IMG/VR virus record: IMGVR_UViG_3300034121_000850
Coordinates: 18,889 to 82,888 of that record
DNA: 64,000 nucleotides
Reading direction: 5' to 3' (one strand)
Source: a virus
The notes beneath the pieces were generated by a model. The model did not search any database, had not been told where the DNA came from, and saw only the letters and a program-made list of their open reading frames with translations. Made by a program: the position numbers and the translations under genes. Positions 1 through 64,000 of the stretch are shown here, in pieces; the stretch's first letter is position 1, and each line of letters begins with the position of its first letter.

Positions 1-1
1 A

Positions 2-136
2 ATAGCTGAAAGATTATTTTGGTTTAAAAATAGTCATTTATATATTGGAAAAAAGTTACAATTAGAATTTTTTGAATACACCAAAGATTTAATACCATTT
101 CATATTACAAGCGTTGTAATTAGAAATTATGAATAA
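2..136 (+). CDS. ATP-dependent DNA ligase, C-terminal end only (partial)
   Basis: Only the last 44 codons lie in the window; the gene starts upstream of base 1 and stops at TAA 134-136. The visible tail contains IGKKLQLEFFEYTKD followed by VVIRNYE. This is the pattern seen at the end of the OB-fold domain of ATP-dependent DNA ligases (GK-x-V-x-F-x-E-x-TKDG ... IRNYE). That domain closes over nicked duplex DNA during sealing. The family assignment rests on this short stretch alone; the nucleotidyltransferase lysine motif would be outside the window. The next gene, a PD-(D/E)XK nuclease, starts 24 bases later on the same strand, so this looks like the end of a replication/repair operon. It could also be another OB-fold protein. 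Confidence 0.55.
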   Translation: MAERLFWFKNSHLYIGKKLQLEFFEYTKDLIPFHITSVVIRNYE

Positions 137-160
137 TAAATTAACTAAACTTAAACAAAC

Positions 161-1348
161 ATGGAAAATTATTTTAAAGTAAGTGCAATTAGTAATAGTT
201 CTTTATCTTATATCAATCCTGCACAAGGGGGTTCACCTCAATTCTTTAGAGATTTTAGAGATGGAAGATTAGAGAAAAAAGATAGTACTGGTTTTGAAAA
301 AGGTAATCTTTTGCATACTTATATGCTTGAACCTTCTAAATTTAAAGTTCTTCAATATGAAAAACCTACTGCAATGATGGGGGAATTTGCAGAAGCTTTC
401 ATTAAAGAATTTAAAAATATAGGTATGACCTATACTGAAAGTACTGATATAGAATCTGATGAAAAGAATGCTAAGAAAAATGATGAAAATGTAAATACTA
501 TCATTGATTCTTATAATTTATTAACTGAAAGATTAACACGTTATCTTCCTTTAGGTTATTCTATGTCTAATGAAATTATTGACAATGTTGATACTTTTAT
601 AAAACTTATGCGTTATGTATATAGAAAGAATAATTTTTATAAATCACAAAAAGAACATACATGGTTAAAAGCTTTTGTTGAATCTTCATTAAATTATGTA
701 GAAGAAGCTATCAGTTCTGAAGGTATGATTGGTATTAACTCTGAAGTTAAAAACGCTCTTACTAGAATGATTGAAAGTTTAAAAAGAAAAGAACTATGTG
801 ATTATTTTCTTAATGATAACAGTTTATTACATAAGGGTAAACATACTGAAGTTTTTAATGAGTTAGAATTATTTTGGGTTAAAGAGATAGAATGTCCTGT
901 AACTAATAAAGTAATTAAAACAAATCTAAAAGGTAAAGTAGACCGTCTTATTATTGATTTTGATAATGAAATTGTTTACAATATTGATTTAAAAACAACA
1001 GGTCTTGCATTATCTTTTTATGGTAATAAATATGGAGATTATTTCAAAAGAAAACATTATAGACAAAATGCCTTTTATGATGAAGGTATTAAAAACTATA
1101 TGGTAGAAAACTATTCTGTTGACAATTTTGAAATAAAACATATCAATATTGTAATTGAAACTATGAATCAATTTAATTGTGCTGTTTATGAAACTTACGA
1201 TGAAGTATTAAATCTAGGTTTACATGAAATTAAACAATTATTAGGACGTATAGCTTTTCATGAAATACATGGATGGGATAGTACATTAGAAGAATATATG
1301 AATAAAGGGTATACACCATTAGAACAAATTTTTAACAATTCAAAATAA
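161..1348 (+). CDS. PD-(D/E)XK nuclease (RecE/Cas4/YqaJ-like)
   Basis: A 395-residue protein. The catalytic signature is visible as GKVDRLIIDF (about residues 256-265), then a short beta strand and NIDLKTTG (about 273-280). This gives the D-x(n)-D-x-K arrangement of PD-(D/E)XK nucleases. An N-terminal GNLLHTYMLEPSKF (about 48-61) matches the G-x-x-x-H-x-x-x-L-x-P element of RecE/Cas4-like exonucleases. Such enzymes resect or trim DNA ends in phage recombination and replication. The leader before the ATG is A-rich with no Shine-Dalgarno, as elsewhere in this genome. The stop is 7 bases before the DUF932 gene, indicating one operon. The nuclease fold is well supported; the exact substrate is not. 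Confidence 0.8.
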   Translation: MENYFKVSAISNSSLSYINPAQGGSPQFFRDFRDGRLEKKDSTGFEKGNLLHTYMLEPSKFKVLQYEKPTAMMGEFAEAFIKEFKNIGMTYTESTDIESDEKNAKKNDENVNTIIDSYNLLTERLTRYLPLGYSMSNEIIDNVDTFIKLMRYVYRKNNFYKSQKEHTWLKAFVESSLNYVEEAISSEGMIGINSEVKNALTRMIESLKRKELCDYFLNDNSLLHKGKHTEVFNELELFWVKEIECPVTNKVIKTNLKGKVDRLIIDFDNEIVYNIDLKTTGLALSFYGNKYGDYFKRKHYRQNAFYDEGIKNYMVENYSVDNFEIKHINIVIETMNQFNCAVYETYDEVLNLGLHEIKQLLGRIAFHEIHGWDSTLEEYMNKGYTPLEQIFNNSK

Positions 1349-1355
1349 ACTTAAC

Positions 1356-2444
1356 ATGGCACACAAATTAGATTTTCAAAGAGGTAATGATAAAGCTGCA
1401 TTTTTCAGCGTTAAAGAGGTTGCATGGCATAAACTTGGTAAAGTTGTAGAGGAAGCACCAAATAGTGAAGAAGCTATTAAATTAGCTGAACTTGATTATG
1501 AGGTTAAAATAGCACCTTTATACGCTACTGTTGGTTCTTTAACAAAAGATGACGCAATGCAAGAAAAAGCAGTATTATCTGCTAGAAGGGGTACAGTAGA
1601 AAATGCAATACCTACTGAATACTTTGGAGTAAAACAAATGCCTATTAATTTTGCTACATATCGTGATGATACAAAACACGTTTTTGGGATAGTTGGTAGT
1701 CGTTATGAAGTAGTTCAAAATAGAGATGCTTTTAATTTCTTTGATGAAATCATTGGAAGTAAAGAAGCTATTTTTGAAACAGCAGGTGCTATCAATGATG
1801 GCGCTACTATCTTTATAACAGCTAAATTACCTGATTATATTCGTGTTAATGGCGATGATGTTATTAATAAGTATTTATTATTTACTTCTTCACATGATGG
1901 AACAAATCCTGTTAGAGCATTATTTACACCTATTAGAGTTGTATGTAATAATACTTTAAGTTTAGCATTAGCTTCTTCAAATGGAGTAACAATTAGACAT
2001 ACTGCAAATGTTCATAACAAAATTAAAGAAGCTGCTAATTTATTAGGAATTGTTAATAAACAAACAGAAGAACTTAATGAATTGTTATCTCAACTTACTA
2101 AAGTTAGAATTGATGAAACTGCTTATTGTAAATACTTAGATTTTGTATTCCTTACAAAAGAAGAAAGACAACAACTTGCTTTAGGAATTGAAAGAACTGA
2201 TATTATCAGTACTAATAAACTAAACATCATCAGTTCTATTAAAGAATATAATGAAGTAGTTGTAAACAATGAATTTGAACATTGTAAAGGTACTATATAT
2301 GGGGCTTATAACTCTGTAACAGGTTATTTACAAAATGTTAAAAAGTATCAATCTGATGATAAAAAGTTTAGTAGTTTATTTTTAGATGATAAAGTTGGGG
2401 TTAAAGCTTTAAATGCAGCTTATAATACTTACCAAAGTTATTAA
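1356..2444 (+). CDS. DUF932 / phage-plasmid-like protein (TIGR03299 type)
   Basis: A 362-residue protein beginning MAHKLDFQRGNDKAAFFSVKEVAWHKLG in sense. It has the N-terminal AFFS...WHKLG element and the later YEVVQNRDAFNFFDEII and PVRALFTPIRVVCNNTL blocks typical of the DUF932 family found in phages and plasmids. Family members often sit beside recombination or ssDNA-annealing genes, and the upstream nuclease fits that setting, but the biochemical role is not established. It is the last long gene before a strong intrinsic terminator, so it closes one transcription unit. Family assignment is confident from the conserved blocks; a recombination function is inference from neighbours. Confidence 0.75.
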   Translation: MAHKLDFQRGNDKAAFFSVKEVAWHKLGKVVEEAPNSEEAIKLAELDYEVKIAPLYATVGSLTKDDAMQEKAVLSARRGTVENAIPTEYFGVKQMPINFATYRDDTKHVFGIVGSRYEVVQNRDAFNFFDEIIGSKEAIFETAGAINDGATIFITAKLPDYIRVNGDDVINKYLLFTSSHDGTNPVRALFTPIRVVCNNTLSLALASSNGVTIRHTANVHNKIKEAANLLGIVNKQTEELNELLSQLTKVRIDETAYCKYLDFVFLTKEERQQLALGIERTDIISTNKLNIISSIKEYNEVVVNNEFEHCKGTIYGAYNSVTGYLQNVKKYQSDDKKFSSLFLDDKVGVKALNAAYNTYQSY

Positions 2445-2450
2445 TATAAA

Positions 2451-2483
2451 AGGGGTTCTATGTAAAAGTAGAACCCCTCTTTT
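2451..2483 (+). terminator. Intrinsic terminator after the DUF932 gene
   Basis: A perfect 10-bp stem, AGGGGTTCTA at 2451-2460 with TAGAACCCCT at 2469-2478, closes an 8-base loop and is followed by CTTTT. It starts 6 bases after the stop codon of the upstream gene. The GC-rich stem stands out in this AT-rich genome. The flanking A and T runs make it potentially active on both strands, though the only nearby genes read rightward. Confidence 0.85.
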
Positions 2484-2495
2484 AACTTAATTGTT

Positions 2496-2687
2496 ATGAA
2501 TGTAATAATAGAAGAAAGAATTAAAAAAATTAATGAATTACAAAATAGTTTATCTCAAGAATCTTTTTATGATGAAGTTGGAGATAAACTTAATATTACC
2601 GAATTTGCATTATTTTGTGATGCACAAGTTACAATAGAAACTACTTTAGACGAATTAAAAGCAATATTAACCAAAATAAATAAATAA
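2496..2687 (+). CDS. Small acidic hypothetical protein (63 aa)
   Basis: A 63-residue protein, mostly predicted helix, with an acidic composition and no motif I recognise. It starts 13 bases past the terminator of the preceding gene, with leader ...ttaattgttATG. It ends 4 bases before the GroES-like gene, so the two are likely read together from read-through or an unseen promoter. There are no membrane segments or cysteine motifs. It is accepted as a gene because its codon use matches its neighbours and it fills the gap tightly. Confidence 0.65.
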   Translation: MNVIIEERIKKINELQNSLSQESFYDEVGDKLNITEFALFCDAQVTIETTLDELKAILTKINK

Positions 2688-2691
2688 ACAA

Positions 2692-3039
2692 ATGGAATTA
2701 CTTAGAGAACCAACCAATGATGAGTTAAAAAGATTTTTTGAAGAATTTGTACCTGTTAATAATTTTATTGCAGTTATACCTCCACAAGTTAAAGCTAAAA
2801 CAGCAGGGGGAATACATAAAACTGATTTAGAATTAAAGCAAGAACTTAATGCACAAAATAATTCTCCGATGCTTGTAATACATACAGGTGGAAATGAAGC
2901 TTTAAAAGTATTTGATAAAGTTATATTTTCAAGACACGCTGAACCTGATTACATTTTTCAACACCCAGTGCATAAAGGTTATCAGATAAGACTATATAAC
3001 TTTATATATGTAGTTGCTACTGTTAAACAAGACGCGTAA
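2692..3039 (+). CDS. GroES-like co-chaperonin
   Basis: A 115-residue protein with the layout of chaperonin-10. An N-terminal beta segment (NNFIAVIPP, about 23-31) is followed directly by VKAKTAGGI (about 33-41), the same TAGGI string that marks the GroES mobile loop. Next come a MLVIHTGGN strand, a KVFDKVIFSRHA element matching GroES 'VKVGDKVLF', and a C-terminal strand YNFIYVVATV. GroES binds the GroEL ring through the hydrophobic residues after GGI (usually IVL); here the loop reads GGIHK. Phage co-chaperonins (T4 gp31 type) help fold capsid proteins. The fold call is inference from short motifs but the order and spacing fit. The stop overlaps the next ATG (TAATG). Confidence 0.6.
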   Translation: MELLREPTNDELKRFFEEFVPVNNFIAVIPPQVKAKTAGGIHKTDLELKQELNAQNNSPMLVIHTGGNEALKVFDKVIFSRHAEPDYIFQHPVHKGYQIRLYNFIYVVATVKQDA

Positions 3040-3269
3040 TGTTAAAGATTATCAAGGTATCAAGTAAAACACCTATAAAGAAAGTAAGTAAGACTTTAGT
3101 TATTAAACCTGTAAAAGGAAATACTAACTTATTAACTACTTCGGATATATATAAAATACCATTAGATAACGGAGTTATTAGTTCTAAACATGGTTTTATA
3201 GGTAAAAGGATATTTTGTGCTAAAATATGTATGTTTAGTGGTAAATCAAGTATGCCTGATAAGATTTAA
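3039..3269 (+). CDS. Small basic hypothetical protein (76 aa)
   Basis: A 76-residue lysine-rich protein, translationally coupled to the GroES-like gene through a TAATG overlap. It has two cysteines close together (FCAKICMF, about 59-66) but no complete metal site. No family is recognised. It is the last gene of the rightward block and is followed after 17 bases by the bidirectional terminator that separates it from the leftward late genes. The coupling suggests a role alongside the co-chaperonin, but this is only positional. Confidence 0.6.
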   Translation: MLKIIKVSSKTPIKKVSKTLVIKPVKGNTNLLTTSDIYKIPLDNGVISSKHGFIGKRIFCAKICMFSGKSSMPDKI

Positions 3270-3286
3270 GTCAAAAAACAACGTAC

Positions 3287-3345
3287 AAAAAAAAGCCTTC
3301 TGCACCAATACCTTAACGGTTTTGATGTAGGAGGCTTAACTTTTT
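3287..3345. terminator. Bidirectional terminator between convergent gene blocks
   Basis: A 12-bp stem, AAGCCTTCTGCA at 3293-3304 with TGTAGGAGGCTT at 3326-3337 (two wobble pairs), encloses a 21-base loop. An A run precedes it (T run on the minus strand) and AACTTTTTG follows it. It lies between the last rightward gene (stop 3269) and the end of the 2,070-aa leftward gene (stop 3358). It can therefore stop both the rightward transcript and the 54-kb leftward late transcript. Confidence 0.8.
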
Positions 3346-3357
3346 GTTATAGTATGT

Positions 3358-6300
3358 TTAATTCGCGCTATACAACTTATAGTACCTATTATTATTCTCA
3401 AGATTAAACCATTTATCAATTTGATTTGCTAATGGTAAAGTCTTTATAAATTGCACTTGTACTTTCAATTCACCATGTCTTGCACCCCCGCGATAATAAT
3501 TTTTATCCTCTTGACCTGCAATAATATTTAAAGGATATTTAGCAACATTAGTTAAAAGTGTTAATATATCAGAACTAGCTTTAAAAGCAGCAGCAGGATT
3601 TTGAACTAATTTTTGTGATTCATTTATCCAACCATAAGGACTGTATGTATTTAATTCGCTTGCTATACCATCTAATTCATATAAAGCAAGATTATAAAAA
3701 GTAGAAGCTTTTAAATCTTCATCGTCATCTGCAAAAGAACGTAATAATCCTACTAATGCGAGGAATGCAACTACTGTAATCATTTCTAATAAAAACCTTT
3801 TAATTTCTCCTTTTTCTATATCAGATAATTCAAACCAATATATTTGTAAATTTTGTACAAACTCAGCATAATTATTAATTACACTACCAAGAGTTGCATA
3901 AAAATCCCTATCACCATCTTCATTCCAATGAAAATCTTTAGCTTCTTTAAAAGGTCTTGTAAGAAATTTCCAAGCAGAAATATAATCTCCAGTACTAGCA
4001 TAACCTAATGATTCATTATGTATAGTTTCACCAAAAACTTGTCCAAATCTTTTATTCCAACCAGGCATAGCCCAATGTCTAAATTGCATAATTAATTGAC
4101 CTGTAATAGTATGTTCTATCGTACCTTTATCAAAAGTATTATATATACCATGTATTCTATGATTTACTGCCATTATTTTTCTACGAAATGCACTTTCATC
4201 AAGAATACTTATACCACTATTAGGTTTTAATACAGCTAACCCATCTTTTAATTCATACATTTCTAAAACTTTTTTATAAGTTTTAAATTCTTCTTTTGCT
4301 TTTAAAACTTTTTCATTATACTCCTCCATAAGAGTAGGATTTTTTATAATTTCTTCTTTGGTAGGTTTATTTAATGATTCTTTATACATTCTAAAGTTCA
4401 TAATTTTACCACCAATTACTCTATGTGAGTGCATCATACTAAACATACCAGTCATTTGCATTTGATGTTCTGCACCATTCATCATAAAGAAACCAAAATC
4501 ATTTACTCTTTGTAAAGCTGTTTCTTTAGAAAATTCAAAATTATTATTCTTTTCAGATAATTCACGAGTATCCTGATAAATACCAAATCTTTTAATTAAA
4601 GCATTTTCTATTGAACTTGCGTTAGTAATATCGTCATTTTGCATATCTGTAAAATAACTTCCTAAACCATTATGATATGAACGCATACCACTTGCAAAAG
4701 ATTCTCTATCAAAATCTATTTCAGAACCTGATTCAATAGCCATTTGTATCATACCATAACCTTCATTTTTAATTGCAGCAAACATATTCAAATATAATCC
4801 TTTTAAAGATATAAACTGTTTTAAACCTTGTCCTAATTTAGTTTTCAAACCTTCATCTTCTAAATAATTACCTTCATAAAGCATTTCAATAAATAAATCA
4901 ATATGTTTAAGAACATTTGAATCTTTAGCGTCTACTAATACATTAGTAGAAGTTCCAGTAGCTTTAGACCTTAGTAAATCTAAAATTGAACCTTTTCCAT
5001 CTTGTCTAATAATTTTACTATTAGCTATTGCATATCTTAATAAAGTTATATCAGATTTTATATGTTGCATCATTTCATGGGAAACAGCAGCTTCAATAAA
5101 TTTAGGAAAAGTTTTACCTAAATCTAAATTAATAGAATTTTTATGTAGTTCTAAATTAGCAAGTTTTATTTCATTATTCTTATCTATAACTTCTTGTAAT
5201 GTTTTAAATTCACCAAGTTCAAGATACTCTAAATGAGATAGTACACTTGCTTCATAAGCTTCGGGAGTTTCACCTCTCATTTTTCTCCTTACAGGTAAAA
5301 GTTTTTCAGCACCAAGTAAACCTATAAAACGTAAAGGTGTTATAAGTACTTTTTCTCCTGATATATCAATTACTTGTTCATGAGGTTTTTTAGGTTTCTT
5401 TTTTTCTAATTTAATATATTCTTCAGTACCCATTGAAGGTATATTAGCTTCAGCAGCAGTTAAATTAGTATGTTTTAAAAGGTCAGCAAATTCTTTTTTA
5501 AAGTATGTATAAAATTCAAAAGCTTCGGGTTTACTTTTTAATACATCATAACCAGGATTAATCCAATTAGAATTTGGTAAAGCCATACCTTTAGCATCAG
5601 CTTTAAATTTAGGATTTATAAATTGAGATTTAACTTTACTACTTGTATAAACTCCACCAGGCATTAACATACTATCATAATATTCAACAATTTGTCCTTT
5701 TATTACAGTAGAAACAAGATTAATACTTAAATCCTTTGGCATTATAGTTGTCCATATACGAATAGGCTCAATTTTTTTAGTATAAGGATTTTCAGTATGA
5801 TTTAATTTATACCATGCAGTATCTTCAAAACCATTTTTTAATTTTTTAGTTCTTTTTGCGTAAAGGTCTATTTGCTTTGCAAGTTCAATATCGTAATATT
5901 CAGTAGTTTGAAAATCAACTAAATCTTGAAATTCTTTTAAAGCATCATCAAAATCAGCATTAGCAGGACCATCATATTCTTCTTCAGATTTAACAGAATC
6001 TTGTAATCTTCTAATTTTAAGAGCAACCTTTTCAGGAACTAAATGTCCCATAACTCTTCCTTGGTCATCAAGATAAGGTTTAGTTAACTTTTTAATTTCC
6101 TCATTAATGTCTACATTAGAGTCACTTCTAAGAATACTTAAAATTCCATTAAATTTATCCCAAAATGCAGGAGAAGGTTTAAAATTTCTTTGTATAGTAT
6201 GTTTAGATGTATCTGTATTTTTAATTGCTTTAAATTTTGCTAAATCATCTAATACTTCTTGTAATGGTACAATTAAAAATGATTCCATCATTTCAGTAAT

Positions 6301-9300
6301 ATCTTCATAATATTTAGCTAATTCTTTAGCATCTATATATTCTTGAGAAGCTACTTCAAAATTGTTAGGGTCACTATAAAATGCAGATAATGTTTTTAAT
6401 TCTCCTAATTCTTTTCTTTCTTGATATTTTATAGATTTACTATTAAAAGTTTTCTTTTTATAAGCTAATGTACCCTTATCTTTATCTAAAGTTTTTACAG
6501 TTTCTTTATTATACTTACTTAAAATTTTATTTTTAGCAGTTCTACTACTTATTACAAAATTTCTATTCTTTTCAGATAATTTTTGTTCTAAAGTGTAAAA
6601 TTCTTTAGTATATTGTTGTTGAGTATTTTCAGTATAAAAATCATTAATTATTTTTATTCTTTTTACATCATCATCTGCTAAATCAACAACAGATTCATAC
6701 ATAGCAGTTAAAGCATCATTAAAACCTTTAATATCATATTCATGAATAAGATTTTTATTCTCATCAATAAGGTCTATAATAGAATATTTTGATTCTGTAA
6801 ATTTAGCCCACCTTTTTTTAAATTGATTAATTTTTGCTATTGTTTTAGTATGTACTTTATGTTCATTTACTGCAAGAAGTTTAGCAAAATTAGCACCAAG
6901 AGCGTGTCTACTGTAAGATAAACTATCTGTTTTAAGAGCTATAGCAGTTTCATCAATAAGACCATCTTGGAATATTGTAGCAGCGTGTTTAATTACATTA
7001 GGGTCATTACTTGTTCTTGCAAAAGATTCTTGATACCTATCTAATAATACTTGAAAATTTTGTCTTAATTTATTAATTCTATTAGAATTTTTTTCAATAG
7101 TAAAAATAGTTGCATTAATAGTTTTTTTAAGAGCTTTTACTTCAGTAGTATCTGTTTCAAATATATCAATGTTTTTTAAATTTTTAGCTGCACTTGTACG
7201 GACTAAAAACTTTCTAATTCTTTCAACATATTCAGCTAATTTTCTTGCATCATCAGAATAGAAATTTTCTCCACCTTTTGCTATAAGCATTCTATTTATA
7301 AAAGTTTCAAAATCAAGTAAAGACTCTTTTTCAAATAAAACAGTTTTAGTTAAACTTCTTTTAATTTTACCTAAATTTTCTCTATTTAATAAATCAGCGG
7401 CTTCTATTTGCATTTTTTGTAAAAACCGTTCTTCTTCTAATACAGTATTAATCTTTGCAATAGAATCTTGTTGAGTTAAATTATTTCTAAATTGTAACTT
7501 ATGTAAATGTAATTGTGCTCTTTCATCTTCAAGATATTTTAAAACAGATTTAAGTTGCTCTATATCTTGAGCATCTTTTTGCCACATTAAAGTATCTTCA
7601 AGACGTTCATCAATTATTGTTTTAAGTTCCCCTGTAATTAAATCATCCGCTAATTGTTTGATTGCATCATCATTTAATCCTAGAAAATTACTTATTTTAG
7701 TAAATAATCTATTTAACCAATACTTCCATGTTTTAACTTCTTCAGCTGTATCATAAAGTTCATCAGCTTTAATTCCAATAGCAGTAGTAAGCACTTCTTT
7801 GGCTAAATCTTGTTCTGAAAGTTCGGGATAAATACGCTTTGTTTTAGTCCATAACATTGTACCTCTTAGCTGTTCTATTCCACGTTGAACAACTGGGTTA
7901 GTATAACCTAAAATGTCTATAAATAGATGCCCAAATTCATGGAACACACTATCAGTTAGACGTTTATTAGGGTCAATATTAATGGTTATATTACCATTAA
8001 CTACTTTATAATAATTCCCTTCTTCTTTCTCTGTAAAATTAACTTTAACTCCAGCTTTATTAAAAATATCTACAAGTTTTTTCTTTTTACGTTGATATTT
8101 TATATCAGAATCTATTGGTTCTGTTTTATTACCTAAATATTCTTTTTGATTTGAAACTTCTTCTTCTTCAGCTTTTACTAAAGTTACATCATTAAAAACA
8201 AAATGTCTAAAACCTTTTGCAGGTTGTTGAATTTCTTCTTTAACACTATAAGGTTTAAAATTAAAGAAATCATTTAAATCTTTCATTCTACCCATTAGAA
8301 TTTTAGCACTAATAATAGAAGTCCAAGATTGAATATTAGAATTTATATCACTACTTAAAGTATCTGCATCACTTGTAAAAATATCTATAACGTGGTCACC
8401 TATACTACCTGTAATAGTTAATGTATTATTTTTAGAAAAAACTTTTTCTACTGTATATTCAGGATATAATTTTTTTATAGCTTTTATATAATCAAATTGT
8501 TCTACAATTTTTCGTACATTTCTTTTTTTATCGCCATTTAATTTATAAGTTTTAAATACTTTTATAAGTTTATTAACATTATTATTATCAGTTAAAGATA
8601 GATTTTTAGTTAAAATAGTAAAATCTAAATCATGTAAATTTTCTTTTTCAGAACGAAATAACGTACCTTGTAATCTTAACGCTAAACTACCTGTTAAAAG
8701 AAATTTTAAATCAAAGAAGTTATTAATAATACTTTCAGCTTTTGCGTCTTTTTTAATAGTTTCTTCATAATTAGTTAACTGAACATCAGATTCTAAATTT
8801 TTAGAAAATTTATCAAAATTACTATTTATAATATCATTAGCAAAAGAATCAATTAAATTTATTACATCTTCTTTAGTAAATTCTTTTTCAACAGTTTTAA
8901 ATAATTTTTCAAATAATTGTTTTAACTCTTTTAAAATACTTTCAAGAAAAGAAAGTTCTTTAGCAGTACCTTTACCCCAATAATCAGCTTTTCTATGAAT
9001 ATAACTATCTTTAGGGTGTTCAAAATTATTTTTAATAGCATCTGCTAAATAATCTATTACAATTAATTTTTTAATTTGAGGAACACTTAAATTAGGACTT
9101 TTAGTTTTATATTCTTCAAATTTTTCATTATAATTGTCTAATTTTTCAATATTAAAAAATAAATCTGTTCTAACTTTATTTAACCTTCCAAGCATTGAAT
9201 AAGCTACATAAGCAGCTTCTTTTGGTAAAGTTTTAAAAGTTTCAGAATCTTTAATTAAAATAACTTTATATAATAAATCAGTAGCACTTAAAGCATTGTA

Positions 9301-9570
9301 ACCTGTTATGTCTTTTAAATTTTTTACAAATTCAATATCAAAACCTAATGTGTTTACAAAACTTAATAATTTATAATCTAAAGTTTCAGTATCTTGTGCA
9401 TCAAAATTTTGATTTTCAAGTTTACTTGCCCAAAATTCTATATATTCATTAACTTTACTCATTTCGGGAACTTCTTCACCATTATGAATAAATACTTTGT
9501 AAGCATTAGTTTCACCTAAAGCATTAACTAATCTAACCCATTCAGCAGAATTTTTATTTGGACATTTCAT
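3358..9570 (-). CDS. Giant virion-associated protein with nucleotidyltransferase-like and zincin motifs (2,070 aa)
   Basis: The last gene of the late block, 8 bases after the 5,748-aa polymerase gene. It corresponds by position and size to the large cargo/RNA-polymerase-associated proteins of crAss-like phages. Visible elements are LLTGSLALRLQG followed by HDLDFTI (about residues 289-317) and later HVIDIFTSDAD (about 390-400). These resemble the GS...DxD...D catalytic pattern of pol-beta-type nucleotidyltransferases (AbiEii-like), with a longer than usual gap. There is a HEFGH zincin motif (about 543-547), and one hydrophobic segment near residue 1935 followed by an acidic patch. Long charged, helical coiled-coil-like stretches fill the middle. 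The enzymatic roles are inference from motifs; injection with the DNA is inferred from position in the cargo gene cluster. Confidence 0.75.
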   Translation of the reverse strand: MKCPNKNSAEWVRLVNALGETNAYKVFIHNGEEVPEMSKVNEYIEFWASKLENQNFDAQDTETLDYKLLSFVNTLGFDIEFVKNLKDITGYNALSATDLLYKVILIKDSETFKTLPKEAAYVAYSMLGRLNKVRTDLFFNIEKLDNYNEKFEEYKTKSPNLSVPQIKKLIVIDYLADAIKNNFEHPKDSYIHRKADYWGKGTAKELSFLESILKELKQLFEKLFKTVEKEFTKEDVINLIDSFANDIINSNFDKFSKNLESDVQLTNYEETIKKDAKAESIINNFFDLKFLLTGSLALRLQGTLFRSEKENLHDLDFTILTKNLSLTDNNNVNKLIKVFKTYKLNGDKKRNVRKIVEQFDYIKAIKKLYPEYTVEKVFSKNNTLTITGSIGDHVIDIFTSDADTLSSDINSNIQSWTSIISAKILMGRMKDLNDFFNFKPYSVKEEIQQPAKGFRHFVFNDVTLVKAEEEEVSNQKEYLGNKTEPIDSDIKYQRKKKKLVDIFNKAGVKVNFTEKEEGNYYKVVNGNITINIDPNKRLTDSVFHEFGHLFIDILGYTNPVVQRGIEQLRGTMLWTKTKRIYPELSEQDLAKEVLTTAIGIKADELYDTAEEVKTWKYWLNRLFTKISNFLGLNDDAIKQLADDLITGELKTIIDERLEDTLMWQKDAQDIEQLKSVLKYLEDERAQLHLHKLQFRNNLTQQDSIAKINTVLEEERFLQKMQIEAADLLNRENLGKIKRSLTKTVLFEKESLLDFETFINRMLIAKGGENFYSDDARKLAEYVERIRKFLVRTSAAKNLKNIDIFETDTTEVKALKKTINATIFTIEKNSNRINKLRQNFQVLLDRYQESFARTSNDPNVIKHAATIFQDGLIDETAIALKTDSLSYSRHALGANFAKLLAVNEHKVHTKTIAKINQFKKRWAKFTESKYSIIDLIDENKNLIHEYDIKGFNDALTAMYESVVDLADDDVKRIKIINDFYTENTQQQYTKEFYTLEQKLSEKNRNFVISSRTAKNKILSKYNKETVKTLDKDKGTLAYKKKTFNSKSIKYQERKELGELKTLSAFYSDPNNFEVASQEYIDAKELAKYYEDITEMMESFLIVPLQEVLDDLAKFKAIKNTDTSKHTIQRNFKPSPAFWDKFNGILSILRSDSNVDINEEIKKLTKPYLDDQGRVMGHLVPEKVALKIRRLQDSVKSEEEYDGPANADFDDALKEFQDLVDFQTTEYYDIELAKQIDLYAKRTKKLKNGFEDTAWYKLNHTENPYTKKIEPIRIWTTIMPKDLSINLVSTVIKGQIVEYYDSMLMPGGVYTSSKVKSQFINPKFKADAKGMALPNSNWINPGYDVLKSKPEAFEFYTYFKKEFADLLKHTNLTAAEANIPSMGTEEYIKLEKKKPKKPHEQVIDISGEKVLITPLRFIGLLGAEKLLPVRRKMRGETPEAYEASVLSHLEYLELGEFKTLQEVIDKNNEIKLANLELHKNSINLDLGKTFPKFIEAAVSHEMMQHIKSDITLLRYAIANSKIIRQDGKGSILDLLRSKATGTSTNVLVDAKDSNVLKHIDLFIEMLYEGNYLEDEGLKTKLGQGLKQFISLKGLYLNMFAAIKNEGYGMIQMAIESGSEIDFDRESFASGMRSYHNGLGSYFTDMQNDDITNASSIENALIKRFGIYQDTRELSEKNNNFEFSKETALQRVNDFGFFMMNGAEHQMQMTGMFSMMHSHRVIGGKIMNFRMYKESLNKPTKEEIIKNPTLMEEYNEKVLKAKEEFKTYKKVLEMYELKDGLAVLKPNSGISILDESAFRRKIMAVNHRIHGIYNTFDKGTIEHTITGQLIMQFRHWAMPGWNKRFGQVFGETIHNESLGYASTGDYISAWKFLTRPFKEAKDFHWNEDGDRDFYATLGSVINNYAEFVQNLQIYWFELSDIEKGEIKRFLLEMITVVAFLALVGLLRSFADDDEDLKASTFYNLALYELDGIASELNTYSPYGWINESQKLVQNPAAAFKASSDILTLLTNVAKYPLNIIAGQEDKNYYRGGARHGELKVQVQFIKTLPLANQIDKWFNLENNNRYYKLYSAN

Positions 9571-9578
9571 ATTTAAAA

Positions 9579-12500
9579 TTATTTCTTTGTTTTACATTGT
9601 TCATTCTTATCTTCTGCATCTTTATCAGGAATAGAAGAAAAGTCCATACTTGTTTGAGTACCTTTTTTAGAAGTTGATTTTACAGTATTCTTAGTAAATT
9701 GAGCAGGACTTGATGGTAAATTACCTAAATCTTGAGCTCTTCTAAAAGTTAAAGTTATAGTATATTTAGTTATAACTTCTCCATTAGGTAAAGTAATAGC
9801 AGGAAAATCTAGCATTTTTTTACTATTCATAGGAGTACTATGAGTAAGTTCAAATCTACCTTTCCCATTTAAACCAAAAGTATAAATTGAACCATTTGTA
9901 GTTTGTAGTTCGTTTGTATAACCTTTTAATTTTTCATTATCAGGTAACCATTGTTTATCATATTTATTAGCAAAAGTCATTTTACCATCGTTATCGTCAA
10001 CAATACCAAGTCCAGCGTCATTACCGATAGTATATACAATTACAGGGTAATTTCTTGCTGAAACTGATTCAGTAGTATCTTTATGAGGGTAAATGTATTG
10101 ATCGTCTGTATAAATGTTACCAATTACACTATCATAAACACTCATATCAACTCCAATAGCTTTTTCAATTTCCCGAATAATTGGGTTTAATACACCTAAT
10201 GATGGTAATTGATTACCTTTTTGGTCTAAACTATGATAAGAATAATACTTAGAATTTTTATCAAAACTGTCAATTTTAACAGGCTTTGCTAAAGGGTTAG
10301 TTCTTGCCCACATTAAACCATAATGGAACATTTCATTAGCAAATTTACCTTTATTCTCTTTATAGGTTTGTGCTTTAATTTGTGGCTTAATAATATCTAC
10401 AAATTGTTGAGTTTTTTCTTTAGTAGGGGTAGTTTCTGCTTGTATAACACCATAAGCTTCTGATACAACTGTTACAGTTTGTTCTGTATTCCAATTATAT
10501 TTATTGATTAAATAATCTAAAGCAGTAGCATGAGAAGGTTCATTAGCTTTATTAGCTTTTGTATTTCCATAATAAATAGGTTTATTTTTAAATTTACCTG
10601 ATTTAATTTGTTCTCTTATCCACTCTGCTTGAGGTTCATTACTACTTAGTACAAAATCTATAAAATCAATAACATTTTCTTTAGTAGTTTTACCACTCAT
10701 ATGAAAAGGATTTTCAAAAGAAGTTGGCATTTTAGTAGATTTATAAGCTACAACTGCATTACCTTTCTTTTGCTCATCAGAATATTCATAAGGTTTTTCT
10801 ACTATTTTAACATTTTCAGATTGAGTTTTATCTCCTAATTGAGAATATATATATTCCGCTGTATTTCCATTATTAGAATCTTTTTCAAGACTTTCTATGG
10901 TTTTTATATAAACCTCTTTAATAGCAGCTTCACCTGCTGCATTAAGTTCTCTTGTACCGATACCTGCAAAATCTTTAGTAAGTATAGGAGTGCCAACTTT
11001 TATAAAATCATTTTCAGAACTATCCCATTGATACCAACCTATTTCATAATCTTGTGTTTTACGTTGATTAAATACATAAACAGGTTTATCAATTTGTATA
11101 GCCATTTCAACAGCATATCCTGTACCCCCTTCTACAACAGATTTTTTAGACTTATTAGTATAACCTTTTTTATCTACTTCATTAGGACTTAATATAGTAG
11201 AAACAGCGTAAACAGCATCACTGTTTTTAACTTGAAACCAATTTCTACCATGTAAAGGATAATATTTAGGTATATCAGGTCTACCTAAAATTTTATAAGT
11301 TTTTTTAACTCTTATAACACCTTCTTTTAATTCTTCTGTTGTTATTACTTTATTACCTTTTGGAGTTTTATCTCCATAAAAATAATGGTAATTATTAATC
11401 ATTCCAAAAGTTTCACCAATAGTATCCCAAGCACTATCTGCTCCTATTGCTCCACCAGAATGATTAATAAAATTACTTATATCAGTAGTTAACCGTTTAA
11501 CAACTTTTTTAGCAAGTTCTATTGCTTTTTCTGCTTTAGTAGCTTCTTTTTCTTCTTCTTGTTTTAAAGATTCTATTTTTAAATCAGATAATTCATCATT
11601 TATTTTATTAGAATCTAAAATACTAACATCACCTGTTTCAATTAAATTTCTACTACCTAATAAACTTAATGGAACGTAAACCATAAAACCATTTATAATA
11701 CCTACTTTTTTAATAAGTATTTCTGTACTTAAACTTAAATTCTCATTACTATTTGGTATTTTTAATATATCTTTTTGTTGGTCAGCATCTAAATTATGAT
11801 AATAATCTTCATGTATTAAAACTACATTATCTTTAGTTAAACGCCAATCAATACCTTCTACTTTTTGTGTATCCCAATCAACTTGTGTTTTAGTAAGTGG
11901 AAGTATATTAGTATTATTTCTTAAAAAAGATTCTGAAAATTCTTTATAATAATGGTTATTTTCATCAAAATTATATAATCCTAAACCAACATTAAATTCA
12001 TTTACTAATATATCTAATGATATAATTTTTGCATATGAATCAGTTACAGGGGCTAAACCCCAAGCTAAATCAGCATACAATACTAAATTTTTACCAAGTA
12101 ATGAAACATAAGGGTCATTAGAATAATACATTTCATCTAAAGACCTTCTTAATCTTTTTTCAATAGCATCCTCTTTAATATTATTAAATTGTAGTTTCTT
12201 ACCTTGAGTTTTAGTTGCAGGTTTAACTTCAATATAATTTATTATATGAGTTTCAGTTGTTTTTAATTTTAAAATATTTTTAACTACTTCTATTTGATTA
12301 AAAATAGGATATGTTAAAAAATCTTCAAAAGTTAAAGTTTTATTACTATCAACAACAGTATTATTTAATCCAAGAATTGTTTTAATTTGTACATCTGATA
12401 ATTTAAAAGCATCATTACTTCTATACAATTTTGTATTAATAAATTTATCAAAACTTCTTTTAATACCATCTATTTTATTATATTGTGTAATTGGTATATA

Positions 12501-15500
12501 AGTCCTCAAATCATTAAAAGCTTGTCTAAAGAATGCAGATTCTGTAATAAATAAAGACTCCATAGCATCAGCACCTGCTTTATTAGAATTTAAATAATAA
12601 GCTTCTATTAAAGGATGTACTGATTTTTTATCAATACCAAATAGTTTTGGAAATATAGCTTTAATTAAATTTGTTCTAGTACCATCAGACTCTTCAATAT
12701 AAAAATCATCTTTTTTAGCTAATTCTGTTATATTAAAAGTAATATCATGTGTTTTAGTTGTACTTGGACCAGCGCCAATCTTATCAACAGCAAATATAGT
12801 AGATAATTTAAGAATCTTTTTACCTAACTTATCTAATTCTTTAAAATGTTTTAAAGCAATAATTTGACTTTGTATATACTCTATACGTTCAGCAAGAGTT
12901 AAAGTTTTTTGTTTTGATTTTTGTATAGCATTGTCTAAATCTTTTATTGAAAAAACTTTATTAAGACTTCTATCAACACCAAGATATTTTTTTAATGTTT
13001 CATTTTTAACTCTAAATTTAGCATCTTTTAAACCTTGTTCAAAAAGTTTATTTTCTTTTATTTTTTTTGTTTGAACTAAAAGATTATATAAACTACCAAA
13101 TAAATATCTTTCAGTATCTTTAATAGTATCACTTAGAAATTTTTGAGATATTATATTATTAGCATTATAATAATTTTCAACCATTTCAAGTATAATAGGT
13201 TGATTTACTAATAATAACGCTAATTCAATATCCCCTGTAATGTTATTAACAGCTGATATTACATTAAAAGTAACTTCATTTATATTTCTTGGTAAAGGGT
13301 TAGCTACGGAGTCAACAGAATGGTCAGTTAATAAACCATTAATATAAGAGTATTTTTTACCATTAATATTTATAAACGTACCATCGTTATTCCAACCAAA
13401 TTTATCAAATACTATTGTAACAGAATTTTCTGATACTATAACATTATCACTTCCATGTTTTTTAATTAAATCTTCTACCGTAAAAAGAATTTCATTAATA
13501 GGATAAGTTGCTGAATAACTTTGCGAAGATTTTGCTCTAACAGTTTGTAATACAGCCCATGTTCCAGCATTAGAAGCACTTAATCCAGTATTACTTAAAC
13601 TTCCAACAGATGAATCTCTAAGATTACCATTAACATTAGGGTCTACAGGATTTGGTTCTTTTTTCTTTGTACCATTTAATTTAGCAGCTATTGCTAATGT
13701 TTCAGGGAATTGAGCAGGTTCAATAGCTTCTAATTGATGTGTACTATTAGACATAACAGACATCATAACATTAAAAGTAACATTTTGACGTTGCGCAACA
13801 GTATTATATTCTAATAAACTATCTACATATAAACTAATTAAATTATCTTTTTCTATGTTATGATTAACAGTAAGGTCATAAATAGCTTGTTTATATTCAG
13901 ATTCAGCAGCTTTTGTTGAAGTATTAATTCTTTTAATTTCATCAATATTAGATTGTAATAAAGTATTTTGAACTTTATTTAATTTATCTACAAGTTTATC
14001 TCCAATTCTAACATTTTTAATGATATCTTCTATCATATTATTAGAATCGGTAATATATTTAGATTGTAATTCAGCCATTTCTTGAATTACATCTAATCTA
14101 AATTCCCAAAATTTATCAGTATTAAAAGCAGCTTTAAGGAAAGAATCTGTAATAGTTGTAATTTTAGCAGTTTCTGTTAAACTTAAATTAGCTCTTTCTG
14201 CTGCTAAAATTTTATTAAATTCTACTAATTCTTTTTCTAAAATTTCATACTCATCTTCAAAAGCTTCATTTAATACTTCAAATTCTTTAAATTTATCTGA
14301 AAATAAAGTTTGTAAATTAACATTAGTACGGAAAATATTTTTTATAACAGTAGACTCTCTACTTAAAATAAGTTTCTTTTCTGATATAAGTTGATTACGG
14401 TCATTAAAATAATTATCATTAAATTGATTTAAAACTTCTTGAAGTTGCTTTCCACTTTTAAAAGCTTTTAAATCTTTTAAATATTCTTTATTAGTTGGTT
14501 TTCTTTTAGTATCTAATTTCTTAAAACCATCATCTGTTTTTTCATGATGTGCAACCATAACATATAAACTATCTATGTCAAAGTCCATACCTGTTCTAGT
14601 AATTAAATCTTTATTTACAACCATAGTTGCACCAATTTCTTTTGGTAAAAATCCAACTACTTCTAAAACAGCAACAGAATGTTTACCTGATGTAGGAATC
14701 CTATAAGCAATTAATCTTCTTAAATTAACATCTAATTTATTTATATCAATAAGTTCACCTTTCTCATAAAAATCTGAACTCCAAGCAGGAAGCCAAGTTT
14801 CAATAACCCAAACACCATCAACAAATTTAACATCTAATTCTCCACTATGTGCTACATCATACATTAAAGCATCAGAAGCTACAATAGCATGGAAACCAGG
14901 CATTTTCTGTTTTGTAACATTATTGCTCCATACAGATAATAATGAACTCATAAAAGTATCTTTAGTGGTATTAGCATCTAAAGGTAAATACAATTTATTA
15001 GATTTTTCATCTATTGTTAAAGCGGCTTTTAAATTGCTTGATAAAGGTTTAGAAGTATCACTTTTTAAAAAGTCTACAACAGTTTGTAAATCAATGGAAA
15101 CTTCTCCAAATTCATCGTAAGTAATACCTAACTTATCATCTACAACTTTTCTAGAAAATTCAAGTAGTTTTACTAAGTTATCTTGAAAAAGTGCAATTAC
15201 ATCAGAACCTTTTACATTTGTACCATCTACATTATAATTATGTTCAAATGGAATATTTGTTAATATAAATTTAGAAATTTGTACTGCTAATTTTGCAGCA
15301 TAATCTTCATAATCAGTAGGAGTTTCTTGTTGTAATGTCCAATTTTCATTCTTTGCTTTTTCAAAAACAAGATTATCTAAATTATCTAAAAGATTATTGT
15401 TAATATCAACAATTATATTAGTTTGAAAATGCCCAAACTTCTTACCTGATTTGTAAACAACTTCATCAGCTTTATAACCTATTGTATTATTATTTTCATC

Positions 15501-18500
15501 TTTTATTGCAATACTTTCAATAAGTTTACTAATTTGAGTTCTTTCCCCAGTTTTAGGGTTAGTTTCAAACATTTGAGGTATATATGGTACAGCAGCATAT
15601 TTGAATTGTTTAGAAACTACAATTTCTACATTTTCATCAAAATTTCTACTATAATCATGAAATTTAAAAACTCCTAATAAAGTTTTAACTTCAAGATAAT
15701 TTAATTTTTGGTTTGCTTTAATTTTAGCAAAAAGGTCTTTATAAGTTTCATATCTTCCATGCTCTTTTAAGGTCTTTTCTAAGAAATCAAGCATTATATA
15801 ACCTCCACCATCAGAAGTTTTAATTTTTTTATAATCAGCTAAAAGACTTGTTGCTAAAGCTTTAGCTTTAGTTTCTTCAACACCAGTTTCTTCCATAATA
15901 TCTTTAGTAGTATTTTCTACCATCAAATTATATACGGAAGATTCTGATATTATATCATCAACAATTAATATATTACGTGTATCTCCTATTTCTGTTAAAG
16001 AACCTTTTTCACCAGGAGAACCAGGAGCTTTTGCACGTTTATTAACAGTAACATTATTTGCATATTCGGCAGTAACTCCAAATATAAAATTTTGTAATTC
16101 AACGTTATTTATATAATAATTAAGAGAAGATTCAACAAGGAATGTGTTATAATCAGAATCTAAAAACTTTTTATTAGCAACAGTAAAAAATGGACTTAAT
16201 ATTTTTTTAAATTTATTATTTGTTTTATAAAATTCTTTATAAATTCCACTAATTTCTTTTTGAATAGCTTCTTCAGCAGCAATTGTATTATCTATACTAT
16301 TATAAACATCTTTATAAACAATACCTTGCATAAATAAACTATCAACACTATTTAATGAAGGGATATTATGAAATTCAAAAACTCTTCCTACTGGTTTTTT
16401 ATTTTGTTGATATATTCTTACACCACCTTTTATATGAAAATGATAACTTTCTAAAAAGAATGGTTCATTTTTTCTATTTATTATAAGATTTCCTTGTTCA
16501 TCCCTTACAACTCTACGAACACCATTAACTTCTTCTGTTTCATACATAAACAGTGTTGCTTGATGCATACGTTCTACTTCTTGTAAAGTAGTATTATATA
16601 TTGCATTAAATAAAGAAGAATCAGTTTTTAATTCTATACCATTTTTATTAAATGTAATATCCCCTTCTTTTACAGCAATTCTTTTAACCTGTAAATCATA
16701 TCTTGTAGGACTATTAGACATTGTTAAAAATGGACTTCTAATCAATTCAGAATTAACATCATATTTTGTTGTAGTTAAATAATTAATAGCATTATTTAAA
16801 TTCCACTCAAAAGAATTTTGGGTATTATATTTTTTACCTACACCAGTGGTTGTATTTTTTAAACCATCTTGTCCTAAAATATTAAAATAGTTAAAAAACT
16901 CACGATTAAGAGTAGCTTTTGCTACATCTTTTACGCCATCAGTTGTTAAAAGCATTCCAAATACTTCTTCTGTATTCCATAACCAATTAGAATACTTATT
17001 AGAAGGAGATAAAGCTAAACCTTGTAATCTTGTTAAAAGTTTAGATTCTGCAAGGTTATTACCTTTTTTATAACCTACTATTTCATCTATAAATGTTGTA
17101 ATAAATGAAGGCATCCTATGAGCACCCTCTGTTTTACCTGTTACATTTTTAAAAGTATTTTCTCCTAAAAATATATCATATTTTTTATAAAGTTTTGCTA
17201 AACTATTAAAAGTTTTATAACTGTCAAATCTTTCATTAACAGCGTAATCTCTAATAACTCTAGCAACAGTATTGATAAATACATTTTCTACTACTAATTT
17301 TTTATTAGGTTCTTTATTAGAATTTATAATTTTTATAATAGTTTTCTTATCAATATTTATACCAACTGCATCTAATAATTGTTCAGCTATATTAATTTTA
17401 TCTTCTAAAGAAGTATTAAGATTTTTAGCTTTATTTATTTTATTTTGTAGTATAATTAAATTTTCAGGAGTAAAAGCTTTTACTTCATCTTTATATTTAA
17501 AGGTTGTAATCCATTTATTACTAATACGATGTTCAGCTTTAATATTAGATATAGCAGTTTTAAAACTAAGATTTCCGTCAATTTCTGTAATTCTTTGATT
17601 TTCTATATCAATATCAGGAGTTGACATTAAAGCATATAACCCATCCTTAATATTTCCTTTATTTTCTATAATTTTATTATAAAAAATACCATAAAAAGGA
17701 GCTATAGTTGTTATATTATATAAACGATTCATCATATCGTCAATATTTACTATACCAACAAGTGTTTCTCTTAAATAATTAAAACTTAAATTATAGTCAA
17801 CAAACTCTACTAAACCACTTAAAGTATCTTGGTCAACAGTAACTTCAAATTTACCGACAGTAGTGTTAAATGATATATTTTTAACTAAAGGTAAATTATA
17901 TACAAGTGTTCTTATAGGGTCGGAAACTCTATCAGCAAAAGGTTTTAAACTTGTAGTATCCTCCCAATTTTTAACAAGTGAATTAGCAGTTTCTTCAGAT
18001 TCTACATCTATATCGTCTAAATCATAATTAAGTTTACTTATTAAATTTTCATTAATTTTAACCCAAATAGAATTTTCAGTATTATTATTTTCTAAATCTT
18101 TTAATGTCCTATCTAATAAATTTAATTGTTTAAGTTTAAATTCTTTTATTGTAGGATTTTCAGTCTTTTCTACTTCTGCAACTTTTAAATCTATTTTCTT
18201 TTTAATAGCATTAATAGTTGTAGACTTAAATGAATAGACTTCAATATTATCAATAACAGTTTCATCAATAGAACCTTTAAGAGAAGTATTTTTAGCTTCT
18301 TGATATTTTTGACTAAGAAATCCTGTTAAAGAGTTTAAAAGATGCTCTTCTTCTTCAATACTAAAATTATCAACAACACTTGTAAATTGGTTATTATTTT
18401 TAGCAAAATTTACAAACGTATCGTTTTCAGAAGTTGATTTAAAATCATTAAGAATACTCCAATTAGATTTTAAAATCTTAGAAAATTCATCATATAAATT

Positions 18501-21500
18501 AGACTCTTCAATTTGAGGAGCTTTTTCTGCTTTAAATAATTTATTAAAAAACTTAACAATAGAATTAATAATTCTATCAAAGAAACTATCACTTGCTTGT
18601 ATAGTTTCTTCTGAATCTATAACTTCTTTTGGGAATTGAAGTTTCTGTAATTCTTTTATTGTATTTTTATTAGAAATAGCTTCTGCAATAAATTCAAGTA
18701 AATTAATAGAAGATAAACTACTTCTATCAGAAGTTCTTTTCAAATATTCGTTAAATATTACATTAAGTTCTTTGTATAAATTATGAATATTCTTTTCAGA
18801 ACTGTTTAATTTATAGCCATCCTTAACAAGTTTATCTAAAACTTCTCCTTGCATAACAGCATCAACTGTTAATTGATGTCCCAATTCATGTACTAAAACA
18901 TGATTTGTAAAGTCATGGATATTTGTTTTAAACTTCTTAGGATTTATAAAAATAGTCTTACGTTTACGACTATAACGTGCAAATATAGAAGCCTTAGTTT
19001 TTCCAGTAGAATCTTCAAAGAATTTTGAATCATCTAAAACAACTAATTTAATACCATTATTATTAATAAAATGATTTAATATTGTTTTACCTAAAGTACT
19101 TTCAGTATTAGCTAATATGTTTTCAAAAAATTCAGAATTATTTTGAGCAGTTATAACATTCTTACTATGCTTTAAAACAACAGCATCAGTAATTTCCGGA
19201 ATATTAGCTTCATTATTATATAATGATTTTACATCAGCAAACCATAAATCATCCCCAAAAGTAGTAGGTTCTGATGAATCAGTTTTATCAGGTGTAGAAT
19301 CATCTACTTTATCTTCTTTTTTAAGTCCTGTACTGTCTAATGTTAAAACTAATGGATAATGCCCTTTTACAGCAATATTACCAACAAACTTTTTACCAAC
19401 TTTTACATCAGCAACATTTGTAGATAACACATCATTTTCAATAATCCAATCATAGTAATCTTCTTTTTTACCAGTTAAAGGATTAACAAAATTATCTACA
19501 CTCCTATAATCATAATTTCTTTTTAGTCCTTTAATAGCATCCTTAATTTTTGCTTTTGCTTTTGAACCTGTAATTAATTCATCATTTACAAGCATAGTAA
19601 CTAGACTATGCGCTTTACCAGCTTTATTAAAAGGATATATTTTATAAGAATCATTACCAATAGTAAATTCTATAATTTTATCAGAAATATTTACATTAAA
19701 ATAAGCAGCATTAACACCTTTAACATTTTTACGGAATCTACTACTTATAGGGGTAAATACACGAATCTTATCTTTTAAATTATTAATTTTATTATTAATT
19801 GTAGCTTCAGGGTCTTTATGAAATGCATCAATAATTTCTAAAATAGAATTATATACAAAATCCCTTGCTTCAAGATTATCACCTAAATCACTTCTAAATA
19901 ATTTAACAGGTATAGCTTTTCCTTTTACACCATCTATAACTAAATATTGAAAAGCGGATTCAAAATCTTTACCAAGAGTTTTTTCACCTTCTTCAATATA
20001 TCTATTATAAACAGGTTCTCCTGTTTTTAAATCAAAAAGCATTTTAGGATTTTCCCCTAATTTAGTAGATGCTATTGTTACTTTTAATTTTCCTTTTTTA
20101 AATTCTTTAATAGTTCTAAAAATGTAATTATTTTCTTTATCAACTGCAAATTGAACTGCCCCTGATGTTATTCTATTAACTTCAGTATCTACTGTTGCAT
20201 CAACTCCATTTTGTTGAATTTTACTTAAAAGTCTATTTCTTAATGTTTGAGTAGCTGCAAAATCGTTTTCTATGATAGTTTTCCACCTTGTTAAAGACCT
20301 ACGATAATCTTCACCCGTACTACTATTATCTACGTTTCTTGATAATAATTTTTGTAAATGGATTACTTTAGAAAAAGCGTTACCACTTGTTGATAATTCT
20401 AATATACTTGCTAAGTTATTACTTATACTTTTATAATTAAAATTAAAAACCTCTTTTCTTAACGCAACTAAATCTTCATTAGAATTTTTTAATAAAGCTT
20501 CAACTAATAAAGGTTCAGAAACTAAATGGACTAAACCACCTTTTGATGATACATTAGCTTCTTTTTCTTCTAAATTAACAGTATTGCCTGTTTTATTTAA
20601 ATGGGCGATAGCAACACCTTCTGTTGTTGATACTTTAATAGGTACACCTTTAATCCATTTTTCTAAATCTTCTTTAGATTTAGGTATTCCATTAAATTCT
20701 TTATTATCAGTATCAATAGATAATACTAATTTTGAACCATTAACTAATTCTTTAATAGCAGCAAGAGTTTTACCTTGTTCTTCTGTTAAAATAACATTTA
20801 TTTCTTCACGTTTTACTTTTTCTAAACTACTTATAAATACATTTACTCCACCACCTATATTAGATAGCATATCTTGAAATTCTTCAAAATCTTCTGTATT
20901 AGAATCTTTAGCAAGAAAGAAATCTTCTGCAACAACAGAGTTATAAGGAGTTTCTAAATCTGCTAAAATTTGTTTAATGGTTAAAAGATTTTGATTTATT
21001 TTAAGTTGAATTTCATATATTCTATTTAAAATAATAAGTTCATCCTCTTCTGATAAATTTTCATCATTATCTAACTTCTTTCTATAAAAAGAAAATAAAC
21101 CTAATAAACCTAATAAACTTGCTTCAGTAGGAGTATTAGGAACATTTGCAGTAGTAGGTTGAATATTACCTTCAATAGGTATTAATAATGCACCACCTGT
21201 CCAACCTTCATTATTAAATCCAGACCATTGCTTACTATCTATTTCACCATTAACAGCTTTTGGTTTAGCACTAAAAGAACCAACATCGTGATAACCAAGT
21301 ATTAAATCTTTTGGATTTAAATTATACTCTTTTTGAATTTGAATACCTTCATTTTCTATTTGATTCAAAGAACCTGCAAAATCTCTAACGATTGTATTAT
21401 CATATTTATCTTTAAATATAAATACAACAGAACCTCCACTAAATCTACTATAAGCATTTCTATCCTTATAAATTAAATAAGTTCCTGTTCCATCTTGTAA

Positions 21501-24500
21501 TAAAACTTCTCTAACAGTTTTTTTAAAACCTTCGGGATTTCTTGTTTTATCAAAAGTAATATCACTAAAAGCCATTTGACGTAAAGGGCTTATTACATTA
21601 TCAGATACTTTTAAATCATTAGCTTTCTTATATGATAATTGAACACTATTATCAGCATTCTTTTTAAATACAGGAACCCAATGATTTTCTCTTTTAGCTT
21701 TTTCTATATAATCTTTATTATATTCATGAGAGTAGTTATTAAAAGCAGAACCATCTAACATAAAATGTCCAACCCCAATAACACCTTTAACTTTTAAACC
21801 TTCCTTTGGTAAATCTTTTTTAACAGGTACAGGTATATATCTAAAACCATCAGCGTTATCCCATTGACTTCTATAAGAATATATACTATCTTTTGCTGTA
21901 TAACTATCAGGAACAGTACCAATTATTTGAAAAAATTTAGAAGGTTTTGGTTTAACAACTACAACAGGTTTAGCAGCTATAGGAACCATTTGTTCTTCAG
22001 CAACTTCTATTAAACCTTTTTTATCTAAAAATCTTTTAGCCCATTGAGCAGGGGTAGAGTACATAATATCATTAACAACACCCTCTGTAAGAACTTTAGT
22101 ATCAAAATTAGTATTAAAGTTAGTATCTATAGTAGTTGCAAAAGAAGTTATACTAAGAGTAAATACACCTGCTAATGCTAAACTGCCAATTACTTTTCTT
22201 ATAGCTAAAACTGCTTTTTGTAAAGCACTTAAAATTTCACCTATAACAGAAGGTTTTTCGGGTTCTCTTAAAGCTTCTAAAACTTTTTCTGTAACTTCTT
22301 CTTCTGTAATACCTTCTTCTTCTGCAATAGTTGCTACTACTTCAGGAGTTAAAACTTCTTCAATAACTTCTACAAGTTTAGCTTTTTCGCGTGCTTGTTG
22401 TAATATATCAGTTAATGCAACACTTTCTTGTTCTAATTGTTCATTTTCTTTTTCTAAAGCTTCAATTAAGTCTTTATTATCTGCTACTATCTGCGTTGTA
22501 TCTTCTACTATATCACTTACAGGTTCTACTGTAAATTCTATAACAGGGGAAGGAAATTCAATAGTAATATGAGAACCTATAACTTCAGCTATATCTTCAA
22601 TTACTTCCTCTTCAATTACTTCCTCTTCAATTATTTCTGTTTTAATACCTAAAGCAGATAGTTCTGCATCATATATTTTTTTAATTTCAAGATCTCCAGA
22701 ACCCAAAATAGCTCCTGATTTTATTTTATCAATACTTTTTAAAATATCAGATTTTCTTGCTTCATTATATGGTTTATTTATTTCAGCTAATTTTTGGATA
22801 GCCATAATTCTACTTTCAATACTAGAACTTGGATTATTTAATACATCTTCTGCATCATGTTTTTCCAATATATCACTACCACTAGGGATAAGTATACTTT
22901 TGCCTGTTGATGTATCTACTCTTCCTGCTATTTTAGATGCTTGTAATTTTAATTCTCTTAAATATCTTTCTTGCCCTTTTGTTTTTGCAAATTCTAGTCT
23001 TTGTTTAGCTTCTTCATCAAATGGTAAGGCTTCTAATTCCTCTTCCCTTCTTCTTTCTATATCAGCTTTAGCATCTGTAGTACTTAAAGCAGCTGGTTCA
23101 GCATCGTATTTAGCAATTATTTCTTTACCAAGTTGTTCTACATTACTTCTTAAAGTTTTTCTTGCATCTGCATTGTTTATAGCAGGAGTATAAGATAATT
23201 TTGAATTTATATAATCTTCTACTTTATCTGCTAAAGTTGTTAAAGGTCTTGATGTTGCATTAGGGTCTCCATCATTTTTAAAAGTTGCAGGGTCTGTACC
23301 ATAAAAACTATTTAACTCATCAGATACAGATTTTACAATATCTGCTACTTCTTTACCCCAATATCTTTCATAATAAGCCTCCATATCAGACTTATCTGTT
23401 TTATTAAGCCAACCATCTTTTCCAATACCAAAGAATGGATACCATCCAGCTACTAATCCTTTACCTGCTTGACCTGTTGTTAAATAGAATGGTACAATAA
23501 CACCATTTATATTTACTAAAACTTTAGCTCTATCAGTAGATGTTACTACATTCCAGTAATTACCATCTATTTCAAAACCTTCTAATTTAAAATTAGGATT
23601 AGAAAAAATTATTTCTTCTACACCATTTAGTCCTTTTCTTCTTTCTATATCAGTTTTAGCTTCTTTTATTGATTTATTAATATTAGTTAAAAAATATTCT
23701 TCATTTTTACCATCTAAAGTATAAGCATTTAATCCTGTAAATTTTACTAAATCTTTTTCAATAGACATACCTCTTGATTTAATCTTATCATTCATATAAT
23801 TAATATAATCTTGAATAAGCTTTTGAGGGAATGTACTTTCTATATTTTTTGCTAATTCTCTAAATTTATTTTCTAATGAAACTAAATATTCAGTTTTATT
23901 TAAATCAATACCTTCATTAAGAGTTCCTCTAATATCATTTAACAAAATAGTTGCTTTATGGACATCTTCACCTGTTTTAATACCTTCTTTAAGTAGTTGT
24001 CTTAATTGTTTTATTTTATTAGCTAATAAGTCTTTTCTTGTTTGCCAATGTTTTTTAAGAATTTCAGTAGTAGCAAATTCTTCTGAATTTACAACATTTT
24101 CTAATTCACTTATTTGTTCTTCTATGGTAAAAGCTTCTACCGAATAAATGACAACTTCTGCAAGAGTAGGTGTAATAACGATAGGGTTAGTATTACTATC
24201 AGGAAAGACAATAGGAGCGTCATCAGGAGTGGTATCATCAACAGCAGGAACACTAGAAAATAAAGTATCTTCATTATTGAAAATTTGTTCATCTTTAATA
24301 TCTTCTATAAAATTCTTTAAATAAATATAAGATGGGTTTTCAATAAATTTTTCATCTTGTTCTTCTATAAGTCTTAAAAATCTTTTACCTGCTTTTTTTA
24401 ATTGATAATAATCATCATTATCAATATATTTCTTCATACTTCTATAATAAGCAGGATATGCTACTGCAAAACCTTTTTGACTTACATCTGTAATTCCATC

Positions 24501-26825
24501 TAATTCTTCTTGTGTTAAAGCTTCTTTATTTGCTTTATTTCTATTAGTGTCATTAACACTTTTTAACGTTTCATTATATGTATTAATTTCACTTTTAAAA
24601 TTAGGATGGTTTATATTTAAGTTATCAATATCTTCTTGAGTTAAAGTATTATTTTTAACTTTTTCATCTACAATAGCTTTATCTTTTTCAAAAGCATCTT
24701 TTTCCTCTTGTGCTTTCTTAACTTTAGCTTCTTCTGCTTTTTCTGCTCTAATACGTTTATCGGCTTCTATAGATTTTTTATCAAAATCAGTACCACCTGC
24801 TATATCATTATATAGCTTTAAGAACTTTTTTTCAACATCTTTTAAATAATAAAATTCTTCAAATTTATTACCTAAATCTTTTTTAGAATCTTTACTTAAA
24901 TTGCTATAAGTTGTATTTACATAATTATCAAGATTTGAAAGAACATCACCTTCTTTAAGACCTTTTTCAAATTCTTTTAAAGTAAATTCATTTAAATCTA
25001 TTAATGATTTACCATCTAAACCAGCTTCAAATTCAGTTATTTTTTCCCCTATAAATTCAATATTAGATGCAGCATCATATAACGCAGCCCGCGCTAATTC
25101 ATGTTTATCTCCATAAATACTATTAATCTTATTTTCAAGAGTTTGAAGTTTATAAGCCTTACTTATCATAGCTTCAACAAAATCATCTTGAGTAGCTTTA
25201 TCAAAAATCTTTGTATTCGTACCACCAAATTCTTTAGTAAACTCTTCAAAACTTAAATCTTTGAGAAGTTTAATATCTTCTATAAAAGAGTCAAATGTAT
25301 TAGATTTATTAGCTAAAGAAACTCTTGCAGCTAAATCAGCTACACCATCAATACCTTCAAAATTACTTGTAGCTTTTGCAAAAAAGTTATTACTATTAGC
25401 TTTTACAAATGAATTATAAGACTTTTGAAAAACATCACTATCTACATAAGCATTTAATTCTTTTAATAAAGATTCTGTATATAAATCTTGTTGAGTATCT
25501 TCCCCTCTAAAAGCATCCCATATACCACCTTCCATTCTTATACCAATTTTACCTGTACCAGTTCTACCAGGAGCGCCAATACTACCAATAAGAAAACCAA
25601 TTAAAGCTTGCTCTTGTCCTTCTTTAGTACCAAAAGATTCTTTTAATGCAAAAGCAGCAGATTCTGCAGCTTGTCCTAATTTATCTAAATTTTCATTATT
25701 ATATGTATTTCTATAATAATCATCTAAATATTTTTCAACTGTATATTGACTTAACTCTTGTGCAGCTTCAGTTAAAGGATTATAAATACCTTTAGCAATC
25801 CTTTCAGCTTTTGTAGCACTAGGAGCTTTTATAAAATTCTTACCAACTCTAATAATATTATTAGGTTTAAAAGCAGCAGTACCCCCTTTTAAGATTTTAC
25901 CAAATTGTATAGCATTTGAAAAACCTACAATAGGTAAATTCATTGCAAATCTTACATTACCTAAAACTTCAGAAGCTTCTTTAATTTCTGTTAATTCAGA
26001 ACCTTCGGGAGTTCTACCATGTTTTAATATAAAATCATTAGTAGCGTTTCTAACAAAACTGTCTTTACCTTCACGTGCTTCAACAGCAGACTCCGCAACA
26101 GCTGATGCAGTATAAACTACACCTGTTTCAAAAGCAGTTAAACCAGTATAAGCTGCTCCAGTTTTACCGATAGCATTTGTAGCTTCTGCAATAGAAGTAG
26201 CTTTAACACCTCCTTTAATAGCTAATTTTGCAGCTTTAGTACTAAATTTCATAGCAGCACCAACACCAAAACCCCCTACTAAAGCCCCTGCTGTAAACCC
26301 TAAACCACCTAAAACTTTATCAGCCCAAAAATTAGCAGAAGTAAGCCCTTTTAAAAGTCCAGCATCTTCTTCTGCTTTTGTGTAATAATGAGGAAATCGT
26401 TCTTTAATATTATCTTTAATAGAATCTAAATACCTTGAAGCATCATTATCAAAAATTAGATTAGCGTCTTTATTAGCTATTGCTTTTGGTATACCATAAG
26501 TTATATCTGTAACAGTTTCAACAGCGGTAGCCCCAGCTATAGCTGCAAAATTTACTATACCATTAACCCATTTAGTAGATGTAGGAGTTCTTCTTGCACG
26601 AATCTCTTCATTATTAGCATTAACTTTAAGTTGAAAATCAAATTTAGACATATAATTTCCAGGTACATCTAAACCAGAAAATTTATTATTAGGTTTACCA
26701 AGAACAGCTTTAGCAGCTTCTATATTAAGATTAGTTTCAGTTTTTGCAGTTTTAGGTGTTGGGTCAACCTGTAAAGGTTTATTTAATAACGCGTTAGCTG
26801 CGTCTATATTTAGATTATTCTCCAT
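9579..26825 (-). CDS. Giant virion RNA polymerase polyprotein (5,748 aa) with zincin, SLOG and AlkB-like domains
   Basis: One uninterrupted frame of 17.2 kb. The RNA polymerase call rests on GMDFDIDSLYVM (about residues 4077-4088), the DxDxD metal-binding loop of the double-psi barrel in crAss-type virion polymerases. It is preceded by YRIPTSGKHSVAVLEVVGFLP. Other elements in order are glycine-rich hydrophobic stretches (about 80-200), an acidic EVIEEE repeat (about 1405), and hydrophobic segments (about 1545, 1905). A zincin motif HELGH lies near 2648, and a SLOG domain with NHSGGAIGAD (about 5120) and EGGTGYAVEMA follows. A DUF4326-like stretch starting NPFHMSGKT comes next. The last domain is an AlkB-like 2OG-Fe(II) oxygenase with HKD (about 5581), a distal THSTP histidine (about 5662) and FRRAQ (about 5692). 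Such polymerases enter the cell with the genome and transcribe early genes. The metal ligands look intact. Confidence 0.85.
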   Translation of the reverse strand: MENNLNIDAANALLNKPLQVDPTPKTAKTETNLNIEAAKAVLGKPNNKFSGLDVPGNYMSKFDFQLKVNANNEEIRARRTPTSTKWVNGIVNFAAIAGATAVETVTDITYGIPKAIANKDANLIFDNDASRYLDSIKDNIKERFPHYYTKAEEDAGLLKGLTSANFWADKVLGGLGFTAGALVGGFGVGAAMKFSTKAAKLAIKGGVKATSIAEATNAIGKTGAAYTGLTAFETGVVYTASAVAESAVEAREGKDSFVRNATNDFILKHGRTPEGSELTEIKEASEVLGNVRFAMNLPIVGFSNAIQFGKILKGGTAAFKPNNIIRVGKNFIKAPSATKAERIAKGIYNPLTEAAQELSQYTVEKYLDDYYRNTYNNENLDKLGQAAESAAFALKESFGTKEGQEQALIGFLIGSIGAPGRTGTGKIGIRMEGGIWDAFRGEDTQQDLYTESLLKELNAYVDSDVFQKSYNSFVKANSNNFFAKATSNFEGIDGVADLAARVSLANKSNTFDSFIEDIKLLKDLSFEEFTKEFGGTNTKIFDKATQDDFVEAMISKAYKLQTLENKINSIYGDKHELARAALYDAASNIEFIGEKITEFEAGLDGKSLIDLNEFTLKEFEKGLKEGDVLSNLDNYVNTTYSNLSKDSKKDLGNKFEEFYYLKDVEKKFLKLYNDIAGGTDFDKKSIEADKRIRAEKAEEAKVKKAQEEKDAFEKDKAIVDEKVKNNTLTQEDIDNLNINHPNFKSEINTYNETLKSVNDTNRNKANKEALTQEELDGITDVSQKGFAVAYPAYYRSMKKYIDNDDYYQLKKAGKRFLRLIEEQDEKFIENPSYIYLKNFIEDIKDEQIFNNEDTLFSSVPAVDDTTPDDAPIVFPDSNTNPIVITPTLAEVVIYSVEAFTIEEQISELENVVNSEEFATTEILKKHWQTRKDLLANKIKQLRQLLKEGIKTGEDVHKATILLNDIRGTLNEGIDLNKTEYLVSLENKFRELAKNIESTFPQKLIQDYINYMNDKIKSRGMSIEKDLVKFTGLNAYTLDGKNEEYFLTNINKSIKEAKTDIERRKGLNGVEEIIFSNPNFKLEGFEIDGNYWNVVTSTDRAKVLVNINGVIVPFYLTTGQAGKGLVAGWYPFFGIGKDGWLNKTDKSDMEAYYERYWGKEVADIVKSVSDELNSFYGTDPATFKNDGDPNATSRPLTTLADKVEDYINSKLSYTPAINNADARKTLRSNVEQLGKEIIAKYDAEPAALSTTDAKADIERRREEELEALPFDEEAKQRLEFAKTKGQERYLRELKLQASKIAGRVDTSTGKSILIPSGSDILEKHDAEDVLNNPSSSIESRIMAIQKLAEINKPYNEARKSDILKSIDKIKSGAILGSGDLEIKKIYDAELSALGIKTEIIEEEVIEEEVIEDIAEVIGSHITIEFPSPVIEFTVEPVSDIVEDTTQIVADNKDLIEALEKENEQLEQESVALTDILQQAREKAKLVEVIEEVLTPEVVATIAEEEGITEEEVTEKVLEALREPEKPSVIGEILSALQKAVLAIRKVIGSLALAGVFTLSITSFATTIDTNFNTNFDTKVLTEGVVNDIMYSTPAQWAKRFLDKKGLIEVAEEQMVPIAAKPVVVVKPKPSKFFQIIGTVPDSYTAKDSIYSYRSQWDNADGFRYIPVPVKKDLPKEGLKVKGVIGVGHFMLDGSAFNNYSHEYNKDYIEKAKRENHWVPVFKKNADNSVQLSYKKANDLKVSDNVISPLRQMAFSDITFDKTRNPEGFKKTVREVLLQDGTGTYLIYKDRNAYSRFSGGSVVFIFKDKYDNTIVRDFAGSLNQIENEGIQIQKEYNLNPKDLILGYHDVGSFSAKPKAVNGEIDSKQWSGFNNEGWTGGALLIPIEGNIQPTTANVPNTPTEASLLGLLGLFSFYRKKLDNDENLSEEDELIILNRIYEIQLKINQNLLTIKQILADLETPYNSVVAEDFFLAKDSNTEDFEEFQDMLSNIGGGVNVFISSLEKVKREEINVILTEEQGKTLAAIKELVNGSKLVLSIDTDNKEFNGIPKSKEDLEKWIKGVPIKVSTTEGVAIAHLNKTGNTVNLEEKEANVSSKGGLVHLVSEPLLVEALLKNSNEDLVALRKEVFNFNYKSISNNLASILELSTSGNAFSKVIHLQKLLSRNVDNSSTGEDYRRSLTRWKTIIENDFAATQTLRNRLLSKIQQNGVDATVDTEVNRITSGAVQFAVDKENNYIFRTIKEFKKGKLKVTIASTKLGENPKMLFDLKTGEPVYNRYIEEGEKTLGKDFESAFQYLVIDGVKGKAIPVKLFRSDLGDNLEARDFVYNSILEIIDAFHKDPEATINNKINNLKDKIRVFTPISSRFRKNVKGVNAAYFNVNISDKIIEFTIGNDSYKIYPFNKAGKAHSLVTMLVNDELITGSKAKAKIKDAIKGLKRNYDYRSVDNFVNPLTGKKEDYYDWIIENDVLSTNVADVKVGKKFVGNIAVKGHYPLVLTLDSTGLKKEDKVDDSTPDKTDSSEPTTFGDDLWFADVKSLYNNEANIPEITDAVVLKHSKNVITAQNNSEFFENILANTESTLGKTILNHFINNNGIKLVVLDDSKFFEDSTGKTKASIFARYSRKRKTIFINPKKFKTNIHDFTNHVLVHELGHQLTVDAVMQGEVLDKLVKDGYKLNSSEKNIHNLYKELNVIFNEYLKRTSDRSSLSSINLLEFIAEAISNKNTIKELQKLQFPKEVIDSEETIQASDSFFDRIINSIVKFFNKLFKAEKAPQIEESNLYDEFSKILKSNWSILNDFKSTSENDTFVNFAKNNNQFTSVVDNFSIEEEEHLLNSLTGFLSQKYQEAKNTSLKGSIDETVIDNIEVYSFKSTTINAIKKKIDLKVAEVEKTENPTIKEFKLKQLNLLDRTLKDLENNNTENSIWVKINENLISKLNYDLDDIDVESEETANSLVKNWEDTTSLKPFADRVSDPIRTLVYNLPLVKNISFNTTVGKFEVTVDQDTLSGLVEFVDYNLSFNYLRETLVGIVNIDDMMNRLYNITTIAPFYGIFYNKIIENKGNIKDGLYALMSTPDIDIENQRITEIDGNLSFKTAISNIKAEHRISNKWITTFKYKDEVKAFTPENLIILQNKINKAKNLNTSLEDKINIAEQLLDAVGINIDKKTIIKIINSNKEPNKKLVVENVFINTVARVIRDYAVNERFDSYKTFNSLAKLYKKYDIFLGENTFKNVTGKTEGAHRMPSFITTFIDEIVGYKKGNNLAESKLLTRLQGLALSPSNKYSNWLWNTEEVFGMLLTTDGVKDVAKATLNREFFNYFNILGQDGLKNTTTGVGKKYNTQNSFEWNLNNAINYLTTTKYDVNSELIRSPFLTMSNSPTRYDLQVKRIAVKEGDITFNKNGIELKTDSSLFNAIYNTTLQEVERMHQATLFMYETEEVNGVRRVVRDEQGNLIINRKNEPFFLESYHFHIKGGVRIYQQNKKPVGRVFEFHNIPSLNSVDSLFMQGIVYKDVYNSIDNTIAAEEAIQKEISGIYKEFYKTNNKFKKILSPFFTVANKKFLDSDYNTFLVESSLNYYINNVELQNFIFGVTAEYANNVTVNKRAKAPGSPGEKGSLTEIGDTRNILIVDDIISESSVYNLMVENTTKDIMEETGVEETKAKALATSLLADYKKIKTSDGGGYIMLDFLEKTLKEHGRYETYKDLFAKIKANQKLNYLEVKTLLGVFKFHDYSRNFDENVEIVVSKQFKYAAVPYIPQMFETNPKTGERTQISKLIESIAIKDENNNTIGYKADEVVYKSGKKFGHFQTNIIVDINNNLLDNLDNLVFEKAKNENWTLQQETPTDYEDYAAKLAVQISKFILTNIPFEHNYNVDGTNVKGSDVIALFQDNLVKLLEFSRKVVDDKLGITYDEFGEVSIDLQTVVDFLKSDTSKPLSSNLKAALTIDEKSNKLYLPLDANTTKDTFMSSLLSVWSNNVTKQKMPGFHAIVASDALMYDVAHSGELDVKFVDGVWVIETWLPAWSSDFYEKGELIDINKLDVNLRRLIAYRIPTSGKHSVAVLEVVGFLPKEIGATMVVNKDLITRTGMDFDIDSLYVMVAHHEKTDDGFKKLDTKRKPTNKEYLKDLKAFKSGKQLQEVLNQFNDNYFNDRNQLISEKKLILSRESTVIKNIFRTNVNLQTLFSDKFKEFEVLNEAFEDEYEILEKELVEFNKILAAERANLSLTETAKITTITDSFLKAAFNTDKFWEFRLDVIQEMAELQSKYITDSNNMIEDIIKNVRIGDKLVDKLNKVQNTLLQSNIDEIKRINTSTKAAESEYKQAIYDLTVNHNIEKDNLISLYVDSLLEYNTVAQRQNVTFNVMMSVMSNSTHQLEAIEPAQFPETLAIAAKLNGTKKKEPNPVDPNVNGNLRDSSVGSLSNTGLSASNAGTWAVLQTVRAKSSQSYSATYPINEILFTVEDLIKKHGSDNVIVSENSVTIVFDKFGWNNDGTFININGKKYSYINGLLTDHSVDSVANPLPRNINEVTFNVISAVNNITGDIELALLLVNQPIILEMVENYYNANNIISQKFLSDTIKDTERYLFGSLYNLLVQTKKIKENKLFEQGLKDAKFRVKNETLKKYLGVDRSLNKVFSIKDLDNAIQKSKQKTLTLAERIEYIQSQIIALKHFKELDKLGKKILKLSTIFAVDKIGAGPSTTKTHDITFNITELAKKDDFYIEESDGTRTNLIKAIFPKLFGIDKKSVHPLIEAYYLNSNKAGADAMESLFITESAFFRQAFNDLRTYIPITQYNKIDGIKRSFDKFINTKLYRSNDAFKLSDVQIKTILGLNNTVVDSNKTLTFEDFLTYPIFNQIEVVKNILKLKTTETHIINYIEVKPATKTQGKKLQFNNIKEDAIEKRLRRSLDEMYYSNDPYVSLLGKNLVLYADLAWGLAPVTDSYAKIISLDILVNEFNVGLGLYNFDENNHYYKEFSESFLRNNTNILPLTKTQVDWDTQKVEGIDWRLTKDNVVLIHEDYYHNLDADQQKDILKIPNSNENLSLSTEILIKKVGIINGFMVYVPLSLLGSRNLIETGDVSILDSNKINDELSDLKIESLKQEEEKEATKAEKAIELAKKVVKRLTTDISNFINHSGGAIGADSAWDTIGETFGMINNYHYFYGDKTPKGNKVITTEELKEGVIRVKKTYKILGRPDIPKYYPLHGRNWFQVKNSDAVYAVSTILSPNEVDKKGYTNKSKKSVVEGGTGYAVEMAIQIDKPVYVFNQRKTQDYEIGWYQWDSSENDFIKVGTPILTKDFAGIGTRELNAAGEAAIKEVYIKTIESLEKDSNNGNTAEYIYSQLGDKTQSENVKIVEKPYEYSDEQKKGNAVVAYKSTKMPTSFENPFHMSGKTTKENVIDFIDFVLSSNEPQAEWIREQIKSGKFKNKPIYYGNTKANKANEPSHATALDYLINKYNWNTEQTVTVVSEAYGVIQAETTPTKEKTQQFVDIIKPQIKAQTYKENKGKFANEMFHYGLMWARTNPLAKPVKIDSFDKNSKYYSYHSLDQKGNQLPSLGVLNPIIREIEKAIGVDMSVYDSVIGNIYTDDQYIYPHKDTTESVSARNYPVIVYTIGNDAGLGIVDDNDGKMTFANKYDKQWLPDNEKLKGYTNELQTTNGSIYTFGLNGKGRFELTHSTPMNSKKMLDFPAITLPNGEVITKYTITLTFRRAQDLGNLPSSPAQFTKNTVKSTSKKGTQTSMDFSSIPDKDAEDKNEQCKTKK

Positions 26826-26826
26826 T

Positions 26827-29127
26827 TTATTTTACAGGTTCTTTAGTATATAACGCATTAACATATTTTTCTAAATCTTCAAGATTTCCAATTAAATTAT
26901 CCCCCATACCATTAACATTAACTAAAAATCTAGGTACACCACTATTACCTGAAATACCTTCAGTATAAGGATTAGCTAACGTAACTTTTATATTATCAGC
27001 AGGGTCACCAACAAAACCAGAAATAGTTTCTCCATTTAATATTTTTTGTACTTGATTATTAATCATAATATTACCTTTAGGACTTCCTGTTCTATGTTTT
27101 ATATAAAAACCTTCTTGTCTTTCAGGAGAAACAGGTATTGTGTAAACAATATCATCTGTAGAATTTTCATTTACTATATGAAATTGCATTGTATTTTCAT
27201 TTTCACTAAGAGGTATAATATCAGTTTGTTTAATAATTGCTGGTACTGTATTAACTTCTACTCCATCTAAAGTTCTTACTTGTGTAGAAGGTAAACTTGC
27301 CCTAATAAAACCTTGTGCAACTGCAACAGCTTTAGGATTTGTAATAGTTTTACTTTCTACTTTTGCAATATTAGATTCAGACATTTCTTTAGCAGCTTTA
27401 TCTAATTTTTCTTTTTCTACATTAGAAGTATTAGATACTAAAGATAATTTATTATTATGAATAGCTCTACCTTTAGCAACACCACTTAAACCATTCCAAG
27501 CTTTAACACCATCTTCTACAAGTGGACCTAAACCCTTTCTAAATAGTCCTTCACTAGCAGTCATAACTAATGCAGCAGATTTATCATCACCTTTTTGTTT
27601 AAAATATAAAAAAGCTTGCATACGTTGTTGTTCAGTAGCCCCTAAAACATCTGTTTCAACTAATTTTGCAAGTCCTGCAAAATCAATAGTTATACCAGCT
27701 TTTTTAAATATATCTTTAACGTAATTATCTTTTTTAAGCTTTTCTTCATGATTTTCTCTAGCTTCTAATTGAAGTCTATATAAAATAGGGTTATCCCCAA
27801 TATTAATATTTTCCCCATCTTGTGTAACATTTATAACAGGATAACCTTCTGAATCATAAGTAACATCTTCTACTTTATAAGCAGGTTTTCCTTTTAAATC
27901 TTTATTTAAATTAGTAACATAAGCACTAACCGCTGTTGCAGTTTTAATAGCTTTAGCGTCAACATTTGCAACATTCTTTTCTGCTTGTTCTACTGTTTTA
28001 GGAGCAGTATTTACATGAGCTACTATATCAGTAACTGTTTCTACACTAGCAGTTTCACCTTTAGCAGCTGCTAAAACCTTACCAACTCTTGCAGAATCTT
28101 GTAATACATTTTGTTCTAAACTTTGTTGAACATAATCTGCTTTCTTACTACCATATTGCATTAACTCTGTTGTTATATTAGCTTTATGATATTCTTTAGC
28201 AATAGCATTATTTATTTCTTGGTCTGTTGCAGTAGGATTTGCATTTTTATACAAATCAAACATTTTTTGATACCCATTTTCTCCTTTAGGGTCATCTTTA
28301 GTTATAAAATTAGAAGCAACATCTTCTTTAGAAAAATCTACATCCATTGTATCGACATGAGCTCTATAATTTAAATGCTCTTGATAACCCCCATTATTAT
28401 CTAATGCAAGTTTAATTGATTCTGCGACTTCACTAGCACGAATAGTTTTAATAGTATTTTTTCCATGAATTACAAAAGTAGCTTCTCCAGTAAGAGGGTC
28501 AGGTGGACCTTGATTATAACTTACATAACCTTCAACACCTTGGTCAAAAGCATAATCTTTAATTACTGTTTCAACAACAGCTATTGCATCAAAAGGAGTT
28601 GCAGGTACTTTATAAGGATTATAATGACTAACATATTTTCCTGTTACTTTATCTACATGATCATTTCCGACATTCTTTTGAGCATTAGCTACTAATTTTT
28701 GTTGGTCTGCATGAGGTATTTTAGCAGCTTCTAAACTTTTAATATATTCTTCATTTTTAGTAACATTACCTAAAACTCCTTGTAACATTTGGTCACTTGA
28801 GTAATCTCTAACAATACCAGAAATCTCTATTTCAGCATCTTCATAATTTCCTCTATTTTTTAAATCTTCAAGTTGTGCTTTAGCTTTATTAGTAGCTTCA
28901 AGTAAATGAGGTTCATTACCCTTTAAAGCACTAAAATTAGCAAGCATTGTTGACATTTTATCTGTTTCACGTTTGTTTGCGATAAATTTATCTTCTTGTG
29001 CTTTATATGCAGTAGCGTATTCTTCAACAGGTATAGATTTTTTAGCCGTACCTTGATATAGGGCGTTCTTTTCTTCTGCAAAAGAAAGAGTAGGAAAAAG
29101 ATTATTAGTAGCTGCTAAAGTTTCCAT
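26827..29127 (-). CDS. Virion cargo protein candidate (766 aa)
   Basis: A 766-residue, mostly soluble and helical protein rich in Ala, Lys, Asp and Asn, with no motif that I recognise. The first half has repeated charged heptad-like stretches (for example ENAKAQLEDLKNR in sense), and the C-terminal part looks beta-rich. It lies 1 base before the start of the giant polymerase gene in transcription order and just after the 585-aa glycine-rich protein. This is where crAss-like phages encode proteins stored in the tail or capsid and ejected with the DNA. That role is positional inference. Confidence 0.7.
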   Translation of the reverse strand: METLAATNNLFPTLSFAEEKNALYQGTAKKSIPVEEYATAYKAQEDKFIANKRETDKMSTMLANFSALKGNEPHLLEATNKAKAQLEDLKNRGNYEDAEIEISGIVRDYSSDQMLQGVLGNVTKNEEYIKSLEAAKIPHADQQKLVANAQKNVGNDHVDKVTGKYVSHYNPYKVPATPFDAIAVVETVIKDYAFDQGVEGYVSYNQGPPDPLTGEATFVIHGKNTIKTIRASEVAESIKLALDNNGGYQEHLNYRAHVDTMDVDFSKEDVASNFITKDDPKGENGYQKMFDLYKNANPTATDQEINNAIAKEYHKANITTELMQYGSKKADYVQQSLEQNVLQDSARVGKVLAAAKGETASVETVTDIVAHVNTAPKTVEQAEKNVANVDAKAIKTATAVSAYVTNLNKDLKGKPAYKVEDVTYDSEGYPVINVTQDGENINIGDNPILYRLQLEARENHEEKLKKDNYVKDIFKKAGITIDFAGLAKLVETDVLGATEQQRMQAFLYFKQKGDDKSAALVMTASEGLFRKGLGPLVEDGVKAWNGLSGVAKGRAIHNNKLSLVSNTSNVEKEKLDKAAKEMSESNIAKVESKTITNPKAVAVAQGFIRASLPSTQVRTLDGVEVNTVPAIIKQTDIIPLSENENTMQFHIVNENSTDDIVYTIPVSPERQEGFYIKHRTGSPKGNIMINNQVQKILNGETISGFVGDPADNIKVTLANPYTEGISGNSGVPRFLVNVNGMGDNLIGNLEDLEKYVNALYTKEPVK

Positions 29128-29132
29128 TATTA

Positions 29133-30890
29133 TTATTTAGTATCCATTAAAAGTTTTTGTAAAGCTTGTTCAAAACTTACATTAGAAGTCATAGACATTT
29201 TTTTAGCTTTTTTAATAACATCTTTAGATATATCTTTAACCCCGTTTTCAGCAGAAGTATAATCTTTAATTACAGTTTCATCTTCTTCACTTAAAGGAGT
29301 ATCATCATGTGTAGTATAACCTGTAAGATTAGAATTGGCAAGAGTGCTTGGAACACTTGGAACACTTGGAGTATTTGGAGTATTTGGAGTATTTGGAGTA
29401 TTTGGAGTATTTGGAGTATTAGAACCACCATTAGTAGAAGCATTAACAGGAGCAACAGCTTTACCACCATTAGTATTTAATTTAGCATCAAATCTTTCAG
29501 AAGTACCATGACTACCATAAAGAGTTCTCCAAATATCTAATTGTTTTCCTTGATATTCTCTATCATAAGCTTCTTGTTTTGCATCTACTTTAGCTTTATT
29601 AGTTTCAGAAATCATTTGATTTAAGTCTTGTCCAACATCAGCAAGATTTGCAGAATGTGCAGCCAACTTATTAGCATTCCTTGTAGCAGTATCTGTATTA
29701 AACTTGTTTATTTTTTCTGTATTTATATTAGCAATACCTTGTGCATTAAGTCTATTTTGATTTTGCAGTTGCAACTCTGCATTAGTTTTATAAGCGTAAA
29801 CTTTATTTTTAGCATTAATTCCAGTTGCAGTGCCTAACATTATTCTACCTAAAGCGTCAGAAGAACTTGAAGTATTACTTGTAACAGCTCTTTCATAATT
29901 TTTTAAACCAGAATTAATAGAACCAATTTGGTCACCAACTTCAACCCTTGTATTAAGAGGAACTGCATGACTTAAAAGAGGTGCAGGTACATCAGGAGTT
30001 TGTTCTGTTATAATAGCATTAGCAATATTATCAGCAAACATTGATAAATATTGAGGATTAAATTCTCCACCACCCGCAAATTTACGAAAATTTCCAGCAG
30101 TACCACCACTTGCTTGTTTATAAGATTCTTGCATATCATAAATTTCATTTAAAGGATTTTTTAAACCTTTAAGAGTACCTTCAGCTTTTTCAGCGTTACG
30201 TTTATTTGTATTATTCGCATGAGAATCACTTGATTTTACTTTAGCTATTTCTGCCATTTTAGTAAACTCAACTTCAGCATTTTTATAATTATCATGTAAA
30301 GCTTTAATTTTAGGATTTTTAAGCATTTCTTCTGCTATTTGAGCAAAACCTAATTTACTTGATATAACTCTTTTACCGTCTAATATTATCTCTTTTTCAT
30401 CTACATTAGTCCCATTAGATAAAGCAACAGTATCTTCTTCAGGGCTGTCACTTTGTACTTTTTGAACACCTTTAGCTATTGTTTTTAAAGCGCCTCCTTT
30501 TACAGCAACAGGTTTTCTAAGATTTGTAAATATATCTAAAGTAGACATTTCACCACCTAAAGCTTTATAACCTGCAGTCATATCACCTGTTGTAGTTTCT
30601 CCCTCTATTTGGGCATAATCTGCTTTATATCTGTTTTGTCTTGCAAGTCTATCTCTTATATCTCTAGCTTTTTTTTCTTCTTCTGCTTTATCCTCTCCAG
30701 TAACCCAACCATAAATACCACCACCGATAGCACCAACAGCGGCACCAATACCTGTACCAATAGGTCCAAAAAAACTACCTAAACCTGCACCAACAGAAAC
30801 CCCTGTACCTACCCCACTTAAAACATCCATTCCAACGTCATAAGTATCTTCTTTAACTTTTGCATTACCTACTGCTTGTCCTATTGCCAT
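29133..30890 (-). CDS. Glycine-rich cargo/ejection-like protein with NTP tandem repeats (585 aa)
   Basis: A 585-residue protein. Residues about 22-62 form a long glycine/alanine-rich hydrophobic hairpin (GVGTGVSVGAGLGSFFG ... GAAVGAIGGGIYGW). Phage ejection proteins and minor virion proteins commonly use this type of segment to cross or perturb membranes. The middle is helical and charged. Near residue 490 a linker of six NTP and two SVP triplets separates the main body from a helical C-terminus. The gene starts 9 bases after the 1,318-aa tail protein stop and precedes the other cargo genes. Membrane passage during genome delivery is inference from the segment and the operon position. Start ATG is the first in frame and has an A-rich leader. 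Confidence 0.7.
   Translation of the reverse strand: MAIGQAVGNAKVKEDTYDVGMDVLSGVGTGVSVGAGLGSFFGPIGTGIGAAVGAIGGGIYGWVTGEDKAEEEKKARDIRDRLARQNRYKADYAQIEGETTTGDMTAGYKALGGEMSTLDIFTNLRKPVAVKGGALKTIAKGVQKVQSDSPEEDTVALSNGTNVDEKEIILDGKRVISSKLGFAQIAEEMLKNPKIKALHDNYKNAEVEFTKMAEIAKVKSSDSHANNTNKRNAEKAEGTLKGLKNPLNEIYDMQESYKQASGGTAGNFRKFAGGGEFNPQYLSMFADNIANAIITEQTPDVPAPLLSHAVPLNTRVEVGDQIGSINSGLKNYERAVTSNTSSSSDALGRIMLGTATGINAKNKVYAYKTNAELQLQNQNRLNAQGIANINTEKINKFNTDTATRNANKLAAHSANLADVGQDLNQMISETNKAKVDAKQEAYDREYQGKQLDIWRTLYGSHGTSERFDAKLNTNGGKAVAPVNASTNGGSNTPNTPNTPNTPNTPNTPSVPSVPSTLANSNLTGYTTHDDTPLSEEDETVIKDYTSAENGVKDISKDVIKKAKKMSMTSNVSFEQALQKLLMDTK
29350..29421 (-). repeat. 9-bp tandem repeat encoding (SVP)2(NTP)6
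   Basis: Eight adjacent 9-bp units inside the 585-aa cargo gene: two GGAACACTT and six GGAGTATTT as read on the plus strand. The six NTP units are identical at the DNA level, which indicates recent slippage expansion. Such Pro/Asn/Thr repeats normally form an extended flexible linker. Confidence 0.9.
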
Positions 30891-30899
30891 AATTTCTAA

Positions 30900-33800
30900 T
30901 TATTTACGATACGGTTCATATTTATAATCAACATCTAAAAGATTTATAGTATTTTGGTCAACATTGTCATACTCAAACCTTACGGTCACAAAGTTACTAA
31001 TAAATTTCGACTTTTCAAAAAAAGTTTTATTTGCATCAATATTTGTAATAATCAAGTCAAAAGTATCATCTAAAAAAGGAAGTAAAGCATTTGCAACTAA
31101 ATTCCTAAATTTACTTACAGACCAACGTCCTCTAATATTTCTATTTACAGGGTTAAACCAAGTTAAGTTTTGATTCAATAATATTCGACCTGAACATTTA
31201 TTATTGTTGTATATCATAATACTTGTAAAAGTTTCATTATGTAATTCAACATTACTACTATTTCTAACTTCAGTTTCCCAATTTACAGAACGAAATAATT
31301 TTATAATATCTATAGGATTATTAAAAACTATATCAATATATGAAGGGTATACAAAACCTCCAATATATTGTGCTTTATTACTTTGATTTGTTTTATAAAT
31401 TTGTGAAGTAGATACAGCAAAAACACCATTACGTTGACTATACATCATATGAGGATAATAATCATGAAAACTATTAAAACCTTTTATATTAAAAGAATAA
31501 CTTAAAGTAAATGGTAATGTTTCACCTTCAAATCTATTTTTAGCAAATATAATTCTTTTATATTTATCATCATAAACAATAAAAGAACCTTTTATAGTAA
31601 AAGGGTTATCATCGTTATTTGATGCTAAAGATGAACCCCCGTAAGTTAAAAAATAATCTTTATATCCATTGTCTGATATAATTTCAGCTTTCGCCCCTTC
31701 TACTACTATAAGTTGTTTTCTGTCTTTATCATAAACTACATAACCATTAGGTATTATAATACTTGCAAACATATCTCCACAACCTATATAACCTTCATCA
31801 ACTGTTATAACTTCTTTAGGAGGTCTTTCAAATAAATCAGAACTTTTAAGATAAGCAACAAGTTCATCAGTTTGTATTACGTCCTTAGTGCTTGTATAAA
31901 AAAGAGCATTCCTCATCTGTATATATAAGTTACTGTCAGCCCCTCTAACAGTCCATATAACGCCTTTATTTCTTGGCATCTCATAATAACTGTCTAATAA
32001 AAAGATACGCCATGCAACCTGCTTAGATTCATCTTGTTGAGTGTTCGACAAATAAACCCTAAAACGTAATTTATCTACATAATCAATATAAGGATTATAA
32101 GGTATAGGTACTTTAAGTCTATTTACAGAATTATAACTATAATCATAAGGATATAAATGTCCAACAGAAGCATCTAATTCAATGTTTCTTTTTTCCGCCT
32201 CTCTATAATATAAATTAAAATAACTATACTCTCTATGTTTTATTCGTAAAGCAAATCTTACAGCAAAACCACTAGTTTGTGTAGGAGTTACTACATTAAA
32301 TTTAATAAATTGAATACGCTCGCCATTAAAAATATCCCAATTATAAACTTCATCAATAGGGTTATATAAATTAACACCAGTTGTTGGAAAAAAATAATTA
32401 GAAGATATTAAATCTTGACCATAAAAACTAACATATAAATCATAAGCTAAAACTTTTAATGTAGCATATCTTGGATTTAATAAACGTGTTACAGCTGCTG
32501 TATCATGCGCACCACCAGCAGATACAATATCAGAATTTAAAGCACTTAAAGATTCATAAGCGCCAAATGCAGTAAAAAGGGAAAAATATATATAATCAAC
32601 ACTTAAAAAAAGACAAGCTTCTCTACCTTGATTGTTGTATAAAGTATGAGCAACATTATCTTCTTCTAAATATTCATAACCTGTTACTGGAATATTTTTT
32701 TCACTTGCAATATCAAAACCCCCTATTAAAGATGTAAGTTGACTATCGAGCATATAACCATTAAAACCATTCCAAAATTCTGATTTTAAATAATGTACAC
32801 CAATAGCAGGTTTATCTACTAATAAATGAAAAGAATACATTCTAAATCCATGCTTTGTTACAGCTGTATTAAGATTAGTATTAGATACACCAGGTAATAT
32901 AAAAGAACCTCCTAATACAGTAGAATTTCTTACACCTCTATCAGCGTGCATAAAATAAAAACTTTGTACTAAATCTTCAATTTCAGTAGGAATGTAAATA
33001 TCACTAAAAACAATACCTAAAGAAAATTTAGCATAAAAATCTCCTGTATTATGGAATAATTCTGTACAAGGTAATTTATGATGTCTTACCTTTTCATTCC
33101 TAATACTATCAATTAAACCAGTTCCATCCCAAACATCAAAAGCATCTAAATCAGGATATGTTTCTGTTGCATTTTCCCAAAAACCCATAACACCTCCAAC
33201 ATCAGCAGTTTCTCTTAAATGGAAATATTTAAGGTCATCAGCCATGTCTAATTCATATTGGTTAATGCTATAAAAATCCGAAGCATTAGCATTTTCAAGT
33301 AAAGGAGGTGGGATAACAAAAACAAAAGTAGCAGGAGTTCCTGTTATAGCTGCTATTAAAGCAGGACTACAAGGTACATCTAATATAAAATTTTGAAGAA
33401 TACCAAAAGTAGGGGGTGCAGATGAAGGTGATGTTGATATAATATTATATGTAATACCTAATATAGTCACTGTTGGTAAAGGGTCATTAGTGACATAATA
33501 ACTACCAGGAATATAACCAGGAGTTAAAGGGAACTCTATAATAATAGTAAGATTCCCTGTCATAGTTCCCATATCCTCACAACCTGCTCCAAGTACATCC
33601 CCTATCAAATCAGGAAGAGTATTATCAATATCAACAATAGCAGGTCTTCTACCAGGAATATGAAAACCTTCACTATAAGTACCATCTTTAAATACAAATC
33701 CTATATATAAAGCAGATATTTCATCAGGCATTACACCTTTAAGAGAGTATATTACAGAAGCTGATGCGCCATCAGAAAATTCATTAGATATTTGACTATC

Positions 33801-34856
33801 ACTAACTTCTGTAACCCAAGTTGTTTTAATGTTATTTGCATACTTTTGATAATTTATTTTAGGTTTTACATCAACATTACCTACAACTAATTTATTAAGA
33901 GTTTCAGTACCTGTTTTAACTTTTTCAAAAGAAGTTCTTAAACCTATTAACTCTTCAGTAGTTTGTATATCATTTTCATGTAACCCTGTATATATAAATT
34001 CATCAATCCCTGTTAATGTAATTGGTCTTGTTATAACGTCATGTGCAGTATAAATATTACCAGCTCTTCTTAGTGTTGATATTTTATATTTTTGATATCT
34101 TATATCTAAATTTGTAATTCTTAAATGAATAGTTTGACTGACTATTTGATTTGCCCCGTGACTTAAACCTTCAAATGCATCAACTAAATTAAAAGGTAAA
34201 CCTATAGGAATAGGGTTACTAAATTGAGTATAATTAGTTTGGTCAAATTCATTTAAAAGGTATGAAATAGTAAAATAATAAACACCACTAGGAATTAAAC
34301 CCCCTCCCTTAACAACTTTAATAAGTTCAAAATTAGGTAAAATAAATTCAGGAAATAGATAAGATAATACTATTTTATCGGCATCAACTAATTCAAAAAC
34401 CCCATCAACAGCAAAAGGTAGAGTATTTATATTTAATATTTTTGGTTTTTTAGAAAGTGTATTTACACCATCCCACCATGAAATAATAATCTCACCTTTA
34501 TAATTTTTAAAATACTTACCTTCAATAGGATTTTCAATTAAAAACCCAAATAAAACAGTCCTAACAATAGTAGTATAAGCCCCTGTTTCATCTAAAAAAC
34601 CAATTTCAGATATAGTGTCATTTGTGCTAAAAATTACTGTTTCATTACCAACAGGGATAATACCGTTAATTCTATAAGGGGTAACAGTTGCTGGATTTCC
34701 ATTAACTGTATTGATATACAAATTAAAACCTTCTTCATTCTTAATAGAAGTTAAACTATGATTATGTACAATATTTCTAGCAGCCCTCCAAGAACCTTGT
34801 TCTTGAAGGCTTTGTGAATTATCTAATTTACTACCTTTATTAAACTTTGTTGCCAT
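30900..34856 (-). CDS. Tail stabilisation / nozzle protein (P22 gp10-like), 1,318 aa
   Basis: A large beta-rich protein of 1,318 residues beginning ATKFNKGSKLDNSQSLQEQGSWR in sense, followed by NIVHNHSLTSIKNEEGF. Podovirus nozzle/stabilisation proteins start similarly, with an N-terminal arm listing asparagine-rich contacts before an EG-F element and a propeller-like body. It follows the tail-tubular gene with a TAATG overlap, the same pairing as in crAss-like phages (tubular then stabilisation protein). It should form the distal part of the short tail. Many Tyr, Asn and aromatic strands and few charged helices fit a beta-propeller. Assignment combines gene order, length and N-terminal pattern; the muzzle protein of crAss virions is the nearest alternative name. 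Confidence 0.6.
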   Translation of the reverse strand: MATKFNKGSKLDNSQSLQEQGSWRAARNIVHNHSLTSIKNEEGFNLYINTVNGNPATVTPYRINGIIPVGNETVIFSTNDTISEIGFLDETGAYTTIVRTVLFGFLIENPIEGKYFKNYKGEIIISWWDGVNTLSKKPKILNINTLPFAVDGVFELVDADKIVLSYLFPEFILPNFELIKVVKGGGLIPSGVYYFTISYLLNEFDQTNYTQFSNPIPIGLPFNLVDAFEGLSHGANQIVSQTIHLRITNLDIRYQKYKISTLRRAGNIYTAHDVITRPITLTGIDEFIYTGLHENDIQTTEELIGLRTSFEKVKTGTETLNKLVVGNVDVKPKINYQKYANNIKTTWVTEVSDSQISNEFSDGASASVIYSLKGVMPDEISALYIGFVFKDGTYSEGFHIPGRRPAIVDIDNTLPDLIGDVLGAGCEDMGTMTGNLTIIIEFPLTPGYIPGSYYVTNDPLPTVTILGITYNIISTSPSSAPPTFGILQNFILDVPCSPALIAAITGTPATFVFVIPPPLLENANASDFYSINQYELDMADDLKYFHLRETADVGGVMGFWENATETYPDLDAFDVWDGTGLIDSIRNEKVRHHKLPCTELFHNTGDFYAKFSLGIVFSDIYIPTEIEDLVQSFYFMHADRGVRNSTVLGGSFILPGVSNTNLNTAVTKHGFRMYSFHLLVDKPAIGVHYLKSEFWNGFNGYMLDSQLTSLIGGFDIASEKNIPVTGYEYLEEDNVAHTLYNNQGREACLFLSVDYIYFSLFTAFGAYESLSALNSDIVSAGGAHDTAAVTRLLNPRYATLKVLAYDLYVSFYGQDLISSNYFFPTTGVNLYNPIDEVYNWDIFNGERIQFIKFNVVTPTQTSGFAVRFALRIKHREYSYFNLYYREAEKRNIELDASVGHLYPYDYSYNSVNRLKVPIPYNPYIDYVDKLRFRVYLSNTQQDESKQVAWRIFLLDSYYEMPRNKGVIWTVRGADSNLYIQMRNALFYTSTKDVIQTDELVAYLKSSDLFERPPKEVITVDEGYIGCGDMFASIIIPNGYVVYDKDRKQLIVVEGAKAEIISDNGYKDYFLTYGGSSLASNNDDNPFTIKGSFIVYDDKYKRIIFAKNRFEGETLPFTLSYSFNIKGFNSFHDYYPHMMYSQRNGVFAVSTSQIYKTNQSNKAQYIGGFVYPSYIDIVFNNPIDIIKLFRSVNWETEVRNSSNVELHNETFTSIMIYNNNKCSGRILLNQNLTWFNPVNRNIRGRWSVSKFRNLVANALLPFLDDTFDLIITNIDANKTFFEKSKFISNFVTVRFEYDNVDQNTINLLDVDYKYEPYRK

Positions 34857-35578
34857 TATGCTATAATTAAACTACCTTCTGTACTTTCAAATATATTAGA
34901 ATCTGTACTTAAAGCAAATGTTGTATCTTCAAAGAATCTTTGTACTTTTCCAGTATCAATAATAACACTATTCCAACCACGCATAAATAATTCCATATCA
35001 TCAATATCAGGAAAATCAACAGAGTTCTTAGCCCTCCATCTTTTATCTTCCCAACGGGCTTCTGCTTTTTCAAAAGGTATTTGAGATATATCACCACGTA
35101 ATGTTAGCAACATTACGATATACCATTCTACTGCACCAATAAATTCAAAATTATCGGGTATAAGAGGAAAACCTTTACAATCTAAAGGTATAGTCTTACA
35201 ATAAACAACAATACACCCCTCTTCAAAAGAAGTGTGTATATAACCAGGATTTAATGTATAACTATTATTAGCATCAACAGGAAGATGGTCTGTAAATTTA
35301 CATGGGTTATGAAATCTAAGAGAACCATTACGGGGTAATCTACAACCTTTATAACTAACCCCTAATACAGTATCTAAATGACATGGTAAAGCTACTTTAC
35401 CTTCTTCTACATTTAATTGAATACCTGTTTCAACACTTGCAAAATAAGAACCAATACCTCTAATAGCCTCACCAACCATCTCATAAGCATCCCCTGTCCA
35501 TGAAGTATTAGTAGGTCTAAAATCTCTTATAATTTTGGCTATAACAGCACTTGATGATATTGTTTGAACAGCGGGCAT
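34856..35578 (-). CDS. Tail tubular / adaptor protein (P22 gp4-like)
   Basis: A 240-residue protein with an N-terminal helical half (AKIIRDFRPTNTSWTGDAYEMVGEAIRGIG) and a beta-rich centre (KVALPCHLDTVLGVSYKG). A C-terminal helical part contains WEDKRWRAKNSVDFP. This helix bundle followed by strands, and the position just before the large stabilisation protein, fit the tail tubular protein of crAss-like phages. That protein is related to the P22 gp4 / T7 gp11 adaptors that connect the portal to the nozzle. The stop overlaps the next ATG (TAATG), so the two are translationally coupled. The call relies mainly on gene order and size. Confidence 0.6.
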   Translation of the reverse strand: MPAVQTISSSAVIAKIIRDFRPTNTSWTGDAYEMVGEAIRGIGSYFASVETGIQLNVEEGKVALPCHLDTVLGVSYKGCRLPRNGSLRFHNPCKFTDHLPVDANNSYTLNPGYIHTSFEEGCIVVYCKTIPLDCKGFPLIPDNFEFIGAVEWYIVMLLTLRGDISQIPFEKAEARWEDKRWRAKNSVDFPDIDDMELFMRGWNSVIIDTGKVQRFFEDTTFALSTDSNIFESTEGSLIIA

Positions 35579-35581
35579 CTT

Positions 35582-36307
35582 TTAAAAGTTAGTTATAGAA
35601 TATCTTTGTAATTTATCTGTATAAGGAATACTATTTAAAAGAAATACACCATCTGAAACAGTTGTTGTTTCTAATTTAGAAGTACTTGCTTTTTTATTAG
35701 AAGGCTTGTATTGATAATTTAAAGTAGTATTAGAATGTATGCTTTTACAACTCCAATACCACCAAAACATATAACGCTCTGTATGGTACATTAACCACTT
35801 CTCACCGTTATTATGTTTTATAATATTATTATCTTTATCTCGTTCTAAAACTTCGTAAGGAGTAACACCTTCTTTAATTAAGCGTGCTTTATTAGCATTA
35901 CTTGCACCCCAATTAATTCTTAGCTTATTAGTTTTAACTTCTTCTCTTCTAATGTAAAAACTTCCACATGAAGTAGAAGGGTACATAGAATAGTTATAAC
36001 CTTTTAATATAGCTAATGATATTTTGTAAAAAAACTTTTTAATAATAAAAGTAAAAATTGGTATAGGAACGTCTAATACCTTTTTTAAAACTTCAGCTTT
36101 TTGTTTAGTATAATTAAACTTAACAGCTATTTTAGCAATAATTACTTCTTTATCTTCTTTTTTACTTGATTTAAGATAATCTGTTGAAGTTTGTAATTTT
36201 GATAATAAATTATCTAAAATACTTAAATCTTTTTCAAGTAAAATTTTATAGACATCATAATAATCACTTAATTTTATTGTATCACTCTTTAAAGTTAATC
36301 TCTTCAT
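35582..36307 (-). CDS. Conserved-type crAss tail-module protein (241 aa), function unknown
   Basis: A 241-residue protein with a helical, lysine-rich N-terminal half (coiled-coil-like, about 20-90). A C-terminal half holds an unusual aromatic cluster, MFWWYWSCKS (about residues 181-190), after the segment NYSMYPSTSCGSFYIRREE. A strongly conserved-looking Trp/Tyr patch of this kind suggests a packed structural core. Its start overlaps the preceding gene by 26 bases and its stop is 3 bases before the tail tubular gene, placing it in the tail assembly group. No enzyme motif is visible. A tail or head-completion role is inferred only from the neighbours. Confidence 0.65.
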   Translation of the reverse strand: MKRLTLKSDTIKLSDYYDVYKILLEKDLSILDNLLSKLQTSTDYLKSSKKEDKEVIIAKIAVKFNYTKQKAEVLKKVLDVPIPIFTFIIKKFFYKISLAILKGYNYSMYPSTSCGSFYIRREEVKTNKLRINWGASNANKARLIKEGVTPYEVLERDKDNNIIKHNNGEKWLMYHTERYMFWWYWSCKSIHSNTTLNYQYKPSNKKASTSKLETTTVSDGVFLLNSIPYTDKLQRYSITNF

Positions 36308-36908
36308 TTTCTGTTACAAGTTTAAATTCATTTGCTAATATACTTTGAACCATTAAAGGTATTAAATCTAATGCTATTGGAAACTCTGAATTATCATCAT
36401 AACATTCAGAATCACAATAATTTATAAGACCTTCTAAATCTTCAAAATAATGTATTACTTCTAAATAGGCAAGCTTAGTTTTATTAAACACGTAAATATG
36501 ATTATCAATATAATCATATCTTCCTATATTAAAAGTATATTTATTATGCTTAGTAAATTTTAATTCTTGTAAAGTGGTATAAGTTAAATCTTCAAATCCA
36601 GCAAGAAGTCCTACATGAAGAAAAGGTGCACCACCTTTAATTCTTATAGGACGGGGAAAAGGATTTTTAGTCTTTAGTATTTTACAACCTACATCAATAT
36701 AACAATTATCTGCTTTATCAACTTTAACTAATTCAACTACAATACGTTGTCTAAGTGTTTTCTCAACACCATCTTTTTCAACGCTTCTGCGTAATTCTAA
36801 AGCTCTGTATTGCTTAACAGCAAACTTAGCTTGTTGAATTACTGCGTAATCATTAGCTTTATTTAATTTCCTTGCAATATAACTACTAATCTGATTCAGG
36901 CTTGCCAT
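36282..36908 (-). CDS. Tail/head-completion candidate (208 aa)
   Basis: A 208-residue protein with helices at both ends and a beta-rich middle (IGRYDYIDNHIYVFNKTKLAYL, about 129-150, shown in part). There is no recognised motif and no membrane segment. It overlaps the holin gene upstream by 23 bases and the 241-aa gene downstream by 26 bases. This is tight packing typical of a co-translated structural unit. The size and mixed fold resemble head-tail connector ring proteins, but there is no motif to prove it. Confidence 0.6.
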   Translation of the reverse strand: MASLNQISSYIARKLNKANDYAVIQQAKFAVKQYRALELRRSVEKDGVEKTLRQRIVVELVKVDKADNCYIDVGCKILKTKNPFPRPIRIKGGAPFLHVGLLAGFEDLTYTTLQELKFTKHNKYTFNIGRYDYIDNHIYVFNKTKLAYLEVIHYFEDLEGLINYCDSECYDDNSEFPIALDLIPLMVQSILANEFKLVTENEEINFKE

Positions 36909-37386
36909 CTTTTATAGTAGGTTTAGTAATAAAATCTATTAATTTATCTTTTATAATAATAAGTAAATCGTTTTGTTTAGTATTTTTAATTATGGAATAA
37001 AATTGAATTAAACCATAATAACCTGCGGTCATTTTAAAAATACTTAAATCAATTTGAATTATATATCTTTCTAAGATAAATGCACTACATAAAGATATAA
37101 GATAAACTGCAATAGTTATACCTGATTTAGATAGACCAGCAGTACTTATACCTTTTTTATTACCTTTATCATCTAAATCCCCATATGATTTAGTTATACC
37201 TGTAAATATATTAAGTCCGATTAAAAGCCCTAAAGCTATGAAAACTTCTTGATATGATGTAATAATACTTATTAACATTGTTAACAAAATTACTAACAAT
37301 CCAGTGAATGCCATTTTTATCTTAATGCCTAATATCATTAAGAAATCCAAGAAATTATTATCTATATTATTAAAATTTAAGTTCAT
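36886..37386 (-). CDS. Holin (phage_holin_4-like)
   Basis: A 166-residue membrane protein with four hydrophobic segments at about residues 25-44, 47-65, 90-108 and 120-138. A charged loop after the second (KSYGDLDDKGNKKG) is followed by the GLSKSG element typical of the phage_holin_4 / toxin-secretion holin family. The C-terminus is lysine-rich and cytosolic. Holins form lesions in the inner membrane that time lysis. The N-terminus could begin at an internal Met (residue 25), giving a more usual holin length; both starts are in frame. It lies inside the tail module, away from the only lysis-enzyme candidate (54.4-54.8 kb). ATGA overlap with the upstream gene. Confidence 0.75.
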   Translation of the reverse strand: MNLNFNNIDNNFLDFLMILGIKIKMAFTGLLVILLTMLISIITSYQEVFIALGLLIGLNIFTGITKSYGDLDDKGNKKGISTAGLSKSGITIAVYLISLCSAFILERYIIQIDLSIFKMTAGYYGLIQFYSIIKNTKQNDLLIIIKDKLIDFITKPTIKDGKPESD

Positions 37387-37736
37387 TTTTTTAAAAGTAT
37401 TGCAGATGTTATTAAAAAAGAATCAAAGGCATTTTTACTATAATTATATGTATATATAGCAATAAATTTATAAGCTTTTAACCGCGTTACATTTTGACCA
37501 AAAAATATTATCTGTTTTGTATCACTTAAATCAAATACAGCACCCCATTCAATAGTAAATGTAAAACCATCATATACCGCTTCATTTGGAATATCTGCAC
37601 TAATTTCATAATCAAAAGAAGGAGCATTTACAGTACCTTGTATAGTATATTTTTCAATACCTAAAGATAAATCTACTAATATAACAGGTTCATAATCTGT
37701 TAATGTTATTCTTTGTATTCTTGTTAACTTAGACAT
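37383..37736 (-). CDS. Small beta-rich virion protein candidate (117 aa)
   Basis: A 117-residue protein made almost wholly of alternating hydrophobic strands (EPVILVDLSLG, YDGFTFTIEWGAVFDL, YKFIAIYTYNYS). It is of the size and pattern of a single beta-sandwich domain. It sits between the 330-aa structural candidate (8-base overlap) and the holin gene (4-base overlap). No family is recognised. A small tail or capsid decoration protein is the likeliest reading. Confidence 0.55.
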   Translation of the reverse strand: MSKLTRIQRITLTDYEPVILVDLSLGIEKYTIQGTVNAPSFDYEISADIPNEAVYDGFTFTIEWGAVFDLSDTKQIIFFGQNVTRLKAYKFIAIYTYNYSKNAFDSFLITSAILLKK

Positions 37737-38721
37737 TAGCGCGTTTAGTTATAGTTACCATCGTTCTACGTAAATTTAAATCACCAGCACTTACAATTTT
37801 TCCATAAAAATTAAATACAGTAGCGTTGTTATCCATATCAGGTACAGTAATTACCCCAGTACCAACACCTGTTGAAGGGTTGTCAAAAAATTCTCCAAAA
37901 GTATTAAACTCAGTAATTAATGGTTGAAAACCAATCGTATATAGTAAAGAACTAATTTTTGAAAATTTATAACTAACAAAAATTGTTGTAGCATTTATTT
38001 TAGTAATACGTGCAACCATTCTAAATCTATCAAAAAAATCGTAAGAATCAACTTCTGCAACAACTATACTATTATTAATAGCAAGTTTAACTGTTTTTGG
38101 GGATGCTACTACAAATCCATAAAGAGTAATAAAAGTGTTAAAAGTTTTATAAAAATCAGCTTCTATTTCAATAAATTCAGTATTAGCAAGTAATCCAGCA
38201 GGTAAAGTATATTGATGATTAATATTACTATACGGTACAAAAAATCCACCTGTATCACCTGATAAATTAGAATTAGTAATTCTATGATGTAAAATACCAT
38301 CACTTTGAATTTCATAAGTTTGTCTAGTAGTTCCACTAACAATTTCAGTACTCTCAACAACATTATTTCCAATAACACGAGGAATTTGCCCAGGTTGAAC
38401 AAACCTAATCATTTGGTCAAGATAACTTGATGTAACATTTCTATTTAATACATCAAAATCAGATGCTGTTTTAGCTAACCCCTGTAAAGAATTAGTAGCC
38501 CTATCAGCAGGATTTAATTTAAAAGTAATACTTTCTAATAACTTCCTATAAACATCTTCACTAGGAAAATCGTCCCTTAAAAGTCTATTATAAACTAAAG
38601 TAGCTACACCATTTTTAATAATAGTATATTGTAAAGCAAAACCAGTTTCTTGGTCAGGTACAGTACCACTATTAACTTGGGTATGTCTAAAGAAAAATTC
38701 TCTAAATTCTTTTAGTGCCAT
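37729..38721 (-). CDS. Putative tail-associated structural protein (330 aa)
   Basis: A 330-residue protein with a helical N-terminal part of about 110 residues and a long beta-rich C-terminal part. The latter reads VIEVDSYDFFDRFRMVARITKINATTIFVSYKFS in sense, a run of short strands. This head-plus-beta-body layout is common for fibre- or spike-like virion proteins that attach through helices. No enzymatic motif is visible. It follows the methyltransferase gene by 1 base. The role is inferred from context and fold pattern only. Confidence 0.55.
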   Translation of the reverse strand: MALKEFREFFFRHTQVNSGTVPDQETGFALQYTIIKNGVATLVYNRLLRDDFPSEDVYRKLLESITFKLNPADRATNSLQGLAKTASDFDVLNRNVTSSYLDQMIRFVQPGQIPRVIGNNVVESTEIVSGTTRQTYEIQSDGILHHRITNSNLSGDTGGFFVPYSNINHQYTLPAGLLANTEFIEIEADFYKTFNTFITLYGFVVASPKTVKLAINNSIVVAEVDSYDFFDRFRMVARITKINATTIFVSYKFSKISSLLYTIGFQPLITEFNTFGEFFDNPSTGVGTGVITVPDMDNNATVFNFYGKIVSAGDLNLRRTMVTITKRANV

Positions 38722-38722
38722 C

Positions 38723-39310
38723 TTATAAATATTTAATTAACATGGAATTAATACATATATTAGATTTTGTAAAATCTACATTATCAGCAACAGCAAGATA
38801 TTCATCAACAGCTTCTTTAACACCAGGAAAATCAGGATTAGCATAATCATCAAAACCTAAATAACCCCCACTTTTAATCTTATTACACCAAGCAGCTATT
38901 TCTTTTTTTGTAGTTTCATAAGAATGGTCAGTATCAACCATTACAAAATCTAAACTTTTATCATCATATAATAAAGAAGCTTTTGAACTATCAACTTGTA
39001 GTACATTTATACAGCTAATAAACCCTGCTTTCTTTATATTATTGATACATACATCTACTATATTACCTTCATTCTCTTTAACAAAAGGATGGTCAAACTT
39101 CCAAATATCAATTAAATCTAAAGTACAAGTTTTATCTTCAATAGCTGTTTTTTCTAATAGATATACAGCACTTCTTCCTTGCCATACTCCTACTTCAATA
39201 GCTTTAAAATTTAAAGGCATTCTTTTCACTACATAATCATACACTTTTTCAAATGTAGTAAACCCTGATACTTCTTTATAAAGTGTTGGTACTGTTAAAA
39301 TATTTTCCAT
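38723..39310 (-). CDS. Class I SAM-dependent methyltransferase (Methyltransf_24-like)
   Basis: A 195-residue Rossmann-fold methyltransferase. Motif I is AIEVGVWQGRSAVYLL (about residues 36-51, glycine loop for S-adenosylmethionine). An acidic LDLIDIWKF strand follows, then LDFVMVDTDHSYETTKKEIAAW (about 127-148) and GGYLGFDDYANPDFPGVKEAV. The MVDTDHSYE and GFDDY elements are typical of the Methyltransf_24 group, which methylates sugars or other small groups in glycan pathways. It lies next to a glycosyltransferase gene, so modification of a glycan is the likeliest role. The glycan could be on the virion or of host origin. It sits inside the tail module and is preceded by a 108-base gap without genes. 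Confidence 0.8.
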   Translation of the reverse strand: MENILTVPTLYKEVSGFTTFEKVYDYVVKRMPLNFKAIEVGVWQGRSAVYLLEKTAIEDKTCTLDLIDIWKFDHPFVKENEGNIVDVCINNIKKAGFISCINVLQVDSSKASLLYDDKSLDFVMVDTDHSYETTKKEIAAWCNKIKSGGYLGFDDYANPDFPGVKEAVDEYLAVADNVDFTKSNICINSMLIKYL

Positions 39311-39418
39311 TCAATTATGTTTATGTAAATTAAATTTATGCCAAAAAAACTCGTCAAAACAACTATAAAATATTAAATTAGGATATTTCCAATTAACAAG
39401 GAACTATAACTACTTTTC

Positions 39419-40699
39419 TCATTTTATGTGAGAACCCCTAATATCACTTAAACTCTTAGGATTTTGTAATGCAAGTGTTGGAAAGAAAGAATATTGTTTA
39501 AGATTAGGAATATTCCTTGTAATCTCTATATCAACATCAGCATCTATAGTTTTATTATTTAAACGATTTACAATCTTTTCAATTCCACTTTTAGACAATA
39601 TCATACAATGTGTCCCCCACACATCTTTAGGAACATAAATAGTACCTGCTATATGTTTACCAGGTTTTCCATATCTTTCATTACCTCCAAGCCAAACAAT
39701 ATCCCAATCATTGGGAACATTTTTCCAACCTTCTTTTAATAACTCTTTAAAACCATGTTGAAAAAGTACATCATCTTCAAGCATTAATACAGTTTCATAA
39801 CCTTCTGCATAACACATATTTAATATCCCAAGCCAAGATATATAACAAGCAGCAATTCCAGGATTAATAACCTTTTCACATTGAATACCTAAACCTTTTC
39901 CATTAATAGCAGGAATTGTTTTAACATCTCTAATATTAAGGTAATTTAAAAGAATATCTACTTTTTTCTTTTTATCAGGTCTTGTTTGAAGATTAAGTAA
40001 AAATCTTTTATCTACTTTAATATCAGCATAATCAAAAGGGTCTTGAGTACCTGTATTATCTAATTCAACACAAGTAGGAATTAACTTCCAATCATAATTT
40101 TCTGTTCCTACACTTTTAATCTTTATATCAGATATTGTAGACATAAAAAATTCACATTGTAATCTTTTACGTTCTTCTTTAATTAAGTTTTTATCTATAA
40201 TATTAGGTTTAGTTTTAAATGAGTTAATATCTCTTGTTTTATTTATAACAGAAGCGTTAGCCCACCAAAAATTACCACTAAAATGATTATTACACCAATT
40301 ATAACCTACTAAATCAACGTCTTTAATATACTCAATACAGGTTTTCCAATTAGTAATAGTATGTTTAACTAAAGCTTTTCTCCAATATTTTTCATGAATA
40401 GTATTTTTAGAAGCCCCTTTACTATGACAATACAAAACAATATCTAAAGGACTATTTTTACAATGATTTTGTAATAGCTTAATAGTAGGATATTCATACT
40501 CTTTTACATCACCAGAATAAATTAATACTACATTTGCAATAGGAAAATGTAATTTATTAAAATCTTCTAATTTACCTACAAAAGATATAACAATTTTATC
40601 AAGTTCTTTTATTAAATTAGAAGAAGTTACAGCAGCAAATATTTCAGCAGTAATTGCTTTATATTCTCCCATACCCGCTAAATGATAAAATAAGGTCAT
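39419..40699 (-). CDS. Two-domain glycosyltransferase with C-terminal GT25 domain
   Basis: A 426-residue protein. The N-terminal half (about 1-225) contains YCHSKGAS followed by YWRKAL, DLVGYNW and HFSGNFWWANAS. This is a pattern of a separate sugar-transfer-like domain seen in phage and capsule loci. The C-terminal half (about 228-426) is a family GT25 glycosyltransferase: NLQTRPDKKKKVD at its start, GIAACYISWLGIL, then the metal-binding VLMLEDDVLFQHGF (about 303-316). GT25 enzymes transfer hexoses to lipopolysaccharide or protein. Within a late structural block it may decorate virion proteins, or alter the host surface against superinfection. The adjacent methyltransferase supports a small glycan-modification cassette. 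A 108-base gene-free stretch downstream separates the two. Confidence 0.8.
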   Translation of the reverse strand: MTLFYHLAGMGEYKAITAEIFAAVTSSNLIKELDKIVISFVGKLEDFNKLHFPIANVVLIYSGDVKEYEYPTIKLLQNHCKNSPLDIVLYCHSKGASKNTIHEKYWRKALVKHTITNWKTCIEYIKDVDLVGYNWCNNHFSGNFWWANASVINKTRDINSFKTKPNIIDKNLIKEERKRLQCEFFMSTISDIKIKSVGTENYDWKLIPTCVELDNTGTQDPFDYADIKVDKRFLLNLQTRPDKKKKVDILLNYLNIRDVKTIPAINGKGLGIQCEKVINPGIAACYISWLGILNMCYAEGYETVLMLEDDVLFQHGFKELLKEGWKNVPNDWDIVWLGGNERYGKPGKHIAGTIYVPKDVWGTHCMILSKSGIEKIVNRLNNKTIDADVDIEITRNIPNLKQYSFFPTLALQNPKSLSDIRGSHIK

Positions 40700-40700
40700 A

Positions 40701-41330
40701 CTAAAAGATTAATTCTCCTTCTAAAAGCGTTATAGTTTGAGTACCACTAGTTAAAGGACTTGTTGTCATTATATTAATAGTACCTGATGTAAAAGGATAT
40801 ATACCATCTAATACACCTGCTGTTATTGTAACAGTCCAATAATTAGGTAATGTTTGTGTATAACTACCTGAGAAAATTTGAATATTACGCATAATAACAC
40901 TTACGTCTGATACAGAACTAAAAACAATAGTAGAAAAAGTAAACATATTAGGGGAAATTTCTAATGGTTTACCGATATAAAAATCAGTAACTACTCTAAG
41001 TTTTTGAAATATAAATATACCATCTTGTTCATCAGGAGGAAGTCCTGAACTAAAAGAACTACTAGAACTAAATGAACCACTTGGTTCACCAGCCATATAT
41101 AAAGCAGCTACACTAATTTTACTAACTAATTGCCCTGCTTTTCTACCATAATTTATAATAGGAATATAAAGTTTAGTAAGAGGATGATTACTTACATCAT
41201 CTCCTGCATAATATTTACTAGCAAAATCTCTCATTATTTCAACAAATCTTTCACTATCATCAATAGTAAGAGCATTAAATATTTTAGTAAACTCTATAAT
41301 ATTGTTAGAATTTTGATTTCTTCCGTTCAT
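40701..41330 (-). CDS. Structural protein candidate with serine-rich linker (209 aa)
   Basis: A 209-residue protein in two parts. Residues 1-90 are helical. A serine/glycine linker (PSGSFSSSSSFSSGLPP, about 94-110) leads to a beta-rich C-terminus of alternating Thr/Ser/Ile strands ending LLEGELIF. Anchor plus linker plus beta domain suggests a virion decoration or receptor-contact protein. The serine-rich linker is a plausible acceptor for the glycosyltransferase encoded 1 base downstream; this is speculation from adjacency. No family is recognised. Confidence 0.6.
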   Translation of the reverse strand: MNGRNQNSNNIIEFTKIFNALTIDDSERFVEIMRDFASKYYAGDDVSNHPLTKLYIPIINYGRKAGQLVSKISVAALYMAGEPSGSFSSSSSFSSGLPPDEQDGIFIFQKLRVVTDFYIGKPLEISPNMFTFSTIVFSSVSDVSVIMRNIQIFSGSYTQTLPNYWTVTITAGVLDGIYPFTSGTINIMTTSPLTSGTQTITLLEGELIF

Positions 41331-41333
41331 ATC

Positions 41334-41801
41334 TTAATTTATTAAAGTCGTATAACAAATGTTAACACCATTTATATAATCTTGAATATCTACAATTACA
41401 ATATTAGGATTATCAACTGTAGTTGGTTCTACAATATTATCATATTCAATATCTATACATTCAATCCCCCCATCACAAGGAATAAAAGGGTATCCAAATA
41501 TCTTAAAAACATCTTGTAGTTTTATACCTTTACAGGCGTAACATTTAGAGAGTCTTTCTAATTCATATTTAGTTACATAGTAACTCCATTCTTTTACAGA
41601 GTTTTCTAAAATATCTTGATAGATAAAACTAACAAGATAAAAAGCACTATAATAATCTAATACTTTAAACTGTAAACAACTTTTATCATATAAAGATTCT
41701 TCTTTAAACTCTTTAGTATGTAAAGCAAAAATAGTTTCCTTGTATTTAACAAAGAAACTATTTAATTTAGCTTGTAAATCATTATTACCCATTACCCACA
41801 A
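41334..41801 (-). CDS. Hypothetical structural-module protein (155 aa)
   Basis: A 155-residue protein, helical in its first two thirds with a CYACKG element (about residues 93-98) and FIPCDGGIECID further on. The C-terminal third is beta-like and ends ICYTTLIN. The four or five cysteines are not arranged as a clear metal site. It overlaps the 522-aa cysteine-rich protein gene by 10 bases, implying translational coupling. The two cysteine-containing proteins may interact. No family is recognised. Confidence 0.6.
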   Translation of the reverse strand: MWVMGNNDLQAKLNSFFVKYKETIFALHTKEFKEESLYDKSCLQFKVLDYYSAFYLVSFIYQDILENSVKEWSYYVTKYELERLSKCYACKGIKLQDVFKIFGYPFIPCDGGIECIDIEYDNIVEPTTVDNPNIVIVDIQDYINGVNICYTTLIN

Positions 41802-43360
41802 TCTTTACAAGGTGTATCACATTCTTCACAAAACTCTAATGCTTTAGACATTAAATCTTTTGCAGTAAATAAATTATTGTTTAAATCAACAGGTAAAACA
41901 TCATAAAGATAATTAAAACTGTATATACTATTTACAATATTCATATAAGTAAATAGTAATGCTTGTAAAGCTACAAAATTATAATAATCTTTATGATTAC
42001 AGTCATTACAATCATGACAATCTTTACCTCCACCACAAGCTATTGTTTTTATATAATAATTAAAACAGTCTTTAATTTTACAATCATTAAACATAATTGT
42101 AGAATTTTCGATAGGTTCTCCCCCATTTTTATCAATACTTACCCCTGTAAATTTAAAAACATTAGTTGAATCTATTGTAACTGTAACGCATTCGCATGGT
42201 TCAATAGTTAATTCACCAACATCTTCAAATACATTATCTGAATTTAAACTTGCATAAGTAATTGTAGTAGGCTGAAATGATTTATTACAAATAGTATATT
42301 CATTACAATTATCTGTTTTCTTTATAGACCACCAATTACAACCTTGTACTTTTTCAAATGTACAACATTTATGTAAAATTTGTGTTGAATCGTTAGGATT
42401 TCTAATAACTAAACAAGCTTGAATAATATAATCGCCTGTTTCAGGAATATTAAAATAAAATGGATATGATGCAGCATTATGAACATAAGGATAAGATATA
42501 CCTGTAATTGAATTAATTTGTGTAGCAATTACAGTTCCATTATAATCAATTAAACTGAACTCAATTTCAAAATCGGTAAAACAATATTCAAGAGTACCAT
42601 TATTAGGATATTTTTGAATGTATGTAAAATCTAAAGCTAATACTGCATAATTGTTTGAAAAAATACTTATACAATCTTCGTTAGAACAACCTGTATTTGT
42701 AACTTGTAAAATACCACTAGGTATAGTTTTAAGTATAAGATCATTAGGTCCTTCAATACAACTTAAACCATTAACATCAAAAGTAATAACATTTGCAGCT
42801 AATAAAGGGTCAGCATAAGAAATTATACCTTTTTTATTAGGTATAACAGATGTAACACCATTTTGTTCAAAATATGTACTAAAAGCAGGATAAGAACTTA
42901 CTAAATAATATGTAAGACTAGAATTTACAAAAGGTGTATAAAAGCCATAATACGCATAAAATGGTGTAGTACGAATAGTATCAACAATAACTATATAAGG
43001 GTCAAAATCAAGTCCAAAAACTTGAAAAATATTTTGGTAAGAATGATAACCACCTCTAACAAGTTCTAATTCAATATCAATAGATTCCCAAGGATTTAAC
43101 CCTATAATTTCAAATTGAAAAATTTCACCACTAACCCCTGTTGATACGAAATTATCAACAGATATAGTATTAGTAGGAGCGTTAACTATAATTGGAATAG
43201 CAGGTAAAGAAAATCCAAATTCAGGATAATCTACTACAACTACACCATTAACAGTAAGTTTTATTCCAGGTGTTGTAGAATCAAATGCTAGTAGAGGGTT
43301 AGAACAATCTTCCCCTCCACTAGCATCAATACTATAAATTTGAAATTTAACTAAAGACAT
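41792..43360 (-). CDS. Cysteine-rich beta-structured virion protein candidate (522 aa)
   Basis: A 522-residue protein built of repeated beta stretches of about 80-100 residues (Ig-like spacing), with a C-terminal cysteine cluster. The stretch GGGKDCHDCNDCNHKDYYNF (about 443-462) and the terminus EFCEECDTPCKDCG together hold about nine cysteines. The pattern could bind zinc or form disulfides once outside the cell. It lies in the structural block between the 325-aa capsid-associated protein and smaller head/tail genes, so a fibre or head-decoration role is likely. I considered a BACON-type carbohydrate-binding domain, known from crAss-like phages, but saw no convincing match. Confidence 0.6.
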   Translation of the reverse strand: MSLVKFQIYSIDASGGEDCSNPLLAFDSTTPGIKLTVNGVVVVDYPEFGFSLPAIPIIVNAPTNTISVDNFVSTGVSGEIFQFEIIGLNPWESIDIELELVRGGYHSYQNIFQVFGLDFDPYIVIVDTIRTTPFYAYYGFYTPFVNSSLTYYLVSSYPAFSTYFEQNGVTSVIPNKKGIISYADPLLAANVITFDVNGLSCIEGPNDLILKTIPSGILQVTNTGCSNEDCISIFSNNYAVLALDFTYIQKYPNNGTLEYCFTDFEIEFSLIDYNGTVIATQINSITGISYPYVHNAASYPFYFNIPETGDYIIQACLVIRNPNDSTQILHKCCTFEKVQGCNWWSIKKTDNCNEYTICNKSFQPTTITYASLNSDNVFEDVGELTIEPCECVTVTIDSTNVFKFTGVSIDKNGGEPIENSTIMFNDCKIKDCFNYYIKTIACGGGKDCHDCNDCNHKDYYNFVALQALLFTYMNIVNSIYSFNYLYDVLPVDLNNNLFTAKDLMSKALEFCEECDTPCKDCG

Positions 43361-43399
43361 TAAGTGTTAAATAAATAATAGTTAAATAATAATTAAATA

Positions 43400-44377
43400 T
43401 TAATCAAATATCTGTAAAATAGCGTTAACAGCAGTCTGAACAGTATTAGCAGGAGCGTTAGGAATAACTAACTCTACAATCATATCATCAGTATCTGCGC
43501 TACCACCAGTATTATTATCTCTATCTTTTCTGAATTGAATACCATACATATCATAAGTTTCACCTACAACAGCAGGGTTAGCAAAACTAAACATTTGATT
43601 AGCTAAACAATCTTGTGAAGTATTACCAAGTTCAGTAGAGTATTCTTGCCAAATAGTAACAACATCAGAGTAAGTACCTGAACCAAATACAACAGCAACA
43701 GTTACAGCATTTAAAGTTTCATCTATTGTAGCATCTGTTGCAATACCGCTAACACCTACACTAATTTGAGTATCTACAGGAATAACAGTAAGAGAAATAC
43801 CAACACTAAGTGGACCTGTAACAGTAGCAACAGCAGTTACAAGTTGTGACAATTGTGGGTGGTTATTAATACGAACTACTAAATCATTAATAACAGAAGT
43901 TGCAGTAGAAGAAGCGTTTACAGTTGATTCTACACGATAAATTTCAATAGCAGGTAGAGTACCAGCACTCATATTTTGAATACGAATATGAGCAGTTTCA
44001 CCAACTACAAGTGTTGGAAAGTTCATATCACCAATACCAGCACCATCATCACCAATTAAAACAACTTGTGCAACAGGAGCTACATAAGCACGTAGTGAAT
44101 ACTTAGAACCAAAAGGTATAACCATACTACGTTTTACAGTAGTACCAGTAGTTGCAGGAACACCTTGATAAATAATATAACCTTGTCTTGTAAGGTTTAA
44201 AGGAGTAACGGCAGCAAGCAAAGCAGCAGCAGTAGCAGCTGTTACGAATGTACCATCATTTGTAAATATAGCACAAGCGCCATCGGCAAGTAAGCCAACT
44301 TGGTTTATTGTAGCTATCGTACCACCACCTGCTAATAAGCCATAGTTTAGGTCTTTAAAAACGAGCATTTTTCTCAT
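43400..44377 (-). CDS. Capsid-associated or head-fibre protein candidate (325 aa)
   Basis: A 325-residue protein of markedly Ala/Thr/Val/Gly-rich composition, unlike the Lys/Asn-rich neighbours. It starts MRKMLVFKDLNYGLLAGGGTIATIN in sense. It has small-residue helices (AATAAALLAAVTPL) followed by beta strands (SLRAYVAPVAQVVLIGDDGAG). This composition and the slightly higher GC content are typical of abundant virion proteins. Its place, three genes after the major capsid protein, fits an abundant decoration or head-fibre protein of crAss-like virions. Function is inferred from composition and order. Confidence 0.6.
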   Translation of the reverse strand: MRKMLVFKDLNYGLLAGGGTIATINQVGLLADGACAIFTNDGTFVTAATAAALLAAVTPLNLTRQGYIIYQGVPATTGTTVKRSMVIPFGSKYSLRAYVAPVAQVVLIGDDGAGIGDMNFPTLVVGETAHIRIQNMSAGTLPAIEIYRVESTVNASSTATSVINDLVVRINNHPQLSQLVTAVATVTGPLSVGISLTVIPVDTQISVGVSGIATDATIDETLNAVTVAVVFGSGTYSDVVTIWQEYSTELGNTSQDCLANQMFSFANPAVVGETYDMYGIQFRKDRDNNTGGSADTDDMIVELVIPNAPANTVQTAVNAILQIFD

Positions 44378-44380
44378 GAT

Positions 44381-45460
44381 TTATTCTATTTTTAGATTTT
44401 CTGTTAAGAATTGTTTGTAAGTATTTGAATTGATTAAACTTTTTATTGTTGTAATTGTATTATTTAGAATCTCATGATGTACATTTTCATCTAAATCACT
44501 TGTTATATTCAAATTATGATTAACTTTCATTGGTTTTTTATAATACTTAAAACCTACATTTTGAATATAAAATTGTTCATTATGGTATAATCTTAATAAC
44601 CCTTTAGTAATCTCACAAACAACAGATATTGGAGAAGTTTTAGTAAAAGAATCTCTTAGTCTATCATTGATTACTTCTGAATTATAAACTCTACCTTCTG
44701 CTACTTTTAACTTTTTATTTGCTAAATTATATTGTTTAGCACTTACTGCACTGAAAGGAATAGTAGATACACTTGCCGCTGTTATTCTTATATTAGTATA
44801 ACTTGAATTTGAACTTAAAAAATATAATCTACCAACTCCAAATGTTCCTGCTAATTGTTCCCAATAAACTTCTAATCCTGTTAGATTAGTATAACTAATC
44901 ACATCACGTATTAAATCTTTTATATAAAACCAATATTCAATATTAATACCAGCGTTTATATATGGATAAGTAGCACTTGTAAAAATAGTAATATAAGTTC
45001 CATTTACTTCTAATTCAATTCTAAAAGGAGAATAATCATAATTTGTAGGTAAACTATATTCAGCAATACCAAAACTTGTTGCAGTTTCAACATAAGAATT
45101 AATATTACAATTATAATATACTTCGGGGTTTATTTCTATTTTATGTAAATAATCAGAAGGTAAAAAAGCAAAGACATTACTATTATATGCAGTAGTATTA
45201 CCTATACTTAAAACATCCCAAGTATAAGTAGGAAGATATTTCTCTTTTTTAAGCGTATGTAAATCATCTAATCTTTTAGTAGTATCTTCAAAACCAACTC
45301 CTTTGAGATTAGATTTAGGGTTTAATCTTTGAGAAACAAATTTCTTTATTTCTTCATTGATTAAATAATCTTTTTCTTCTACTCCAAAATCATTTTCAAG
45401 AGCAGAATTGATTTCTTGTAACCCTAAATCTAATCCTATATGGAACTCATTAATAGTCAT
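44381..45460 (-). CDS. Head/neck structural protein candidate (359 aa)
   Basis: A 359-residue protein with a helical N-terminal region (LQEINSALENDFGVEEKDYLINEEIKKFV in sense). It has a mixed beta middle and a C-terminus rich in Asn and Leu helices. There are no catalytic motifs. The start overlaps the stop of the 309-aa gene upstream by one base (coordinate 45460), and the next gene begins 3 bases after its stop. It lies between the capsid gene and the tail genes, where connector or neck ring proteins are usually found. Role by position only. Confidence 0.6.
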   Translation of the reverse strand: MTINEFHIGLDLGLQEINSALENDFGVEEKDYLINEEIKKFVSQRLNPKSNLKGVGFEDTTKRLDDLHTLKKEKYLPTYTWDVLSIGNTTAYNSNVFAFLPSDYLHKIEINPEVYYNCNINSYVETATSFGIAEYSLPTNYDYSPFRIELEVNGTYITIFTSATYPYINAGINIEYWFYIKDLIRDVISYTNLTGLEVYWEQLAGTFGVGRLYFLSSNSSYTNIRITAASVSTIPFSAVSAKQYNLANKKLKVAEGRVYNSEVINDRLRDSFTKTSPISVVCEITKGLLRLYHNEQFYIQNVGFKYYKKPMKVNHNLNITSDLDENVHHEILNNTITTIKSLINSNTYKQFLTENLKIE

Positions 45461-46389
45461 TAACTAATCTTCTCTTTTACTGCTTTAGTTTTTGGTCTAA
45501 TAAAACCAATTAATTCAGCTTCTAATTTATTTCTAATTGCTTTAAAATTATCTGCATTAGAATTTAAATTAGCAACAACTTCTCTATCGTTTACACCAAG
45601 AACTACTGAACCCATCATAACAGTTTCACTGTTAGGCATACGGTCTAATAGGTTATTTCTTAATGCTTCATGTAATAAAGCTTTTGTATCTAAATCAGGG
45701 TCTTTACAAAGTTTAAGGAATGAAGTAGGATTCTTTTCAACTAATTCATCTAAAAGAATATCCATATCATCATTATCTAAATCATCAAGATTTAAAGATA
45801 AATCATCAACTCTTAAAATATATTTAATAGTATTTCTATCACCTAGTATTTCAAGATAAGCTGCTTTAGCTTTATTTTTAACATCAATCTTTTGTTTAGC
45901 TGCTTTTACTTCCAACTCTTTAGTATGCAAGTAAAACCTAATTTTAGGTGTAGCAAACCGTTCTTCAAAAGAATTAGCAACACGACCATAAACCAACGCG
46001 TATCTATATAGAATATAATCTGCAATGTTAATAGGTCTGCCTTTAATTCTTTCAGATAAAGGTAACTTACTTTCAACATCCATATCAGCTTTAGTACCCC
46101 ATTCCCAACCTGTTTCTAATTTCAAACCTTCATCTTCAGGAATATTAACTGATATATTGTTCCAATATCTACGAGCAGCTTCTGTAAACTTTTCACTTGA
46201 AGCAGAGATACCTAAAATAGGAGGTAAATAAATTAATTCTTCTGCTAATGATAAACCTCTTAAAGGTCCATTATTATTAAGAGAAGCACCAATTTTCCAT
46301 AAACCTACTTGTTTATCACCACTATGATGTAACTCATAAAACTTTTCAACCCTTCTAATAAATACTATTTTACTTTGTACGTTTTCCAT
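45460..46389 (-). CDS. Head-assembly module protein (309 aa)
   Basis: A 309-residue, highly charged, mainly helical protein. It contains an acidic stretch LNLDDLDNDDMDILLDELVEK (about 201-221, shown as its key residues D/L repeats) and a C-terminal basic tail (RPKTKAVKEKIS). It is the first gene after the major capsid protein, separated by an 80-base gap holding a GC-rich hairpin. A capsid-associated or tail-connector role is likely from position. No family is recognised beyond similarity in place and length to crAss conserved genes. Confidence 0.6.
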   Translation of the reverse strand: MENVQSKIVFIRRVEKFYELHHSGDKQVGLWKIGASLNNNGPLRGLSLAEELIYLPPILGISASSEKFTEAARRYWNNISVNIPEDEGLKLETGWEWGTKADMDVESKLPLSERIKGRPINIADYILYRYALVYGRVANSFEERFATPKIRFYLHTKELEVKAAKQKIDVKNKAKAAYLEILGDRNTIKYILRVDDLSLNLDDLDNDDMDILLDELVEKNPTSFLKLCKDPDLDTKALLHEALRNNLLDRMPNSETVMMGSVVLGVNDREVVANLNSNADNFKAIRNKLEAELIGFIRPKTKAVKEKIS

Positions 46390-46418
46390 TTTTTTTTGTT
46401 ATTTGTTTTTATTGTTAA

Positions 46419-46447
46419 ATCGGGGAGTACACTACATACCCCCCGAT
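46419..46447 (-). terminator. GC-rich hairpin between capsid gene and next gene
   Basis: A 7-bp stem, ATCGGGG at 46419-46425 with CCCCGAT at 46441-46447, with a possible inner GTA/TAC pair. It lies 23 bases after the capsid stop in transcription order. There is no clear T run after it on the minus strand. It is therefore more likely a partial terminator, attenuator or mRNA-end stabiliser that raises capsid expression over downstream genes. Confidence 0.55.
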
Positions 46448-46469
46448 ACATTATAAACCGACCTTTAAA

Positions 46470-47927
46470 CTACGATAAATCACAAGTTAAATTAAAGCAA
46501 TGTGTATTTCTACGAATACATATACTTTTAGCAGAGAGGAAGTGAATTTTAGATTCATCTTTTTCAGTTGCTACATTCTCAAAATTATTACCAGTAAAAT
46601 GATAAGGTGTGGAAGCCATACCTTGCAAAATACCTGTTACCATACCACGACCTTTTTGAGTTGCCATTTGTACGTTAGGAAGCCCATCATACATACTCAT
46701 ATCAAGGAAAGTCATTCTATAAGACTCAAGTGGACGACCAGTGATAGGATGTTTAGGAGAGTTTTCAGCACGACCACCAAAATCTAAAAGAGGAAGTTTT
46801 TTAAGAGTGATAGTATGACCATCAACGTGCTTATAACTTGTAAAATATCCTCCGAACATTAGATTATGAGAATTAGTAGCACCACCTACAAATTTATCTC
46901 CAACATTAGAGTTAGAAACCATTGTAAATCCATTACCTTCTTCTTTCATAGCATTGTCAAATTCTTCTGCACCACCATCACCTGTAAATAAGGCAATGTT
47001 CATAACACCAGTATCAGTAGCACCATAAAGTACATCAGAAACAGTACGCTTAATTTTATCAGCAGTTAATTGACCATAAGTATCATTGTTATCAATTTGG
47101 TCAAATACACCTGCACAATAAGGAATAGGAAGTCCTGTATCTTCATCCATCAAATCAATAGTACCATCAGGGTTTCTATTGTATTCTGAATACCACAAAT
47201 GTTCTTCTAAATCTTGTTTCCAATTAAGAGAATGTTGCCATTTCTCAAAGTCCATCCACAAGCTTGTAGGTTTACCATCAACTTTAAACTGTACTTCAAC
47301 TGTTTTACGAGCAATATTACCACGAAGAGCATAAGACTTACGAAGGAAGCTTATTTGATTCTTCATTTTTCCAGGCATAACAACATTACTTGCATTACCC
47401 ATAGAACCTGATTCAGATACGTTAGCACCTGCACCCATAGACCACTGTTGACCAGCTAATAAATCCGCAGCAGGAATAGCTACACCATTATTCTTAATTT
47501 TAACTAATTCATAACGGTAAAAATTACCTACTTTTTTTCCTGTCTTTTGAATCCTACAAAGAACACCACTTGGAGAGAATACGTTATGTTGTACTTTCAA
47601 CCAATTAGTACGGAAATCAAGAGTAAAATAACTGTTATTTAAACCAACTCCAGTAGTTACAGCAGGTGTAACAGCAATAGAATCAGACCTACGCAACTTA
47701 CGAAACGTACTATAAAAGTATTGAACATCATTAAGTTCAACAGTTTTAATTCCATTGTTTTGTCCTTCTGTTAAGAAAGATAGTGGAAACTTTAAATCCT
47801 CTCTACCTTGTAGGTGAGTTAGAACAGGTACAATTTGTTCAGGATTAGTTAATAAAGCAGAAGATAAAGAATTTTCATCAGTAAACCCTTTACCATCAAA
47901 CTTATCGTGATATATTACTCTTGACAT
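46470..47927 (-). CDS. Major capsid protein (HK97 fold, crAss-type)
   Basis: A 485-residue protein, the usual length for crAss-like major capsid proteins. It is in the expected order after terminase, portal and an assembly protein. The sequence has a helical N-arm (residues about 1-60), then mixed alpha/beta segments including NVVMPGKMKNQISFLRKSYALRG and a glycine-rich GMASTPYHFTGN near the C-terminus. Codon use is less AT-biased than its neighbours, as expected for a highly expressed protein. An A-rich leader precedes it, and a GC-rich hairpin follows it. The HK97 fold is known for the family; here it is inferred from gene order and size. No cleaved scaffold domain is apparent. Confidence 0.8.
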   Translation of the reverse strand: MSRVIYHDKFDGKGFTDENSLSSALLTNPEQIVPVLTHLQGREDLKFPLSFLTEGQNNGIKTVELNDVQYFYSTFRKLRRSDSIAVTPAVTTGVGLNNSYFTLDFRTNWLKVQHNVFSPSGVLCRIQKTGKKVGNFYRYELVKIKNNGVAIPAADLLAGQQWSMGAGANVSESGSMGNASNVVMPGKMKNQISFLRKSYALRGNIARKTVEVQFKVDGKPTSLWMDFEKWQHSLNWKQDLEEHLWYSEYNRNPDGTIDLMDEDTGLPIPYCAGVFDQIDNNDTYGQLTADKIKRTVSDVLYGATDTGVMNIALFTGDGGAEEFDNAMKEEGNGFTMVSNSNVGDKFVGGATNSHNLMFGGYFTSYKHVDGHTITLKKLPLLDFGGRAENSPKHPITGRPLESYRMTFLDMSMYDGLPNVQMATQKGRGMVTGILQGMASTPYHFTGNNFENVATEKDESKIHFLSAKSICIRRNTHCFNLTCDLS

Positions 47928-47965
47928 TTTTTTTAATGATTTTTAGTTGTTGTTTTTATTTATTT

Positions 47966-49321
47966 TTATTGTATATTACTTATTGATAAATTATTTAAAT
48001 TAACTTTAGTACTATGATATTCAGGGTTTGTAGTTATAGTTAAAGCTTTCTTAGGTACAAATCTTTGCTTAATAGTTTGAACATTTTGACGTTTTACTAA
48101 CAAATCAGCAACGTCTTTAATATTAAAACCTTTATAACGTAGATAAGCATAACCAAGCCTAGTGCTTAAATCTTCTTTACTCCTGTCAATCATTTCTTGA
48201 CTTTTACCATTTTCAACATTAGCAGAAAAATACTTATAAAAGCCTTCTTTATCTTTTGTAGGTATTTGTATATTAGATACATCAACCCCTTTACTGTCTT
48301 TAATATTTAAAACTCCTGTTTTTACAATAACATCTTCAACAGAGTTCCAATACGCTATTTCATCATCTTGTCTTGCTTTAATTGAATCAGCTATTTGTTT
48401 AGCTTTAGTCAATTCATTTGCTTTTTGATTATCTTGAAGTTCTTTCAAAATAGCAGAAGCATCATTATATAATTCATCAGTTGATGAATCTTTAGACCTT
48501 ACAGCAATAGCTTCTGCCATATCAGGTTTAATACCTTTAGCTACAAGTCCTTGCTTTAAAACATTTACTAATTGAGTTGTATTATTTTTATTTAATACTT
48601 GACTACTCCAATCATTATTTACAGGGTTACTAAAAAAAGATTCTTCTGTACCACCTAATAACAAATGATTTAAAAACTGTTGAACACGTGGTATTTCTTG
48701 AAATACATTAGTTCTAATCTCTTCTTTTTTAAGTTGAATTACATCTTCAACATATTCTTTTAAACCATCCTCTGTATCAGAATATTTTTTAACAGCTCCT
48801 GTTTCATCAAAAACCTGTAAGTTATTATTAACTTGGAAGTTTTCAATAAAATCACTTGTAGTATCATTACCTCCTGCTGCTGCAAGAACAGATTTTGTAG
48901 CTACAATATTTCCAGCAGCATCAACAGCATCACCATTAGTATTTAAACTATAAGAAGCTTCTTTACCATTTACTATTAAATTAATAGTTTGTGGTTCTAC
49001 AACACCTTCTTTAAGTTTAGTAACATCATCTTTAGAAGCAATTACAGCACCTTGTGCATCTAAAACTTCTCCATTTGTGTTAACACTTACTCCACCTTCT
49101 ACTTGACTTAAAATTGTAGTAACCTCATCTGCTGTATAATTAACAGGTTCAAGTGTTGGAACAATAGGGTCAACAATAGGTATTGCAGGTACAATAGGAT
49201 TTGGAACACCTCCTCCTAATATATCTTTACCATCTTCAACAATGACACCTTCAGGGTCAGATAATACTTCATTCAAATAATGCAATGTAGGTTCAGCAAA
49301 AGCACCTTTATTATGATTCAT
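47966..49321 (-). CDS. Capsid assembly / scaffold-like protein (451 aa)
   Basis: A 451-residue acidic protein located between portal and major capsid genes, the standard position for scaffolding or assembly proteins. The N-terminal 170 residues are rich in Gly, Val, Asp and Pro. They contain two similar blocks, VNTNGEVLDAQGAVIASKDDV and LNTNGDAVDAAGNIVATKSVL, which look like an internal duplication. The rest is helical and charged, coiled-coil-like (about 180-370), with a basic C-terminus (QRFVPKKALTI). Helical, acidic proteins with a basic tail fit scaffolding. There is no protease motif. A 111-base gap precedes it. Confidence 0.55.
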   Translation of the reverse strand: MNHNKGAFAEPTLHYLNEVLSDPEGVIVEDGKDILGGGVPNPIVPAIPIVDPIVPTLEPVNYTADEVTTILSQVEGGVSVNTNGEVLDAQGAVIASKDDVTKLKEGVVEPQTINLIVNGKEASYSLNTNGDAVDAAGNIVATKSVLAAAGGNDTTSDFIENFQVNNNLQVFDETGAVKKYSDTEDGLKEYVEDVIQLKKEEIRTNVFQEIPRVQQFLNHLLLGGTEESFFSNPVNNDWSSQVLNKNNTTQLVNVLKQGLVAKGIKPDMAEAIAVRSKDSSTDELYNDASAILKELQDNQKANELTKAKQIADSIKARQDDEIAYWNSVEDVIVKTGVLNIKDSKGVDVSNIQIPTKDKEGFYKYFSANVENGKSQEMIDRSKEDLSTRLGYAYLRYKGFNIKDVADLLVKRQNVQTIKQRFVPKKALTITTNPEYHSTKVNLNNLSISNIQ

Positions 49322-49433
49322 TTGTTTATAATTTTAGTAGTTAATTCTGTTGTAAATATACCCTTTTTTTCATGTATAATAGCCTTGTTAATCACTCCAA
49401 TTTGCAAAGCCTAAATTTATACCGTAAAAATAG

Positions 49434-51845
49434 TTAGTCGTATTTATTCTTATTTGCTTTAGCAATAGCTAAATCATTATCAATCTTTTTATTCTTTAAC
49501 GCCAATTCAATACGCTTATTTACATTATCTAATTGTTTAGAAGATTCATCAAAATCTTGTTTACGTCTTGCTAAACTTGATTGTATATCAGATTTTTCTT
49601 GTTCTAATAAAAGCTTATTTTCAGCGTGTATATCAGGTGTATTTAAACCTGCTTGAATATCACTTAATGTTTTAGAATCAGCGTTTATCAATGCTACATC
49701 AACACCTTGTTGATAACTCTTATCAGCTACATATTTTGTAGTTTCAATTTTTAATTTATCCGCTTCACCTTTTAATTGTTGTGTTTGAAGTGCAAGTTGC
49801 TCTTTTTCTAATGATATAGATTTTTCATACTGCTTTTCAATCTTATCGTATTTAATCATAACATCAGTTATTTTACTAATACTATTAGCATCTATAATTG
49901 AAGCAATCATAGCAGGATTTTTATCATTCTGCGCTAAACTAAAAGCATAACCTTTCATAGCAGCAACTTTTTCTTTTTCTTGTATTGTGTTTTTAACAAA
50001 TACACCATAAGAACTATTTGCAATTTTTAAAGCATCTATTTCAACATTTTGAACTTCTCCAAGACGATTAATGTATCTACCTTTTTTACCATTTCGGAAA
50101 GCAACTTTACCATTATCTACTAAACCGTTTAAATCTGCTTCTATCCCATCATCAAACTTTCTACTAATTTCAGCAGTCATAATTGAACTACGTTGTAAAG
50201 CACTATCAACATTACCTTTCTTTTCAGAAGCTTTAATATCTCCTAAACGCTGTCTATTAAAACCAATAGAATCATAAGCTTCTATTTTAATAGATTCCAT
50301 TAAATTTCTTGTTTGTTCAATATAATTACCAAGACCTAAATCAACACCTTTAAGATATTGTAATGCTTGTGCTACTTTAGGGTTAGTTTCATCAAACCAT
50401 GATATACCTGTTGCTTCTACATAGTACATCCATTTTTCCATCTTCCAATCTTTTGGTATTAAACCAAAAGGCATCATCATCAACTTATCTTTATTCTTTG
50501 CCATTAACATTTCAAACCTGTAATGGTAAACATTGTACAACAACTGGTACGCCAATACTTGTTTCATTAAAGAGTACCTTCTACGAGTTCTTGTATAACC
50601 TATTTTACCATTATAAGGTAACTTACAACGACTGCTATTATTAATATCATTTCTTTGAACAGGTATCGGACCCCAATCAAAGTATAAAGCATCATATTCA
50701 GTACCTACTTTAAAAACTTGCCATACTTCATTAATGTATTCCCAATTTATAGAAATATCACCATTTAAAGTATCGAGTTTATAATTTTCATCAACCTCCA
50801 TTTCATCAGGTTGACCTAAAAGATTTATATATTGTAATACACCAACCTTCTTAAAAGTCTTCCAAACAATATGAAACAAATCAATATTACCATCACCAGT
50901 ATTAAAACTACTTAAAGCTTGTCTATCACCTAAAGCCATATGAGCAGCATCAGGTGTTGTAGAAACTCTATTATAATATTGAACAGAACCATTACTTATA
51001 GATTGTTCTGATATGGTTGTTAATCTTGTAATATCTTCTTCACCTAAATCTCCTCTCCATCTATCAACAACACTGTTAATAGTTGTAGTAGATTTACGAA
51101 CTACAGCACCAGCATCTTCTATTAGATTATGTTGTTTATCAAAATCAAACACAAAAATATCTTCGGGCATACAAACTTCATAATTAACATCATCATGCAA
51201 TACTTCTTTATATGTTACATATTCTCCTACTGCTACATAATCGCCCCAAGCATCTTGTATTTTATCTTTTAAATTTACAGTATATTCTATAAGTTCTAAT
51301 ATAGTTTGTCCGTCTTTAGCTTGTTCATCATCAAATTTACTACGCAGGGTAGCAACAAGATTTTCTAAACTATCAGTTTCTTCACTTGGAATACCTGTAT
51401 CAATACCTTTCTCATTGACACCTTTAATAAATTTCTTTTGTAAAGTCTTATCTATAGCCTTATCTAAAGCATCTTTAAACTCATTAATGATATCTGCGTT
51501 AGTTGCAACAACAGAATAATCAACAGGTAAATCAGAACGTTCACCAACTAAACTTCTATAAATTGTAGAAATGAAATCATAATTTCTTAGTTCAGCAGGA
51601 CGTTGTAGATACTTAACATCAGAAACTTTATAAGGATTTAAAACATACTCATAAAGCTTTTTATCTATAATACCATCAACAGCATCTCTAAGCATTCCCA
51701 TCTCTGCTCTATCTTCATCAAATGATGACATATTACTTGTATAGTAATCAGCGACTGCTTTTATAAATTCAGGTATTACATCACCTTCTTTAATAGCAAG
51801 TTTTTCAGCAGTAGAAATAGTTTGTTGAGGATAATTATTATTCAT
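49434..51845 (-). CDS. Portal protein (crAss-type)
   Basis: An 803-residue protein directly downstream of the terminase gene in transcription order, with length typical of crAss portals. It has long helices rich in charged residues, a central clip-like region with many Tyr/Trp (IGYTRTRRRYSLMKQVLAYQLLYN), and an extended C-terminal coiled-coil. The coiled-coil (about 660-803, for example LALQTQQLKGEADKLKIETTK) is compatible with the portal barrel/crown. It forms the dodecameric ring through which DNA is packaged and ejected. There is a 9-base gap to the terminase stop. Family identity is by order, size and architecture. Confidence 0.75.
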   Translation of the reverse strand: MNNNYPQQTISTAEKLAIKEGDVIPEFIKAVADYYTSNMSSFDEDRAEMGMLRDAVDGIIDKKLYEYVLNPYKVSDVKYLQRPAELRNYDFISTIYRSLVGERSDLPVDYSVVATNADIINEFKDALDKAIDKTLQKKFIKGVNEKGIDTGIPSEETDSLENLVATLRSKFDDEQAKDGQTILELIEYTVNLKDKIQDAWGDYVAVGEYVTYKEVLHDDVNYEVCMPEDIFVFDFDKQHNLIEDAGAVVRKSTTTINSVVDRWRGDLGEEDITRLTTISEQSISNGSVQYYNRVSTTPDAAHMALGDRQALSSFNTGDGNIDLFHIVWKTFKKVGVLQYINLLGQPDEMEVDENYKLDTLNGDISINWEYINEVWQVFKVGTEYDALYFDWGPIPVQRNDINNSSRCKLPYNGKIGYTRTRRRYSLMKQVLAYQLLYNVYHYRFEMLMAKNKDKLMMMPFGLIPKDWKMEKWMYYVEATGISWFDETNPKVAQALQYLKGVDLGLGNYIEQTRNLMESIKIEAYDSIGFNRQRLGDIKASEKKGNVDSALQRSSIMTAEISRKFDDGIEADLNGLVDNGKVAFRNGKKGRYINRLGEVQNVEIDALKIANSSYGVFVKNTIQEKEKVAAMKGYAFSLAQNDKNPAMIASIIDANSISKITDVMIKYDKIEKQYEKSISLEKEQLALQTQQLKGEADKLKIETTKYVADKSYQQGVDVALINADSKTLSDIQAGLNTPDIHAENKLLLEQEKSDIQSSLARRKQDFDESSKQLDNVNKRIELALKNKKIDNDLAIAKANKNKYD

Positions 51846-51854
51846 AGTATTATG

Positions 51855-54038
51855 TTAATTAAAATATTCATCAAATTGTCTTGAATGTTCAGGACTTGAA
51901 GCTACAACACCTGATACAAGTTCTTCTTTATAATCAAACATTCCTACTATCATTGTAGATATACGGTCAAAGTTACCCTTATTATTGAACTTAATAAGTT
52001 CACGAACTAAACCCAAATCAAATATATAGTGTAAATTTAAAATTGAATTACCATTTATATCTTTTTCTACTTCTTCAAGTAACCAATCCTTTAAATAAAT
52101 GATACCTGTTTCCTTACGTGCAGTATTAATATGTATACCCCAGTTTCTACCAGTCTTACCACTTAACTCTTTTTTCCATACAATCTCAGGTTCAGCTGCA
52201 AGATATTCTAATAGTTTATATCTCTTAGCATAAGGTATAACTTCTCCTCTATCATTTTCAAACTGTAAACCTTCATATGTATTATAGTATTCTGCTATTA
52301 AAAACAACTGTTCATTATATTCATCAGTTCTTGCAGGACGACCAGCATATGCAGCTACAATTCTATTACCTTTAGTTTTAGTAAAATTATTAGGTTTTTC
52401 AAAAACATATGTAACACCAAGTGAATCTCTTGTAGTAATATTCTCTTTAGTTTTATCTACTGCAAAAGGGTCATGCCAAACTCTATATAAATTTTTAGGA
52501 ACTACACCACCAACTTTAAAAGGAGGACTCCATTCTACAAATGCACCATTAAGGTTATCTTCGGGTTTAGTAGGGTAATGTATCAAAGGACTTACATTAG
52601 CTTCTATATTTAATCTAACTCCTGTTTTAGTTCTTACTAATAAACCTACTCTACCAAGATTATTTAATTTAACATTCTTCATTAAATGCTTTTCATGTTG
52701 TGAAAGCATCTCAACAGGAAAGATATTATTACCACTACGTTTAAAAGCTTCTGATGGACAATTAGGTTTCTCCATCATATAATCATCTAAATCCGTAGTA
52801 GATTGACTAGTTTTCTTTATTCTTTCTTTTTGTTTCTTCTCATAATCAAAAGCTTCTGATTTTAAACTATTACCATCCTTATCAATAAAACCAGGCATAT
52901 TAAGATATTGTGGAACAAAGAAACCACAATCAGTACCTTCAAAACCTTCATCCCAAATATTATTAAAAGATATACATTTATAAGTAGATGGATTATAAAA
53001 TATTTGTTCAAAGTTAGCCCAGTTAGTATCTTTACCACCACCTGTACCAAATATAAGAATCTGTCCTGTACTATAAATACCATCTTCAATAGTAGGTTGT
53101 GTAGAAGCTAATGATTGTAATAGATTAGCCCACTTACCAGCTTCTTCAAATAGTATTAAAGTTCCATCTTTACCACGAGCAGCGCCAGGTCTATTAGGCC
53201 CAAATGATACAGCTATAACTTGACTCTTATTACCTCTTTCAATTTCCGGACTATCAGTTAGCTTATAACCAATCTTAATATGGTCCATACTATCAATTAG
53301 CCTTCTCTTACTCCAATCAGTATGTTTATTAAGAAACTGTAAATAATTATCAGTCATAGACATAGTACCCTCAGGATACAGATATGCACTATCATATGCA
53401 CCTACAACAGTAATTGAATCTTTATATAAATCAGCTCTATTAGCAGCTATGAAACCATTTTTATAACTATAACCACCTCTACGTTTTTTACCTACACAAA
53501 CATTTAAACCAAGACCTCTTGCAACTTCTTTAACTGTAAAATAATAAAAATCACCATCCCAAAAATCAGGGAAAGTGATTTGTTTAGTAGCAGATAGATA
53601 AGTATTTTTTACAACTTTTTCTCCACCTGTTTCATTAAATTTACGCTTCTCAAATTTACTTTCTCTTGGGTCTTTAGTAACTTTAATTTGTCCATAATTT
53701 AAATACCCATAATGTTCCCCTGTAATATGAATCTTTTGGATTTTAGCTTCTTTACCATCATAATACAATTTACCATTTAATGTAATTCCTTCTCTTCGTT
53801 TATGTTCTTCTCTATCCCAAAAGTCTTTATAATCTTTAGAATTTTTAGGAGCTTTAGTATATACACCATGCTTCATAAAGTATTGTGCAGCTTCTGTTGC
53901 TTCTGCAGTATTAACAAAAGCAATATCCTCAAACGTAAATAGAGGTGTATCATCATTAACACTCTCTTTTAGTTTGAGGATACCATCTGCAACTCTATCA
54001 TGTATAATAGGGTTGTATATACTTTGACTTATGAACAT
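51855..54038 (-). CDS. Terminase large subunit
   Basis: A 727-residue protein. Walker B is visible as GTLILFEEAGKW (about residues 286-297), and a coupling-like GQILIFGTGGGKD follows (about 326-338). The C-terminal RNase H-like nuclease region begins near residue 515 with YRVWHDPFAV, containing the first catalytic aspartate. A following acidic segment is EPEIVWKKELSGKTGRNW. An N-terminal domain of about 130 residues includes ITGEHYGYLNYGQI, a pattern found in crAss-type and T4-type terminases. It powers DNA packaging through the portal, encoded directly downstream. It starts 1 base after the stop of the 100-aa gene upstream. Confidence 0.85.
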   Translation of the reverse strand: MFISQSIYNPIIHDRVADGILKLKESVNDDTPLFTFEDIAFVNTAEATEAAQYFMKHGVYTKAPKNSKDYKDFWDREEHKRREGITLNGKLYYDGKEAKIQKIHITGEHYGYLNYGQIKVTKDPRESKFEKRKFNETGGEKVVKNTYLSATKQITFPDFWDGDFYYFTVKEVARGLGLNVCVGKKRRGGYSYKNGFIAANRADLYKDSITVVGAYDSAYLYPEGTMSMTDNYLQFLNKHTDWSKRRLIDSMDHIKIGYKLTDSPEIERGNKSQVIAVSFGPNRPGAARGKDGTLILFEEAGKWANLLQSLASTQPTIEDGIYSTGQILIFGTGGGKDTNWANFEQIFYNPSTYKCISFNNIWDEGFEGTDCGFFVPQYLNMPGFIDKDGNSLKSEAFDYEKKQKERIKKTSQSTTDLDDYMMEKPNCPSEAFKRSGNNIFPVEMLSQHEKHLMKNVKLNNLGRVGLLVRTKTGVRLNIEANVSPLIHYPTKPEDNLNGAFVEWSPPFKVGGVVPKNLYRVWHDPFAVDKTKENITTRDSLGVTYVFEKPNNFTKTKGNRIVAAYAGRPARTDEYNEQLFLIAEYYNTYEGLQFENDRGEVIPYAKRYKLLEYLAAEPEIVWKKELSGKTGRNWGIHINTARKETGIIYLKDWLLEEVEKDINGNSILNLHYIFDLGLVRELIKFNNKGNFDRISTMIVGMFDYKEELVSGVVASSPEHSRQFDEYFN

Positions 54039-54341
54039 CTATACATCACTTATATTGAGCCTTAGTTTACTAGCAAGTTTTTCATCATAAACAAGTAACA
54101 TTTGTTTATGTCCTAAGTCAATTACAATCTCTTTACTTTTAGGTCTAAAAATTGCATCTATAACTACTCTTGGACTAAAATGATATTCTTCTAATCTATA
54201 CTTTGGTTTTAATTCAGCAGGAGCATTATCTACACGATATAAAGCATCCCCACTATTTAGTCTAGCAAAGTGTTCTGTACGTTCATTATAATTTCCTTGT
54301 AATTCTGCACTATTTGCAATCACTTTTAATTGAGCTTCCAT
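54039..54341 (-). CDS. Small protein upstream of terminase (100 aa)
   Basis: A 100-residue protein with mixed helix and strand, containing LNSGDALYRVDNAPAELKP and an end with SKLRLNISDV. No known motif. Its position immediately before TerL is where many phages encode a small terminase subunit, but no helix-turn-helix or DNA-binding signature is visible and it is shorter than most TerS proteins. It is accepted as a real gene because it abuts the terminase start by one base. Confidence 0.6.
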   Translation of the reverse strand: MEAQLKVIANSAELQGNYNERTEHFARLNSGDALYRVDNAPAELKPKYRLEEYHFSPRVVIDAIFRPKSKEIVIDLGHKQMLLVYDEKLASKLRLNISDV

Positions 54342-54375
54342 TGTCTTTAATTTTAGGTTATTTATTTGTTAATTA

Positions 54376-54834
54376 TTATACTACGTGAAAAGCATTTATT
54401 ATTTCCCAAGTTACTGCCTCTTTTCTAGCAATAGCTTCTTGTACTTTTTCTAATAGGGCTTTTTCAGCTGTACCCCATATTTTTTTATTATCAGTATTAA
54501 AAGCAACTAAAATACAACCTTCTGTATTTAAAGCTGTATTACCCCCATGTGCTCTAACACCTGCAAAAGTTACACCTTTATGATTAATAGTATAATCGTT
54601 TTGATTATACAAAAGAACCATAAGTCTTTTAAACCTTGCAGACATAGTAACTGTTACATTATACTTTAATGCAGGTATTGCAGTCATTTTAGCTATTTTA
54701 ACTCCATCAGGTCTAACAGTATCTTCTAAAGCACTGCAAAAATAAAAGCCATCAATAACAACTCTGCTAATAACGTTACGTTCTACTTCTGTAGCACCAT
54801 CATTATAAACTTCTCTGTATTGTTTAATTTCCAT
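54376..54834 (-). CDS. DUF5675 family protein, candidate lysis-related enzyme
   Basis: A 152-residue single-domain protein. It has FYFCSALEDTVRP (about 31-43), the IPALKYNVTVTMSARFKR block (about 53-70) and VRAHGGNTALNTEGCILVAFN (about 93-113). These match the DUF5675 layout (TLED.xR ... IPxGxY ... IHxGN.xxDTxGCILxG). The HGGN ... EGCI pair recalls the catalytic His and Cys of L,D-transpeptidase-like folds, so a peptidoglycan-acting role is possible but unproven. In many phages DUF5675 genes sit near lysis or structural genes. Here it overlaps the 3'-phosphatase gene by 11 bases. Confidence 0.7.
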   Translation of the reverse strand: MEIKQYREVYNDGATEVERNVISRVVIDGFYFCSALEDTVRPDGVKIAKMTAIPALKYNVTVTMSARFKRLMVLLYNQNDYTINHKGVTFAGVRAHGGNTALNTEGCILVAFNTDNKKIWGTAEKALLEKVQEAIARKEAVTWEIINAFHVV

Positions 54835-55384
54835 GTCTACCGTTATTAAAATTTATTTCTACAAAACGAGTATTTGTTAAATCATCAATATGTTTCATAA
54901 CTACATCAATATCTTCTTCTTCTATTTTCAAAAATTCAGCAATATCAAAATAAGTACCAATACCTGAAAATGCAGCAAAACTTCTATCACTATCTTTAGA
55001 ACCTATCATAAGACTTCTAAGTAAAGATAGTTCTAACTTTAAAGCACAAGCATAAGCCATTCCAGGGTCAGGCTTACGACTAAAGTTTTCTTCAACATAT
55101 AAACTAAATCTATAAAATGGTTTAAAATTTGTAACCTTTTCAATCTCATTTGCAATCTTCTCTAACTTAATATTAATTTCAGATTCTCTTACTAGCCCTT
55201 TTTCAATACCTCCTTGATTAGTTACAATACAAATTCTAAATCCTTTTTTTGAAAATATTCCTAATACATCTAAAATACGTCCATTAAATTTCCAATCATT
55301 AACATCTTTAGGAAACTTATCACCACTTGCAGTAGTTATAATTGTTCCATCTAAATCTAAAAATAAACCTTTCTTACTTACCAT
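54824..55384 (-). CDS. Polynucleotide 3'-phosphatase, HAD family (PNK3P-like)
   Basis: A 186-residue HAD-superfamily phosphatase. Motif I is LFLDLDGTIITTASGDKFP (about 6-24), followed by DVNDWKFNG. The TT-x-SG-x-x-FP-x(n)-DW signature is that of the PNKP 3'-phosphatase domain rather than of histidinol-phosphatase relatives. Motif II is IVTNQGGIEKG (about 53-63), then FSRKPDPGMAYA (about 101-112) and motif IV-type GSKDSDRSFAAFSGIGTYFD (about 132-151). It should remove 3'-phosphates from nicked DNA or RNA ends so that they can be sealed or extended. No kinase domain is attached. It pairs functionally with the DNA ligase at the left edge, and RNA repair after host nuclease attack is an alternative. 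Confidence 0.8.
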   Translation of the reverse strand: MVSKKGLFLDLDGTIITTASGDKFPKDVNDWKFNGRILDVLGIFSKKGFRICIVTNQGGIEKGLVRESEINIKLEKIANEIEKVTNFKPFYRFSLYVEENFSRKPDPGMAYACALKLELSLLRSLMIGSKDSDRSFAAFSGIGTYFDIAEFLKIEEEDIDVVMKHIDDLTNTRFVEINFNNGRHGN

Positions 55385-55404
55385 CTTATATTAATTTTAA
55401 TTAT

Positions 55405-55647
55405 TTACCATTTACCTATTGGACAAGTTTTATCTACTGCTCTTACTACTGCACTTAATGAAGGACAACCACAAAGAGTACACTTTAAATTTTTAATTGG
55501 AGTTTTATCAGGAAGATGTAAAAGAGTTTCTACTGAAAATTCACAAGGGGCACATATAGCAGCACGTTCTTCTGCCATCTTTTTAATTGCAACACTTGGA
55601 AACATATAATTTTTCCAACCATCTAATATAACTGATAACTTATCCAT
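55405..55647 (-). CDS. Zinc-ribbon-like small protein (80 aa)
   Basis: An 80-residue protein with six cysteines in the pattern AAICAPCEF (about residues 30-38), KCTLCGCPS (about 55-63) and a terminal TCPIGKW. CxxC ... CxxCxC ... CPxGKW is a zinc-ribbon/rubredoxin-like signature common in small phage proteins of unknown role. It lies between the 209-aa gene (1 base apart) and the 3'-phosphatase. A structural zinc is likely; partner and function are unknown. Confidence 0.75.
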   Translation of the reverse strand: MDKLSVILDGWKNYMFPSVAIKKMAEERAAICAPCEFSVETLLHLPDKTPIKNLKCTLCGCPSLSAVVRAVDKTCPIGKW

Positions 55648-55648
55648 C

Positions 55649-56278
55649 TTATTCTCTATTACCTACTTCACCCCCACCCCAAACTTTAGAAGTCTTTTCA
55701 GTCAAATCTCTTAAAGCTTGTTCTACTGCTTTCTCTGTTGTATTAATAGCTTTAGGAAGTGTATCAGCAATCTCCATTAAAGCTTTTAAATCAGCAACAG
55801 CAGCTTTTGCTAATGCACGTCTTTTAACTTTATCTTCTTCAGAAGTACTACAATTTTTTAGTTCTTCTATATCAGTCATAATAGAATCTTTTAAAACATC
55901 TATTACTTGTTTTGAACCTTGTAATGTTTGCAATAATGTTCTTGCATAACTTGTAGAAACTCCACCATAAAACTTCTTACATTCAGCAATAGCACTTTGA
56001 ACAGCATCATCAGGTTTCCATTGGTCATCTAGTCCAGCAAAATGAACTCCTTCATTATGAAGAGCGTTATCATTATATCCTTGACGAATTCCAGGGCTAT
56101 TAAAATTAAACATAAACCAAACATAACGCAACTCGCTATCAGTTCTTTTTTTAAATACCCGTCCTTTCTCAACAACCCCATTATCTCTTCTAATAAGTTT
56201 TAATATTGTTGGGAGTGCTTTAAGTTCATTAATATCAAACTCAATATCTCCATCTCTATTTACATTATAAATCTGCAT
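55649..56278 (-). CDS. Hypothetical late-operon protein (209 aa)
   Basis: A 209-residue soluble protein. The first part contains IKLIRRDNGVVEKGRVFKKR-like basic strands and the SELRYVWFMFNFNSPGIRQGYND block (about 48-70). The second half is one long coiled-coil-like helix (about 115-195) with many Lys, Glu and Ala. It overlaps the 104-aa gene upstream by 14 bases. Genes in this slot of crAss-like phages are conserved but uncharacterised. A DNA-packaging accessory role is possible from proximity to the terminase. Confidence 0.65.
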   Translation of the reverse strand: MQIYNVNRDGDIEFDINELKALPTILKLIRRDNGVVEKGRVFKKRTDSELRYVWFMFNFNSPGIRQGYNDNALHNEGVHFAGLDDQWKPDDAVQSAIAECKKFYGGVSTSYARTLLQTLQGSKQVIDVLKDSIMTDIEELKNCSTSEEDKVKRRALAKAAVADLKALMEIADTLPKAINTTEKAVEQALRDLTEKTSKVWGGGEVGNRE

Positions 56279-56579
56279 TTTTCTTAATCTTTTTCTTAAT
56301 GAATAAAGTTACACCACTTGATGTTTTAGTAGGAACTTCAACTGTTTTAAATTTACTATTCTCCATTTTAACTGCATATACTTTATATACAGAAGGCATC
56401 AATTTTCCGAGAAAACCTAATCTAACAACAAGTCTATTAATAATAGCGTAATTAATTACAAGTCCTATTTTAATTATTATAATCTCAACTAACTCTGTTG
56501 ATATTTTATAATTAAACTTCTCCTCTACTTCTATTACAATTTCACGCACTATTCTATGAAAGATGCGATCTTTTTGCAT
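56265..56579 (-). CDS. Basic hypothetical protein (104 aa)
   Basis: A 104-residue, strongly basic protein ending in KKKIKKNADL. It has a hydrophobic helix (VEIIIIKIGLVINYAII, about 31-47) and then VVRLGFLGKLMPS followed by beta strands. The RLGFLGK element and the basic beta end faintly recall HU/IHF proteins, which crAss-like phages do encode, but the DNA-intercalating proline arm is not evident and I do not make that call. Overlaps its upstream neighbour by 26 bases. Confidence 0.6.
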   Translation of the reverse strand: MQKDRIFHRIVREIVIEVEEKFNYKISTELVEIIIIKIGLVINYAIINRLVVRLGFLGKLMPSVYKVYAVKMENSKFKTVEVPTKTSSGVTLFIKKKIKKNADL

Positions 56580-57042
56580 TATCTAAATCTATATCATTTT
56601 TAACATTAATACTAATCTGATTCAATATATGATGTTTTGCTATTGTAGTAAATACAGCTATACACTCTTTAAAGAATGTTTTAATAACTTTATCAATAGC
56701 ATTTGATTTGAAGAACTTTTCTTTACCTTCTATTTCGTGTTCACAACTAAATAGAATTAATTTTTCTTCATCTAAAGCAGTGTCTAATATAAAGAAATTA
56801 AAGACAATAACTTCTGCCATTTCAATTCCTTCACGACCTTCCCCTGCTTTTACTATAACTTTTGGACGTATCTTAACTTCAAAATCTATTGTAAATGCAA
56901 AACCACTTTTAATGTTTTCAGTGTTAATAGCATTGACAACTGCACGTAAGGCATTAATTAGACCTTTATCCGCACCATCATAATCTTTTAAAACTACACC
57001 ATCTTCAACTTTATCATAACCCTTATCTTTAATCTCACTCAT
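56554..57042 (-). CDS. First gene of the late block, hypothetical (162 aa)
   Basis: A 162-residue protein with a helical N-terminus, a central beta sheet (AFTIDFEVKIRPKVIVKAG, about 49-67; EVIVFNFFIL) and a helical C-terminus. It is the first leftward gene after the divergent control region, 51 bases downstream of a TATCTTTG -7-like element on the minus strand. Being first in the transcript it may be regulatory or packaging-related, but no motif supports either. Confidence 0.65.
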   Translation of the reverse strand: MSEIKDKGYDKVEDGVVLKDYDGADKGLINALRAVVNAINTENIKSGFAFTIDFEVKIRPKVIVKAGEGREGIEMAEVIVFNFFILDTALDEEKLILFSCEHEIEGKEKFFKSNAIDKVIKTFFKECIAVFTTIAKHHILNQISINVKNDIDLDNAKRSHLS

Positions 57043-57092
57043 AATTTTAGTTTCTTTAATATTAGTAATTTGTTTTAACCTATTGGTTTCAG

Positions 57093-57100
57093 CAAAGATA
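57093..57100 (-). promoter_or_regulatory. Candidate Bacteroidota-type -7 element for the late block
   Basis: On the minus strand this reads TATCTTTG, a perfect match to the Bacteroidota -7 consensus TAnnTTTG. It is placed 51 bases before the first late gene. No good TTTG -33 element lies 19-21 bases upstream; the nearest is farther away (TTTTGT at 57131-57136, minus strand). It may depend on an activator or on the phage polymerase, or be chance in an AT-rich sequence. Confidence 0.4.
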
Positions 57101-57231
57101 ACTAAAAAAACATAGCAACCTAATCTTTTAACAAAATTTTTTATTCACCATTAAACCACTATCATTAATGCTATTAACATTTTACCCTGTAATTATAACA
57201 ACCAACTATTATTAAAAAATGTTTATTATCA

Positions 57232-57263
57232 TTTGTATATATGGAATTCAGTTTTTATATTTA
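57232..57263 (+). promoter_or_regulatory. Candidate Bacteroidota-type early promoter
   Basis: TTTG at 57232-57235 and TATATTTA at 57256-57263 are spaced by 20 bases, one mismatch from the Bacteroidota TTTG-N19-21-TAnnTTTG promoter. Transcription would start near 57270, giving a leader of about 180 bases that includes the palindromes before the 246-aa gene. Confidence 0.45.
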
Positions 57264-57323
57264 CAGGGTTAAATACATTATTATAAATATACTAATATTA
57301 ATACTTCAAGATTTTCCTATGTC

Positions 57324-57347
57324 CACGCGTGTATATGCGTACATATA
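57324..57347 (+). promoter_or_regulatory. Two abutting palindromes, possible operator or leader hairpin
   Basis: CACGCGTG at 57324-57331 is a perfect palindrome. It directly touches TATATG-CGTA-CATATA at 57332-57347, a perfect 6-bp inverted repeat. They are the only GC-containing palindromes in the control region and lie downstream of the candidate early promoter. They could be protein-binding sites or form a leader hairpin. Confidence 0.45.
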
Positions 57348-57452
57348 AAGGGCTGAAAAGCTTTATACTAATTTTAATACTATAACAGAATTAAACGCTG
57401 ATAGTACAATGCAAATAAACTCATATAACTAAAAACAACTAAATTTAATAAG

Positions 57453-58193
57453 ATGGAAAAAGACGCGTCTAATAGTACCAAAAAAGTATATTTTACAATA
57501 GAGAATAATTTAACTTATAAAGATATAATTAAATATATTTTTTTAAGAAAAAGTATTCTTAATATTGAAGCAGATATTAATACTGAATATCATATTACAA
57601 ATATGAAATTAACTTTAGAAGAATTTTATACATGGAATATATTATATACTTATATTAAAAATAAGTGGAGTAGATTTAAAAATAGAAATAATAAAAATGA
57701 TACTTGTTCATTAATGGAAGCACCAATAAAAGATTTACCCGAAAGAAGATTCTCTGATGATGTTGATGCTAAAGCACAAAAAGATAAACAAGAAAATTAT
57801 ACATCGTTTGATAATAGAATTTTAACAATAAGTCAAGCTGTTGAAGAACGTATAATACTCCCTATTAATATTCGTGCAGGAGATTTTGAATATAAGTACG
57901 CTTTCTTAAAAACATTTTATTCAGTTAAAGAAATTAATTCTGCTATAAACAATTTAATGTTAAATGCTAATAATGGAGTACATTATATTTTTGAAGTTAC
58001 AGTAGATGCTCCTGTATATCAAGAAATTGCACAACAGTTTTACTTTATAAGAATATCACCACAAAGACCTTTATCAGCTACTCCTTTAATACCTTGTTGG
58101 CATATACGTCCTAATGTTTATGTTGAACTCTATACTAATCTTAATTTACAAAAGAATGACACAACTACAACAAACAATACACAAATACAATAA
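57453..58193 (+). CDS. First early gene, hypothetical (246 aa)
   Basis: A 246-residue protein, Lys/Asn-rich and helical in its N-terminal half (EEFYTWNILYTYIKNKWSRFKNR, about 57-79 in sense). A central acidic-basic linker (PERRFSDDVDAKAQKDKQ) leads to a mixed C-terminal domain ending in a Thr/Asn-rich tail. No family is recognised. As the first gene after the candidate early promoter it is a likely take-over or regulatory protein, by position only. The start was chosen because the ATG follows an A-rich leader (ctaaatttaataagATG). Confidence 0.65.
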   Translation: MEKDASNSTKKVYFTIENNLTYKDIIKYIFLRKSILNIEADINTEYHITNMKLTLEEFYTWNILYTYIKNKWSRFKNRNNKNDTCSLMEAPIKDLPERRFSDDVDAKAQKDKQENYTSFDNRILTISQAVEERIILPINIRAGDFEYKYAFLKTFYSVKEINSAINNLMLNANNGVHYIFEVTVDAPVYQEIAQQFYFIRISPQRPLSATPLIPCWHIRPNVYVELYTNLNLQKNDTTTTNNTQIQ

Positions 58194-58398
58194 TACACTA
58201 TTACATGAAATGTTTACTGAAATAGTAATCATAGGTAAAAGTGAAATTCCAGCAGAAGTGATATGTAGTCCTAATATGGATTTTTTATTTACATTTGCAA
58301 AATTTGAAACTACATTATGGATTAGACATTACTACTTAATATTAGAAACATTAAAAACAGAAATTCTTAAACGATACTTAAAAGGAAGAATAAAATGA
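58156..58398 (+). CDS. Small hypothetical protein (80 aa)
   Basis: An 80-residue protein beginning MTQLQQTIHKYNN. An upstream in-frame ATG at 58114 would lie 80 bases inside the preceding gene. The start at 58156 keeps a shorter overlap (38 bases) and follows the A-rich acaaaagaATG leader typical here, so it is preferred. It contains FTFAKFETTLWIRHYYLILETLK, a hydrophobic helix not long enough for a clear membrane span. Its stop overlaps the next start (ATGA). No family is recognised. Confidence 0.6.
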   Translation: MTQLQQTIHKYNNTLLHEMFTEIVIIGKSEIPAEVICSPNMDFLFTFAKFETTLWIRHYYLILETLKTEILKRYLKGRIK

Positions 58399-58712
58399 GT
58401 CAAAAGATATTATTTAAAGATTGTAAGTATCGAGAAAGATTCTATAATATAGAAGTTCATGTTGATGCTATAACTAGTAAAAATATTGAAGGTCAGAAAT
58501 TTCATAGAATAGTAGGAACTTATAAGAATGCAATATCTCAACTTGATTGTACTACATCATTATTATTTAAATGTGTAGAAGAAATGCATTGGACTATTAA
58601 TCAGTATATTGATAGAGAGTATGAAGCAGAACTTATTAAAATTTATAAAGGATTGAGTGAAGCTGAAAAGACTTTACTTAAGATTGGTTTTACAATGAAA
58701 GAAGTTAAATAA
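58395..58712 (+). CDS. Small hypothetical protein (105 aa)
   Basis: A 105-residue protein with an N-terminal beta part (ILFKDCKYRERFYNIEVHVDAI) and a C-terminal helical part (LSEAEKTLLKIGFTMKEVK). It is translationally coupled to the upstream gene by ATGA. Charged and soluble, with no motif recognised. It belongs to the run of five closely packed early genes between 57.4 and 59.6 kb. Confidence 0.65.
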   Translation: MSQKILFKDCKYRERFYNIEVHVDAITSKNIEGQKFHRIVGTYKNAISQLDCTTSLLFKCVEEMHWTINQYIDREYEAELIKIYKGLSEAEKTLLKIGFTMKEVK

Positions 58713-58727
58713 CTAAAATTAAAAATA

Positions 58728-59117
58728 ATGGAAGATACTAAAGGTAAATCTGTATTAGAACAGATACAAGAGAATAAAGAATATCAAGTATTAACTAAAG
58801 AAAAAATACTTGAAGCTTTAGAATGTTTAGCATCTAAAAAACCTTATAGAGAGCATAAAGTATTTACAAGTTGGTATGACGCTAAAGTTATAAAAGATAC
58901 AAGTGAAGATAATGCGATAGGTGGAGCTATGAGAAGTTTAATGACTGAAAAAGCTTTAAATCTTGTAATGTTAGCCATAGAAGTTGGAATAGAATTTAAA
59001 CTAAGAATAGAAGGTGATGTAGTTGCAGCATCTATTGATTTAAGTAATGAGTCTTTATGGATGAATTATGAAACAAAAACTAAATTGGACGAATATCTTA
59101 AAGAAATAAAAAGATGA
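58728..59117 (+). CDS. Small hypothetical protein (129 aa)
   Basis: A 129-residue protein, helical, with a basic middle (SKKPYREHKVFTSWYDAKVIKD, about 44-65). A GGAMRSLMTEKALNLVMLAIEVG segment (about 65-87) and a beta-hairpin-like region follow. Its leader (TAAAATTAAAAATA before ATGGAA) is nearly identical to that of the 59-aa gene at 59392, suggesting shared translational signals. It is coupled to the next gene by ATGA. No family is recognised. Confidence 0.65.
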   Translation: MEDTKGKSVLEQIQENKEYQVLTKEKILEALECLASKKPYREHKVFTSWYDAKVIKDTSEDNAIGGAMRSLMTEKALNLVMLAIEVGIEFKLRIEGDVVAASIDLSNESLWMNYETKTKLDEYLKEIKR

Positions 59118-59356
59118 CATTAGAACAGTTTATGAAGAAGTATATGAAGTATAATCAAAATGTATCATTATATAGTTATAGTGTAGCAGAAGGTTATAAA
59201 GAGTTGAAAGTATTAGGGCAAGTATGTGCATTTCAGAATGGATACTATGGTAATTGGGAGATGTATAAAATACTAAGAGTATTAAAAGGTGATAGTAGTG
59301 GAATAGTTAGGATTGCTATTAAGAAGCCTAGAAAGAAGTTGTTTGGATTGTTTTAA
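59114..59356 (+). CDS. Small hypothetical protein (80 aa)
   Basis: An 80-residue basic protein with many Tyr and Lys (MKKYMKYNQNVSLYSYSVAEG near the N-terminus) and a basic C-terminus RKKLFGLF. No motif recognised. The start overlaps the previous stop in ATGA, so it depends on translation of the 129-aa gene. A nucleic-acid-binding role would fit the charge but is not shown. Confidence 0.6.
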   Translation: MTLEQFMKKYMKYNQNVSLYSYSVAEGYKELKVLGQVCAFQNGYYGNWEMYKILRVLKGDSSGIVRIAIKKPRKKLFGLF

Positions 59357-59391
59357 TTAAAGGTATAAGTAATAACATAAAATTAGAAATA

Positions 59392-59571
59392 ATGGAAAAA
59401 GATGAAAGAAAGTTCTTTATAATGAAGAAAAGAAGAAAGGGTTTAACTGAAATGAATAATAAGGCAGTTATTAAAGACTTTACTGATACTGAATTGATAA
59501 TAAGTAAGATGAGGAGAGCAGGTTTTAGTGCAATTCCTTATGATAGGAGTGAAAATGATGATAATGTTTAA
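59392..59571 (+). CDS. Small basic protein (59 aa)
   Basis: A short gene of 59 codons, starting MEKDERKFFIMKKRRKG and ending RSENDDNV. Two features support it. The leader TAAAATTAGAAATA-ATGGAA differs at one base from that of the 129-aa gene, and it fills the space after the 80-aa gene. Its charge is split: a basic N-terminal third and an acidic tail. No family is recognised. Confidence 0.55.
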   Translation: MEKDERKFFIMKKRRKGLTEMNNKAVIKDFTDTELIISKMRRAGFSAIPYDRSENDDNV

Positions 59572-59730
59572 GTTATTATGTATAAAAAATATAGTAAAAA
59601 ATTTTATATAGAAAAAATTTATAAGAGAGTGTTCCACCCTGATGAAACCCCCCTCTGATTTTCGAGCGAGTTGTAGCCCCGTACCTATAACTGCTCATTT
59701 ACAATTTAAATACTTAAAAACTTAGAAAAA
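59572..59730 (+). promoter_or_regulatory. Leader with GC-rich island upstream of the 232-aa gene
   Basis: This gene-free stretch is AT-rich until about 59625 and then abruptly GC-rich (about 59627-59690, with runs such as ACCCCCC and AGCCCCG). It returns to an A-rich ribosome-loading leader right before ATG 59731. The island is not coding on either strand. Only weak pairings are seen (AGAG 59625-59628 with CTCT 59652-59655). It may be a regulatory leader of an apparently highly expressed gene. Confidence 0.4.
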
Positions 59731-60429
59731 ATGGCAAAAGCTATTCCTGTTAAAGTGAGCTCTACTGTAAGAGCAATTGTTGCACTTGACGTTGACCGTG
59801 AGGTTACTAATGGTAAGGGCAACACAAGTGTATACACTCATCGTATGCACCTTAACCAATCTCCATCCTTAAATGCTGCTCATAGTGAGTTAAGCAAAGT
59901 AAAGAACGAGAATGGTAAACCTTTATCCTTTGGTTCATTGACTAGCAATGGTACATTTGCTGTTGATTTGAAGGCAGGTGAAGCTAAGCGTCTTGCTAAT
60001 ATGGCAGGAGCAATGGGTATTAATCAGCTTGTTGGTGCTTCTTATCAAGGCACTATTGTATATAGACCGAAAGGTTCTACGTATGAAACAAGAGATGGTG
60101 AAACCCTTGAAGTTGGTTCTACACACGTAGCACGTGAAGATGAACAACTTAAGCTTACTATGGAGCAACTTAATGCAATAGCTTATGCTTCTGCAATGAT
60201 TGCTTCATCTACTGCTAAGAAGGAGGATGAAGTGATTCAATCATTTGGTTTCGGCTCTATTGCTGATGCTGGTAATGATGATGATGAATCACTTGATACA
60301 GGGTTTCAAGATGGTGAAGGTGCAGATGATGATTCGCAAGAATCTGAAACACCTGAAACAACAGAAACACCTGTTGATGACTTAGCTGATGTAGTAGCCA
60401 ATAAAAAGGCTGCTAAGGCAGGTAAGTAA
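59731..60429 (+). CDS. Abundant early protein with acidic C-terminal tail, ssDNA-binding-like candidate (232 aa)
   Basis: A 232-residue protein. Residues 1-165 are a mixed beta/alpha globular part with STVRAIVALDVDREVTNGKG at the start and YQGTIVYRPKGSTYETRDGE around 107-126. From about residue 185 it becomes an acidic linker rich in Asp, Glu, Ser and Thr, and ends with a basic KKAAKAGK tip. A globular DNA-binding domain followed by an acidic tail is the layout of phage ssDNA-binding proteins, and crAss-like phages encode one among early genes, but the OB-fold is not certain. GC content and codon choice are clearly higher than in neighbours, suggesting strong expression. It is followed by a very strong terminator. 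Confidence 0.6.
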   Translation: MAKAIPVKVSSTVRAIVALDVDREVTNGKGNTSVYTHRMHLNQSPSLNAAHSELSKVKNENGKPLSFGSLTSNGTFAVDLKAGEAKRLANMAGAMGINQLVGASYQGTIVYRPKGSTYETRDGETLEVGSTHVAREDEQLKLTMEQLNAIAYASAMIASSTAKKEDEVIQSFGFGSIADAGNDDDESLDTGFQDGEGADDDSQESETPETTETPVDDLADVVANKKAAKAGK

Positions 60430-60433
60430 GGAA

Positions 60434-60484
60434 TATGATGGAGGAGTGCAGGTCGGGCTGCATTCCTTCGTCATAATTCTTTTG
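60434..60484 (+). terminator. Very strong intrinsic terminator
   Basis: An 18-bp stem (60434-60451 with 60458-60475; a few G-T pairs) with the 6-base loop GTCGGG starts 5 bases after the 232-aa gene stop. It is followed by ATTCTTTTGT. It is by far the longest hairpin in the coding modules and should stop almost all transcription from the upstream strong gene. Confidence 0.8.
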
Positions 60485-60494
60485 TAAGAAGGGA

Positions 60495-60546
60495 TATCGA
60501 CAGAAAATGTCGATGTTTTAATAATATCGACAGAAGATTGTCGATA
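60495..60546 (+). repeat. Two tandem copies of an ATCGACA...TGTCGAT hairpin
   Basis: Copy 1 is ATCGACA (60496-60502), loop GAAAA, TGTCGAT (60508-60514). Copy 2 is TATCGACA (60525-60532), loop GAAGAT, TGTCGATA (60539-60546). The stems are identical, the loops differ, and the copies are 29 bases apart. A conserved stem with variable loop points to a repeated protein- or RNA-binding element rather than a terminator, although copy 1 is followed by TTTTA. Confidence 0.7.
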
Positions 60547-60677
60547 AAGGTAGACGGCATAAATAATTGGCTTAAATAGTTGAAAATATACTATTCGCAC
60601 CAGTTTAAATCGCTGCTCCAAAACTTGGTGTTAACAAAATTACAAGCGAAATTATAACTCAAATAACAACTGTAATC

Positions 60678-60911
60678 ATGGATGCTAATACAATTACACT
60701 AAAAATTAAAAGTAGTAAAGTTATGATTCATAATCATACTCTTCATGCTACGAGAGTAAAACATTGCGCAACGCATTCTATAAGTGATGAATTTAAATCA
60801 CAATATAGTCAAGTGTATTCAGTTGCTTGTCAGCAAATAAATGATGCCCTTATGCGTCAATATCAGCTTGAAATGTTATTATTTAAAGAACATCAAGATG
60901 ATATCAGGTAG
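60678..60911 (+). CDS. Small hypothetical protein (77 aa)
   Basis: A 77-residue protein with a beta N-terminus (NTITLKIKSSKVMIHNHTLHA) and a helical C-terminus (SQVYSVACQQINDALMRQYQLEM). Its His residues (HNHTLHATRVKHCATH, about 18-33) could bind a metal with Cys 30, but no family fits. Its leader (AACTCAAATAACAACTGTAATC before ATG) closely resembles that of the gene at 61842. It overlaps the following membrane microprotein by 14 bases. Confidence 0.6.
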   Translation: MDANTITLKIKSSKVMIHNHTLHATRVKHCATHSISDEFKSQYSQVYSVACQQINDALMRQYQLEMLLFKEHQDDIR

Positions 60912-60990
60912 TGGATTACTAATAATCCTTGTTGTTATTGCAGTTGTTATAGTAGCTGAACAACGATACAAGGGAAGAAGAGGTTGGTAG
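60898..60990 (+). CDS. Single-span membrane microprotein (30 aa)
   Basis: A 30-codon gene starting MISGSGLLIILVVIAVVIVAE and ending RYKGRRGW. A glycine/serine N-terminus is followed by a 15-residue hydrophobic segment (about 7-20) and a strongly basic C-terminus, the classic layout of an N-out/C-in single-span peptide. It overlaps the preceding gene by 14 bases. Such microproteins in phages include holin-like, superinfection-exclusion and host-membrane-enzyme inhibitors; the sequence does not choose between them. Confidence 0.5.
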   Translation: MISGSGLLIILVVIAVVIVAEQRYKGRRGW

Positions 60991-61064
60991 TGCTGGTCTT
61001 GTTGCTTATAGTCTATGTGTGGTTAGTGCATATGATGATTTGTCTTATGGTTAGGGGTAACTAA
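60990..61064 (+). CDS. Hydrophobic micro-ORF (24 aa, GTG start)
   Basis: A 24-codon frame that starts with GTG overlapping the last base of the preceding TAG. It encodes (M)LVLLLIVYVWLVHMMICLM followed by VRGN. Almost every residue up to position 20 is hydrophobic, which is unlikely by chance in a frame so tightly coupled to another membrane microprotein. The pair resembles two-component membrane peptides. The GTG start and the tiny size keep confidence low. Confidence 0.3.
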   Translation: MLVLLLIVYVWLVHMMICLMVRGN

Positions 61065-61119
61065 GATGAAAGACTGTAAGAGAACGAGCCAGTACTACTA
61101 ATACCCTTATTGTTATTAT

Positions 61120-61741
61120 TACTATTTTAGTTGCCCAAATTATACCGTAATACTTCAGTATTAACTAATTCATATAACCCCAATAACAGTAATAAGCAAT
61201 TATAATAAGGTAGGAATACCGCAAGTAACCATATAATCATGGGAAGTTGTATAGAATAAAATCTCTTGACTTATATTAAAGTTAATGTCTTAAAAGCAGA
61301 GAGTAATACAGGCTAAAATGCTGTTCTATATGATGGTGGAATACTATTATAATTGTATAATACTTTAATCAATGTATAACTCATGTAGTTAATATCTTAA
61401 ATGGTTGACTGAAGAAATATAGGTCGTAGAAATGCAAGTACATTTAAGATATGAAACTACCCTGATTAATATGACTCCTATACTTGAGATATAACATTAG
61501 TTATAATCAAAACAGTTAGAAATCAGTCTAAGCTTGTATGCTAAATATTAATCAGTATAAATGAGTAGTTGTAATAACCTAAATACGATGAATTAATATA
61601 TTCGTAATATGGTCTATGTTCTAAGATAAAGATATTATCAAGGATTATTACAACTAAGTACATTAATTATTAGTAAAAGGTTATAATACTTAGGTGGTTT
61701 CATAAGTATTATGTAAAACTGTTTAACGCAGTTTCCTTTTA
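61120..61741 (+). ncRNA. Large structured non-coding RNA candidate (about 620 nt), unknown family
   Basis: Paired arms in order: TTAGTT/AACTAA enclosing AATAC-TTCA-GTATT (61127-61168); GGTA-GGAA-TACC (61209-61220); an 11-bp G-T-containing pair 61246-61256 with 61324-61334; TATTAT/ATAATA (61345-61362); ATATCTTAAATG 61392-61403 with CATTTAAGATAT 61441-61452, extended by GTAGTT/AACTAC to 18 bp; TGATTA/TAATCA (61463-61509); TTAGA/TCTAA (61516-61531); AGTTGTAATAACCT 61567-61580 with AGGATTATTACAACT 61641-61655 (one bulge), enclosing TACGA/TCGTA and GATAA/TTATC; ATAATACTTA/TAAGTATTAT (61683-61712); and a final AAACTG/CAGTTT terminator. Size, density of long-range pairing and phage location next to a tmRNA recall ornate phage RNAs such as GOLLD and ROOL, but I cannot show homology. 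Exact ends are unknown. Confidence 0.6.
61716..61740 (+). terminator. Terminator at the 3' end of the structured RNA
   Basis: AAACTG (61716-61721), loop TTTAACG, CAGTTT (61729-61734), followed by CCTTTT. It comes 3 bases after a 10-bp hairpin (61683-61712), as expected for the 3' end of a discrete RNA transcript. Confidence 0.6.
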
Positions 61742-61841
61742 TTATATAATAAAGAATAACTCTTTTATGTTCCTGACATAGAGTATAAAGAATGTTAAAT
61801 ACAAGGAGTGCATGGTAGCTCAAACTCAAAAAACTTTAATC

Positions 61842-62039
61842 ATGAATTTAGTTATTATTGATGACTTTGCTTTATCTCTTATAGATAAGGTAAATTTAAA
61901 AGAACTTAATAGAGAACATCATCCTGTAATAGTAGTTGTAGTAGATTCACATGGTTATTCCAAAAGATATAAACTAAGAGAAGATACTATTGAAACTTTT
62001 ATTGCTGATATTCCTACTAAATATCTTATGATAAGATAA
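61842..62039 (+). CDS. Small hypothetical protein (65 aa)
   Basis: Starts MNLVIIDDFALSLID and is a compact alpha/beta protein with HPVIVVVVDSHGYSKRYKLRE in the middle. An earlier in-frame ATG at 61812 has AAGGAG three bases before it, too close to act as a normal ribosome site. The 61842 start is preferred because its leader (AACTCAAAAAACTTTAATC-ATG) matches that of the gene at 60678 (AACTCAAATAACAACTGTAATC-ATG), indicating shared upstream signals rather than coding sequence. No family is recognised. Confidence 0.6.
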   Translation: MNLVIIDDFALSLIDKVNLKELNREHHPVIVVVVDSHGYSKRYKLREDTIETFIADIPTKYLMIR

Positions 62040-62045
62040 ACACTT

Positions 62046-62080
62046 TGAGTTCGGGGGAGATAACATCAAACCTGAACTTA
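62046..62080 (+). terminator. Hairpin after the 65-aa gene
   Basis: AGTTCGGG (62048-62055) pairs with CCTGAACT (62071-62078, one wobble), extended by two outer pairs, around a 15-base loop. It starts 7 bases after the stop codon. The T run is weak (TATAATAC), so it could be a partial terminator or a leader element of the 298-aa gene. Confidence 0.5.
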
Positions 62081-62133
62081 TAATACAAACAATTACTAAT
62101 TTTAAACATTACTAACCTTTAATAATTAAAACC

Positions 62134-63030
62134 ATGTCTTTATTGACCAATTCCAAAGTATCTGTAATATCAAATTTTATCAATGGTACTGATAGCAGTA
62201 TTACATTAAAACAAATACATGACTTTAATAGTCTTATGTATGGTTTAGCTGTTCATTATCAAGATGAAAAACTAACACCTTCATATACAATTATGTATGC
62301 ATTACATAATGAAGATTTACAAGTTACTCTTTCTGAGTATATGTATGAATATATGAATAGGCTTAATCAATATACTGATGTTCGATTAGTTATTCTTACA
62401 AAAAATAACAATCCTGATGTATATGATTATAATCAACCTACTTCAATTTGTGATGAATCATGTACTGATACAGTTCCTGCTCCTATAATTGAAGTTCCTG
62501 CTCCAATATATGATGAAGAATTTTTCAAAGATTTAGAACAAAGTGATGATGAACCAACAGCAATATCAACTAATAAATTTACTGATTCTGATTTTAAATC
62601 AGAAGATGAATTTATACCTGCTGTTGATAATTTTGATGAATTTGTAGAACCTACTGTTCAAATAGAAACTGATGGACCAATAGTATTAGGTACGATTGAT
62701 TTGAGAAATATTAGTTCTAATACTCTTGATGAATATTTTAAAGATATAAATGGTTTAGTGTATAACATTAGTTTTAACCCATTACCTGTTCATATTTATC
62801 AAGTTGTTGAACCTATATTTGATGAAACTGCTAATCAATCTCGTAATACTGTACAACTTCTTATGAATTGTATATCATTACAAGAAGCATTTGAAAGAGG
62901 ACAAAATTTAGAAGAACGTCGCAGTACATCTGTTGGTGATGTAATAAATGTTAAAGATAAATATTTCATGGTTTGTGGTCGTGGTTTTAAAGAGATAACA
63001 TACCATGAATGTCTTGGAATTGCTTTCTGA
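62134..63030 (+). CDS. Protein with C-terminal YodL-like SVGDVI...GF module (298 aa)
   Basis: Three parts can be seen. An N-terminal helical/beta domain (residues 1-110) has LKQIHDFNSLMYGLAVHY. An acidic linker (about 112-180) is rich in Asp, Glu and Pro (DESCTDTVPAPIIEVPAPI in sense). The C-terminal domain ends with RRSTSVGDVINVKDKYFMVC and then GRGFKEI (about 263-290). The S-V-G-D-V-I ... GF pattern is typical of the YodL domain found in mobile-element and phage proteins. YodL-type proteins often accompany antirestriction genes, but their function is not settled. Domain call is moderate; any anti-defence role is inference. It lies between two RNA-rich stretches. Confidence 0.6.
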   Translation: MSLLTNSKVSVISNFINGTDSSITLKQIHDFNSLMYGLAVHYQDEKLTPSYTIMYALHNEDLQVTLSEYMYEYMNRLNQYTDVRLVILTKNNNPDVYDYNQPTSICDESCTDTVPAPIIEVPAPIYDEEFFKDLEQSDDEPTAISTNKFTDSDFKSEDEFIPAVDNFDEFVEPTVQIETDGPIVLGTIDLRNISSNTLDEYFKDINGLVYNISFNPLPVHIYQVVEPIFDETANQSRNTVQLLMNCISLQEAFERGQNLEERRSTSVGDVINVKDKYFMVCGRGFKEITYHECLGIAF

Positions 63031-63359
63031 TTCTCAATAACATATTAAAATACTTAGACATTGTCCTTTTAAGTTAAGGCTTGCATGAAATGTCCGTCAG
63101 GTGAGATGCCTAATTCTTGTAGGAATACAAGGTCATAGCATAAGTGATTATGAAACAATGCAGGTTATATGTTCACTAGAAAACATAATGTAGGTGAAAA
63201 TCCTATAAACTAAAAACTTAAATAACTTTCCAAGTTGTTGAGGACAGCATAGTTCTTTTTATAATTCAATATGATACTACCCAGAGTAAACAACTACTCG
63301 TATTAATTGATTATATAAAGTTTCTGCTGTAAAACACAAACTAACTAAAACAATTACCC
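63031..63359 (+). other. 329-bp gene-free stretch between the 298-aa and 45-aa genes
   Basis: No frame of useful length on either strand. Most of it (63050-63300) is filled by the structured RNA candidate described separately. The last 60 bases form the A-rich leader of the 45-aa gene. Confidence 0.7.
63050..63300 (+). ncRNA. Second structured RNA candidate with GNRA hairpins and a loop pseudoknot
   Basis: Visible pairings are: GACAT 63057-63061 with ATGTC 63090-63094, enclosing CCTT/AAGG; CTTGTA-GGAA-TACAAG (63116-63131); CATAA-GTGA-TTATG (63139-63152, a GNRA tetraloop); TATGTT/AACATA (63168-63187); TAGG/CCTA (63191-63205); AACTT-TCC-AAGTT (63224-63236); and GAGTA-AACAAC-TACTC (63284-63299). 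The loop AACAAC of the last hairpin is the exact complement of GTTGTT at 63234-63239, giving a pseudoknot across 50 bases. The GTAGGAATAC hairpin core also occurs in the larger RNA at 61210-61219. The family is unknown; it could instead be a long 5' leader controlling the 45-aa gene. Confidence 0.5.
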
Positions 63360-63497
63360 ATGAAATTCTACAAGTTTAAAATTACGATTGATGGTATCCA
63401 ATATGGATATACAATGCGTGCTGTTTCATTCCTTAAAGCAATGAAAGAACTATTAACACGTTATGAGTACAAGTGTATTCATTTCGTTATGAATTAA
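63360..63497 (+). CDS. Small basic protein (45 aa)
   Basis: A 45-codon gene, MKFYKFKITIDGIQYGYTMR then AVSFLKAMKELLTRYEYKC, a beta hairpin followed by a helix. It is preceded by the A-rich leader ctaactaaaacaattacccATG typical of this genome, and its pattern of hydrophobic residues is protein-like. No family is recognised. It is followed after 31 bases by the 70-aa gene. Confidence 0.55.
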   Translation: MKFYKFKITIDGIQYGYTMRAVSFLKAMKELLTRYEYKCIHFVMN

Positions 63498-63528
63498 CCT
63501 TTTAATTAACCTGTAAATAATAAAACAA

Positions 63529-63741
63529 ATGCGTGTTCAAGTCCTCGATAATCAAACCTTTAACAAAGGTGGTAATGTTGCTGCTTTAAGAGCAGAAGTT
63601 GTTGCATCTAGTAATGCAAATAAAATTGATACTAAATCAATGTCATTTGAAAAGTATGCAAAAACAGCTGAAGATAAATTAGATTTAAAAGAAATGAAAG
63701 TTTCATTTAAATTAAACCCATTGGTATTCCCAATGATGTAA
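63529..63741 (+). CDS. Small hypothetical protein (70 aa)
   Basis: A 70-residue soluble protein, MRVQVLDNQTFNKGGNVAAL at its start, with an Ala/Lys-rich helix in the middle and a short hydrophobic end NPLVFPMM. The leader ataaaacaaATG fits the genome's pattern. The stop lies only 7 bases before the tmRNA-like 5' end. No family is recognised. Confidence 0.55.
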   Translation: MRVQVLDNQTFNKGGNVAALRAEVVASSNANKIDTKSMSFEKYAKTAEDKLDLKEMKVSFKLNPLVFPMM

Positions 63742-63748
63742 TTAATAT

Positions 63749-64000
63749 GGGGGCGACTGGTTTTGATTGCAATACGAATATTACTAACAAGCATGAGAAT
63801 GATATTATACTCATTAAAAATGTATATCACCAACAAACGGCAAAGTTAAGAACTTGTCTAATCATGTTGGGTTTGTAAACTATGCTGCACCACGTGTGCA
63901 GTATGGTATTGCTGCCTAAGTAAATGATATGAGCATCTATGCTTGGAAACAGAAAATAGAAAGCGTGAAGTAACTATAAAACTTAAATTATAGCAGTTCT
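63749..64000 (+). ncRNA. ssrA: tmRNA (transfer-messenger RNA), 5' 252 nt, continues past the window
   Basis: The 5' end GGGGGCGACTGGTTTTGA at 63749-63766 matches the tRNA-like start of tmRNAs (GGGG-x-x-GA...GG-TTTCGAC type). An H-type pseudoknot follows: stem ATGAG/CTCAT (63793-63797 with 63810-63814) and stem TGATAT/ATATCA (63800-63805 with 63824-63829), as for tmRNA PK1. Then comes a frame without ATG, from about GGC 63839 to TAA 63917-63919. It ends VQYGIAA-stop, like the YALAA ends of proteolysis tags, with a CTGCAC/GTGCAG helix inside. Downstream hairpins (63931-63944; CTATAA/TTATAG 63974-63993) fit later pseudoknots. The tRNA-like 3' half with CCA should lie within about 150 bases beyond the window. 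tmRNA rescues stalled ribosomes together with SmpB. Confidence 0.6.

Follow-up and report, generated by a model that had tools for sequence, protein, structure and literature searches.

Two described families of phage RNAs come closest to the element analyzed here. GOLLD is a large, multi-branched, pseudoknotted RNA of phages and prophages that occurs in tRNA/tmRNA neighbourhoods and comprises a conserved part and variable arms, and ROOL is a phage-borne RNA that lies near tRNA islands, contains several pseudoknots, and has no known protein (PMC12286853). Our element, designated E3, resembles GOLLD in being phage-borne, multi-branched, and pseudoknotted, in occurring in the vicinity of tRNA or tmRNA genes, and in having variable arms; however, E3 is 104–343 nt long, whereas GOLLD is often over 800 nt, and E3 has other conserved motifs and no Rfam match. 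E3 resembles ROOL in being phage-borne, pseudoknotted, and located near tRNA islands, but differs from it in fold and size and is likewise without an Rfam match.

E3 occurs in crAss-like phages, which are more abundant in the human gut than any other known phages. Rfam 15 and the open-access papers searched yielded no conserved non-coding RNA of crAss-like phages, and none of these papers describes E3 or the two companion families reported below, E2 and R1 (all three names were coined in this analysis). What this analysis adds is one RNA family for which the fold, a pseudoknot, and a fixed genomic address are defined, together with the two companion families.

A gene-free stretch in a divergent crAss-like phage

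The window analyzed is a 64,000-nt stretch comprising bases 18,889–82,888 of an 82,888-base virus record. The window phage is a divergent crAss-like phage: PHROG families match its terminase (51858–54038, − strand), its portal protein, and its major capsid protein with E-values of 1e-86 to 1e-111, and the nearest named Crassvirales capsid is 36–38% identical to its own. The ORF listing contains no gene across 61063–61811 (~750 nt). The 5′ neighbour is ORF 60678–60911, followed by two tiny membrane-peptide frames, 60898–60990 and 60987–61062 (GTG start), and the first credible gene on the 3′ side starts at 61812. With 15 large genes of the window phage as the training set, codon log-odds are negative in six of six frames of the stretch (−0.16 to −0.27, as compared to +0.07 to +0.28 in neighbouring genes), and each frame contains 15–32 stops. 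A tblastx search did not find a decayed protein in the stretch, and reading TAG and TGA as sense, as in alternative codes, did not reveal a convincing gene. The claim of a preliminary description that the stretch is free of genes is thus upheld by the ORF listing and by codon usage in all six frames, and codon usage and tblastx both speak against the decayed protein gene that the same description had considered as a counter-explanation.

The preliminary description had further proposed a densely paired RNA locus of 620 nt. The segment 61120–61745 folds with a z-score of −3.0, with 0 of 100 shuffles at least as low. The dense pairing is therefore real, but pairing density by itself is no proof: folding as low is also seen in 2 of 48 other 626-nt segments of the phage on the same strand and in 6 of 48 on the opposite strand, and slices of the region 200 nt long fold unremarkably. 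Intrinsic folding of the whole 626 nt is suggestive only, and homology therefore had to decide.

Known RNA families gave no match. A scan of the window against Rfam, at gathering and at permissive thresholds, yielded chance-level matches only, and no family, GOLLD, ROOL, OLE, and raiA included, scored above its gathering threshold, in agreement with the earlier decision to assign the locus to neither GOLLD nor ROOL, and scans of nine E3 loci yielded no Rfam match at the E3 sites. ARAGORN found no tmRNA, and the window holds no permuted tmRNA (RF04321); the best match to the latter in the record, 10.5 bits, lies elsewhere. A blastn search of the stretch against named phages returned only short AT-rich matches with E-values of 0.08 or worse.

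Identification of the E3 family

A terminase alignment yielded 80 distant relatives, with identities of at most 53%. Many of these have gene-free gaps of 400–1100 nt upstream of the terminase that share blocks. One such block is R1; a second, also located in the window, is E2, and a pattern made from E2 retrieved 92 phage DNA stretches. When the gene-free stretch was compared with these loci, a single 35-base segment, 61442–61476, recurred as the match in different phages, on the same strand as E2 wherever E2 was present. Each single blastn match was no better than shuffles; the matches were counted as evidence because different phages match the same stretch on the E2 strand, and they were followed by an independent test with a covariance model, R2.

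R2 comprises nine extended-class relatives (see below), with the window left out; the choice of region was prompted by the window match, and no window base is in the model. With filters off, R2 matches the window at 61371–61575 (+ strand) with 43.3 bits and an E-value of 1.2e-8, a rough value from a short calibration; the runner-up in the 64 kb has 12.2 bits and an E-value of 1. With default Infernal filters, R2 misses the window, and further divergent E3 members may therefore be missed. By homology, the window segment 61365–61669 is a divergent member of E3, a family of structured RNAs that occurs in many crAss-like phages and is absent from Rfam. The suggestion that the locus holds an ornate phage RNA of an unfamiliar family is in this way supported by homology, by compensatory changes (see below), and by the lack of an Rfam match.

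The E3 consensus reads AAUGCACC..CUCAC-[arms]-CUCCCAAGG-GUGAG-CAGUUGUAAU..AUUACAACUGAGUGCAGAGGG. Two classes can be distinguished: an extended class, in which H2 contains the arms H3 and H4 and which includes the window, and a minimal class, in which H2 is a plain hairpin. A scan with the 3′ half yielded 27 distinct E3 sequences in IMG/VR phages, window included; these relatives were all taken from a single collection, most of them by means of one pattern. E3 and minimal-class queries had no blastn match among named phages, and the exact E3 motif had no match among GTDB genomes. Multiple E3-type units per phage are present in five relatives (L218, L234, L152, L176, and L209), one of which has an apparent run of degenerate E3 copies (L209, about 1200–2250, − strand), which suggests expansion and turnover like those of tRNA arrays.

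The E3 fold and its covariation

The E3 domain (61365–61669, + strand) is closed by H1 and has two branches: H2, from which two long arms extend (H3 plus its arm, and H4), and H5. Its extent in the window is supported by the R2 match, by the minimum-free-energy (MFE) structure, and by direct reading of the 3′ strands of H1 and H5. Specifically, the H1 5′ strand AAUGUAU (61371–61377) pairs with GUACAUU, placed at 61658–61664 from sequence and fold (core UGUAU/GUACA); the H2 5′ strand CUCAU (61380–61384) pairs with AUGAG (61561–61565); the 5′ strand of H3 plus its arm (61385–61403) pairs with 61441–61460; the H4 5′ strand CUGAUUAAUAU (61462–61472) pairs with AUAUUAAUCAG (61545–61555); and the H5 5′ strand AGUUGUAAUA (61567–61576) pairs with UAUUACAACU (61646–61655). 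Two of these helices had been noted before any relative was in hand: the 18-bp long-range stem 61385–61403 with 61441–61460 is H3 plus its arm, and the 14-bp bulged stem 61567–61580 with about 61643–61655 is H5.

The helices vary among relatives while retaining pairing. In particular, H1 is 100% paired in relatives, with the variants UGCAC/GUGCA, UGUAU/AUACA, and UGCGC/GCGCA; H2 occurs as CUCAC/GUGAG, CCCAU/AUGGG, CUGGU/ACCAG, and CCUGA/UCAGG; H3 occurs as GUAG/CUAC and GUGG/CCAC; and in H4 four pairs have both sides changed. Among the nine extended-class relatives, window excluded, 90.7% of cells are paired, as compared to 83.9% in shuffles and 31–45% in slid controls, and 8 of 24 pairs are changed on both sides, a value reached by 0 of 500 shuffles. 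In the minimal class, where the window is present only as a 3′ fragment, the structure with the pseudoknot is 98.8% paired, and 9 of 23 pairs are changed on both sides (0 of 500 shuffles). The pseudoknot of the relatives is formed by the H2 loop CCC and the 3′ tail GGG, which tie the two ends, and also occurs as CCA/UGG and CAC/GUG; both of its variable pairs are among the minimal-class pairs changed on both sides. As judged from these alignments, the helices of E3 are shown to be maintained by compensatory change while arm sequence and length vary freely, and the compensatory changes in the previously listed stems are abundant rather than lacking. We consider it almost certain that E3 in the window is a selected RNA fold.

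The window retains all five helices, H1–H5, both by pairing and in its own MFE structure. H1, H2, and H5 are completely paired with variants of their own, and H2, H3, and its arm are fully paired in the window when it is included in the alignment. The MFE structure of 61365–61669 alone has the same helices as the covariation structure, and this core folds with a z-score of −5.0. Both strands of the core fold equally well, and the strand is therefore assigned from the relatives and from the direction of the genes. The loop-tail pseudoknot is absent from the window, where the loop is GUAUAA and the tail is UUAAUU, both partners being lost together; the window member may thus be relaxed or altered.

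Conservation extends over 61365–61669 (~305 nt) and not over the whole of the proposed 620-nt locus: about half of it (61120–61364), together with the 3′ hairpins, is without a detected homolog. The 5′ flank (61063–61364, + strand) is non-coding by codon usage and is predicted to fold into separate hairpins; a homolog search with this flank found none. On the 3′ side, a predicted three-way element, AAAAGG/CCUUUU (61675–61740, + strand), encloses two hairpins, and a homolog search with it also found none. The second of its hairpins (61716–61734) is followed by U-rich CCTTTTATT. The hairpin-plus-terminator end that had been proposed for the locus is thus present as a terminator-like element, but it is weak and was not called in a terminator scan.

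Companion RNA families E2 and R1

E2 is a small hairpin whose 3-nt loop pairs with its tail, with an additional stem, CACC/GGUG, in most relatives. The window contains an E2 element at 63212–63346 (+ strand), identified by a profile HMM built without the window (E-value 2.9e-7) and by its loop-tail pairing: S1 is CUUAA/UUGAG, the loop UCC pairs with the tail GGA, and the further stem is CAGCA/UGCUG (also given as ACAGC/GCUGU). The loop-tail pairing is kept in 58 of 61 members, in several pairing variants, as compared to a mean of 29.8 and a maximum of 36 in shuffles. Members comprise the window, L130, L137, L145, L091, L209, L218, and about 60 others, and often lie just 5′ of a start codon or just 3′ of E3. 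E2 is present in ten named gut crAss-like phages (cr6_1, cr10_1, and cr109_1 among them), always outside annotated features; in cr6_1 it lies inside a 1.07-kb gap.

R1, a third family, measures about 250–400 nt; its hairpins covary, it has long motifs that do not vary (ACACAAAUGAGUUCUCRGCAAGUAGUUA and GUGACCCUACUCUUAU), and it is absent from Rfam; where E2 and R1 were scanned, neither matched an Rfam family. Like E3, R1 is found in crAss-like relatives in the zone with few genes that lies upstream of TerL; it differs from E3 in having separate conserved motifs. R1 is present in 7 of 40 records tested. Its sites include 3846–4106 of L091, 5348–5612 of L139, 3111–3291 of Cellulophaga phage phi14:2 (L249), and over 30 others, and in several phages, on contigs of up to 322 kb, it adjoins tmRNA or tRNAs. 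In phi14:2, R1 is unannotated and lies in a 1.7-kb gene-free zone (2904–4602) beside tmRNA. The stretch in the window was tried as an R1 member and rejected: the best match of the R1 model on the window has 13.1 bits and an E-value of 1.5 and lies elsewhere.

Two further observations concern R1. First, in a crAss-like phage (L018, 6–235, − strand), a permuted tmRNA (RF04321, 56.9 bits, cut-off 47) lies directly beside R1. Second, the R1 RNAs of two different phages (L036, 1300–1396, and L093) have nearly the same sequence, AATGAAAAGTTACGGAACAAGACA.., in an otherwise hypervariable loop, a hint that phages exchange RNA modules.

With E2 in named gut genomes and R1 in the cultured phage phi14:2, expression and knock-out experiments on these zones can be designed now.

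Genomic address of E3

In the window, E3 is carried by the + strand of the divergent gene block, opposite to the terminase, and its distance upstream from the terminase start is 7.3 kb. A related crAss-like TerL is encoded by 23 of the 26 E3 records tested, and in eight of eight relatives measured (G033, G034, G036, G067, L163, L193, L206, and L190) E3 lies 4.4–8.4 kb upstream of the terminase, on the opposite strand. E3 loci often adjoin E2, R1, tRNAs, or tmRNA (tRNA or tmRNA in L108, L198, L219, and L226). The spacing between E3 and the gene that follows differs greatly among loci and reaches about 900 nt: in some relatives, E3 lies 30–60 nt before an ORF or 1–4 nt before E2, and in the window, the next ORF follows E3 after 147 nt and a U-tailed hairpin. 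No relatives were found when IMG/VR was scanned with single proteins, those of the flanking genes at 59731 and 62134.

Proposed role of E3

The most likely role of E3, in which we have modest confidence, is that of a free-standing phage RNA with exchangeable arms. E3 would be transcribed rightward with the + strand genes of its block, and the RNA would be released, or would end, at the hairpin after 61675. It would then act in trans as a self-contained folded scaffold with a constant closed core, and its exchangeable arms would carry specificity, as is thought for GOLLD and ROOL. The hypervariable arms, the several copies per genome, and the varied distance to the next gene fit a self-contained RNA.

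The main alternative is that E3 is a cis-acting, intercistronic, pseudoknotted mRNA domain whose function would be to stop nucleases, to direct processing, or to adjust the translation of the gene that follows. The short spacing before a gene, or directly before E2, in some relatives fits a cis element; E2 is itself often 5′ of a start codon. E3 copies occupy spacers between genes and share the strand of the genes that follow, with several copies per genome. However, the wide variation in distance to the next gene and, in the window, the 147-nt separation with an intervening U-tailed hairpin are at odds with a cis element, and the long hypervariable arms exceed the needs of a simple stabiliser. 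We regard a cis-acting domain as unlikely, though as a serious competitor to a free-standing RNA.

It is improbable that the zone is an element of the DNA itself, for example an origin of replication or a packaging site, that extrudes hairpins while its RNA fold is incidental. The fixed position of E3 near a strand-switch region, where GC skew turns at about 57 kb, and the conservation of that position between distant relatives would agree with such an element, but the skew turn is 4 kb off, at the divergent gene switch, E3 occurs in several copies per genome, and G-U pairs are kept. The loop-tail pseudoknot covaries, which is sensible only in single-stranded RNA and makes a DNA element unlikely.

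A chance origin, from AT-rich sequence with accidental repeats or from a decayed gene, has next to no probability: although pairing density, measured over 626 nt, ranks only near the 4th percentile among segments of the same phage and the single blastn matches are no better than shuffles, this reading conflicts with the covariation, the conserved genome position, and the non-coding codon usage, and is already refuted by the independent covariance-model match unless its E-value of 1.2e-8 is wrong by many orders of magnitude.

Taken as a whole, a selected E3 fold at a conserved place, forming a self-contained RNA that would act in trans, is the best explanation and probably the correct one. More tentatively, and with doubt on our part, Crassvirales may maintain, upstream of the terminase gene, an island of structured RNAs from at least three unrelated families (E3, E2, and R1) that are swapped and duplicated as modules and serve in trans as RNA-only scaffolds during infection. 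If that were true, the RNA-only scaffolds E3, E2, and R1 would form one more natural class alongside GOLLD and ROOL.

Other features of the window

The two frames that precede the gene-free stretch encode membrane-spanning peptides, MISGSGLLIILVVIAVVIVAEQRYKGRRGW (60898–60990) and, from the GTG start of the overlapping frame 60987–61062, MLVLLLIVYVWLVHMMICLMVRGN, the latter a candidate only. GC skew reverses sharply at the divergent gene switch (about 57043–57452), and in relatives the spacer at this switch holds a C-rich block that is conserved, CCCACTACTAAGTTTTGGGAATGGAACTCCCCCGT, and that may be either a divergent promoter or one more RNA. The strongest-folding 200-mer of the whole window is 60401–60600 (z-score −9.6). 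Within the zone 60434–60548, a long terminator hairpin (60434–60475) lies 3′ of ORF 59731–60429 and is followed by two near-identical tandem hairpins, ATCGACA-GAAAA-TGTCGAT and ATCGACA-GAAGAT-TGTCGAT, which are possibly a protein-binding pair.
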